Under the pieces are notes generated by a model. It made no database searches and was not told where the DNA came from. It was given only the letters and a program-made list of their open reading frames with translations. A program made the translations under genes and the position numbers. Shown here one piece after another: positions 1-35,100 of a DNA stretch of 35,100 bases (its first letter is position 1; each line of letters begins with the position of its first letter). The stretch spans positions 1 to 35,100 of the IMG/VR virus record IMGVR_UViG_3300020452_000244. One strand, 5' to 3'. The stretch comes from a virus.

Positions 1-2786
1 TTTAACAATGCAACCATCTTATGAAGTCTTTCCCAGTTTGCTGGAACATGTTTTTGTTTCCAGATTTGACCCATTAATTTGTCAAGACTTTTCTCTGGGT
101 CTTTTTCATCAAATGGTAGTTTAGTCATCTTTGCAAGCATCTTACCATATGTTTTTAACTTAATTACATTAGTAGAAGATAATGCTTCTATTACTACATG
201 ATGACCTTTCCACTCTCTTGACTCGTTTGCATGTTGAAGTGCAAGTTTAATTGCTGGTAATTTAGTTAATCCTTTTTTAAGTTTTTCAATTTCTTTCATT
301 GCATAAGTGTGATTACCACTTAAATCAAGTGCAAGTTCAATTGCTTTTTTAACTGTTTTATCTCTTGCAGCCATTTTTTGTTTTGGATTGTCTTTGTAAT
401 ACTTTTGTATTTCTGAACCAGTGAGTTTAGATTTACCCATTTTAGATAGTGGGTCTAATTTACCATCTTTAACTTTTTCATTTACTGCTTTTTCTAAATC
501 TTTTGCTTGACCAGCATGGGCTTTACTTGCACCTTTTAGTTTTTTGATTATCTGTTTTACTTTTGGTTTATCATTATTATCAAGTTCTTCTGGTAAAGGT
601 TTAACCCCAGCTTTCTTAAACATTTTCATCACTTCTTTTTCTGTAGCTGGTTTAATTTTTCCTGTTTCTTTACCCATTGCATTTACAGTTTTCATAAATC
701 CTTGTGGATTTTGTTTCTGCATTGCTTTAATAACTTTAACACCTGTCATGTTAAGAAGCATTGCAACACCTAGTCCTGCTATTCTATTACCTTTTAGATT
801 GAATAGTTTATCAATCATTTCCTCAGCACCTTCTTGGACTACCTCAAAGTTTTCTTTTTGCAATAACATTTTAGTGTTAAGTGTACCGATAAGTGTAAGA
901 ACTTTATTTCTTGCATCTAAGATTGCTTTGTAATTTTTGTTATGAACTGTATTCTTGAGTTCTTTGTCACCCATGTTTGCAATCTTCTGATAACCTTTCA
1001 TTACCGCTTGCATATCTTTAGATAACTTTTTCATTGCATCTACTTCAACTTTTTGAACTTCATCGAGTTGAGTTTCTTCTACAGACTCTTTCATATACCT
1101 GCCTGCATCTTGAATTCTAGTTAATACACCATCTTTACTTGAAACACTAACATGATTTCTCATACCGAATTCATCTATTGCTTTTAACATTGCATTTAGA
1201 CCCTTGTCGATATTTAATTTTCCATTATAGTTATTAACTGATACTTCATGAGATTGTGCAAGAACTTTACCACCAAATGCTTTTACAGCATTTTTCATGT
1301 CGTTGTATAGTTCTTTAACTTCTGATGGTGCAAGACCACCACCTCTAATTAAACTTGTAGGTGTAGATGCAGACTTAACCAACTCTAACCATTTCTGTTT
1401 ATCTTTTTCAGAACCCCTTGCACTTGGAACTCTGATTGCAATAGAATTACAGTCATCTGCTAAACTAAATGCATTACTTTTAATGTCTTGATATAAATCT
1501 GATTTTTCTATAGTAGAATGACTTGAAAGTTTCTTACCATCGTATTTGTTAGAGTTTGCTCTTTGTGGTCGATATGTTAGTTTGATTTTTCTACCAGACA
1601 TACCATTCATTTCGTTAAGTACTTCTACTTCTTTTGTTTCAGATACTTGTTGCATCTGTGTATATGCATCTGCAACTGACCTAGTTATGGATGCAGATGT
1701 TTTTGATTCACCTCTCATACCACCATATGAACCAACACTTGCTTTGATAACTGCTTTCTTACCAAGTTTAATTTTCTTTCCAACTTTCTTTCTTGCACTT
1801 CTGATTTTGTTTATAATCTTTCCAAATATACCAGATAACATACCTTCTTCGATAGATTCCCCTTCATAGTCATATGATTCAAATACAACTTCTCCACCAC
1901 CAGTTGTGTCATAAATTGCTTTATACAATTCTTCTCTAGTCATAGTATCATTAGAACCCATCTCTCTAGGTAATTTATTAAACTCTTTATACATAAAGTT
2001 CCAGAGATGACTTGCAATCATATCTTCATTGTAAGGTTCATCATCGAATTTTAATTTTTGTGCTTTTGCATATTCTGATTTTAGATAATTATTCATCATC
2101 ATGTTTGCACGAGACGCTGCAGTTCTACCTTTTGATTGGTCATCTGTACTTTTACCTGTTAAGAATGCAAAATAGTAATCTCCAGTTCTGATTGGATAAC
2201 TAAGAGCCTTCCAACTGTTGTTTGTTCCTTTGAACCTATCATTAGGTGCATAAACAACTATATCTGCTTCGTTATCGATTATCCATTGTTTTTCTTTTGC
2301 ATCAAAACCAACTGCATTTGCATATTGTTGAACTGTCATCTGTTTTGACATTGCTTCTGTAAGTTCTACACTTTCAGAGAACGATTGATTCTTGTTAGGT
2401 TTGTTTATATATTGTGGAAAGTTATTCCCATATTGTTTTTTATATTTTTCTGGGTTACTTGCAACAGTTTTTAACCTGTCTATGAAATCTTTAGGATTCT
2501 TTTTATATGCTTTTGCATTGTCTACAAAACCATGCATTCTAACCCAAGTATCTAATACTCTATATAATTTTGAATTTTTGGATGCCCAAACATTTGCAAA
2601 ATCTTTTTGCAACATATTTGTTGTAAGGTTAACTTCATTAAGTTCTTCTTCACGAACTTCTTCTATGAGAGAATCTATCAACTCTTCATTTAGTATATCT
2701 TCATTTATTTCAAATGTAGGCTTTGCATACATAGACCTGTATGCATCTGCAACTGTATTAACAGTTTTGATATCTCTCTGTGACAT
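1..2786 (-). CDS. Giant phage protein of unknown function, 3' end outside window
   Basis: An open frame reads without a stop from an ATG at 2786 to the window edge, giving more than 928 codons, so the C-terminus is missing. The start follows the previous gene's stop by 2 nt and has a GGAAA stretch upstream. The protein is lysine-rich and mostly helical in appearance. Near its N-terminus it has a TVADAYRSMY motif, repeated later as SVADAYTQM and matched by SVADAV in the next gene upstream. There is a hydrophobic stretch around IAGLGVAMLLNMTG. No enzyme motif was recognised. Its place behind a T4-type late promoter and beside other lysine-rich late proteins suggests a virion or internal head protein. 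That is inference only. Function unknown. Confidence 0.85.
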   Translation of the reverse strand, partial: MSQRDIKTVNTVADAYRSMYAKPTFEINEDILNEELIDSLIEEVREEELNEVNLTTNMLQKDFANVWASKNSKLYRVLDTWVRMHGFVDNAKAYKKNPKDFIDRLKTVASNPEKYKKQYGNNFPQYINKPNKNQSFSESVELTEAMSKQMTVQQYANAVGFDAKEKQWIIDNEADIVVYAPNDRFKGTNNSWKALSYPIRTGDYYFAFLTGKSTDDQSKGRTAASRANMMMNNYLKSEYAKAQKLKFDDEPYNEDMIASHLWNFMYKEFNKLPREMGSNDTMTREELYKAIYDTTGGGEVVFESYDYEGESIEEGMLSGIFGKIINKIRSARKKVGKKIKLGKKAVIKASVGSYGGMRGESKTSASITRSVADAYTQMQQVSETKEVEVLNEMNGMSGRKIKLTYRPQRANSNKYDGKKLSSHSTIEKSDLYQDIKSNAFSLADDCNSIAIRVPSARGSEKDKQKWLELVKSASTPTSLIRGGGLAPSEVKELYNDMKNAVKAFGGKVLAQSHEVSVNNYNGKLNIDKGLNAMLKAIDEFGMRNHVSVSSKDGVLTRIQDAGRYMKESVEETQLDEVQKVEVDAMKKLSKDMQAVMKGYQKIANMGDKELKNTVHNKNYKAILDARNKVLTLIGTLNTKMLLQKENFEVVQEGAEEMIDKLFNLKGNRIAGLGVAMLLNMTGVKVIKAMQKQNPQGFMKTVNAMGKETGKIKPATEKEVMKMFKKAGVKPLPEELDNNDKPKVKQIIKKLKGASKAHAGQAKDLEKAVNEKVKDGKLDPLSKMGKSKLTGSEIQKYYKDNPKQKMAARDKTVKKAIELALDLSGNHTYAMKEIEKLKKGLTKLPAIKLALQHANESREWKGHHVVIEALSSTNVIKLKTYGKMLAKMTKLPFDEKDPEKSLDKLMGQIWKQKHVPANWERLHKMVALL

Positions 2787-2788
2787 AG

Positions 2789-3313
2789 TTATTTTCCAGT
2801 TCTTTTGTTATCGTAGATTAGTGAATCTTTTTTCACATATCCAAGTCTTCGAAGTGTTTCTTTAAAAGACTTACTTCTTGCATCGTATCGTGTTTCAGAT
2901 GCATCTTCGTTTTTATCAATTGCTTTTGATATTGCTTTTCTTTTCTTGTGCAAGAATTTATCAGATGAATCAACATCACCATCGTTATCGATGTCTTTGT
3001 CTTTTCTATCTTTAAATTTTTTCTTTGCAGACTTTGGATTTGCTTTATCTAAACCTTCACCATCATCAGACTTGTCGTTAGATGCATCTTCTTGTTGAAA
3101 AAGTTCTGCAACTTCTTTTTTAAGTTCATCTACAAAAGTTTCTGCAACTTCTGGTTTATCCTGTAAAGGATAATTATGAAGTGCAGCTTGTTTCTCATAT
3201 CGAGTTTGAGGTGCTTGTCCAGAATTAAGTACTTCTGAGACCGCGTCTGCCACAGATTTTGTGACTTTATCAGTCCCACTATTGAATTTCATTCTATCAT
3301 TTATATCAGACAT
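2789..3313 (-). CDS. Small acidic/basic late protein with an EF-hand-like calcium loop
   Basis: A 174-residue hydrophilic protein whose ATG is preceded by GGAG with good spacing and, further up, by a T4-type late promoter. Near residues 105-117 it contains DIDNDGDVDSSD, which matches the DxDxDGxxxxxD pattern of EF-hand/dockerin calcium loops. The same loop followed by lysine-rich helices is, from memory, common in proteins of marine T4-like phages. The N-terminus carries SVADAV, resembling the VADAY motifs of the downstream giant protein. No signal peptide or membrane segment is present. It is probably co-transcribed with the giant gene. A structural or packaged role is inferred from promoter class and neighbours; no specific function can be named. 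Confidence 0.85.
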   Translation of the reverse strand: MSDINDRMKFNSGTDKVTKSVADAVSEVLNSGQAPQTRYEKQAALHNYPLQDKPEVAETFVDELKKEVAELFQQEDASNDKSDDGEGLDKANPKSAKKKFKDRKDKDIDNDGDVDSSDKFLHKKRKAISKAIDKNEDASETRYDARSKSFKETLRRLGYVKKDSLIYDNKRTGK

Positions 3314-3342
3314 TGTGGTCTCCTGTTAAATCTTTCTTATAG

Positions 3343-3350
3343 TATTTATA
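3343..3350 (-). promoter_or_regulatory. T4-type late promoter
   Basis: The minus strand reads TATAAATA followed by CTATAAG, a full match to the T4 late promoter octamer recognised by the gp55/gp33 sigma system. It lies about 30 nt upstream of the start at 3313, leaving room for the GGAG ribosome site. Confidence 0.8.
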
Positions 3351-3372
3351 TATATCACTAATTAGACTATTA

Positions 3373-4986
3373 TTATCCTTTTGGATTTTTAGACTTTTTG
3401 TTCTTATTTTGTCTAAATTGTGCAAGTCTTTCTATTTCTTTCTTCTTAACTTTAGGTAACATTTTCTTTGCCATTTTTGCAATTTTACCTTTCTTTTTAT
3501 CAAGTTTTTTTGCAATTGCAACTCTAGTTCCTAATGGTACTTGGCCTGGTGTTTTACCACCTGTTTGTTTTTTAAATAGTTTTAATCTTGCAGCTTTTTG
3601 TGCTCTTTGTAGTAATTTTCCATTAGAAGCCATTCTTTTTTGTGCTTTCTTCTTTGCAATTTTAATTCTGTTTGAAAGTCTCTTCATTCTCATTCCGATT
3701 GCTCTTCTTTGAGACATGTTAAGTACTTCTAATCTTAGTTGTCGTTGTAGTTCACTGTTAAATCTACCTTCTGCAACCTTATGTGTTTTCTTTGCCATGT
3801 TCATAGCAGTTCCATGCATTACTTCTTTTGATTTTTCTCCATACTCTTGGTCAAAGTATTTTTTCTTTTTCTTAAGGTCTTTATAAATCTTTTCTTTAGT
3901 CTTCATGACTTCTGGAGATACATTCTCAGATGAACAATGTGATGCATTTATTTTCTTACCATCCTTGTCATACTTACCAGATTTTTTCTTTGAGATTGCA
4001 ATTGCAGCTTGTTGTGCTGGAGAGACTCCTTTTCCTTCATCTTGTTGACCTGTTTCTACATTTTTAAGTCTAGTCAATCTTAATCTATCTCTATCTTTTT
4101 CTTTATCTTGTTTATCTTTAAGTTGTTCTCTTTCTCTACTTTGTTTATCTTTTAATGCATCTGTGACTCTATCTTCATTGTAAGGAAATCCTTTCAATGG
4201 ACTATCAAATCTTAGTTTTTTAGATTTTGGTTTTTTTGCTTGTTCTTCCAATCTTCTCTCCATTTCTGCTGGATGTTCATATGCAGCTGCAAGTGCAACA
4301 TTTTTCATGGGTTTCATTGTTAATGCAGTTTTCCATGCAGTTGCCATTTTGTTAGTAGGAAACGATTTAACAAAAGATTGTAGTCTAGGGAACACTTTAG
4401 TTGTATTCTTCTCTAAATCTTTTGTATCTCCATCGTTGTCTATGATAAAGAAATTAGTTCTTCCGAATGTGTTTTGTAATTTACCCATGTTTGCACGAAC
4501 AACTTTATGATTGTCTTGTACGATTTTGTCTGGGATACTTCTATCTCTTGTTCTATTTCTGTCTAATGCAGTCTCTAAAGAAGTGTTTACAAATACCATT
4601 GCAGTTTCATAACCGAGTTGTTCTAGTAAAACTTTTTGTTTGATTATCTTTTTGATATCTCTTGCAGTAGAATCAATTACAAGTCCTAACCGACCTTTAA
4701 TATACATTTCTTGTCTTTTTGCAGTTATTGCTTTTGCATGAACTCTTACTGCATCTCTTTGTTCTTCTTCACCTTCTGGCATCTTAAGTGAAAGACCTGC
4801 TTGTTTTAATCCTTTTTCAAATGATGTGTCTGAGTTTACATCTCGTAAACCCATAGTTCCAAATCCAAGTTTTTTGGATGCAAGGGATTTTCCAGAACCT
4901 GGCCCACCTGCCATAAAGACAGCTTTAAACACGCCTGGGTCGTTTATTCCCTCAAGTAATGATTCGTATTTCTCTTCCAATGTCAT
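3373..4986 (-). CDS. P-loop kinase-like protein with long basic C-terminal tail
   Basis: A 537-residue protein. Residues about 20-190 form a P-loop NTPase: Walker A GGPGSGKS near residue 27, an IDSTARD strand, and a DRNRTRDRS lid-like arginine segment. This layout resembles zeta-toxin/polynucleotide-kinase-type AAA_33 kinases; the substrate is unknown. The rest is highly lysine/arginine-rich and includes short modules (a SPAQQAAIAISKKK segment, a YGEKSKEVMHGTA segment, and a repeated-helix tail ending in MLPKVKKKEIERL) that I recognise as recurrent in cyanophage and pelagiphage late proteins. The start overlaps the end of the nucleotidyltransferase gene by 35 nt, so the two are translationally coupled. 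The basic tail suggests nucleic-acid binding or packaging in the head, which is inference. Confidence 0.8.
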   Translation of the reverse strand: MTLEEKYESLLEGINDPGVFKAVFMAGGPGSGKSLASKKLGFGTMGLRDVNSDTSFEKGLKQAGLSLKMPEGEEEQRDAVRVHAKAITAKRQEMYIKGRLGLVIDSTARDIKKIIKQKVLLEQLGYETAMVFVNTSLETALDRNRTRDRSIPDKIVQDNHKVVRANMGKLQNTFGRTNFFIIDNDGDTKDLEKNTTKVFPRLQSFVKSFPTNKMATAWKTALTMKPMKNVALAAAYEHPAEMERRLEEQAKKPKSKKLRFDSPLKGFPYNEDRVTDALKDKQSREREQLKDKQDKEKDRDRLRLTRLKNVETGQQDEGKGVSPAQQAAIAISKKKSGKYDKDGKKINASHCSSENVSPEVMKTKEKIYKDLKKKKKYFDQEYGEKSKEVMHGTAMNMAKKTHKVAEGRFNSELQRQLRLEVLNMSQRRAIGMRMKRLSNRIKIAKKKAQKRMASNGKLLQRAQKAARLKLFKKQTGGKTPGQVPLGTRVAIAKKLDKKKGKIAKMAKKMLPKVKKKEIERLAQFRQNKNKKSKNPKG

Positions 4987-5611
4987 TTCTTATATACTCT
5001 GGTATATGATGGAACTCCTCTGAGAGTCCCATTCCTTTTCTAACTGATTTATACAGTTGTTTTCCTTGTCTAAAAGTTCTTGGTAATGAGGAAGTAAACC
5101 CCTTCTCATCACTATCGAAAGCCATTGCTCTCATCTTAGATGCAGACATTCCAGATATATCATCTGAATCTGGGTCTCTTTCACCTGCTGACACCACTTG
5201 GATATCAGTAAAGTTGTAGAAACCATGTCTTCCTTTTACATCATTGTACTTTTTAAGTAAACCTTCAAACTCTTTTAATCTATCTGAACCAGCAACCATC
5301 TTGATACTTCTATATCCTTGATTATATAAATCAACAACTACATCAAATACTGTTCTAGAATTAGATGTAGAAACTGTTACTTTTGCTGGTCTAAACAAGA
5401 GTTTCATAAACTTTGTTTTGGTTCTATAATCTAATGGATTTTTCTTTGGGTCTTGACTATGACTTGTATAGATAAACCCATCATCTGAACCTGCGACTTG
5501 TTTTACTTTCATTGCAAGTTTGAGGTGTCCTGCTGTAGGTGGATTGAATCGACCAAACGCAAAGACTGCTTCTTTCGATTTTACCTCAGTTATGTCTTTG
5601 AAAGATTTCAT
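4952..5611 (-). CDS. NMNAT-like nucleotidyltransferase
   Basis: A 219-residue protein of the HIGH nucleotidyltransferase superfamily. Residues 20-29 read GRFNPPTAGH, the nucleotide-binding HxGH-type motif, and a later ISGMSASKMR segment is the expected ISxxSxxxxR signature that contacts ATP phosphates. Such enzymes transfer a nucleotidyl group to a phosphate acceptor, for example NMN or phosphopantetheine. The exact acceptor cannot be told here. The N-terminus MKSFKDITE resembles the capsid-targeting peptide of T4 internal head proteins. A CATAAATA late promoter lies 5 nt before the ATG, with no Shine-Dalgarno sequence, suggesting a leaderless late transcript. It overlaps the downstream P-loop kinase, so the pair may act on one substrate. 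Confidence 0.85.
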   Translation of the reverse strand: MKSFKDITEVKSKEAVFAFGRFNPPTAGHLKLAMKVKQVAGSDDGFIYTSHSQDPKKNPLDYRTKTKFMKLLFRPAKVTVSTSNSRTVFDVVVDLYNQGYRSIKMVAGSDRLKEFEGLLKKYNDVKGRHGFYNFTDIQVVSAGERDPDSDDISGMSASKMRAMAFDSDEKGFTSSLPRTFRQGKQLYKSVRKGMGLSEEFHHIPEYIRNDIGREIRIIT

Positions 5612-5616
5612 ATAGG

Positions 5617-5624
5617 TATTTATG
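5617..5624 (-). promoter_or_regulatory. T4-type late promoter abutting a start codon
   Basis: The minus strand reads CATAAATA-CCTAT-ATG. With normal late-promoter spacing the +1 base is the A of the ATG at 5611, so the message should have no leader. One base differs from the TATAAATA consensus. Confidence 0.6.
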
Positions 5625-5628
5625 TATT

Positions 5629-6774
5629 TTAAAACTTGTGTTGGTTATTTTTTAGACCTTCATAATCTAGATTTATAAATTCACGACATTTATCCCACCA
5701 CTCTTTCATGTCTTCATCTTCTTGTAATTCAGATAAAACATGTTGTCTTATATGTGGTGTTATATTCATATGTGTATGACTGTGAGAATTTTGCCAGTTT
5801 TTTACATGATGTTCTTCTTTTATTTCTTTGTTTATAAACCCTAATTCAACTAAATTATCTATTACACCAGCAGACTTTTTTAATGAGTCATGGTCTATGT
5901 TCATTTGATTATGTTCTTGAGAAAATGTGTAATCTATATCGTGTTTGTAATGAATAAAATTTTGATATACATCAAACATACTTTTACCATTCCATAAAGG
6001 TCTTGATAAAAGGAAAGTATGATTCATTTGTTGACCATCTAATCCACCAAATAATAACCATTCTGGTTCACAACTATATAACATTCTTTTTGCAGAATTA
6101 TATAATTTTTCCCACCCCTCTTCTGAATGTCCATTTTTTTCATACTTCCAAGGCGTTGAAATACCATTATCCATTTCAGTTATGACACCAGATACAAATC
6201 TTTCAAATGGGTCTCTTACTAGTAAATATGTTGTCCAATCTTTAAAGTAAGATAATGTTTGGAATGGTGGTGATAAATCTAGTTGTCGATGTTCAAACCA
6301 CTCTGGTGCAATTTCTTGTCCGAAATCCCAAGCATTATAATCACCAAGATATTTTTTTGTATCTTCTTCACCTCTAACTAATACTTTTGCATTTTTATAA
6401 TATGGATTACCTACATCTGCTTTTTCTAATGAAGGTACAAGGAATATTCGAGAATCTAAACCATAAGTATCTTCTACAATACTTTTAAACTCTTCTTGAT
6501 TTAACCATGTTTTTGGATTACGATTTTGGTCTTCTAACCAAATCCAATCATCGTCAAACATTTCATTTTGAGAATGTAGATAAAATCGAATTGATGAGTG
6601 TCCTACTTTACGAGGAGTCGTAAATAAAACTTTTCTTTTTTTAGAAATGAATGTTGGATGGTTTCGTTCCCAACATGTTTCACCTTCAAATCTAGGAACT
6701 ATTGGTGGGCCATTATTAATTACAATTTCTTGATTGTCATTTAATGTAGCAAAGTGCCTCAATGAATCTGTCAT
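5629..6774 (-). CDS. Sulfotransferase family protein
   Basis: A 381-residue protein with the two PAPS-binding signatures of sulfotransferases. The 5'-phosphosulfate loop is FTTPRKVGHSSIRF at residues 51-64, and the 3'-phosphate site is LLVRDPFERFVSG at about residues 184-196, with R187 and S195 in the expected places. These enzymes move sulfate from PAPS to a hydroxyl or amine; the acceptor here is unknown. It has no signal peptide, so it acts in the host cytoplasm. GGAG precedes the ATG and the gene follows the ligase-like gene by 16 nt. Sulfotransferases occur in some marine phages, where virion or host-surface glycan modification has been proposed. That role is only possible here. Confidence 0.8.
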   Translation of the reverse strand: MTDSLRHFATLNDNQEIVINNGPPIVPRFEGETCWERNHPTFISKKRKVLFTTPRKVGHSSIRFYLHSQNEMFDDDWIWLEDQNRNPKTWLNQEEFKSIVEDTYGLDSRIFLVPSLEKADVGNPYYKNAKVLVRGEEDTKKYLGDYNAWDFGQEIAPEWFEHRQLDLSPPFQTLSYFKDWTTYLLVRDPFERFVSGVITEMDNGISTPWKYEKNGHSEEGWEKLYNSAKRMLYSCEPEWLLFGGLDGQQMNHTFLLSRPLWNGKSMFDVYQNFIHYKHDIDYTFSQEHNQMNIDHDSLKKSAGVIDNLVELGFINKEIKEEHHVKNWQNSHSHTHMNITPHIRQHVLSELQEDEDMKEWWDKCREFINLDYEGLKNNQHKF

Positions 6775-6790
6775 AATATATCTCCATAAT

Positions 6791-8002
6791 TTATTTGTCC
6801 CAATCTTTCTGGACTGTAAAGTTATTTAGTGAGAATTCCATTCTATCTACTAACTTCACTGCACCACCTAAATTGTCATCAATTGCAACGAACCCTTCTG
6901 GTGCAACCACATCATAACCATTACCTTTTTTAACAAACATACTGGTTAATTGATTTGCTTGGTTTAACTTATATAGTATCTTAGTTTTACCATAATTTAT
7001 AAGTGCTTGAAACTCTACCAACTTAACAAGGTCTGGTAAAGTCTTTCGTATTTCTGATAAAAACATATCTTTGTTTTTTGTTTTTGCTTCTTTACCTTTT
7101 GGTGATTTTAGTTTATCTACTTCTTTTTGTAGTTTCTCTTCTGCAAACTTGAAGTATCCATTTGCATGATTTTTATAATTCATTCTAAGAAGATTATCAC
7201 CTGCTCTAACTCTACTGTTGTGATATGTTTTATAAGTTGCACCTTGTGGCATACTATCTTGCATTTGAAGAAACTTTGTAAGTTTAGGTGAACTAATTGA
7301 CTGGAAAGTTTTTCCAGCTCTAGACATTAGTCTTTGCATTTCTGTCGTATCTTTAAAATTAAATGTTGCAGTTCCAGATACATCATTGTATTCTGCATTG
7401 TCCATCCAAACTTTTGAAGATTTTTTTAGTTTAGAAATGTCTGCACCAAACGATGCACTCATATCTGATAATGTTGAACCAGAATATGTGGTATGCCAAA
7501 CAACCCCTACATTTGCTTTCCTCATAGTAGATGCAAGTTTAGATGTAGAAGGGACTGCATAAGTGATTGTATTGGGCCCAAAGGTAATGTATTTTTCTTT
7601 GTTGATTGTTTCAGTTTTCAAGTCTCCTTTGGTAAACATTAAATCACCCTGTAAGATTCCTTTAATACCTAAGTCTTTAAAGTTATCTAAACATACTTTA
7701 AACTTACTTGCAAGGTCTCCAGAGAGTTTTTCATCTATATCTGCATGTGATGTATAGTATTCTTGTTTCTTTGCAAACAATCCTTTCTTTGCAACTATAA
7801 ACTCACCTGTCTCTGGATGTTCACCGACAAATACTGCTGGAGCACCATCCCATTTTACAGTGACATTCTTTACACCTTTACTACCAGATGATAACATTTT
7901 GGTCAATGATAGTAAAAATAGAATAGATTGTCTTGCACCATCAACTCCAGAGTTGAAGATTTCATCTTCGATATGTTCTAAATGTAAATTTGCTTTTGCC
8001 AT
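6791..8002 (-). CDS. Polynucleotide ligase-like nucleotidyltransferase (DUF6267-type)
   Basis: A 403-residue protein showing the covalent nucleotidyltransferase motif set of ATP-dependent DNA/RNA ligases: K50-W-D-G (motif I, lysine that would be adenylylated), GILQGDLMF (motif III-like) at about 113-121, EGFVAI (motif IV) and a VKLVDR segment (motif V-like) near the C-terminus. The MAKANLHLEHIEDEI opening is one I recall from a conserved marine phage family labelled DUF6267. Whether it seals RNA, DNA or modifies something else is unknown. Its ATG overlaps the stop region of the PAP2 gene by 1 nt. Neighbouring nucleotidyltransferase and P-loop kinase genes hint at an RNA repair or tagging set, which is inference. 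Confidence 0.8.
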   Translation of the reverse strand: MAKANLHLEHIEDEIFNSGVDGARQSILFLLSLTKMLSSGSKGVKNVTVKWDGAPAVFVGEHPETGEFIVAKKGLFAKKQEYYTSHADIDEKLSGDLASKFKVCLDNFKDLGIKGILQGDLMFTKGDLKTETINKEKYITFGPNTITYAVPSTSKLASTMRKANVGVVWHTTYSGSTLSDMSASFGADISKLKKSSKVWMDNAEYNDVSGTATFNFKDTTEMQRLMSRAGKTFQSISSPKLTKFLQMQDSMPQGATYKTYHNSRVRAGDNLLRMNYKNHANGYFKFAEEKLQKEVDKLKSPKGKEAKTKNKDMFLSEIRKTLPDLVKLVEFQALINYGKTKILYKLNQANQLTSMFVKKGNGYDVVAPEGFVAIDDNLGGAVKLVDRMEFSLNNFTVQKDWDK

Positions 8003-10119
8003 TATATCAGTGGGAATGATTTTGCAGATGATGTTATTTTAACATTTTGGACTTCTAATCCAAAAAAGTTTAACAGTGCATTGAACATTCCTTTTCCTAA
8101 TTCTTTGATTTTTTTAAATACTGCTTTGACTCTTTTCATAATTGCATCTAAGATTTTCTTTGCTTGATTCTTTATTGTAGAACTTACATTTTTAACCTTT
8201 TGCACTAGTCTACTGAACATCTGAAATTCGTTTAGTTGTTCTATCTTACCTTCATGTAAAAGTTGCATTCCTATTCTTTCGTTTTGTAATTCTTCTTTTA
8301 CTATTTGTGCAAACTTAACATTACCACTTCTCATTGAAAGATAAGGTCTAGAACCACCACCACCTGTTTTAAATGATACATAAAATTTGTTTGTTTGTGC
8401 AAGAACTTTTGCATCCTTTGGTTTTTTCATAGGAAGATGTTTAGTAATTATTACTTTGTCTGGATTAAACTCTACTAATTCATTTGCAACTGCAAGTGGT
8501 TCTGCAAATTTTCCTGTTCCAGTTGCAGCTTCGAAACAAAAATATTGTTTAAATTCTATATCATCAAAAAGAGAAGTCATTTCAGCAGTTAATTCTTTTG
8601 CAGTAAATTGTAGGTTCTCCATTTGTTCTATACTTTTCTTTTGTGCTGGTGTTAAAGGTTTACCACTATCTCTAAGTTTTTCTAATGCACCTATAGTTCC
8701 TTTTTCATTCATCTCACCCATTTTCTTTTCTAAACTATCAATAACACCTTTAACTTTTCTAGGTGAACTTTCTCCCATCATTCCCATTGCAGATTCAAAA
8801 GTTGAAATTGTTTCTTCTTTTTTACCAGACATTAATTGTGAACCACCTGCTTTCTTTAATGATATTTTTCTTTTTTTACCATCACCAAGTAAATCTGTTT
8901 TAGGTGTGGTGTTTTTTCCTTTCCATTTTGGATTTAATTTTGCAGAGGAAGCACCATATTGTTCTAGTTTCTTAACCCCTAATTGTTTTTTAAATAGTTC
9001 ACCAACTTTGATTGCATCCTCTCCATAGTTTGCCCAAAACTTTTCTGCTCTATCCCATTCTGCACCTTCTTGTTTATCATTAACTGCAACTGCAATTAGA
9101 GCTTCCCAATCTTCTCCAGATGGTGTTGGATTTCCATCTGGTAATCTAGTAAAGTAAGAACCATAAGAACTTGCAGTACCAGCTAAAGTTATTGATTTAC
9201 CATCTGGTGCTTTTAGTTGTTTCCTTGCATCACCTTTTCCGATATCTACTGGTAATCCTTTATCATCTTCAACTTCAAACACATCACCAGACTTGTATCC
9301 TAATGCATTTAATTTACCCCATTTACCATTGTATAAAAACTGAAATCCTGTTTTATATTTTCCTTGCATTACAGATGCTTCAGTTAAAATACTAACTAAA
9401 CTATTAAAACTTTCAAGGTTTCCCTGTGGTTTCCCTAGTTTTTGTTTTATATGGTTGTATAATGCACCAGCAAGTTGATGTCCGAACTCTGTATCTGTTG
9501 GGTAATGAACACCACCAATTTGTCTAGAGTGTCCTATATCGTCTCCTATCTTTTTGATATTACCTTTGTGTTCAAAAGGAATTTTTTCTGCAAGATATAG
9601 ACTTACAAATCTACCTTCTGTTGCATGTCCAGATGGATACGAAGGTGTTTCTGCTGTTTTTAATGCATGAACTACAAAGTTTGTTTGAAACATGAACTGT
9701 AGTGCATTTGCAAGTTTTTGTGGTCTGGGTCTGTTATAGTGTAGTTTAAGTTGTAGAACAATAGGTGCAAGATTATCTTTTAAAACTTTAACCTCATCTA
9801 TAAGTTTCATATCTAGGTTATGTTTTTTAAAATAATCTCTATATGGTTTCATGACTTTTGTGTCAACCATATCCATAAACTCTACTTCTTTACCTTGTCT
9901 ATATTGTTCGTAACTCTGTAAAGTTTTTAACTCTCTTTTAACATAATCAGATGAATTTGGTTTTGGAGTATAGTCTAACCACATTTGAGTTGGAAAGTCT
10001 TCAAACACTCCTTTATCAGACTCCAATTGTTTCTTTCTTTTTGGAGACAATTGCATATCATGACCCATAGAATCAATAGTTTCATTTTCATTTATTTGAT
10101 GTTGATTAAATCGTTTCAT
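8002..10119 (-). CDS. PAP2-type phosphatase domain fused to a large phage C-terminal region
   Basis: About 705 residues from the ATG. The first third has the complete PAP2/vanadium-haloperoxidase active site: a KLHYNRPRP segment, then PSYPSGHAT, then SRQIGGVHYPTD, giving the phosphate-binding Lys/Arg, the Ser-Gly-His and the catalytic His. It lacks transmembrane helices, so it would be a soluble phosphatase. A central region contains a KTDLLGD...ISLKKAGGSQLMSG stretch that I recall from other marine phage late proteins and which is faintly like a PD-(D/E)XK core. The C-terminus is a run of cationic amphipathic helices. An 18-codon TTG extension upstream is open but overlaps the terminator and promoter, so the ATG at 10119 was chosen. 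It has no Shine-Dalgarno sequence and sits 5 nt after a CATAAATA late promoter. Confidence 0.8.
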   Translation of the reverse strand: MKRFNQHQINENETIDSMGHDMQLSPKRKKQLESDKGVFEDFPTQMWLDYTPKPNSSDYVKRELKTLQSYEQYRQGKEVEFMDMVDTKVMKPYRDYFKKHNLDMKLIDEVKVLKDNLAPIVLQLKLHYNRPRPQKLANALQFMFQTNFVVHALKTAETPSYPSGHATEGRFVSLYLAEKIPFEHKGNIKKIGDDIGHSRQIGGVHYPTDTEFGHQLAGALYNHIKQKLGKPQGNLESFNSLVSILTEASVMQGKYKTGFQFLYNGKWGKLNALGYKSGDVFEVEDDKGLPVDIGKGDARKQLKAPDGKSITLAGTASSYGSYFTRLPDGNPTPSGEDWEALIAVAVNDKQEGAEWDRAEKFWANYGEDAIKVGELFKKQLGVKKLEQYGASSAKLNPKWKGKNTTPKTDLLGDGKKRKISLKKAGGSQLMSGKKEETISTFESAMGMMGESSPRKVKGVIDSLEKKMGEMNEKGTIGALEKLRDSGKPLTPAQKKSIEQMENLQFTAKELTAEMTSLFDDIEFKQYFCFEAATGTGKFAEPLAVANELVEFNPDKVIITKHLPMKKPKDAKVLAQTNKFYVSFKTGGGGSRPYLSMRSGNVKFAQIVKEELQNERIGMQLLHEGKIEQLNEFQMFSRLVQKVKNVSSTIKNQAKKILDAIMKRVKAVFKKIKELGKGMFNALLNFFGLEVQNVKITSSAKSFPLI

Positions 10120-10125
10120 AATACT

Positions 10126-10133
10126 ATTTATGC
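10126..10133 (-). promoter_or_regulatory. T4-type late promoter abutting the PAP2 gene start
   Basis: The minus strand reads CATAAATA-GTATT-ATG just downstream of a terminator hairpin. The expected +1 is the A of the start codon, predicting a leaderless late mRNA. The boundaries could be off by one base. Confidence 0.55.
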
Positions 10134-10137
10134 AAAT

Positions 10138-10163
10138 AAAAAAGGGAACATTGCAATGTTCCC
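10138..10163 (-). terminator. Rho-independent terminator
   Basis: A perfect 20-nt palindrome, GGGAACATTGCAATGTTCCC, is followed on the minus strand by a run of T. It would end transcription coming from the nucleotide-metabolism genes upstream, just before the late promoter of the PAP2 gene. Confidence 0.8.
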
Positions 10164-10271
10164 TTAGTGGCAATTTACTCTGTTAGTTATGTGTGAATTT
10201 TTTCCTAACTTTATCCGAGCGGAAGGACACCAATCGACTCTGTTTTATACCCTACGATTTCACTGGGTTGT
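10164..10271 (-). other. Untranslated region with a tRNA-3'-end-like segment
   Basis: No gene is visible in this 108-nt stretch. On the minus strand it contains TCGATT followed 8 nt later by TCCTTCCGCT, which matches the T-loop and acceptor portion of the tRNA-Gly gene at 31555-31629. The T-stem does not pair here and no anticodon arm is seen, so it is not an intact tRNA. It may be a decayed tRNA copy or coincidence. Confidence 0.25.
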
Positions 10272-10469
10272 TTATTTTTTAAGTCTGTGTTGTTTGAGTA
10301 AAGTATCATACTCCTCGATTTGGTTCTGTAATTGAACCTGTTTGTCTTCTTGTATCTTGAGCTTTCTAAGATGAATAAGTTCCTTCTTCAAAGTTACTTT
10401 TCTTTGAAGTATATCAACTGTGGCATTCCCTGTTAGAGTGCCTGATTTATTCCCATTATCATTAGACAT
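10272..10469 (-). CDS. Small coiled-coil protein
   Basis: A 65-residue charged protein with heptad-like spacing of hydrophobic residues from residue 20 to the end, so a single helical coiled coil is likely. GGAA lies 8 nt before the ATG. It is the last gene before the terminator at 10138-10163 and overlaps the 50-residue membrane ORF in another frame. Function unknown. Confidence 0.7.
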   Translation of the reverse strand: MSNDNGNKSGTLTGNATVDILQRKVTLKKELIHLRKLKIQEDKQVQLQNQIEEYDTLLKQHRLKK

Positions 10470-10585
10470 GTTATAATTCCCATTCCAAAGAGCGTCATCT
10501 TCACTATGAATCTATTTTTCTGCACTCTTTTTCGATACATTATTAATGGTAAAGCATCTTCACCAATCTTATAGTATTTATGCAT
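10433..10585 (-). CDS. Possible 50-residue membrane protein
   Basis: An ATG at 10585 opens a 50-codon frame that overlaps the end of the HAD gene by 8 nt and the start of the coiled-coil gene by 37 nt. The product has a basic N-terminal half (MYRKRVQKNRF segment) and a C-terminal hydrophobic stretch, LFGMGIITCLMIMGI, that could span the membrane. A late-promoter-like CATAAATACTAT lies inside its first codons, so either the ORF is read from the upstream transcript, or translation starts at the internal ATG (residue 16), or it is not a gene. The tight packing of the region supports a real small gene only weakly. Confidence 0.4.
   Translation of the reverse strand: MHKYYKIGEDALPLIMYRKRVQKNRFIVKMTLFGMGIITCLMIMGINQAL
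10575..10582 (-). promoter_or_regulatory. Possible T4-type late promoter
   Basis: The minus strand reads GCATAAATACTATAAG, one base from the TATAAATA consensus with the favourable CTAT context. It would drive the small coiled-coil gene about 100 nt downstream. It overlaps coding sequence, so confidence is limited. Confidence 0.45.
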
Positions 10586-11162
10586 TTTCTGAACCTACGC
10601 CTGATGAAATGTTTGCTAAATACTCTTCTTGGGTTTCAACCTCTGATTCAACAATTTTCATACCATTTCTTAACATTTTTAACTCTTTAATAGTGTCTCT
10701 TGCATTCTTATGAAGAATACCAACACCACCTTCTGATTCCCATGCATCGATGTTTGACTGTCTGTCGTCTATCAAAACATTACCTTTCTTAGAGAAGATT
10801 CTCTTCTGACTACCACTATGAGTGCATGTTACTACCACAAAAGGGTCAACATACTCCTTAATCCATTCATTTTTATCCCAAACTACAAGTTGTCTGTTTA
10901 CTGCACCAGCAGCTGTCAATATCTCCCAATTGATTCCAGTATGTTTAATATACCCAATCAACTCATGATAATCTACTGTAGGTGGTAATTTTCTAAAACA
11001 CCTTTTATCTGTTAACTCTTTCTTTCTTGCATCATATTCACTATGACCATAGTTGTCATTCCCTAAAGGGTGACCTATCATTTGACTGATACCAGTCTCA
11101 AAGTCGACAAGGACTCCATCCATGTCAACAAAAATATTTTTTAATGTTCCTTTATTTTCCAT
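10578..11162 (-). CDS. HAD-family 5'-deoxynucleotidase-like phosphatase
   Basis: A 194-residue HAD hydrolase. D13-M-D15-G-V-L-V-D is motif I with the nucleophile and acid/base aspartates, ILTAA is motif II, and VLIDDRQSNIDAW is motif IV. The layout matches the 5'(3')-deoxyribonucleotidase (NT5C) group, which removes the phosphate from dNMPs, so a role in adjusting nucleotide pools during replication is likely. It has no signal peptide. It follows the previous gene by 6 nt and lies in the early operon below the sigma70-like promoter at 11878-11907. Other HAD substrates cannot be excluded. Confidence 0.85.
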   Translation of the reverse strand: MENKGTLKNIFVDMDGVLVDFETGISQMIGHPLGNDNYGHSEYDARKKELTDKRCFRKLPPTVDYHELIGYIKHTGINWEILTAAGAVNRQLVVWDKNEWIKEYVDPFVVVTCTHSGSQKRIFSKKGNVLIDDRQSNIDAWESEGGVGILHKNARDTIKELKMLRNGMKIVESEVETQEEYLANISSGVGSENA

Positions 11163-11168
11163 ACTATA

Positions 11169-11711
11169 TTATGCGGCCTCCAACCACTTGTAAACTGATT
11201 TATCAGAATCATGAACAGAACCATCTACCATAGTATATGTTGGTAAATACTTAGTCACCTTACCAGTCTTGTCATGATACCACACTTTTTGAAGTGACTT
11301 TATGTTGTGGTTCATATATCCATACTCACCTTCATTGTTCACAAACTTACTAATAGTAAAACCAGTATCAGTAATCTTAATGAAGGTTGGTGATTCCCAC
11401 TCATTTAGACTGAGTTTCAATGACTCAGTATCATCAAAAAGTTCTGTATCAATAACATACTCTTCTGAACCAGCATTAGAATATGTAGTAATAGGTTCGA
11501 CCATTTTAATGATTTCATCAAAAGTAGGGCCCTCTGTATCATAAAGATTCACATTTTCTATGATATATTGAGAACCACCCTTGAACTTCCAATATGGTTC
11601 ATCAACACCATGTTCATAATCCTCATTGTGAGCTGCATAGTTCTCACGATATTGAGTTGTGATTAAAACTGAAATGTTTGACTCGTTTTCTTTACCATAT
11701 TTACTTAACAT
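11169..11711 (-). CDS. Conserved phage protein of unknown function
   Basis: A 180-residue acidic protein. The reading frame is open further upstream, but the ATG at 11711 is preceded by an AGAGAGA ribosome site and follows the small ORF at 11728, so it is the better start. An early segment, VLITTQYRENYAAH followed by YWKFKGGSQY, resembles a motif I recall from small uncharacterised phage and bacterial proteins. There is no signal peptide or membrane segment. It sits in an early operon with a small 41-residue protein and a nucleotidase. Function unknown. Confidence 0.8.
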   Translation of the reverse strand: MLSKYGKENESNISVLITTQYRENYAAHNEDYEHGVDEPYWKFKGGSQYIIENVNLYDTEGPTFDEIIKMVEPITTYSNAGSEEYVIDTELFDDTESLKLSLNEWESPTFIKITDTGFTISKFVNNEGEYGYMNHNIKSLQKVWYHDKTGKVTKYLPTYTMVDGSVHDSDKSVYKWLEAA

Positions 11712-11727
11712 ATTTTTCTCTCTCTTT

Positions 11728-11853
11728 TTATGATTGATTTCCCAATAGTGCAAGTGCATATTCCTTCATTGAAACACCCTCTGCACCAGTATATTTTGCC
11801 AATTTACTAATGTTTTCTTCATTTAATTTTAAACAGATTTCTTGTATTGTCAT
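11728..11853 (-). CDS. 41-residue early protein
   Basis: A small ORF starting with MTIQEICLKLNEENI, with a GAGGA ribosome site before the ATG and a strong sigma70-like promoter 25 nt upstream. It has a helical pattern (NEENISKLAKYTGAEG, then VSMKEYALALLG) that could be a small helix-turn-helix-like or adaptor fold. Being the first gene after an early promoter, it is a candidate host-takeover protein. Function unknown. Confidence 0.65.
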   Translation of the reverse strand: MTIQEICLKLNEENISKLAKYTGAEGVSMKEYALALLGNQS

Positions 11854-11877
11854 AACTTTTTTCCTCACTATGTACAT

Positions 11878-11907
11878 ATTATACTAAATTATGTACCTAT
11901 AAGTCAA
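11878..11907 (-). promoter_or_regulatory. Sigma70-like early promoter with a conserved spacer element
   Basis: The minus strand shows TTGACT, an 18-nt spacer, then TATAAT. The spacer contains TATAGGTACATA, identical to that of the promoter at 12400-12429, and a further TACATA follows the -10 box. It would drive the 41-residue ORF and downstream genes. Confidence 0.75.
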
Positions 11908-11908
11908 A

Positions 11909-12280
11909 CTATCTGAGATAGTCTGGCCCATAAATTCTCATCCCTTGAATAACATATTTGTCTTCTAAGATGTTTCCTCTTGGTGAGTTAGTTGCTGGTG
12001 CAGACCATCCTGCAGCCTTTAAAACATCACCTTCTTTAAATTTTTTGTTTTTCAAATTAATGAATCCCCAAACAGACCTTTTTGGATAACTGTTTGAACT
12101 TGGGTCTTCAACACTTATAATCTTGATGTAAGAACGACCAACCTCAGCAGTATGATAACTTGCTTTGGTTACATGTTTCCACTGTTTCATCGTTTCAGTA
12201 TCAATATCTTTACAAAGATTTATTACTGCATTCTCTAGTTTTTCATTACCTAGAGGTTTATTTAAATATTTTGCTTCCAT
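11909..12280 (-). CDS. Conserved phage protein of unknown function
   Basis: A 123-residue soluble protein containing SVWGFINLKNKKFKEGDVLKAAGW and a C-terminal QGMRIYGPDYLR. The C-terminal segment looks familiar from small proteins of marine T4-like phages. Its ATG overlaps the stop of the 31-residue membrane ORF (TAATG), so the two are co-translated from the promoter at 12400-12429. No catalytic motif recognised. Confidence 0.8.
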   Translation of the reverse strand: MEAKYLNKPLGNEKLENAVINLCKDIDTETMKQWKHVTKASYHTAEVGRSYIKIISVEDPSSNSYPKRSVWGFINLKNKKFKEGDVLKAAGWSAPATNSPRGNILEDKYVIQGMRIYGPDYLR

Positions 12281-12375
12281 TATATAACTTCTCCAATAAC
12301 CAATAAGATTATAAAACCAATTATTGGATGAAGAAAATCTGCATCCAGTAAACCATTTTTAATTATAAATTTCAT
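12280..12375 (-). CDS. 31-residue membrane peptide
   Basis: A short ORF with a strong AAGGAG ribosome site 5 nt before the ATG and one hydrophobic segment, HPIIGFIILLVIGEVI, long enough to cross the membrane. It is the first gene after a sigma70-like early promoter and its stop overlaps the next start. The signals around it make it credible despite its size. Function unknown; small early phage membrane peptides often act on the host envelope. Confidence 0.65.
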   Translation of the reverse strand: MKFIIKNGLLDADFLHPIIGFIILLVIGEVI

Positions 12376-12399
12376 TCTCACTCCTTAATTTATACATAT

Positions 12400-12429
12400 A
12401 TTATAACAAAATATGTACCTATAAATCAA
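12400..12429 (-). promoter_or_regulatory. Sigma70-like early promoter with a conserved spacer element
   Basis: The minus strand shows TTGATT, an 18-nt spacer containing TATAGGTACATA, then TATAAT. It overlaps the last codons of the oxygenase-like gene and drives the 31-residue membrane peptide. Confidence 0.75.
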
Positions 12430-13076
12430 GTGTTGAATGTTGAAGCGTTCTCGAAATCGTGGTGGACATTACCAGCAATACAATATCTTGGAGTTTGTGA
12501 TTTTACTGGTTTTACTTGGTGATAACAGTATGCTGGAAAGATTACCAGTTGACCTGTATGTGGTGGAATGGTAAGAAGAGTTTCTCCCCATTGTAAAGTT
12601 TTATCTTGAACATGTTCTGCACACATAGATAAATCCATTTCTATACTACCATTTGGAACAGTGCATATTTCTAATGGTTGTGTTTTTTTTGTATCTTCAA
12701 TATATGGATAATATGTCCAACTTGTATGTGCTGGGTCATGATTATGTGCTGGAGTAACATCATTTACATTATATCCCATTCCCCATACTTGAGTAAATAC
12801 TGGTTTGTAATCTTGTATATTACTCCAATATTCTTGTATTTCATATCCAATCCAATCTAACAATTGTTGAATATATGGACTATCGAATGATTTCCAACCT
12901 GTAAAATGTGAAACACCTGCGTTGATTGTATCATGAACACCTTCACCCTTTCCATCCATTTCATGAATGTAATCTACAAGATTATTACTTAAATCGTAAA
13001 TTTCTTTGGGTGCAATTGTAGTATAGACCTTTGTGTTTACACTTTGGTCTCCTACAAAATTAAATCTCCCATCCAT
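12426..13076 (-). CDS. 2OG-Fe(II) oxygenase-like protein
   Basis: About 216 residues from the ATG at 13076, which has GGAG 9 nt upstream; the frame is open 32 codons further, inside the helicase gene, but without a good site. The C-terminal half matches the putative 2OG-Fe(II) oxygenase family common in phages: PAHNHDPAHTSW supplies the first metal ligands, and LVIFPAYCYHQVKPV followed by RYCIAGN supplies the distal His and the 2-oxoglutarate arginine. Such enzymes hydroxylate proteins or nucleic acids; the target is unknown. It overlaps the helicase gene by 17 nt, so it belongs to the replication operon. Confidence 0.8.
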   Translation of the reverse strand: MDGRFNFVGDQSVNTKVYTTIAPKEIYDLSNNLVDYIHEMDGKGEGVHDTINAGVSHFTGWKSFDSPYIQQLLDWIGYEIQEYWSNIQDYKPVFTQVWGMGYNVNDVTPAHNHDPAHTSWTYYPYIEDTKKTQPLEICTVPNGSIEMDLSMCAEHVQDKTLQWGETLLTIPPHTGQLVIFPAYCYHQVKPVKSQTPRYCIAGNVHHDFENASTFNT

Positions 13077-14445
13077 CAGTTTTTTCTCCAGAAATTCTTT
13101 TACCAGACTCACTCTTGTCGAATGCAGGGCCAGAATCATGTAATTCTTCTGTTGCAGATTGTTCAGTATCATACAACTTCATACGACTTCTATCTACACC
13201 TATAATGAATCTTCTGTAATATGTTGGGTCATTATATCTATTCTTTAATTGTTTAACCATGATTTGGTCTAACTCTTCTAGTTCTTCTGTAGATATCAAT
13301 GCAACCATCAAGTCTGCTGTTGCTGGTAATCCAAATGATTCAGATGTATCTTCAAGTCCTACATCTGTTGATGTAAATCCTTGTCTGTTAGTTTGAGTTG
13401 CAGTCATGATTGGTAGTTTAAACTCCACTGCAAGACCTCTTAACTCTTCTGCAATACTCTTAACCATTGTGTAAGAGTTTACACTTGAACCTGCTCTCAT
13501 TCTTGACGATGCACAAATGTTTAGATAATCAAGATAAATGATATCTGGAATAAAGTCTTTTTTAAGATTAAGTTCTTGTAGTAAATGTCTAAAGTGTCCT
13601 GTATGTGCAGATGCAGTAGGATACTCTTTAACAATCAACTTACCTGTAGTCTTATCACGAATAGATTTAACTTTCTTATCATACATATCTTTTGGTAAAT
13701 TAGAAAGGTCTTGAATAGGTAAGTTCATAAGATTTGCATCAATTCTTTCTGCAATCTTTTCTTCACTCATTTCCATAGATATGTAAAGTACATTCTTACC
13801 CATCATAAGATTGTTAGCTGCACAATGACACATGAATAGTGATTTACCAACACCTGTTCCTGCCATAATAACATTCAAGGTTTTATTTGGTAAACCACCC
13901 TTCGTAATCTTGTTCATCATTTCAAGGTCAAATGGTAGTTTGTCTTCTACAGTATTATAAGATATAAATCTATCATCTGAGTCTTCGATAAAGTCATGAC
14001 CAATGTGTTGGTCAAAAGAAACTGACAATGCATCTTTTAGAATATCTGGAATCTCACCTTTTTCTCTGGATGATGATTTGTCAATAATCTGAATACTTTC
14101 CATAACTGCATTATAGATTGCTCTATCTTTACACCATTTTTCAGTTTCATCTACTAAAAAATCATGTGGTGTTTCATCAGTATTTTGTTTACACTGATTA
14201 ATTGTAGTCATAGCATTCTTTACATCTTCATCATTAACACCAGTCAAATCATTAAGTTGAATACTAAGTGCTTCATGAGTAGGACACTCATTATACTTCA
14301 TAAAGTATTCAGTAATTTGTTTATAAACTAATCGTTCAGACCTATCTGAAAAGTAATCTTCCTCAAGATAAGGAAGAACTTTTCTTGTAAATGTATCTGA
14401 AACAAATAGATTCTTTAGTATAATTTCTTCAATTCTATTCTGCAT
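13060..14445 (-). CDS. 41: Replicative DnaB-type helicase, gp41-like
   Basis: A 461-residue protein close in length to T4 gp41 (475). It has Walker A GTGVGKS at about 196-202, an IIYLDYLN Walker B strand, an arginine-containing [16 protein letters not shown] region near the end, and an N-terminal helical domain. It would unwind DNA 5'-3' as a hexameric ring at the phage fork, with primase. It overlaps the end of uvsX by 11 nt and is co-transcribed with it from the promoter at 15512-15539. Confidence 0.93.
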
Positions 14446-15487
14446 CTATCTCACTTTGTTCTTCTTCAACAATATCATTGTTTCCATATTTAAATTCTTT
14501 CTTACAACATTCATTTAGTTGGTCTAAAATTTCTGTTGTAAAGTAGGTCTCTGGATTGTTATTGATTGTTTTACCAAATTGTGTTTTACCATCTGGAAGT
14601 TCAATCCTTGTAGACACCTGTTTAAATATACCATACTTTATTGCTAAGTCAAGTAAACCATAATATCTATCTAGACCTTTATCATATGTTAGTCGAACAT
14701 CGACCATTTTGTTTTCTACTGTAAGTCTTGATTTCTGATTCTTACAATGAATGATATTACCAATAACTTCTGTTCCATCTTTTTCTTTCTTCTTCGAAAG
14801 ATAGATGATTGAAGAAGCTGCATATTTCAAACCACTTCCACCACCCATTTCTTTTTGTGGGAACATAGAACCAATTACATCATATGTATGGTTACATACT
14901 ATCATTGGAATTCCAACCTTTCCAAGTTTCAAAGTTAACACTCTGAATGTACCTTTGATGACTTGTGCTTTAGTCATGTCTCTGACATTCTTACCAGAAC
15001 CAACATCTTCTGTTTCTTTAATTGTAGATAACATACCAAGTGAATCTAAAACAAAGAATAGTTTTTCATCACCTTTCTTTGCTTTTTCAAATCCATCTAT
15101 GATATTGACTGCTTGAGTTCTAAACTCTTCAATTGTAGTTACTGGAACTAACAAGATACGAGATGTATCTAGTCCTCGTTCTTCTAACATTTCTTGAGTT
15201 AATGCAGATTCAGATTCAAAGTAAACGACATTACCCTCTGGGTTGTCCTCTAAGAACTTCTGAACCATTCCTAATGCAAAGAAGGTCTTACCTGTTGCAG
15301 ACTCACCTGCTAATGCAGTTATCTTATTAGATGGGATACCACGATAGATATCACCACTTACTAATGCATTTAAAATATAAGAACCAGTATCAATATAACC
15401 ATCGACATCACCTGCCACGATTCCATCTGATACGATTCCTGCTAACTCGTTACCACTTGCTTTTGCAAGGTCTTTCAATAAATCCAT
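14435..15487 (-). CDS. uvsX: RecA-like recombinase UvsX
   Basis: A 350-residue RecA-family ATPase. Walker A GESATGKT lies at 61-68 and Walker B LFFVLDS ends at D148; an [13 protein letters not shown] segment fits the DNA-binding loop region, and the acidic C-terminus (EEEQSEID) is typical of UvsX. It forms filaments on ssDNA for strand exchange and recombination-dependent replication. GAGGA precedes the ATG, with a sigma70-like promoter just upstream. Helicase gp41 follows directly. Confidence 0.93.
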
Positions 15488-15511
15488 AATATATTCCTCA
15501 ACTGTTATTCT

Positions 15512-15539
15512 ATTATACTACTAATCCCTGTTCTGTCAA
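15512..15539 (-). promoter_or_regulatory. Sigma70-like promoter of uvsX
   Basis: The minus strand shows TTGACA, 16 nt, then TATAAT, overlapping the last codons of the nuclease gene. A short leader with GAGGA leads to the uvsX ATG at 15487. Confidence 0.75.
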
Positions 15540-15929
15540 CCAATTTCTGTTGTCCATGTGTTGTTGTTCAACCAAGTCTTTGTTTTCACCATTGTAGACC
15601 ACTGCATGATGGTCTTCTATACTTTTGTCATTATAACATTCAGACATATCTGGGTTATAAATTCTACCAAGTATTCTACCAAACTTTCCTTTCTCAGTAG
15701 ATTCTACTAATACTGAATCATATTTTGCAGCCCAATCTTTGAAGTATTGTTTAGATGCAAGACCAAATTTCTTTTCTACTAAATCTCTTGTACGACTCTC
15801 TGGAGTATCAATTCCAGTCAGCCTTACTCTTCCTTTGTATAATATATCGAATCCTAAATGTAGTGTTACATCACATGTATCACCATCAACTACGCGGGTT
15901 ATGTCCGCTCTATAAATGTGTGGGTTCAT
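15513..15929 (-). CDS. Staphylococcal-nuclease-like (thermonuclease) protein
   Basis: A 138-residue SNase-fold protein from the ATG at 15929, chosen because AAAGGAGAG lies just before it; an ATG 7 codons upstream would put this ribosome site inside the gene. Motifs: RVVDGDT (calcium Asp), [10 protein letters not shown] (catalytic Arg, Asp, Glu) and [10 protein letters not shown] (second catalytic Arg). These are the residues of Ca2+-dependent nucleases that cut DNA and RNA. No signal peptide, so it acts inside the host, perhaps in host DNA breakdown. It lies between gp43 and uvsX. Confidence 0.88.
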
Positions 15930-15963
15930 TTTCTCTCCTTTAGGAGACAAAATCCCCTATAAA

Positions 15964-18444
15964 TTAATTAAAAAAATCTTCTAGAGAAGACTGTGGTTCA
16001 GTCGACCATCCTATTTTTTCAAGTATTAATTTGAGGGGTTCAATGAATGACTTATCAAATTGTAAATCATAATCTATGTAGTTATGGAGTTCAAACTCTC
16101 TAGGTAAAGTATTTATAAAACCTATGACATTCTCTTTGTGTGGATTTGGTATTTTTAAATATAGAAACCTAATACTCTCACCACTTGATATTGGTTCGAA
16201 TTGCATGTCTAATCCTTTTTGATTTATTAGATGATTAAACATTAAGGATGCTCTTACATGCATTGGTGTTCCTTTTCTATAGATAGAAACTGCATTTGCA
16301 TATTCAATAAGATTGTTTACTCTTCTAGGAAATGCAATTTCATATGGGTCTAATTCTTTAAACTCTTTACTTGCATTATCAACAAACTCATGAACAAGTT
16401 TTTCATCACCTTTCATGACAACTTTGATTGCATCTTCTAACTTATTACGAACCCATTGTGGTGTTGATGACTTTGCAGTTTCGATACCCATCATTTTGAG
16501 TTTAGGTTCTTTTAATCTAACACCTTCGTTATCATGTACATTAAGAATGTATCTTTTCTTTGCAGTCCAAATACCTTTGTCTGCAATTACTTCTCGACCC
16601 ATGACCATCTTGTTTTGATATGCACTAGTATATTCTGCAAGTTCTTTATAACATTTGTTTATGACTTCTTGCATTTTACCATTACCAACTTGGTCTAGAA
16701 ACTCAATTGGATTCTTTGGATTAACTTTTTTAACAAGTTCATCAAATCTTACATAAATTGAATCAGTATCAATTGCAACAACATAATCATTTTCTGTTTC
16801 TAAAATAGTATTTAAGTATTTGTTAACTGCATGTTCGACCCATTTAATTGCAAGTTGACCACTAGATGTAACAGCCTCTGCAAGACCAATCTCAAAATAT
16901 CTGAACCACTCATTACCAATTGCACCATAAGCACTGTTCAAAGAAATCTTACGAACCATCTGATTGTTATATGCAATTGCAATATGTCTATTCAGTTCTT
17001 GTTTTCTTCTAGGGTCATCTGTAGTCTCAAACTCTTTCTGATACTCAATCATCTTATTCTTCCATAAGACTCTTTCATCATACAAGTTCTCTAGAATCTC
17101 TGGAAGGAATCCTTGTTTTCTTTTACTGAACTTTGCACCATTTGGTGTTTGTGCAAATAAGTTATTTGTTTTGACTTCCTTTCTTAACATCATATCAACA
17201 TTAGTTGTATCACTTGTCATTCCAGAGAATGTCTCTGGACTAATGTTGTATTGCATAATTAAATGTGGATACAGAGAGTTTAAGTCAAATGACATAACCC
17301 AGTTATGCATTCCTACTTGTGGTTCTTTAACATATGCACCCATAAACTTTTGTTTTTTAGGAGCACCACCTCTTGAGGGTGGTACGATAATGTTTTGTTG
17401 ACGAAGACGATTGAATATTAGAATATCCCAGTATCGAACTTGTCTGAATGTATCAAGATAGTTACACTTTGCAGTATATGCCATCTGAATCATTAGACCC
17501 ATCAATCCTAGTTTATCTTCTAGTTCTTCTACCAAAGTCACATCACGAACATTATACTCTAGGAACTTTTGATAATCTTTCTTATAGAATAGATGCATTG
17601 CACCAAACTCTTCGTAATTGATTTTACCTTTACCAAGTTCTATTTGTGATATGTTTTCTAGTTTGTAACTGTCTCTTCTTTTAAATGTAAACTTCTGATA
17701 AAGTTGCAAGTAATCTACAACCTCAACACCTGTTAGAGTATATGCTTGTTGTTTCTTACCAAAAGTATCCCACTCTCGAACAGTTGTTATGTTCCAAGGC
17801 GATAGTTGGTCTGCAATAGTATTACTGAATAGTTTACTAATCCTATTATAAAGATAAGTGATATCGAACTGGTCAACATTCCAACCAGTAATAATGTCTG
17901 GGTAAATCTTTTTGTATTCTTCTAAGAAAGTCTTGAGAAGTTGTTTTTCATTTTGACAATGAAAGTATTTGATTGTTGGGTCGTTGTGTTCCCATTCTTG
18001 AGTTCCAAACACATACTTGGTATCTTTACCAAACATCTTGAAACTAATTGCATTGATTTCTTCTGCAGCTTCTGTTGGTTCTGGGAATCCATTTTCACAT
18101 TCACATTCTATATCAAGATTCATGATACGAACATGTCTCATCATCCACTCAATATCTTGAGGAAAGTACTCTGCAATATAAGCGTAAGGATGTCTCTCAA
18201 TCCCATGTACATCAAAACCTTCTACATCTTTCCACTTCTCACGAAACTGTCGTGCTTGTGCAATAGAGTTAAACTTCTTGGGTTCTAGGTTTTGTCCTTT
18301 TACAGAACGAAAGGATGAGTCTTTGTTTGTTGGAACATAGAAAGTAGGTTTGAATTGTACTTGTTTTTGAATGTACTCCCCATCCTTGAACTCACGAACA
18401 AGGATTAGGTTTCTATGTTGATAAACATTTGTATAAAAGTGCAT
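15964..18444 (-). CDS. 43: Family B DNA polymerase gp43
   Basis: An 826-residue polymerase, somewhat shorter than T4 gp43 (898). The proofreading exonuclease is intact: D111-I-E113 (Exo I), NVDQFD around 189-194 (Exo II), YNVRD at 297-301 (Exo III). Polymerase motifs follow: DLNSLYP with D387 (motif A), KISLNSAYG near 499-507 (motif B), DTDS at 559-562 (motif C). It replicates the phage genome with the sliding clamp and the gp44/62 loader. The TATAAT of a strong promoter ends 6 nt before the ATG and there is no Shine-Dalgarno sequence, so a leaderless mRNA is predicted. In T4, regA is next to this gene; here about 11 kb separates them. Confidence 0.96.
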   Translation of the reverse strand: MHFYTNVYQHRNLILVREFKDGEYIQKQVQFKPTFYVPTNKDSSFRSVKGQNLEPKKFNSIAQARQFREKWKDVEGFDVHGIERHPYAYIAEYFPQDIEWMMRHVRIMNLDIECECENGFPEPTEAAEEINAISFKMFGKDTKYVFGTQEWEHNDPTIKYFHCQNEKQLLKTFLEEYKKIYPDIITGWNVDQFDITYLYNRISKLFSNTIADQLSPWNITTVREWDTFGKKQQAYTLTGVEVVDYLQLYQKFTFKRRDSYKLENISQIELGKGKINYEEFGAMHLFYKKDYQKFLEYNVRDVTLVEELEDKLGLMGLMIQMAYTAKCNYLDTFRQVRYWDILIFNRLRQQNIIVPPSRGGAPKKQKFMGAYVKEPQVGMHNWVMSFDLNSLYPHLIMQYNISPETFSGMTSDTTNVDMMLRKEVKTNNLFAQTPNGAKFSKRKQGFLPEILENLYDERVLWKNKMIEYQKEFETTDDPRRKQELNRHIAIAYNNQMVRKISLNSAYGAIGNEWFRYFEIGLAEAVTSSGQLAIKWVEHAVNKYLNTILETENDYVVAIDTDSIYVRFDELVKKVNPKNPIEFLDQVGNGKMQEVINKCYKELAEYTSAYQNKMVMGREVIADKGIWTAKKRYILNVHDNEGVRLKEPKLKMMGIETAKSSTPQWVRNKLEDAIKVVMKGDEKLVHEFVDNASKEFKELDPYEIAFPRRVNNLIEYANAVSIYRKGTPMHVRASLMFNHLINQKGLDMQFEPISSGESIRFLYLKIPNPHKENVIGFINTLPREFELHNYIDYDLQFDKSFIEPLKLILEKIGWSTEPQSSLEDFFN

Positions 18445-18450
18445 GTAGTT

Positions 18451-18479
18451 ATTATACTACTAAATTACTTTTTGGTCAA
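18451..18479 (-). promoter_or_regulatory. Sigma70-like promoter of gene 43, abutting the start codon
   Basis: The minus strand shows TTGACC, 17 nt, TATAAT, then AACTAC and the ATG. Normal spacing puts +1 on the A of the ATG. Confidence 0.75.
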
Positions 18480-18675
18480 CAAAATGTTTTTGAAGGACTT
18501 CGATATGGTGTTCTGCTTCTGCAATTTTTCTCAATTGTGTTCCAATTGATTCCATAATTTCTGGATGTTCTCCAATCCCTGCTGGGTTCTCCATGTAGAT
18601 ATCAAGATTCATTTTTGCTTCTGCAATTTCACCTTGATATTTTTGTAACATTGCTTTTACTATTCTTGTTTTCAT
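18460..18675 (-). CDS. Small helical phage protein
   Basis: A 71-residue protein with two predicted amphipathic helices flanking an NPAGIGEHPEIM turn, likely a helical hairpin or coiled coil. Its ATG overlaps the stop of the LSm-like gene by 1 nt. The gene 43 promoter lies within its last codons. A similar small protein next to gene 43 is familiar from marine T4-like phages, but no function is known. Confidence 0.75.
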   Translation of the reverse strand: MKTRIVKAMLQKYQGEIAEAKMNLDIYMENPAGIGEHPEIMESIGTQLRKIAEAEHHIEVLQKHFVDQKVI

Positions 18676-18968
18676 TATGTAATTATTGATGGTGATGGTG
18701 GAGTAATTACCTGTCCAGTGATTGATTCGTATTGATTACGAAGTTTGTCCTCTGGTTCTGCTGTAAATACTATATTTTTGTGGTTGACTAAGATTGTTTC
18801 ATCTTTTGCCATTGACCCATAAGGAACTAACTGAATGTTAAATCCCTTTTCAGATTGACTCATTAGGATACCAAGAGGGTTTTTCAATGTAACTGTTGTT
18901 CCACCTTCATCCTTGTAGTCTGTTACAAGTTCTTCACCTGTAACTAATTTCAAATATTTTATATTCAT
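18675..18968 (-). CDS. Small LSm-like beta protein
   Basis: A 97-residue protein opening MNIKYLKLVTGEELVTDYKD with alternating beta-strand patterns (TTVTLKNPLGILM, FNIQLVPYG, ETILVNHKNIVF). This resembles the LSm-like small proteins seen near gene 43 in marine myoviruses, from memory. RNA binding is possible but not shown. It overlaps the lysozyme gene by 4 nt. Confidence 0.75.
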   Translation of the reverse strand: MNIKYLKLVTGEELVTDYKDEGGTTVTLKNPLGILMSQSEKGFNIQLVPYGSMAKDETILVNHKNIVFTAEPEDKLRNQYESITGQVITPPSPSIIT

Positions 18969-19411
18969 ACTTCCTCTAACATTGTCATTAATCGTTCTGC
19001 ACGATTAGTAACTTGATTATACCATCTAGAATCTCTTCCTTCAACTGCAGCTTGTTTCCAATCATTGGATTCAATTGCTTTTTTGAAGTTTTGAAATTTA
19101 GATAGTCTTGTCATACCCATGTTAAAGGTCATGTTAACTAAAACTCTTTGAACCTCATCTGGATAGTTTTCTAAATCTGGATAAAGTTTTGCACATTCTT
19201 CTACATGTTCTGCAAAGTCATGTTCCCATACTTCATCCACTCTTTGTTCTGATACTGGTGTATCAGTTGCTTGACCCCATTCTGGGTCAGACTCTTTTAC
19301 TAAATGACCTATTCCAAAGGTTGGATAACCTAAGTGGTCTTTATAGATTGCATAAACGACACCTTCGTCTCTTATGATTTCTTCTTTAAGTTTGCTCGGA
19401 TTCTTTATCAT
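18965..19411 (-). CDS. T4-type lysozyme (endolysin, GH24)
   Basis: A 148-residue muramidase from the ATG at 19411; the open frame extends 29 codons further inside the preceding gene, but that part does not look like lysozyme. The catalytic triad is present with the same spacing as T4 lysozyme E11/D20/T26: E16 in RDEG, D25 in YKDHLGY and T31 in PTFGIGH. A conserved SRWYNQVTNRAERL segment lies near the C-terminus. It cleaves peptidoglycan at the end of infection. No signal peptide, so a holin or other membrane lesion is needed for release. The small membrane ORFs nearby are candidates. Confidence 0.92.
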   Translation of the reverse strand: MIKNPSKLKEEIIRDEGVVYAIYKDHLGYPTFGIGHLVKESDPEWGQATDTPVSEQRVDEVWEHDFAEHVEECAKLYPDLENYPDEVQRVLVNMTFNMGMTRLSKFQNFKKAIESNDWKQAAVEGRDSRWYNQVTNRAERLMTMLEEV

Positions 19412-19700
19412 CTTTAAGTAATTCCACGGCCTTATGACCTTGTTGTTCGAGCATTTCGATAAGTATATCACCCATGATTTGATTAAACTCTTTATCATCT
19501 GATATTGTTTCTTTCATTTCATCTGGACACTTTCTTACTGCTCTGGTAAAATTAATGGTGGGTGGTGCATCTTCTTCTACTGGAAGAAACTGAACTTCAC
19601 CATAGGTATATATGACTCCTTCATATTTACCCTCAGTGATTTCTACACCATTTTCACCATCTTTTGCATTAACAACGAGTTTGTACTTAGGTAGGGACAT
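19386..19700 (-). CDS. Conserved small phage protein of unknown function
   Basis: A 104-residue acidic protein with a beta-rich first half (YKLVVNAKDGENGVEITEGKY) and a helical C-terminus. Its ATG overlaps the stop of the membrane-anchored gene by 1 nt, and its end overlaps the lysozyme start by 26 nt. No motif recognised. Confidence 0.8.
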   Translation of the reverse strand: MSLPKYKLVVNAKDGENGVEITEGKYEGVIYTYGEVQFLPVEEDAPPTINFTRAVRKCPDEMKETISDDKEFNQIMGDILIEMLEQQGHKAVELLKDDKESEQT

Positions 19701-19954
19701 TACTGTGCCTTAAATACTTCGTTGACTATTTTTTCTTTTAGTTGTCTTTTATCAACTTCGATTCCTAGTAATCTACCTTTATCCTCTAATTGAGTTTTGG
19801 TGAGTTTTCTAAGAACTGCTCTTGATATTTTTGTAGACTTAGGTTTAGGAGTTGTTTTAGTTTCAACTACTGGAGTTGATTTATTTGAACTTGTATAAGC
19901 CCAATATCCTATTCCTATTACTACAGCGACGACTAGTATTCCAAAAAATTCCAT
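19700..19954 (-). CDS. Membrane-anchored small protein with SAP/HeH-like C-terminus
   Basis: An 84-residue protein with an N-terminal transmembrane helix (GILVVAVVIGIGYWAY), a Pro/Thr/Lys linker, and a C-terminal helix-extension-helix pattern (LRKLTKTQLEDKGRLLGIEVD) like SAP/HeH domains, which often bind DNA. It sits two genes before the lysozyme, so a holin-like role is possible, although a C-terminal globular helix pair is not typical. It begins 2 nt after the peroxiredoxin stop. Confidence 0.75.
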   Translation of the reverse strand: MEFFGILVVAVVIGIGYWAYTSSNKSTPVVETKTTPKPKSTKISRAVLRKLTKTQLEDKGRLLGIEVDKRQLKEKIVNEVFKAQ

Positions 19955-19955
19955 A

Positions 19956-20519
19956 CTATATCTCCTCAGAAGAATCTAATACTTCTGATTTTGGAAGTTC
20001 AACACTTAAATGTGTAGAAACTTGGTTTAAAAATTGCTCTGGAGAAGAAAACTCATAAGGGTCTTCTTGTGCATCATCTTGTAAGTTTTGTTCTGGACAA
20101 AATAATTGTACAGTCCCATCACATACTAACATTGCATATCTCCATGACCTTAATCCAAAGCCTAGGTTGTCTTTTTTGACTAACATACCTAAACTTCTTG
20201 CAAGGTCTCCACATCCATCCGCTAATGGTTTGACATTTACAATTCCTTGACTTTCAAACCATGCATTCATTACGAATGAATCGTTTACAGATGTACAGTA
20301 GATTTCATCTACTCCAATTTCTTTGAACTGGTCGTACATTTTTTCAAAGCCAGGTAATTGTTGTGTCGAACAAGTTGGAGTGAAAGCTCCAGGCAGACCA
20401 AAGATAACAATTTTCTTGTCATCCATTAATTGGTCTAAGTGAACAACATCCCAGTCATCGTTTTCACGAACATGAAAAATGACATTGGAAAGGTCGTTTA
20501 AGTTTCCTTTGTTTAACAT
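19956..20519 (-). CDS. Peroxiredoxin (Prx5-type)
   Basis: A 187-residue thiol peroxidase. The catalytic motif PGAFTPTC places the peroxidatic cysteine at C50, and LRSWRYAMLV provides the arginine that lowers its pKa. It reduces H2O2 or organic peroxides with a thiol donor; no glutaredoxin domain is fused. The C-terminus is extended by about 25 acidic residues compared with bacterial Prx5. Its own sigma70-like promoter lies at 20558-20585. Phage peroxiredoxins are known from marine viruses and may protect the infected host from oxidative stress. Confidence 0.9.
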   Translation of the reverse strand: MLNKGNLNDLSNVIFHVRENDDWDVVHLDQLMDDKKIVIFGLPGAFTPTCSTQQLPGFEKMYDQFKEIGVDEIYCTSVNDSFVMNAWFESQGIVNVKPLADGCGDLARSLGMLVKKDNLGFGLRSWRYAMLVCDGTVQLFCPEQNLQDDAQEDPYEFSSPEQFLNQVSTHLSVELPKSEVLDSSEEI

Positions 20520-20557
20520 AATAAAAATACCTCTATAATTTTATTTCAACTATATTT

Positions 20558-20585
20558 AGTATACCACGAGACTGGATGTTGTCAA
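20558..20585 (-). promoter_or_regulatory. Sigma70-like promoter of the peroxiredoxin gene
   Basis: The minus strand shows TTGACA, 16 nt, then TATACT, about 40 nt before the ATG at 20519. Confidence 0.65.
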
Positions 20586-20596
20586 CCCTTTATTTT

Positions 20597-21091
20597 CTAA
20601 AATCCTCTATTATGTTCTGTTAAGAACTCTTTAGATAGTTTTTTAGTTCCAATAGAAATCTTTTTAGGTTTCTTTTCTTCTGGAATGATTTTAGTAATAG
20701 GAATCGATAGAATACCATCTTCTATAGATGCTGAACCAACTTGGACATCATCTGAAAGAACAAATTTTCTATTCCATTTACGAGCTGCAATACCAGTATG
20801 AATTGCATGAGAGTTTGCTACTCTTTCTGGATTTGGATTTTCTTTATCCCCAACAACTCTTAGTTCGTTTTCTTGAACTTCGATGTCGATGTGGTCTTTA
20901 CCAAAACCAGCACATGCAATCTCGATAACGAAATGTTCATCATCGATTTTTGTGATATTATAAGGTGGGTATGATTGACTGTTGTTTCTTGAAACATTGT
21001 CTATTCTTCGAAAGAAGTCATCAATACCGATTGAGAATGGACTTGTAAGGTTCATCATTTCCTGTAAGTCCAGCGTGTTTAATTTTACCAT
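20597..21091 (-). CDS. Hsp20/alpha-crystallin small heat-shock protein
   Basis: A 164-residue protein with an alpha-crystallin domain: PPYNITKIDDEHFVIEIACAG, ENELRVVGDKE, then FVLSDDVQVGSASIEDGILSI, which ends in the A-x-x-x-n-G-v-L core signature. The C-terminal PKKISIG tail holds an IxI-like anchor. The start at 21091 was chosen because GGAGG lies 6 nt upstream; an ATG 12 nt earlier would place that site inside the gene. It holds unfolded proteins in solution, and phage Hsp20 proteins are widespread in cyanophages and pelagiphages. A weak TATACT lies upstream at about 21144, with poor -35 spacing. Confidence 0.9.
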   Translation of the reverse strand: MVKLNTLDLQEMMNLTSPFSIGIDDFFRRIDNVSRNNSQSYPPYNITKIDDEHFVIEIACAGFGKDHIDIEVQENELRVVGDKENPNPERVANSHAIHTGIAARKWNRKFVLSDDVQVGSASIEDGILSIPITKIIPEEKKPKKISIGTKKLSKEFLTEHNRGF

Positions 21092-21162
21092 TTTTGCCTC
21101 CATTTTTATGCAAGGTTAAATTATGTGACCACCAATGTGCATCACTATAGTATATATGGGGA

Positions 21163-21414
21163 TTAATCTTTTGATTTCAAGTTTTTTTCAACAATTTCTT
21201 TAATTTTATCTAATTTATACCATAAACCAGAGTAAATCTGGGTACTATCTTTAGATTCAACAATATATCTTTTGTATCCAAAAGGTCTTTCTGAGAAGAT
21301 TCTTACATCTCCATAACTTTCTTCTAATAATCTCATAGTTCCTATTATCTCATGAAATGAGTATTTGTCAAGTAAATAAACCGATAAGGTAGAATGATAA
21401 TAACATAAATCCAA
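21163..21414 (-). CDS. Small protein of unknown function
   Basis: An 83-residue ORF overlapping the end of the next gene upstream by 47 nt. Part of the N-terminus may not be translated: an internal ATG at 21336 would give a 57-residue product. The segment YGDVRIFSERPFGYKRYIVESKD followed by WYKLDKIKEIVEKNL has a beta-then-helix look. No family recognised. Confidence 0.6.
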   Translation of the reverse strand: MDLCYYHSTLSVYLLDKYSFHEIIGTMRLLEESYGDVRIFSERPFGYKRYIVESKDSTQIYSGLWYKLDKIKEIVEKNLKSKD

Positions 21415-21676
21415 ATACTAGTACTTGAACTACCGACATGACTGCAACCTGTTTCATAGGATGTACATCTACAATCTTTTCTACCATAGATTCGTTAGGT
21501 GCAAGGTTAACTACTTGTAATAGTTTTCTATCAAACCATTCATCAGCTTCTTGAGGAGTTGCATCCCTTACTTGAGTTCCAAAGTTGAATGAAAGTTGTT
21601 GTTCGTATCCAGAAGTCACATTTGCACAATCATCTACAGCAGATGGTAAAGGTCTTTTCCATGCATCTGTTTTCAT
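21368..21676 (-). CDS. Tail-anchored small membrane protein
   Basis: A 102-residue protein with a soluble N-terminal part and one C-terminal transmembrane helix (SVVQVLVFGFMLLSFYLIG) right at the end, a tail-anchored topology. Its ATG overlaps the stop of the 30-residue ORF (ATGA). No family recognised. Its position between the cyclase-curli operon and Hsp20 does not settle its role. Confidence 0.7.
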   Translation of the reverse strand: MKTDAWKRPLPSAVDDCANVTSGYEQQLSFNFGTQVRDATPQEADEWFDRKLLQVVNLAPNESMVEKIVDVHPMKQVAVMSVVQVLVFGFMLLSFYLIGLFT

Positions 21677-21765
21677 GATACTGTTAGTGAGGATACTGAT
21701 AGGGTAAAAAGGAATACAAGAGTCCCTAGTTCAAGATAGTCTATGTATTTTTCTTTGTCCTTCAT
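21673..21765 (-). CDS. 30-residue putative membrane peptide
   Basis: A short ORF beginning MKDKEKYIDYLELG with a C-terminal hydrophobic stretch (TLVFLFTLSVSSLTVS). Its TGA overlaps the next ATG in the common ATGA arrangement, which supports it, but there is no clear Shine-Dalgarno sequence. It may be a small membrane peptide. Confidence 0.45.
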   Translation of the reverse strand: MKDKEKYIDYLELGTLVFLFTLSVSSLTVS

Positions 21766-21797
21766 ACATAGTATATATAATACATTATAACTAGAGG

Positions 21798-22142
21798 TTA
21801 TTTGTTACATCTACTTTTTACTTTGTTAGTAACACTATGATTGTTAAGTACAACTAAAGACATGAGATAATTAATATCATTTACATTTTGTCGACTTAAT
21901 GTTTGATGGTTCTGTTCAGAAACTATAACTGGATAAAGTATAACAAACTTTGTTGCACCCATTTTCATTACTGAGGGTCTTTCACCAAAGATAGGATTTG
22001 CTTCATAAACACAATCGTATTTGAGTCCACGATATGTTGTATAGATGTCTAGGAATTGAAGTGCTACGAAAGTTCTCCATTGAGAATCAGTTGGTGGTTC
22101 AACAAGTGTAAATTGTAACCTTCTCTGATTTTCCTTTAACAT
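21798..22142 (-). CDS. Small membrane protein, DUF5658-like
   Basis: A 114-residue protein from an ATG at 22142, overlapping the cyclase stop by 44 nt. The core, ALQFLDIYTTYRGLKYDCVYEANPIFG followed by PSVMKMGATKF, fits the D-x-x-x-T-x-x-G-L...E-x-N-P pattern of DUF5658-like integral membrane proteins. The frame stays open to 22388 and begins with a signal-peptide-like run, but that part lies wholly within the conserved catalytic domain of the cyclase, so it is probably a shadow. It is the last gene of the curli-like operon. Function unknown. Confidence 0.6.
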   Translation of the reverse strand: MLKENQRRLQFTLVEPPTDSQWRTFVALQFLDIYTTYRGLKYDCVYEANPIFGERPSVMKMGATKFVILYPVIVSEQNHQTLSRQNVNDINYLMSLVVLNNHSVTNKVKSRCNK

Positions 22143-23934
22143 TGATTCTGTCAACTTCTGAGAATGTTCTGTCTGGACATAATTGATAAGTTCTTTCCGA
22201 TAACAACAAGTCCACCCCATCATAATTTCTTGTTTGACCTTCGAGTCTAGCACCCAAGTTGACTGCATCTCCGATGACTGAATAGTCAAATCTAATTTCT
22301 GACCCCATGTTTCCAACGATGCATTCACCTGTGGAGATACCAATGCCAACATTAATAGGAGGCAAGTTGAGAGGTTTAAGTTCTTCATTAAGTTCCTTTG
22401 TTGCTTGTAAGACTTCTAATGCAGACTTGACAGCAAATTCTGCATGGTCTTCACAATCTAGAGGGGCATTCCAAAAACTCATTATACAATCGCCCATATA
22501 TTTATCAATTGTTCCATTATTATTTATTATAATCTTGGTCTGAACATCTAAGAATTTATTGATAAGTTCCACTAAACCTTCTGGGTCATCTCTGTTTTTA
22601 TAAGCTTCACTGATGGGGGTGAATCCGATAATGTCCATGAACATGAATGTCATCTCTTTTCTTTCACCACCAAGTTTTAATAGTTCTGGGTTTTCTGCAA
22701 GCTTATCTACCATCTCTGGTGATAAGTACTTCTTGAATTGACCTTTGATTTGTTCTTTTAACTTGTAGGTTACAAAGTACTTGTTGAAGGATGCATGTCC
22801 GAATACAAGTAAACCTGTTAGTGCAGAATACAATGCATCAAATAGTATGAGATGTTCTATCCATATCCAATAGGATACTGCAACTGAGAAACCTATTACA
22901 GTCATTGATGCAATACCAGATAGATATGTTGGAAATTGATATACCATTAATAGAACCAGAAGTCCCAGAAAAGTAACCAGAACTATTTCTGCAAAATCCA
23001 GAAGAAAATTATTCTGGATTCTATCACCAGAAAGTACAGTTTGAAGTAAGTTAGATTGTACTTCATGAGGATACATGACACCATATGGTGTAGAAACTGG
23101 ATTATTAAATCCTTCTGCTGTCATTCCCCAGATAAGTATTTTGTTCTGGTATGATTCATCTAGTTCCGATGCACTTACTCTTTGGAACTTATTCCAATAT
23201 GTTATCATAACATCTGATGTAGATGTAGTTTCTATGGGTTGTTGTCGACCCATTCTTATCCATTCGATACCTACTTCTGGTGTAACTTTGGTTTGATAGT
23301 TGGGTTGGTCATAGAATGCACGAAGAGTTTCCAGTGCAACCGATGGATATATCTGGTCATTTGCAGATACGATAAGTGGTGCAGAACGAACTGTTCCATC
23401 GAAGTTTGGTGTATCTGGTAAAGGTGGTGTTGTAACTGTTACTCCTACACCATAAGTGTTATCTTGTAGTACTTTAATAGGTGCAGACATACCAGAAAAG
23501 TTCCAGATAGATTCCTTAATATCTCCACCACCGAATACCGAAGTCTTTACATATGGTGCAGAACCAGTATCCTTTTGACTTGTTGGAGCTGCAGATAAGA
23601 TACTTAATCTATTTACTAGTCCTTCTGCAAATTGTTCATCTCCACCAAATCTATCTGGTTGACTGAATACTTGTGTGAATACATGAGTGTTGGTGTAATG
23701 TGAATCCAACATGATATCTGCATAGATGTTACGAGGCCATGGATATTGTCCATACTTGTCTAATGACTTCTCATCAATATCAACAAGTACAATGTCTTCT
23801 ATTAGTTTCTCACCCTTCTGTTGATGTAGAACATCAAAGTAAGACCACTTGATGTTTTCTACAAGATAGGGTGACCATATTTTAAAACCAACTAATACAC
23901 CTATTGTGATTAGAACTGTTTTCCAGTTATACAT
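22099..23934 (-). CDS. CHASE2-domain adenylate cyclase (class III)
   Basis: A 611-residue membrane receptor cyclase. An N-terminal helix (about 5-20) is followed by an extracytoplasmic CHASE2 sensor (about 30-305; VLVDIDEKSLDKYGQYPWPR is its typical start), three transmembrane helices (about 312-380), a linker and a class III cyclase domain (about 425-611). Catalytic residues are all present: metal Asp D434 (FMDIIGFT) and D482 (KYMGD), adenine-specifying K478 and D556, and transition-state N559 and R563. It should make cAMP in response to a periplasmic signal. It overlaps a 75-residue gene by 8 nt, downstream of the curlin and FecR genes. CHASE2 and FecR genes are neighbours in many bacteria, so this module was probably acquired as a unit. 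Confidence 0.93.
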   Translation of the reverse strand: MYNWKTVLITIGVLVGFKIWSPYLVENIKWSYFDVLHQQKGEKLIEDIVLVDIDEKSLDKYGQYPWPRNIYADIMLDSHYTNTHVFTQVFSQPDRFGGDEQFAEGLVNRLSILSAAPTSQKDTGSAPYVKTSVFGGGDIKESIWNFSGMSAPIKVLQDNTYGVGVTVTTPPLPDTPNFDGTVRSAPLIVSANDQIYPSVALETLRAFYDQPNYQTKVTPEVGIEWIRMGRQQPIETTSTSDVMITYWNKFQRVSASELDESYQNKILIWGMTAEGFNNPVSTPYGVMYPHEVQSNLLQTVLSGDRIQNNFLLDFAEIVLVTFLGLLVLLMVYQFPTYLSGIASMTVIGFSVAVSYWIWIEHLILFDALYSALTGLLVFGHASFNKYFVTYKLKEQIKGQFKKYLSPEMVDKLAENPELLKLGGERKEMTFMFMDIIGFTPISEAYKNRDDPEGLVELINKFLDVQTKIIINNNGTIDKYMGDCIMSFWNAPLDCEDHAEFAVKSALEVLQATKELNEELKPLNLPPINVGIGISTGECIVGNMGSEIRFDYSVIGDAVNLGARLEGQTRNYDGVDLLLSERTYQLCPDRTFSEVDRINVKGKSEKVTIYTC

Positions 23935-24154
23935 CCAATTCTTTCTCCAGTTCTATTATATAGTCTTTCATATCAACCATCCAATCTTTGAGTCTTCGAT
24001 GTTGTTTTTTATGAAATTCTTTGTAATGTTTATCTGTTGATTGGATGGACATCATTGAATGATAATCCATAGTTCTTAGTACCAATGCAATGGCATCTTG
24101 ATATGGCATTCTTACGAGAGTCGAGAAATCTCTTTTTGGTTTGGGATTTTCCAC
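23927..24154 (-). CDS. Small charged protein of unknown function
   Basis: A 75-residue protein starting at a GTG, with GGGG about 10 nt upstream. It is rich in Lys, His and Met (MDYHSMMSIQ, HKKQHRRLKDW) and ends in a helical, coiled-coil-like segment. No signal peptide, so it is cytoplasmic and may partner the cyclase, whose gene it overlaps by 8 nt. That pairing is inferred from position only. Confidence 0.7.
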   Translation of the reverse strand: MENPKPKRDFSTLVRMPYQDAIALVLRTMDYHSMMSIQSTDKHYKEFHKKQHRRLKDWMVDMKDYIIELEKELDV

Positions 24155-24168
24155 TCAAAATAACCCCT

Positions 24169-24831
24169 TTAGTTACCTTGAGTTACATTTACAGTACATC
24201 CACCAGATGTATGACAATTCTGGGTTAATGTATAACTTTGGTTTGTATTACCTTGTTGTATTATATTTAATGTTGTAGGTTGACTTCCCTGTAATCTAAT
24301 TTGTGAATTATGATTTGCATCACCTTTTTGTAGTATATTAGTTTCTGAACCAGAAGTAGTTCCATAAAAATAGGTATGATTGTAATGACTTCCAGTACCT
24401 TCTTGCCAAAGTTCATGTTCAACTGAATTTGCATGGATGTCTAGATTATGTGTATGTGTTCCATTTTGATAAATGTCTACATCATTACTATTACCCCAGA
24501 TGTGTCTTCCATAAGTTGCACCATTTAATTGTTGAACAGCTTCATTGTTGTTTGTTCCATCAACATCACCACCCCACGATTTACCAGAACCCCAGTAAGA
24601 TACCCATGAGATAGAATTATCACTACCACTTTGTGATAAGTTAAATACATTACCAGAATGTGCAAACGAAAAGTCTATCGTATTTCCATATCCTACTTGT
24701 GATATTGTAAGTGATAAATCATCACCACTGCCACCAACTTGTTCTACATGAACATGGTTGTCATCACTGGGCCCTGCATATACTGGTAACCCAATACTAA
24801 TTAGACTGATTAATAATAATTTGTGAATCAT
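24169..24831 (-). CDS. Curlin-repeat (CsgA/CsgB-like) exported protein
   Basis: A 220-residue secreted protein from the ATG at 24831, which has AGGAG 6 nt upstream. A signal peptide (KLLLISLISIGLPVYA) precedes a mature region made of curlin-type repeats with the xQxGxxN core: ISQVGYGNT, LSQSGSDNS, IYQNGTHTHN, WQEGTGSHYN, LQKGDANHN, IQQGNTNQS and a final VTQGN. Such repeats stack as a beta-solenoid amyloid in curli fibres. Two Cys near the C-terminus (NCHTSGGC) could form a disulfide. The mature N-terminus, DDNHVHVEQVG, matches that of the other curlin protein. It should be secreted through the CsgG pore encoded in the same operon. Overlaps the FecR gene by 35 nt. Confidence 0.85.
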   Translation of the reverse strand: MIHKLLLISLISIGLPVYAGPSDDNHVHVEQVGGSGDDLSLTISQVGYGNTIDFSFAHSGNVFNLSQSGSDNSISWVSYWGSGKSWGGDVDGTNNNEAVQQLNGATYGRHIWGNSNDVDIYQNGTHTHNLDIHANSVEHELWQEGTGSHYNHTYFYGTTSGSETNILQKGDANHNSQIRLQGSQPTTLNIIQQGNTNQSYTLTQNCHTSGGCTVNVTQGN

Positions 24832-25945
24832 CTCCATCTCCTATGAGGATTACTCCCTCATATCCTTCTACTATTGTTTGTAGATATACATTTGAACCAC
24901 TGTCAAATGAAATCTCTATAACTCCATTTACATCTCTAAAGAAGACTAACTTCTCATCTTCAATAAACACATTATATTGTGAGTCTGTATTTAATCCTAT
25001 CTTTGCACCATCTACTCTGAAAGTTCCTATACTCCCGCTACTATCACCAGATGACCCAGAACCTCTTATTTTCTTATCTAATGCTTCTATGACATCTAGT
25101 ACATCAACTAATAGATTTACATTTAATGCATCTATATCCAATGCAGAATACTCTAAGTCTTCTTCTGTTTCTTCAAGTTCATCTACTTCTAAATCGTTAA
25201 ACTCTAAGTAATCTACATCAAGTATGCCTTGGTCTTTATCTAGGTCATCTGCAGCTTGTTCTTGTATTGCAACCTTGACCTCTTGTGGTGGATTAACAAT
25301 AAACATATTATTAATCATACTAGGTGTAATGTTGTTTATAGTCACTGCAACTGTTGGTGGTGTCTCAAGTGCTGACACCATAGTTGCTTGATAAGGTTGG
25401 TTTAATAACATCTCACCACCTTCATTACTCACCACTATCTCTCCAGATGCAGAACCATCTTCATCTGGAAGTAAAACTACAAGTGACCTACCAAGTTCAT
25501 CAATTGTAGTTGTAAAATCTGTGCCATTTATGGCAATCTGGGCAGTCGGTGTTGACACCGATATATTTGCCTTTTTTATTTTGTTCCCTTTCCCAGATGC
25601 AAATCTTGCTGTTCCTTGTGCCATTCTAATTGCCATCTTGGACTTACTAGGATTAGGGTCATAATAAACTTCATCAATATACACGATTGTATGTTCTGTT
25701 AATGCAAGTTCTTCTTCATCTAAGAACTCAATTAACATACGACCATTTACTGTTCGTGCCTCATCATATAAAACTACATTTGAACCTACTTGACTAGGTA
25801 GTCTTTCATTATTTCTAACGATACCACCTACACCTGTAGATTCAACTATATCACCTATGGGGTCTTGTGCATAGACCGACCCCATAAGTAGAAATACACT
25901 AACTGTCGTTAGCAGCGTCTTTTTGTGTAATCTGAATAGTTGCAT
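24797..25945 (-). CDS. FecR-domain exported protein with curlin-like tail
   Basis: A 382-residue protein with a signal peptide (TTVSVFLLMGSVYAQ). Residues about 30-190 form a FecR domain: GGIVRNNERLPSQVGSNVVLYDEARTV..., RMAQGTARFASG, and VSTPTAQIAINGTDF, the typical repeat of strands ending in a TPTAxxxxxGT core. An acidic middle (DLEVDELEETEEDLEY) and a Gly/Ser linker lead to a beta-rich C-terminus ending in IGDGDDSQIIINQSN, which resembles a curlin repeat. FecR domains are periplasmic. Here the protein may link the curlin fibre to the CHASE2 sensor, which is inference. It overlaps the preceding curlin gene by 47 nt. Confidence 0.85.
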   Translation of the reverse strand: MQLFRLHKKTLLTTVSVFLLMGSVYAQDPIGDIVESTGVGGIVRNNERLPSQVGSNVVLYDEARTVNGRMLIEFLDEEELALTEHTIVYIDEVYYDPNPSKSKMAIRMAQGTARFASGKGNKIKKANISVSTPTAQIAINGTDFTTTIDELGRSLVVLLPDEDGSASGEIVVSNEGGEMLLNQPYQATMVSALETPPTVAVTINNITPSMINNMFIVNPPQEVKVAIQEQAADDLDKDQGILDVDYLEFNDLEVDELEETEEDLEYSALDIDALNVNLLVDVLDVIEALDKKIRGSGSSGDSSGSIGTFRVDGAKIGLNTDSQYNVFIEDEKLVFFRDVNGVIEISFDSGSNVYLQTIVEGYEGVILIGDGDDSQIIINQSN

Positions 25946-26633
25946 TGTCAGAATCTATATCCATGATGATTTTTGCATCTGGACTTGTACAAGCATTACT
26001 TGCACCACTTACGCATGTTCCAGATATTTGATTAATATCAATATCACCACTGTCACCTGTATAATCTACAGTCTGAGTATGTGAACCATCCTTCATAAGT
26101 ACATTTAGGTTGTTACTGTCACCAGTAATTTCCCAGTTAAATGTGTTATCATCTGATTCAAAGTCTAAGTCAAAAACATTTGAATTACCAATAATGGTCA
26201 TATCCAAATCTAATCTTTCTGCACTAAACTGATAGCCTTGGTCTAAATCCCAAGTGTTCGAATCACCTGTAACTGTAATATCGTATACTGAATCATCAGC
26301 AGAACCAGAAGCACCAATATTCCAATCTAGAACATTAGAGTCACCTGTAAAAGATAAATCTAAATCAGATGTATCTAATATTAATGGCCCAAATATTTTA
26401 TTCTGGTTACCTATCTGGTCGATATCAATAGTTAAAGTAGTACCTGTTATAACCATTTTTTCGTCAGCAGCAGAGTTGTTTGCAACTTTGTTACCGAATC
26501 CTACTTGGTCAATATAGAGGGTTAAAGTATCCCCTTCTTGGTCTATCCTAATTTCATTATCATCAGTCGCTTGTGCGAAAAGAATGTTAGTCGACATTAG
26601 TGCAATTAAGCAAAAACTAATTAGTTTCTTCAT
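25899..26633 (-). CDS. Curlin-repeat (CsgA/CsgB-like) exported protein
   Basis: A 244-residue protein from the ATG at 26633 (GAGGAG upstream, overlapping csgG by 17 nt). A signal peptide (KKLISFCLIALMSTNILFAQA) precedes repeats of two kinds: canonical curlin units IDQVGFGNK and IDQIGNQNK, and a variant FTGDSN, VTGDSN, IIGNSN, ITGDSN series spaced about 20-35 residues apart, each followed by a hydrophobic/Asp strand. The protein is strongly acidic. Two cysteines (GTCVSGASNAC) are near the C-terminus, as in the other curlin protein. It is the likely major or nucleator subunit of a curli-like fibre; which of the two is CsgA or CsgB cannot be told. Confidence 0.85.
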   Translation of the reverse strand: MKKLISFCLIALMSTNILFAQATDDNEIRIDQEGDTLTLYIDQVGFGNKVANNSAADEKMVITGTTLTIDIDQIGNQNKIFGPLILDTSDLDLSFTGDSNVLDWNIGASGSADDSVYDITVTGDSNTWDLDQGYQFSAERLDLDMTIIGNSNVFDLDFESDDNTFNWEITGDSNNLNVLMKDGSHTQTVDYTGDSGDIDINQISGTCVSGASNACTSPDAKIIMDIDSDNATIQITQKDAANDS

Positions 26634-27639
26634 TTTCTTCAAGCTCCTCGAAAGGTTCTATTTCCTCACCAGTGATTTTTTCTACTTCATCATACCATGC
26701 GTCCACAGCATGTTTATCATTAGTCCCATCACTATTGTGAGGATGTCTATGACCTTCCTCTATTATCCAATAACCCCTGTCGTGGCCTTGGTATATTAAT
26801 TCCAACACTCCTGCCTCAATAGCACTTCGTGTTGCGTATGTCACTGACTCATTATTACCCACCCCATCCTCGATTTCTATTAGTTGAGTACCTTCTTCGA
26901 TGAATCTAAACACATCGCCTCCAGAACCATAACTCAAAATAGTTTTCCGAGTCTGTACATTTAATAAAACTTCTCCTGTTAAAACAGAAACAGCTCTAAT
27001 TGAAACTGTTACAGCATCTTGTCGATACTGTTTACTAAATCCAATACCAAGTGTTCTGGCACCTTTTCCGCCAGTTTTGATATTAGTATCATAACCTATA
27101 ACCCCACCTTCAATAATCATGCCAGCAAAGAGCATAGGTGCAATTCCTTTTGCATCTTCACCTTTTGCATCTGCCCATTCTTTTCTTGCAGAACGAATAA
27201 TTTGTCTTTCTCTTACTAGGTGGTCTAATCCTGTTCTTTCTACAACTCTAAACCATGTTCCACCACCAGCAGTTTTTAGTGCATCTATCAACATTGCATC
27301 TGCACCTTGTGTCACTGCTGTCGAGAACGATGCATACTGGTCTAATTGTTTTCTTTGACCTGTTAAATCTTGAAACTTATATACTGCAACAATAGGTTTT
27401 TCTTTTGCTGGTGGTAACTGTAATAGTTCCAGATATGCTGGAAGTTTTACAACTATTGGACTTTCAACACAAATGTATTGTCGTGTCCAAACCTTTGCAA
27501 CTCCAGTAACAACATCTTTACTAAACCCCTCATCAAATCTTCCAGTCTCATATGCACAATCAGCTGGGTTCTCCGAGAACTTAGGTGTTGATGCACATCC
27601 TGTTAAGATTGCAAGAGTTAGTATGGAAAACCATTTCAT
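26617..27639 (-). CDS. csgG: CsgG-like curli secretion pore lipoprotein
   Basis: A 340-residue outer-membrane lipoprotein. The lipobox LTGC puts the lipidated Cys at residue 15. The core matches CsgG: VVKLPAYLELLQLPPAKEKPIVAVYKFQDLTGQRK, then GADAMLIDAL, WFRVVERTGLDHLVRERQIIR, the MIIEGGVIGYDTN strand and VSIRAVSVLTGEVLL, with transmembrane strands around the SYGSGGDVFRFIE region. In bacteria CsgG forms a nonameric pore for unfolded curlin subunits. A C-terminal acidic extension of about 55 residues makes it longer than E. coli CsgG (277). The ATG overlaps the csgF stop by 1 nt and has GGAGG upstream. Confidence 0.95.
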   Translation of the reverse strand: MKWFSILTLAILTGCASTPKFSENPADCAYETGRFDEGFSKDVVTGVAKVWTRQYICVESPIVVKLPAYLELLQLPPAKEKPIVAVYKFQDLTGQRKQLDQYASFSTAVTQGADAMLIDALKTAGGGTWFRVVERTGLDHLVRERQIIRSARKEWADAKGEDAKGIAPMLFAGMIIEGGVIGYDTNIKTGGKGARTLGIGFSKQYRQDAVTVSIRAVSVLTGEVLLNVQTRKTILSYGSGGDVFRFIEEGTQLIEIEDGVGNNESVTYATRSAIEAGVLELIYQGHDRGYWIIEEGHRHPHNSDGTNDKHAVDAWYDEVEKITGEEIEPFEELEENEETN

Positions 27640-28160
27640 TAACCGCCTCCATCACCATCAGATGAACCAGAACCATCATCTCCAAAGTAACCTGTACCTA
27701 TTGGTATTTCGATAACTGTTGATGAACCTTCTTGGTCAATAATAGTCATTCTAATGAACTCTGTCCCATCTTCGTTGGTAATAACCTCGTATGTAACTGT
27801 AGAACCCTCTAAAACAAATGACCCAAATCTTACTGGGTTATCATTTGAAAACATAGATTCAACTAATTGTTTTGCCATTTGAGCATAAATTCTGCTCTCT
27901 AAATTTCTAATAAATTTTGCAAGTGTTGTATTATCTGCTTCTCTTTCTGCAGCTTTTCTTGCAGACTCAAGTGCATCTTCGATTGCTTGTTTTCTGCTGA
28001 ACTCTTGGTTCTCAATCGTAAGATAATGTGCGCCTGACCCTATTCCAGAAAATGATGGGTTCTTAAACTTATGTTTAATTTCATCTGCTAATAGTCCTTG
28101 TGATAATGTCATCATTATTATCGAACCAAACAATATTGATGTTATTAAATATCTATTCAT
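27639..28160 (-). CDS. csgF: CsgF-like curli assembly factor
   Basis: A 173-residue exported protein with a signal peptide (cleavage likely after LLA, residue 25). The mature N-terminus, HKFKNPSFSGIG, matches the CsgF peptide that plugs into the CsgG channel, and the body has the CsgF layout: a helical segment ending in NLESRIYAQMAKQLVE and strands (RFGSFVLEGSTVTYEVI, MTIIDQEGSSTVIEIP). In bacteria CsgF couples the pore to surface nucleation. A Gly/Ser/Asp-rich tail follows. The start overlaps the preceding gene by 8 nt, with GAGGA upstream. Confidence 0.92.
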   Translation of the reverse strand: MNRYLITSILFGSIIMMTLSQGLLADEIKHKFKNPSFSGIGSGAHYLTIENQEFSRKQAIEDALESARKAAEREADNTTLAKFIRNLESRIYAQMAKQLVESMFSNDNPVRFGSFVLEGSTVTYEVITNEDGTEFIRMTIIDQEGSSTVIEIPIGTGYFGDDGSGSSDGDGGG

Positions 28161-28419
28161 TCCCCTTTTCCTCTTCCAAGTATTTTTGACGCTCCCTATA
28201 TTCTAAAACCACATTAATTTTTTCTTGTAGTCTTATCATGTCTTGGTCTAACATTCTTAATTGGTCTGTAAGTTTGATACTTGATGCAAACATTCGACCT
28301 AGTGCTGGTTTTACTTCAACAGTAATAAACTTCCATGTGTAATAGATAAAGTAACCCATACCCAGTGCCATTGCGACTGGAAATCCGAATTCTGCTATTA
28401 TTTGGGCAATTTTCTCCAT
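28153..28419 (-). CDS. One-pass membrane protein B, paralogue of its neighbour
   Basis: An 88-residue protein: short N-terminus, one transmembrane helix (FPVAMALGMGYFIYYTWKFI), and a helical, coiled-coil-like cytoplasmic or periplasmic part with a charged end. It aligns along its length with the upstream gene product (E-x-G-x-P, a hydrophobic stretch, then D-I/M-x-R-hydrophobic). It starts at the ATG at 28419, whose A is the last base of the upstream stop. It may be a holin-like or curli-associated membrane protein; sequence does not decide. Confidence 0.75.
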   Translation of the reverse strand: MEKIAQIIAEFGFPVAMALGMGYFIYYTWKFITVEVKPALGRMFASSIKLTDQLRMLDQDMIRLQEKINVVLEYRERQKYLEEEKGNE

Positions 28420-28712
28420 CAATCTCTTCTTGCATCGATTTTGCCATCCTCTACAAAGTTTTCTGCTCTAGCCACTCTATCAATAGGTGGAGTTAATTCT
28501 AATGCACTACTAACTAATAAATCGATTCTTAATATGTCGTTGTTCATGACCGATGCACGAGTTTCCAACATTTTTATAATATTTTCTGTACTTTTAATTT
28601 GTCCAATAACAGAGTCAAAGATGTATTTCATACTTAAAAATATGAAAAACGCCATTACGACTGCCCCAAAAATCGGAACACCCACTTCACTCATAAAATT
28701 CAATAAAGACAT
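28419..28712 (-). CDS. One-pass membrane protein A, head of the curli-like operon
   Basis: A 97-residue protein with one transmembrane helix (VPIFGAVVMAFFIFLSMKYIF) after a short N-terminus, then a coiled-coil segment (ENIIKMLETRASVMNNDILRIDLLV). It aligns with the following gene, suggesting a tandem duplication. AGGAGAG precedes the ATG and a consensus T4-type late promoter lies 20 nt upstream, so this is the first gene of the operon ending at 21798. Function unknown. Confidence 0.78.
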   Translation of the reverse strand: MSLLNFMSEVGVPIFGAVVMAFFIFLSMKYIFDSVIGQIKSTENIIKMLETRASVMNNDILRIDLLVSSALELTPPIDRVARAENFVEDGKIDARRD

Positions 28713-28731
28713 AATCTCTCCTGTTCGTAAG

Positions 28732-28739
28732 TATTTATA
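28732..28739 (-). promoter_or_regulatory. T4-type late promoter of the curli-like operon
   Basis: The minus strand reads TATAAATACTTA, a full match to the late octamer, 20 nt before the ATG at 28712, with a strong AGGAGAG site in the leader. No other promoter is obvious until 20585, so the curli genes should be expressed late. Confidence 0.8.
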
Positions 28740-28773
28740 CTTTGAGAGGTCTTAAACTGATATTATTATCAAA

Positions 28774-29124
28774 TTAAAATGTCATTGAGACACCACATCC
28801 ACATGATGCAGTAACATTTGGGTTTGTAAATGTGAATTCTTCTTGAATTCCATTCTTTACATAATCTAGAACTAGATTATTAAGATAGGGTAGAGACATA
28901 TTATCGACATGAATAGAGAACTTACCAAAGTCTAGAACATGGTCAGAAGGGTCACTGGAAGAGTTGTAGTCAAATATGTATTCATATCCACCACAACCAC
29001 CACCAGTGATTCCTAACCTTATCTCAGAGACACCTCTATCCTCTGTCCTTTTCAACAATTGTACAATTGCAGAATCAGTCAGTTCGATATTAGCTGTCGG
29101 ATTTGAGTATTCTATAGGCTCCAT
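28774..29124 (-). CDS. A-type iron-sulfur cluster carrier (IscA/ErpA-like)
   Basis: A 116-residue HesB/IscA-family protein from the ATG at 29124. The three cluster cysteines are present: C44 in TGGGCGGYEY and C108/C110 in the C-terminal SCGCG. These proteins bind and deliver iron or Fe-S clusters to target enzymes. A 2-residue TTG extension upstream is not needed. The start lies inside the 57-residue membrane ORF by 35 nt. Phage-encoded Fe-S carriers are known in marine myoviruses and may support Fe-S enzymes during infection. Confidence 0.92.
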   Translation of the reverse strand: MEPIEYSNPTANIELTDSAIVQLLKRTEDRGVSEIRLGITGGGCGGYEYIFDYNSSSDPSDHVLDFGKFSIHVDNMSLPYLNNLVLDYVKNGIQEEFTFTNPNVTASCGCGVSMTF

Positions 29125-29263
29125 AAGCAAGTCCTGCCCAAGCTAACCAATGTACGATTGGACTTAGTACTAATACTCCGAGTGAGATACCAACTATAAC
29201 AGCACCATCTAAAGACGATAGTTCTGCAAGTCTACCTTTACAGTATTCAACAATCATATTCAT
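29090..29263 (-). CDS. 57-residue membrane protein
   Basis: A small ORF with a GAGGA ribosome site 8 nt before the ATG. The product is MNMIVEYCKGRLAELSSLDG, then two adjoining hydrophobic stretches (AVIVGISLGVLVLSPIVHWL and AWAGLAYGAY), so one long or two short membrane helices, and a short basic end. It overlaps the IscA start by 35 nt in another frame. It follows the 79-residue gene by 11 nt. Function unknown; a holin-like role is possible. Confidence 0.65.
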   Translation of the reverse strand: MNMIVEYCKGRLAELSSLDGAVIVGISLGVLVLSPIVHWLAWAGLAYGAYRILKSDS

Positions 29264-29274
29264 GTTGTTTTCCT

Positions 29275-29514
29275 CTATTTGAACTCAGATACATTACCAG
29301 ATTCATCTCTAGTTATTATATTAACTAGACCCAACTGTTTTCTTCTAATCAACTCGTTTTTTACTTTTTGTCTGAGTTTGGGTTTCGTGTTATCATTATT
29401 ATAACATTGTAACAACTCTTTTATTGATTGAGTTTTCATATAGTGATGTTCGATGATTCTTTGATTAGAACCTCGTTTCACAACATTAACAGTTGGTTTA
29501 TATTTTACTGGCAT
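29275..29514 (-). CDS. Small basic phage protein
   Basis: A 79-residue protein beginning MPVKYKPTVNVVKRG, with a KPKLRQKVKNELIRRK helix. This pattern is familiar from small conserved proteins of marine T4-like phages. A consensus late promoter ends 8 nt before its ATG, giving a leader of about 3 nt and no Shine-Dalgarno sequence. Probably nucleic-acid binding given its charge; function unknown. Confidence 0.75.
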   Translation of the reverse strand: MPVKYKPTVNVVKRGSNQRIIEHHYMKTQSIKELLQCYNNDNTKPKLRQKVKNELIRRKQLGLVNIITRDESGNVSEFK

Positions 29515-29522
29515 AGTTATAG

Positions 29523-29530
29523 TATTTATA
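29523..29530 (-). promoter_or_regulatory. T4-type late promoter
   Basis: The minus strand reads TATAAATACTATAACT-ATG, a full match to the late consensus, driving the gene at 29275-29514 and the membrane ORF and IscA gene behind it. Confidence 0.78.
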
Positions 29531-29554
29531 AGAGTTTATATCTATATATCTAAA

Positions 29555-29593
29555 TTGTCACAAAAGTGTGTCAATTGTGACATTTATGTGACA
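29555..29593. repeat. Cluster of TGTGACA-type repeats
   Basis: Within about 40 bp the plus strand reads TTGTCACA (29555-29562), GTGTGTCA, TTGTGACA (29575-29582) and ATGTGACA (29586-29593). Two copies are direct, 11 bp (one helical turn) apart, and one is inverted. It lies between a hairpin and a late promoter, so it may be a binding site for a phage or host regulator. Confidence 0.5.
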
Positions 29594-29604
29594 TAAATAT
29601 AAGT

Positions 29605-29712
29605 ATGATTATATTTTTAAAAGAACAGTGGAAGGGATTCCACAAACTAATGAAGTCTGGTAGACTCAATAAAGTATGTAAAAAGGCAGGGATTGTAGAT
29701 ACTATTTCTTAA
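29605..29712 (+). CDS. Possible 35-residue protein on the opposite strand
   Basis: An ATG opens a 35-codon frame on the plus strand, the only plausible gene on that strand in the window. The product (MIIFLKEQWKGFHKLMKSGR...) is basic and helical. It has no Shine-Dalgarno sequence and overlaps the tail of the convergent 69-residue gene by 11 nt. A terminator-like hairpin for the minus strand lies inside it, so it may be a chance ORF in a control region. Confidence 0.3.
   Translation: MIIFLKEQWKGFHKLMKSGRLNKVCKKAGIVDTIS
29613..29643 (-). terminator. Probable Rho-independent terminator after the regA operon
   Basis: On the minus strand GTGGAA-TCCC-TTCCAC forms a 6-bp stem with a 4-nt loop, followed by TGTTCTTTT. 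It lies about 60 nt after the 69-residue gene and before the late promoter at 29523-29530. Confidence 0.6.
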
Positions 29713-29911
29713 GTTTTTCTACATCTGTTTCTAATTTTTCAATTCTTTCTAGTAAAAGTGGATGTTTTACGAACCATTTTTGTTCTTGTTTTATTATATC
29801 AAGACCAATTTTATATTCTAACCACTTATCAAGTTTCAATATAGTTTTATTATTTTTTACAAATGGTGTCTTGAGAACAACTTTTAGCACTGTCATTATT
29901 AATTGAAACAT
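29702..29911 (-). CDS. Small helical protein after RegA
   Basis: A 69-residue protein with a hydrophobic-basic N-terminal helix (FQLIMTVLKVVLKTPFV) and a coiled-coil C-terminus (LLLERIEKLETDVEKLKK). The ATG overlaps the regA stop by 1 nt. The N-terminal helix could associate with the membrane. Function unknown. Confidence 0.7.
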   Translation of the reverse strand: MFQLIMTVLKVVLKTPFVKNNKTILKLDKWLEYKIGLDIIKQEQKWFVKHPLLLERIEKLETDVEKLKK

Positions 29912-30309
29912 TACTTATTAACTACTCCGATGTTGTACTTTGGTATAAGTTCCCATTCAGTTTTTTCTTTGTGAGGTAAAACTTTAATCTGGGACATTGG
30001 TGCAATTGGGTCTTGGTGGTTGTTAGATATCACTTTGAGTAATCCCCATTCTTCTAGAAGTCGTGCAATTGCATTCCTTCTTCCAATATCAGAATCAATT
30101 AGACTACTATCCTTACCATCTAGTAAGAATAATTCTTTAAAATGCACGAGGAAATATCTACCTCGTTTGTGAAGTATATGGCAAGATTGGTAAAGTATTT
30201 TTTCTTTTCTGGACGCAACACCTATACGAGTAAGTGTTTCTTTTACTTTTAGAAAATCATCCTGTTGTTTTAACTCTACCTCTACCATGTTGGAGAGGTC
30301 ATAACTCAT
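29911..30309 (-). CDS. regA: RegA translational repressor
   Basis: A 132-residue protein very close to T4 RegA (122). The segment DDFLKVKETLTRIGVASRKEK and then LYQSCHILHKRGRYFLVHFKELF follow the T4 sequence nearly residue by residue, as do RRNAIARLLEEWGLLKVI and the end WELIPKYNIG. It represses translation of early mRNAs by binding their start regions. The first 7 residues are extra; the upstream ATG was kept because GGGAG precedes it. It overlaps gp62 by 1 nt, keeping the T4 order 62-regA. Confidence 0.95.
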   Translation of the reverse strand: MSYDLSNMVEVELKQQDDFLKVKETLTRIGVASRKEKILYQSCHILHKRGRYFLVHFKELFLLDGKDSSLIDSDIGRRNAIARLLEEWGLLKVISNNHQDPIAPMSQIKVLPHKEKTEWELIPKYNIGVVNK

Positions 30310-30686
30310 TATTGTCTCCCACCTTTATTCATTCTCTCTTTCATAATCTTTATTTCCTTTGCAGATAGAATTTTATAGTACTCCTCTGCTTTGGTCATAG
30401 AACAGTCATAATAAGTTGCAATGACTTTCATGTTCTCTAATACTTTAGGTTTACTCCATTTTGCAAACCTTTTTCGTTTTCTTAAAGTATTTAGGAAATA
30501 ATGAAATTGAAGAGTCGAATCTAGGTGAGATTTCAAGTTCATTTCGTTAACATATAGAATGCAGTCTTGGTGATAACTAAGACTTTTGTTGGTAAGAAAT
30601 GCTGAATATCCTTTCTTTGACACATCATCTACCATGATATCTTTCTTGGTATATGTTACTGCATTTACAAAATCAAAGGGATTCAT
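30309..30686 (-). CDS. 62: Clamp-loader small subunit gp62
   Basis: A 125-residue protein from the second ATG (NPFDFVNAVTYTKKD...), with GGAG 6 nt upstream. It resembles gp62 of marine T4-like phages: MNPF-x-FVNA start, KSLSYHQDCILYVNEMN, RKRKRFAKWSKP and YYKILSAKEIKIMKERMNKGG. It is shorter than T4 gp62 (187), as in cyanophages. With gp44 it loads the gp45 clamp for the gp43 polymerase; genes 44 and 45 are not in this window. It lies directly before regA. Confidence 0.88.
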   Translation of the reverse strand: MNPFDFVNAVTYTKKDIMVDDVSKKGYSAFLTNKSLSYHQDCILYVNEMNLKSHLDSTLQFHYFLNTLRKRKRFAKWSKPKVLENMKVIATYYDCSMTKAEEYYKILSAKEIKIMKERMNKGGRQ

Positions 30687-31143
30687 CATTTACTCCATAT
30701 TTTTCTAGGTACTTTGCAAGAGTACGAAGGGTTTTTGGGGATTCACAACGACCAACAGTATTATTACAATAATCACAAAGATATTCTCTTGGTGTTAAAT
30801 TGTTGTGGTCGTGGTCTAATCTCCAAACTGTTCTTTTTGAGCTTTTCCATTTCTTACCATCAGTATACTGGAAAGACTTCCATTTGTCCAGTATTTGTTT
30901 TTCTGTCATTTGACAGCCAGGACATTCGTAATCTTTATCTGGAAAAGAAATAGTTTTTTTCATTTTCCTAAGTGCAGTAGATTGTATCTTTGCACATGAT
31001 TTACAAAAGTTATAAGTCTGTGGAATATCTCCCTTATTAAATGCTCTATGACCAAATTCTGTTATGTGTTTACTTTCACCACACTTTACACATACTTTAT
31101 TTTCATTTTCTGTGTATCCTAGAATTTCTTGAAGATAGTTCAT
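30673..31143 (-). CDS. 49: Recombination endonuclease VII-like (gp49)
   Basis: A 156-residue His-Me finger nuclease. The active site WRLDHDHNNLTPREYLCDYCNNTVGR fits endonuclease VII (D110/H111, N127 or N128). C74/C77 and C123/C126 give the structural zinc site. A second pair, C18/C21 and C47/C50, forms an extra N-terminal zinc ribbon that T4 gp49 lacks. It resolves Holliday junctions and branched DNA before packaging. Its ATG overlaps the previous stop (ATGA), and gp62 follows with a 14-nt overlap. Confidence 0.85.
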   Translation of the reverse strand: MNYLQEILGYTENENKVCVKCGESKHITEFGHRAFNKGDIPQTYNFCKSCAKIQSTALRKMKKTISFPDKDYECPGCQMTEKQILDKWKSFQYTDGKKWKSSKRTVWRLDHDHNNLTPREYLCDYCNNTVGRCESPKTLRTLAKYLEKYGVNDESL

Positions 31144-31547
31144 TCAATATTTTGACTTATTACTTTTTCTTTGAGATTACTGGTTGAAAAGGAATGTTCT
31201 CTACTAGTATAGTAGACTTCATGAAGTCCTTTTCCTGTAAATTCTTTGTTTGACCAATCCTCTCCTATAAATCTTAGGTGGATGGGTTTTGTTGCTTCTA
31301 ATAAATCAAGTAAACTTTGTTCAGTATCATAAGGTATAATCTCATCAACATACTTGATTGCATCTAGTTGTATAAATCTTTCATATACAGATTGAACTGG
31401 TTGACTCTTTTCTTGTCTATCAATTGATGGGTCTGTTTGTAATCCTACAATTAGATAATCACAATTATCTTTTGCTTCTTTCATCATCACTACATGTCCA
31501 GAATGTAATAAGTCAAATGCACCACATGTAAATCCTACTTTTTTCAT
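31140..31547 (-). CDS. TagD-like cytidylyltransferase
   Basis: A 135-residue cytidylyltransferase: GAFDLLHSGHVVMMKEA carries the HxGH motif, YERFIQL follows, and the FIGEDWSNKE segment and YTSREHSFSTSNLK resemble the RTEGISTS signature. It is similar in size to glycerol-3-phosphate cytidylyltransferase and would make a CDP-activated alcohol or sugar. With two glycosyltransferase genes upstream, it may serve a glycan or surface polymer pathway. The tRNA gene is 7 nt upstream. Confidence 0.85.
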   Translation of the reverse strand: MKKVGFTCGAFDLLHSGHVVMMKEAKDNCDYLIVGLQTDPSIDRQEKSQPVQSVYERFIQLDAIKYVDEIIPYDTEQSLLDLLEATKPIHLRFIGEDWSNKEFTGKGLHEVYYTSREHSFSTSNLKEKVISQNIE

Positions 31548-31554
31548 AATAAAA

Positions 31555-31629
31555 TGGAGCGGAAGGAAAGAATCGAACTTTCATCTAAAGGTTGGAAACC
31601 TTTGGTAATAACCATTATACTACTCCCGC
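31555..31629 (-). tRNA. tRNA-Gly(TCC)
   Basis: The minus strand folds as a full cloverleaf: acceptor GCGGGAG with CTTCCGC (one G-T pair), anticodon stem AAAGG/CCTTT with loop TTTCCAA (anticodon TCC), T-arm GAAAG-TTCGATT-CTTTC, and an encoded CCA after the discriminator T. It sits between two genes with 1-7 nt on either side, so it is processed from their transcript. Confidence 0.92.
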
Positions 31630-31630
31630 A

Positions 31631-32758
31631 TTATCTAATAATATCTATATCATCTGGATTTTCATTCCATACTTCCATTATAGTCCTAAGTCGTCCATCT
31701 GTCAATAAGTTTTCATATCTTTTTGATGCTTTGACTTTCCACCATTGAACTAAATTGTCCATTGAAAATCTATCGTAATTCTCTGCTCTTTTTAATTCTG
31801 TTTCTTTACCAGTAATAACTTCTTTGACATTACTGAATCCCATAGTTGAAACATAGTATCTTTTTCTTTCTTGTAAATCTTCTGCATCCTTCATTACTTG
31901 TTTAAAATGTGTATTATCATCTAAACATCTTTTTATAATACTTACCATTGTTGCTTGACATTTCATTTTTCTACTTGATGCTTCAGGCCATACAAGTGGT
32001 GTTCCATCATTCTTTTCCACAAACCATTTTTCTAAATCTCTAAAATATTCATCATTCATTAATGGTGCAAACTTACTTTCAGTTAGTCCTTGTCCTTTTA
32101 TAAAAGGTTTAAGTCCATCATACTGAGACATACTTTTAGATGAACCATATAAGGATGTAGTTTCAAAATGACACATATCCATGTCATACTTTTTGTTTAC
32201 AACCTCTCTCAACTCATGTGATAGACACATTAGTGCAAGTAGTTTACCACCAAGATAATTAAATCCAAATGGTTGTACTGGAATAATTATCATACCCATC
32301 AATGCATGTTTGTTGAATACTGGCATTTCATTTGCACTAAGAACTTCTCCAAAGTATGTGTTTCTTGGTTTAATGTTCATCATAGGTGAACCTAATCTAC
32401 CAAAACCTACAATCTTACGAGAGTTTTTTTCTCTAACCATAAAGATAACTTTGCGGCCTGGATTACTCATTTCTATTACTTGAGAAGATACTACACTTAA
32501 GTAATCATGATAAACTTGTGGTACTGGATTCCAGTCAATAATAAAATCCATATCATTTGGATGTACTGTAAAGTCTTGAAAGAAATCATCTGATACATTC
32601 ATACCCAACAAAGGTGTTGGCATTTCTTCTACTCTCTCAAGTTTTACTTTACGAAAGTATTCACTCATATCGTCAAACTGATTATAGTATTCTTCAATTT
32701 TAGATGCAGCGTATTGTGCATCCTCATTTGATAATACTAATTCACATTTCCATTCCAT
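31631..32758 (-). CDS. Conserved phage protein of unknown function
   Basis: A 375-residue soluble protein. The start at 32758 is chosen because the TATAAT of a promoter ends 6 nt before it; an in-frame ATG at 32776 lies upstream of the expected transcription start. The middle (VIFMVREKNSRKIVGFGRLGSP..., LLALMCLSHELREVVNKKYD, CHFETTSLYGSSKSMSQYDGL) has the layout of DUF4338/DruA-like proteins, a faint resemblance only. The C-terminus is helical and charged. The tRNA-Gly gene begins right after its stop. Confidence 0.75.
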   Translation of the reverse strand: MEWKCELVLSNEDAQYAASKIEEYYNQFDDMSEYFRKVKLERVEEMPTPLLGMNVSDDFFQDFTVHPNDMDFIIDWNPVPQVYHDYLSVVSSQVIEMSNPGRKVIFMVREKNSRKIVGFGRLGSPMMNIKPRNTYFGEVLSANEMPVFNKHALMGMIIIPVQPFGFNYLGGKLLALMCLSHELREVVNKKYDMDMCHFETTSLYGSSKSMSQYDGLKPFIKGQGLTESKFAPLMNDEYFRDLEKWFVEKNDGTPLVWPEASSRKMKCQATMVSIIKRCLDDNTHFKQVMKDAEDLQERKRYYVSTMGFSNVKEVITGKETELKRAENYDRFSMDNLVQWWKVKASKRYENLLTDGRLRTIMEVWNENPDDIDIIR

Positions 32759-32764
32759 AATACT

Positions 32765-32792
32765 ATTATACCACAAAGTCCATAACTGTCGA
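32765..32792 (-). promoter_or_regulatory. Sigma70-like promoter abutting a start codon
   Basis: The minus strand shows TCGACA, 16 nt, TATAAT, AGTATT, ATG. The +1 base falls on the A of the ATG at 32758, as for gene 43. Confidence 0.6.
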
Positions 32793-33788
32793 CCTTTTAA
32801 ATTTGTCTATAGTGTCCCACATACATTTATTCATCTGGGATATCCAAGATTCTTTACTATGTTTTTCCCAAGTCATATCTTGTATTTCTTTTCTATCTAC
32901 ATTACTAAAAGACTTTATTGCATCTATTAATTCAAATTCATCAGATACAAGTTTATAATGATTATCACTTGCACATATACTTGTGCTTGCATGTTTATTA
33001 TTTTTACTATTTAATATTATGGGAACACCATGTGATAACGATTCAAGTGCTGTAATACCCCATGTTTCGTTATGACAAGTTGAAAAATAAGTCATAGACT
33101 TTGATAAAGTTTTCATAACATCAGAATGTTTAAGATTCATTAATACACCATCCCAATGAGAATTTTTATTATAATACTTTTCACATTGTTCATTTGGTGG
33201 ACTATTTGTAAGTAAGATTGATTTATAATCTGTATCCTTTAACCATTGTTTCATTATAAATGGTTTTTTTTCTACTGGGTCACATCTACCAATAGTAGCA
33301 CAATCATATTCAATTGGAAGAAGTTTTGGTTTGTCTCCATCAACATAACTTGAGTTTATATATCCATCTATAAATAAATCTTTACCTCTCATTCTTTTTG
33401 ACATTGACCTATACCAATCATATTGATATTGACTTACAAAATAAACTGAATGATTTCTATTTCTTAAATTATCTAATGTTGATAAAATAGAACCCATATT
33501 AACATGACCATGACCAACATACATTATTGGTATTTCTGAATCTAACATTTTTGAACCAGAGAAAGATGCTTGATTCCAATTTGATATAATGATATCTGCA
33601 TCAACACTTCTAGCAAAGTTTTTTATCTTGGTAGTATTTTCTTTGATTGGTTCATTGTTATCTATGTTTATGATTTCTACATTAGGAAAGTTTTCTACAA
33701 TCTGATGACAAAACTTTTCAATACCACCAACTATGATATCCGAATTGTATTCACCAAAGTGTGTATTATAAGGCAGAACTATTTTCAT
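32766..33788 (-). CDS. GT-B glycosyltransferase
   Basis: A 340-residue protein from the ATG at 33788, which has GGAACG just upstream; an ORF 15 codons longer is open but overlaps the previous gene further. It shows a GT4-like layout: an N-terminal MKIVLPYNTHFGEYNSDIIVGGIEKF domain with the GG-hxE loop, and a C-terminal donor site, CHNETWGITALESLSHGVPIILN, the classic E-x7-E glycosyltransferase motif. Donor and acceptor are unknown; it could modify phage DNA, virion proteins or host surface sugars. It overlaps the upstream glycosyltransferase by 23 nt. Confidence 0.85.
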   Translation of the reverse strand: MKIVLPYNTHFGEYNSDIIVGGIEKFCHQIVENFPNVEIINIDNNEPIKENTTKIKNFARSVDADIIISNWNQASFSGSKMLDSEIPIMYVGHGHVNMGSILSTLDNLRNRNHSVYFVSQYQYDWYRSMSKRMRGKDLFIDGYINSSYVDGDKPKLLPIEYDCATIGRCDPVEKKPFIMKQWLKDTDYKSILLTNSPPNEQCEKYYNKNSHWDGVLMNLKHSDVMKTLSKSMTYFSTCHNETWGITALESLSHGVPIILNSKNNKHASTSICASDNHYKLVSDEFELIDAIKSFSNVDRKEIQDMTWEKHSKESWISQMNKCMWDTIDKFKRSTVMDFVV

Positions 33789-35100
33789 CGTTCCAACAGT
33801 AGGTAGTTTCTTTATCCATGACATCAAATACATTAGGATGTTCCATCAATGCTCTTCTATATGGAGTCCATTTGATTCCTCGTCCCCAACCACAATACTC
33901 ACTAAACAACTCTCTTTTAGTTATACTACCTCTATCTTTAATAACTTCTATAAGTTCATTAGTCTTATCTGAATTAGTTGATTTAGTATTGTTTATTAAA
34001 TCACAAAAGTCTTGATACATTGTTTCCATTTCATGTTTGTAATTTAGTCTTGTTGATAAGTGTTGTATTCCTAACATTTGCATTTTAAATCTGTGGGACG
34101 AATCATCAAGATATCTATTTAATAAATCTAATGCATCTTGGTCTGTTGTAAAAAAGTCTGCATCATCCCATAACTCATGGTAATATTCACCATCATACAT
34201 TATGTAAGGACAACCATTCATCATTCCATCTGTAGTTGCAACACTCCATCCACCATACTTTTGTTTAGGTGAAAACCCAACACAACATGTTTTTAATTTA
34301 TCATAGTATCCTTGTTTATCAAATTTTTCATTTGTTAGATAAGGTCTATCTGGTTCACCAGTTAGTAATGGCACCCAAACTTTAAAGTCTTGTCTTTGTT
34401 TCCAGAGTTCATCCATCAACTGAATAAATTCTTTATAGTGTTTATATGCCTCTGGTCTATGATTAAATACTATTATCTTTTCATGTTCTTCTGAATACTC
34501 TTTAAGTATGTCTTCTTGTTTAACACCCAGATATTGGACAGTTAGAATCTCATCTAATTGATGTATAGTTTGTAAATTGAAATGGTCTCTTGCTTGTTCT
34601 AATACCATATTCTTTTGTGTTTGTGTATTGATATAACATTTATCCATTTCTAACAATCCACAAATGTTTTGTTTGAATGAATCTTTTGCCCATACACATA
34701 CATGGTCAAAGTCAAACCAATGTGCATAACCTATCACTTTAGGTGTATGATGTGTAAGATTATATAAAGTATTTACAAGTTGATGTGTATGTTCAGGCAG
34801 ATGACTCATTACCAAATCAATTTCATCAACATCCTTCATAAGATTTCTAAACTTCATTACATCAAAGTGACTTCTCATTGCTGGTGGATATGTAGGAAGT
34901 TCCCACATAAGTTGTTCTGTATTATCAAAATTTAATCCATCAATATGTTTGGGTGATAGTATCGTCCAAAAGATATCTTTATCTTTTAATTCTCTAATCA
35001 TATTCTTAAGAACTTGAACATATGAATCTTGTTCTAAATCTTTTTGCCATGTGATATTAGGATAAACTAATACTCTTGTAGTTTTAGTTGGGATTAGTTC
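33766..35100 (-). CDS. Glycosyltransferase-like protein, 5' end outside window
   Basis: The frame is open from 33766 to the right edge; an ATG at 35001 is internal, since 33 in-frame codons before it (TTRVLVYPNITWQKDLEQDSYVQ...) look like the beginning of a GT-B domain. At least 444 residues are visible. Features: KVIGYAHWFDFDH acceptor-side loop, IIVFNHRPEAYKHYKEF domain switch, and a FSPKQKYGGWSVATTDGMMNGCPYIMYD donor-site segment. A C-terminal stretch (KDRGSITKRELFSEYCGWGRG...) looks like a small winged-helix. It overlaps the next glycosyltransferase by 23 nt. Confidence 0.82.
   Translation of the reverse strand, partial: ELIPTKTTRVLVYPNITWQKDLEQDSYVQVLKNMIRELKDKDIFWTILSPKHIDGLNFDNTEQLMWELPTYPPAMRSHFDVMKFRNLMKDVDEIDLVMSHLPEHTHQLVNTLYNLTHHTPKVIGYAHWFDFDHVCVWAKDSFKQNICGLLEMDKCYINTQTQKNMVLEQARDHFNLQTIHQLDEILTVQYLGVKQEDILKEYSEEHEKIIVFNHRPEAYKHYKEFIQLMDELWKQRQDFKVWVPLLTGEPDRPYLTNEKFDKQGYYDKLKTCCVGFSPKQKYGGWSVATTDGMMNGCPYIMYDGEYYHELWDDADFFTTDQDALDLLNRYLDDSSHRFKMQMLGIQHLSTRLNYKHEMETMYQDFCDLINNTKSTNSDKTNELIEVIKDRGSITKRELFSEYCGWGRGIKWTPYRRALMEHPNVFDVMDKETTYCWNDENSSAL

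Follow-up and report, generated by a model that had tools for sequence, protein, structure and literature searches.

Introduction

Phage T4 provides one of the closest described systems for the gene discussed here, namely its internal proteins (IPs) and Alt. As set out in the available part of PMC9026906, a ten-residue targeting sequence suffices in T4, with residues 4 and 7 serving targeting and residues 8 and 10 serving processing; the cleavage motif is L/I-x-E, and both Alt and the IPs are ejected. IPII and IPIII, for example, start with MKTYQEFIAE/A (here and below, a slash marks a cut or predicted cut). Chains that combine several activities are described as polyvalent proteins (PMC5512222), the main text of which mentions PAP2 and phosphatase 0 times, and a search of the open-access literature found no report of phage heads containing a PAP2 enzyme.

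Here, we describe a 705-residue protein encoded in a 35,100-nucleotide stretch of viral DNA (the window), the source of which appears to be a T4-like marine phage that is related to pelagi- and methylophages and has ocean bacteria as hosts. The protein joins enzyme-like domains to protease-type sites and to a start resembling the T4 head tag, and it may therefore be a kit of enzymes that is delivered together with the viral DNA. The explanation that we favor, and consider somewhat probable, is that of a late, head-targeted precursor, cut by the prohead protease gp21, that would deliver a phosphatase and a nuclease-like enzyme with the genome, with packaging, cutting, and substrates being the inferred parts. 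To our reading of the sequence, the new element is the combination of a T4-like targeting start with LxE motifs at the predicted domain borders of a PAP2/nuclease-like fusion.

Gene, Locus, and Predicted Late Expression

The features of the gene, all on the minus strand of the window, are as follows:

8002..10119, minus: whole open reading frame (ORF), 705 aa plus stop
10125..10132, minus: late promoter octamer CATAAATA, 5 nt upstream of the ATG
10087..10119, minus: residues 1-11, MKRFNQHQINE, capsid-targeting-like propeptide with likeness to T4 IPI-IPIII, predicted cut after E11
9379..10086, minus: PAP2 phosphatase domain, residues 12-247, Pfam match at residues 123-221
9379..9387, minus: LTE, residues 245-247, predicted prohead-protease site between PAP2 and second module (LTE/A), LxE here in 48/49
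9160..9378, minus: small beta-rich segment, residues 248-320, weak structural likeness to SH3-like barrels (Z <= 5.3)
8317..9159, minus: PD-(D/E)XK-like core, residues 321-601, with E339, D409, S420-x-K422, and Q428 invariant
8227..8259, minus: LHEGKIEQLNE, residues 621-631, one or two predicted prohead-protease sites (LHE/G, LNE/F)
8005..8226, minus: cationic amphipathic helical tail, residues 632-705, low model confidence

The ORF starts at the ATG at 10119, and its stop shares one base with the ATG of a DUF6267 gene (6791-8002). An in-frame TTG upstream would lengthen it by 18 residues, but complete close relatives align from the ATG. The late promoter that an earlier sequence-only reading had proposed is indeed present as the octamer listed above, which is also kept in the loci of relatives, and the available part of PMC2984593 describes the cyanomyovirus late promoter as NATAAATA. 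The gene is thus predicted to be expressed late, from its own promoter, yet it sits inside a replication gene cluster: 19 of the 42 loci open to testing have DnaB upstream, and 27 of 63 are followed immediately by DUF6267. Positions 10578-11162 are occupied by a 5'-nucleotidase-like gene.

PAP2 Domain and Its Partners

The motif of the PAP2 superfamily reads K-x6-R-P, P-S-G-H, and S-R-x5-H-x3-D, and the window protein carries it as K125-x6-R132-P133, P162-S163-G164-H165, and (S198)R199-x5-H205-x3-D209, within a match to Pfam PF01569 that exceeds the gathering cut-off (28.3 bits against 27.2, E 1.7e-6). K125, R132-P133, PSGH, R199, H205, and D209 are identical in every one of the 28 PAP2 sequences in the alignment, that of the window among them, with position 198 being S in 19, G in 5, and T in 4, so that the active-site His and Arg, whose loss in relatives was half of the refuting condition set by the sequence-only reading, are retained throughout. 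A membrane-bound PAP2 was rejected because the 705-residue protein contains no hydrophobic segment (the highest 19-residue Kyte-Doolittle mean is 0.82). The claim of a complete, soluble active site holds up on these grounds, and the domain is predicted to be a phosphatase. Its nearest solved sequence is 7f17 (E 1e-9), and the PhoC equivalog NF045654, a class A nonspecific acid phosphatase, scores 24.2 bits, far below its cut-off of 430.

PAP2 enzymes had been called uncommon in phages, in agreement with a search of 50,697 phage records that gave no match to the domain at E <= 0.01. A GTDB scan returned 16 distant bacterial PAP2 relatives, the best of them, from Edaphobacter, being 34% identical over 173 residues, and therefore no recent bacterial donor was seen in it. 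PAP2 occurs with three types of C-terminal partner: the second module described below, the L115-L117 type, which groups with cyanophage phrog_1462 (E 1.8e-16 and 1.6e-18), and the L120-L128 type. That the three form a single family is unsupported by hhalign (E 0.37, 0.18, and 0.089). Judged by eye, each has an 'SLKK' strand.

Second Module and Cationic Tail

What follows PAP2 had been described as a late-protein tail of about 450 residues with a KTD/ISLKK/SQLMSG region and a cationic amphipathic C-terminus; the region and the C-terminus stand, whereas the single tail gives way to about 460 residues in three pieces, namely the small beta-rich segment, a nuclease-like core, and the cationic helical tail. 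KTD (407-409), ISLKK (419-423), and SQLMSG all lie within the second domain, and K407, T408, D409, S420, L421, K422, Q428, and S431 (numbered as alignment position + 249) are the same in all 53 aligned members.

Modeled alone, the second domain reached a pLDDT of 92.1, and the best VIA structural match of its core was the restriction enzyme MspI (Z 9.0, rmsd 4.6, 194 residues, 12% identity), a score to be read with the caveat that unrelated structures can reach a best Z of 7-8. Rank 2 stood at Z 5.0, well under this, and Exo5, RecE, and Hjc, which we take to be PD-(D/E)XK nucleases, followed further down (Z 2.9-3.8). HhaI, second in a first VIA list (Z 6.5), was absent from the second list, which had a smaller candidate set, and was set aside. 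Foldseek against the PDB gave no match at E <= 0.001 for either model, a PDB sequence search with the second domain gave nothing under E 0.06, and Pfam and PHROGs gave scattered weak matches and nothing more. The VIA comparison lends weight to the earlier guess of a PD-(D/E)XK fold, with MspI as the best match. D409 and S420-x-K422 occupy strand positions in the model and would fit a variant of PD...(D/E)xK in which S replaces D/E; in MspI, according to the available part of PMC4081073, the catalytic-motif lysine is replaced by N. On the strength of the model, the core is best described as a nuclease-like domain, predicted to resemble DNA-cutting enzymes.

The tail combines 15 K+R with 3 D+E (pI 10.7), and the helical hydrophobic moment of the whole protein peaks within residues 632-682.

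Targeting-like Start and Predicted gp21 Sites

The N-terminus of the window protein resembles a T4 capsid-targeting sequence ending in (L/I)xE, from which it departs in having E at residue 11 rather than 10, H at residue 7, and N at P1'. Of the 63 distinct starts in the family, 38 have the form M-x-x-[FY]...[LIV]-x-E, where shuffling gives 10.9 on average (maximum of 2000 shuffles, 26), and 31 have it with E at residues 9-11, where the average is 2.7 (maximum 10); the start Met was picked by preference for M-x-x-[FY], and this choice therefore favors the targeting motif. The full motif is missing from 25 of the 63 and F/Y at residue 4 from 15, and among PAP2-bearing distinct starts the motif is present in 21 of 22. 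The specificity of the pattern is limited, since in T4 it matches 11 of 338 ORFs, of which only two are internal proteins, with IPI being missed; in the 146-kb relative introduced below it matches 6 of 297. Relatives of the second module in cultured phages start with MQGFKTFLSE/A (Melnitz) and MLSFTGYSNLSE/A (HTVC008M).

Of 49 sequences, 48 have an LxE motif in the 16 residues upstream of the second module (mean over shuffles 13.7; maximum of 2000, 27), a count that leaves out 13 sequences without a recognizable module marker, and the motif is found there whether what precedes is PAP2, a different domain, or the start of the protein. Two members without PAP2 illustrate the last arrangement: MKSFNAFLAE/ASIL (L035), and MKSFKTYLHE/SNNFLAE/ASIL (L014), with two motifs in tandem. 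Where the start is joined directly to the module, one motif serves as both, and the start and border counts therefore overlap. Upstream of the tail, [LIV]xE at E631 is kept in 53 of 53, a conservation that may have a structural cause. The domain borders are accordingly read by us as predicted gp21 cut sites, at E11, E247, E631, and perhaps E623.

As regards the protease, 9 of the 14 related records carry the gp21 family PF03420, and the other 5 are fragments of 35-64 kb; the family is absent from the 35-kb window itself, which is a genome fragment. Its carriers include a 146-kb relative that is 80% identical in the PAP2-fusion protein, has a separate gp22 match, and shows LSE/D in its gp23 propeptide region, at most one column from the LTE/A of T4.

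Proposed Head Loading and Its Alternatives

The targeting-like start, the protease motifs at the borders, and gp21 in relatives together speak for the proposal of the sequence-only reading that the enzyme is carried in the virion; its observation is confirmed, and its interpretation is partly supported, with the further idea that the enzyme would strip phosphate from lipid or nucleotide at entry being a conjecture. Of the alternatives, the one that survives best, although we consider it unlikely, is a late intracellular enzyme that is never packaged and handles host DNA and nucleotides in the cytoplasm, with the N-terminal and LxE motifs being a family habit or structural. The placement in a replication cluster with DnaB and DUF6267, the 5'-nucleotidase-like gene, and the proteins that cyanophages encode at this locus (homologs of the partner phrog_1462), which start without a targeting motif, would all suit such an enzyme; it fits poorly with LxE recurring at every border at a near-fixed distance despite changing neighbors, with the targeting-like start of nearly all PAP2-bearing members, and with a late promoter separate from the early cluster.

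A packaged counter-defense factor, which we hold to be quite improbable in this specific form, would have PAP2 hydrolyze a phosphate-bearing defense signal, while restriction would be blocked by the MspI-like domain or by the tail, in analogy with T4 IPI* against GmrSD. Rapid partner turnover is consistent with an arms race, and the available part of PMC3012670 presents T4 internal proteins as counter-defense factors with just the targeting sequence in common; on the other side, PADLOC-DB, which lists defense and not counter-defense proteins, gave no match at E <= 0.01, and no known defense protein was found. A role in the prohead core or scaffold, like that of T4 gp22, gp67, or gp68, is very improbable; in it, the protein would enter the prohead, be cut by gp21, and mostly leave, with the enzyme domains as mere passengers. 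Multiple LxE sites do recall those core proteins of T4 that are cleaved by gp21 into numerous pieces (available part of PMC9026906), but a scaffold has no need for a PAP2 site kept in 28/28 or nuclease-like residues kept in 53/53, the gene architecture varies, the gene is missing from T4-type head gene clusters, and the 146-kb relative has a gp22 match separately.

In the favored explanation of a head-targeted, gp21-cut precursor, transcription would start late, from the promoter within the replication cluster, after which the first 11 residues would act as a T4-type targeting sequence and bring the protein into the prohead core. Cutting by gp21 after L/I-x-E would then release a PAP2 phosphatase of ~27 kDa, an MspI-like nuclease domain of ~42 kDa, and a cationic amphipathic peptide of 8 kDa, and the freed pieces would be packaged alongside the DNA and reach the host by ejection. 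In the last and least certain step, the phosphatase and the nuclease-like domain might act immediately on host nucleic acid and nucleotides, or on a defense signal, and the cationic piece might bind DNA in the head or aid membrane passage. A more general version, which we put forward tentatively and would not ourselves bet on, is that of a modular head 'enzyme cassette' in T4-like marine phages, in which a single late gene would encode, behind a targeting peptide, phosphatase, nuclease-like, and other modules with prohead-protease sites between them; the modules would be swapped between phages, and the head protease would free a multi-enzyme kit (phosphatase, MspI-like nuclease, and a cationic peptide active on membranes or DNA) that accompanies the genome into the cell.

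If the favored explanation is true, the T4 head-loading rule of a targeting peptide and an L/I-x-E cut reaches phages of marine bacteria that are abundant but little studied, and packaged and ejected products among their uncharacterized genes could be read from sequence; injected phage enzymes would gain a phosphatase and a restriction-enzyme-like nuclease, and the head protease would be used for separating enzymes delivered in one chain. With cultured relatives that carry the second module (Melnitz, HTVC008M), the packaging claim is open to virion mass spectrometry.

Comparison with Known Systems

The cultured relatives, HTVC008M AGE60460.1 and Melnitz QZI94969.1 (both 'hypothetical protein'), share the second module, the cationic tail, a targeting-like start, and the same neighbor genes, but are without PAP2 and are ~28-30% identical to the queries used; the available part of PMC12753301 makes no mention of HTVC008M. 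With regard to MspI, no methyltransferase neighbor was seen beside the window gene. The class A acid phosphatases PhoN and PhoC have the same catalytic motif as the window PAP2 and are its nearest solved sequences, but they have an export signal, whereas the window protein has a targeting-like start and fused C-terminal modules.

Polyvalent proteins, as the available part of PMC5512222 describes them, likewise place several activities on one polypeptide that is delivered at infection, as ours would be, and separated by proteolysis, but they use a built-in metallopeptidase, whereas the cuts in the window protein would come from the head protease. Pfam showed no peptidase family in the window protein at E <= 0.1, a missing HMM match that does not exclude one, and the head-protease model would account for a chain without a built-in peptidase.

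There is also a close likeness to T4 IPI, IPII, IPIII, and Alt, which share with the window protein a short targeting-like N-terminal propeptide ending in L/I-x-E, late expression (promoter-based here), and the T4-like phage type, with gp21 in relatives. The sequence likeness noted here is in the motif, and the IPs are small and single-domain, whereas the window protein strings two enzyme-like domains and a tail together, with additional cuts predicted at the joins. Alt provides the precedent for an enzyme carried via head targeting, T4 proheads have been shown to package GFP fused to the IPIII targeting sequence, and by its sequence, the window protein may be regarded as a variant of the T4-type internal proteins.

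Genomic Setting of the PAP2 Gene

The 35,100-base viral window carries T4-like replication genes, and its DNA polymerase has its nearest relatives in methylophage Melnitz, pelagiphage Mosig, and cyanophages, at 46%. The features discussed below are the following:

3373-4986, minus: Zeta-toxin/AAA-type kinase domain (E 1e-9), then a very lysine-rich C-terminal half
4952-5611, minus: cytidylyltransferase gene
5617-5624: late-promoter octamer
5629-6774, minus: sulfotransferase-family protein (E 2.4e-5), between the DUF6267 and cytidylyltransferase genes
6791-8002, minus: DUF6267 gene (T4-like GC 71 of cyanophages)
8002-10119, minus: PAP2 gene, 705 residues
10125-10132: late-promoter octamer
13060-14445: DnaB-type helicase
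15964-18444: family B DNA polymerase

This setting recurs among family members: DnaB lies upstream at 19 of the 42 loci where this could be tested, and DUF6267 is the next gene downstream at 27 of 63 (13 of the 18 PAP2-bearing loci with room). The DUF6267 ATG overlaps the PAP2-gene stop by one base; the domain has matches in 406 phage records, and its KWDG motif, present in the window copy, is reminiscent of nucleotidyltransferase or ligase motif I.

Two Enzyme-like Domains

Residues 123-221 match Pfam PAP2 above cut-off, and class A acid phosphatases are the nearest solved sequences (7f17, E 1e-9). K125, R132, P133, P162-H165, R199, H205, and D209 are identical in all 28 aligned PAP2 sequences, among them a viral PAP2 that stands alone (L142) and one fused to a cytidylyltransferase (L141); S198 is the sole catalytic position that varies. 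The domain matches 31 IMG/VR loci, together with 16 bacterial loci in the genome collection, all distant, and finds no match among 50,697 phage records at E <= 0.01. The stand-alone ORF of L142 (299 aa; record G004, 135 kb), likewise unmatched in the 50,697 phage records, lies in a genome whose MspI-like module occurs without PAP2.

Relatives of the second module are encoded at 153 places in IMG/VR, and the 80 best were retained. In a 53-sequence alignment, conservation is complete or almost complete at the GE(D)WE, TPKTD, SLK, GGSQ..S, and EA(A)(T)G..KF positions. AlphaFold models of residues 250-705 (pLDDT 81.7, tail about 50-69) and of the core alone (residues 321-601; pLDDT 92.1, pTM 0.88) both rank MspI first in VIA-align (Z 8.3 and 9.0); for the core, the row after MspI scores Z 5.0, with Exo5, RecE, and Hjc resolvases at Z 2.9-3.8. 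Foldseek returned no PDB match at E <= 0.001 for the second-domain models; searched against predicted viral structures, it matched cyanophage proteins of S-RIM50 (E 3e-9) and ACG-2014f (E 4e-4). From these models we assign the domain, with moderate confidence, to an MspI-like PD-(D/E)XK fold with a putative nuclease role.

Module Combinations among Relatives

The C-terminal partner of PAP2 takes at least three forms: the MspI-like module, a relative of cyanophage phrog_1462 (L115-L117), and the type found in L120-L128. A fourth arrangement joins cytidylyltransferase to PAP2 in one 823-aa ORF (L045/L141, record G002). Besides following PAP2, the MspI-like module can have only a short start before it (L035, L014, L060, and others) or follow other domains (L015, L042, L022, L028, L032), and the cultured phages HTVC008M and Melnitz carry it without PAP2. 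In L095, two tandem, divergent copies are found (1534-3114 and 3132-4772).

Predicted Cut Sites and the Targeting-like Start

T4 internal proteins are described as carrying a 10-19-residue N-terminal propeptide that directs them to the prohead core, with the protease gp21 cutting after L/I-x-E; ten residues of IPIII are enough, targeting depending on residues 4 and 7 and processing on residues 8 and 10 (PMC9026906). In the window protein, cuts are predicted after E11, E247, and E631, with E623 a further site. Of 49 sequences, 48 have an LxE within 16 residues before the MspI-like module, whereas 2000 shuffles gave a mean of 13.7 and at most 27; the count omits 13 sequences without a module marker, and where nothing stands upstream, the border LxE is the targeting motif itself. 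Its distance to the first marker of the module is mostly 4-10 residues, whatever stands upstream; L014, which has lost PAP2, retains two motifs consecutively, and [LIV]xE precedes the cationic tail in 53 of 53. Nine of 14 related records contain the gp21 family (PF03420); the other five are fragments of 35-64 kb. A 146-kb relative, whose copy of the window protein is 80% identical, has matches to gp20, gp21, gp22, and gp23, and its gp23 reads LSE↓D (arrow, cut position, predicted outside T4), one alignment column or less from the T4 LTE↓A site.

With the start methionine picked in favour of M-x-x-[FY], residue 4 is F or Y in 48 of 63 distinct family starts. The full targeting-like pattern fits 38 of the 63 (shuffle mean 10.9, largest 26) and 21 of 22 PAP2-bearing starts, while 25 of the 63 do not fit; with E at residue 9-11 the count is 31, against 2.7 in shuffles. 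The start alone is nevertheless little proof, because in a control the strict pattern also matches 11 of 338 T4 ORFs (IPII and IPIII, the others not being internal proteins) and 6 of 297 in the 146-kb relative. Against a targeting role, moreover, the window start departs from the T4 form, with E as residue 11 and H as residue 7, and phrog_1462 proteins of cyanophages at the same locus have no targeting motif at their start. Judged from sequence, motif position is stronger evidence than the start. Targeting-like starts are also seen in the window cytidylyltransferase (MKSFKDITE) and in a 241-aa neighbour of the PAP2 gene in the 146-kb relative (L133 10585-11310, minus; MKSFRRYIAE↓G), which has phrog_2859 in its C-terminal half.

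Late Promoter

The octamer CATAAATA ends 5 nt upstream of the PAP2-gene ATG, and NATAAATA is reported as the cyanomyovirus late promoter (PMC2984593). In 37 of 65 distinct family members the octamer precedes an in-frame ATG within a 3-9 nt range, the actual spacing being 5 or 6 nt. Since the PAP2 gene lies amid early-type genes, its having a separate late promoter is consistent with a role in the virion.

Likewise, CATAAATA stands 5 nt ahead of the ATG in the window cytidylyltransferase gene, and octamers ending exactly 5 or 6 nt before the ATG occur in many genes of these phages (including L136, L133, L131, and other pieces of record G001), with 8 of 297 ORFs in the 146-kb relative and 0 of 338 in T4. 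If, as we assume from T4 promoter geometry, transcription starts at or beside the ATG at such octamers, leaderless late mRNAs would follow; a literature search for these in T4-like phages found nothing.

Proposed Mechanism and Comparison with Known Systems

Direct support extends to the sequence, the motifs and their conservation, the predicted fold, and gp21 in relatives. We propose that the whole chain enters the prohead, where cutting would yield a phosphatase, a nuclease-like enzyme, and a cationic peptide; these pieces would be ejected together with the DNA and could act jointly on host DNA or nucleotides. Two known kinds come closest. Polyvalent proteins are described as cutting themselves by their own peptidase domain, whereas Pfam found no such domain in the window protein. 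The other kind is the T4 internal proteins, which the window protein would extend from single to several domains.
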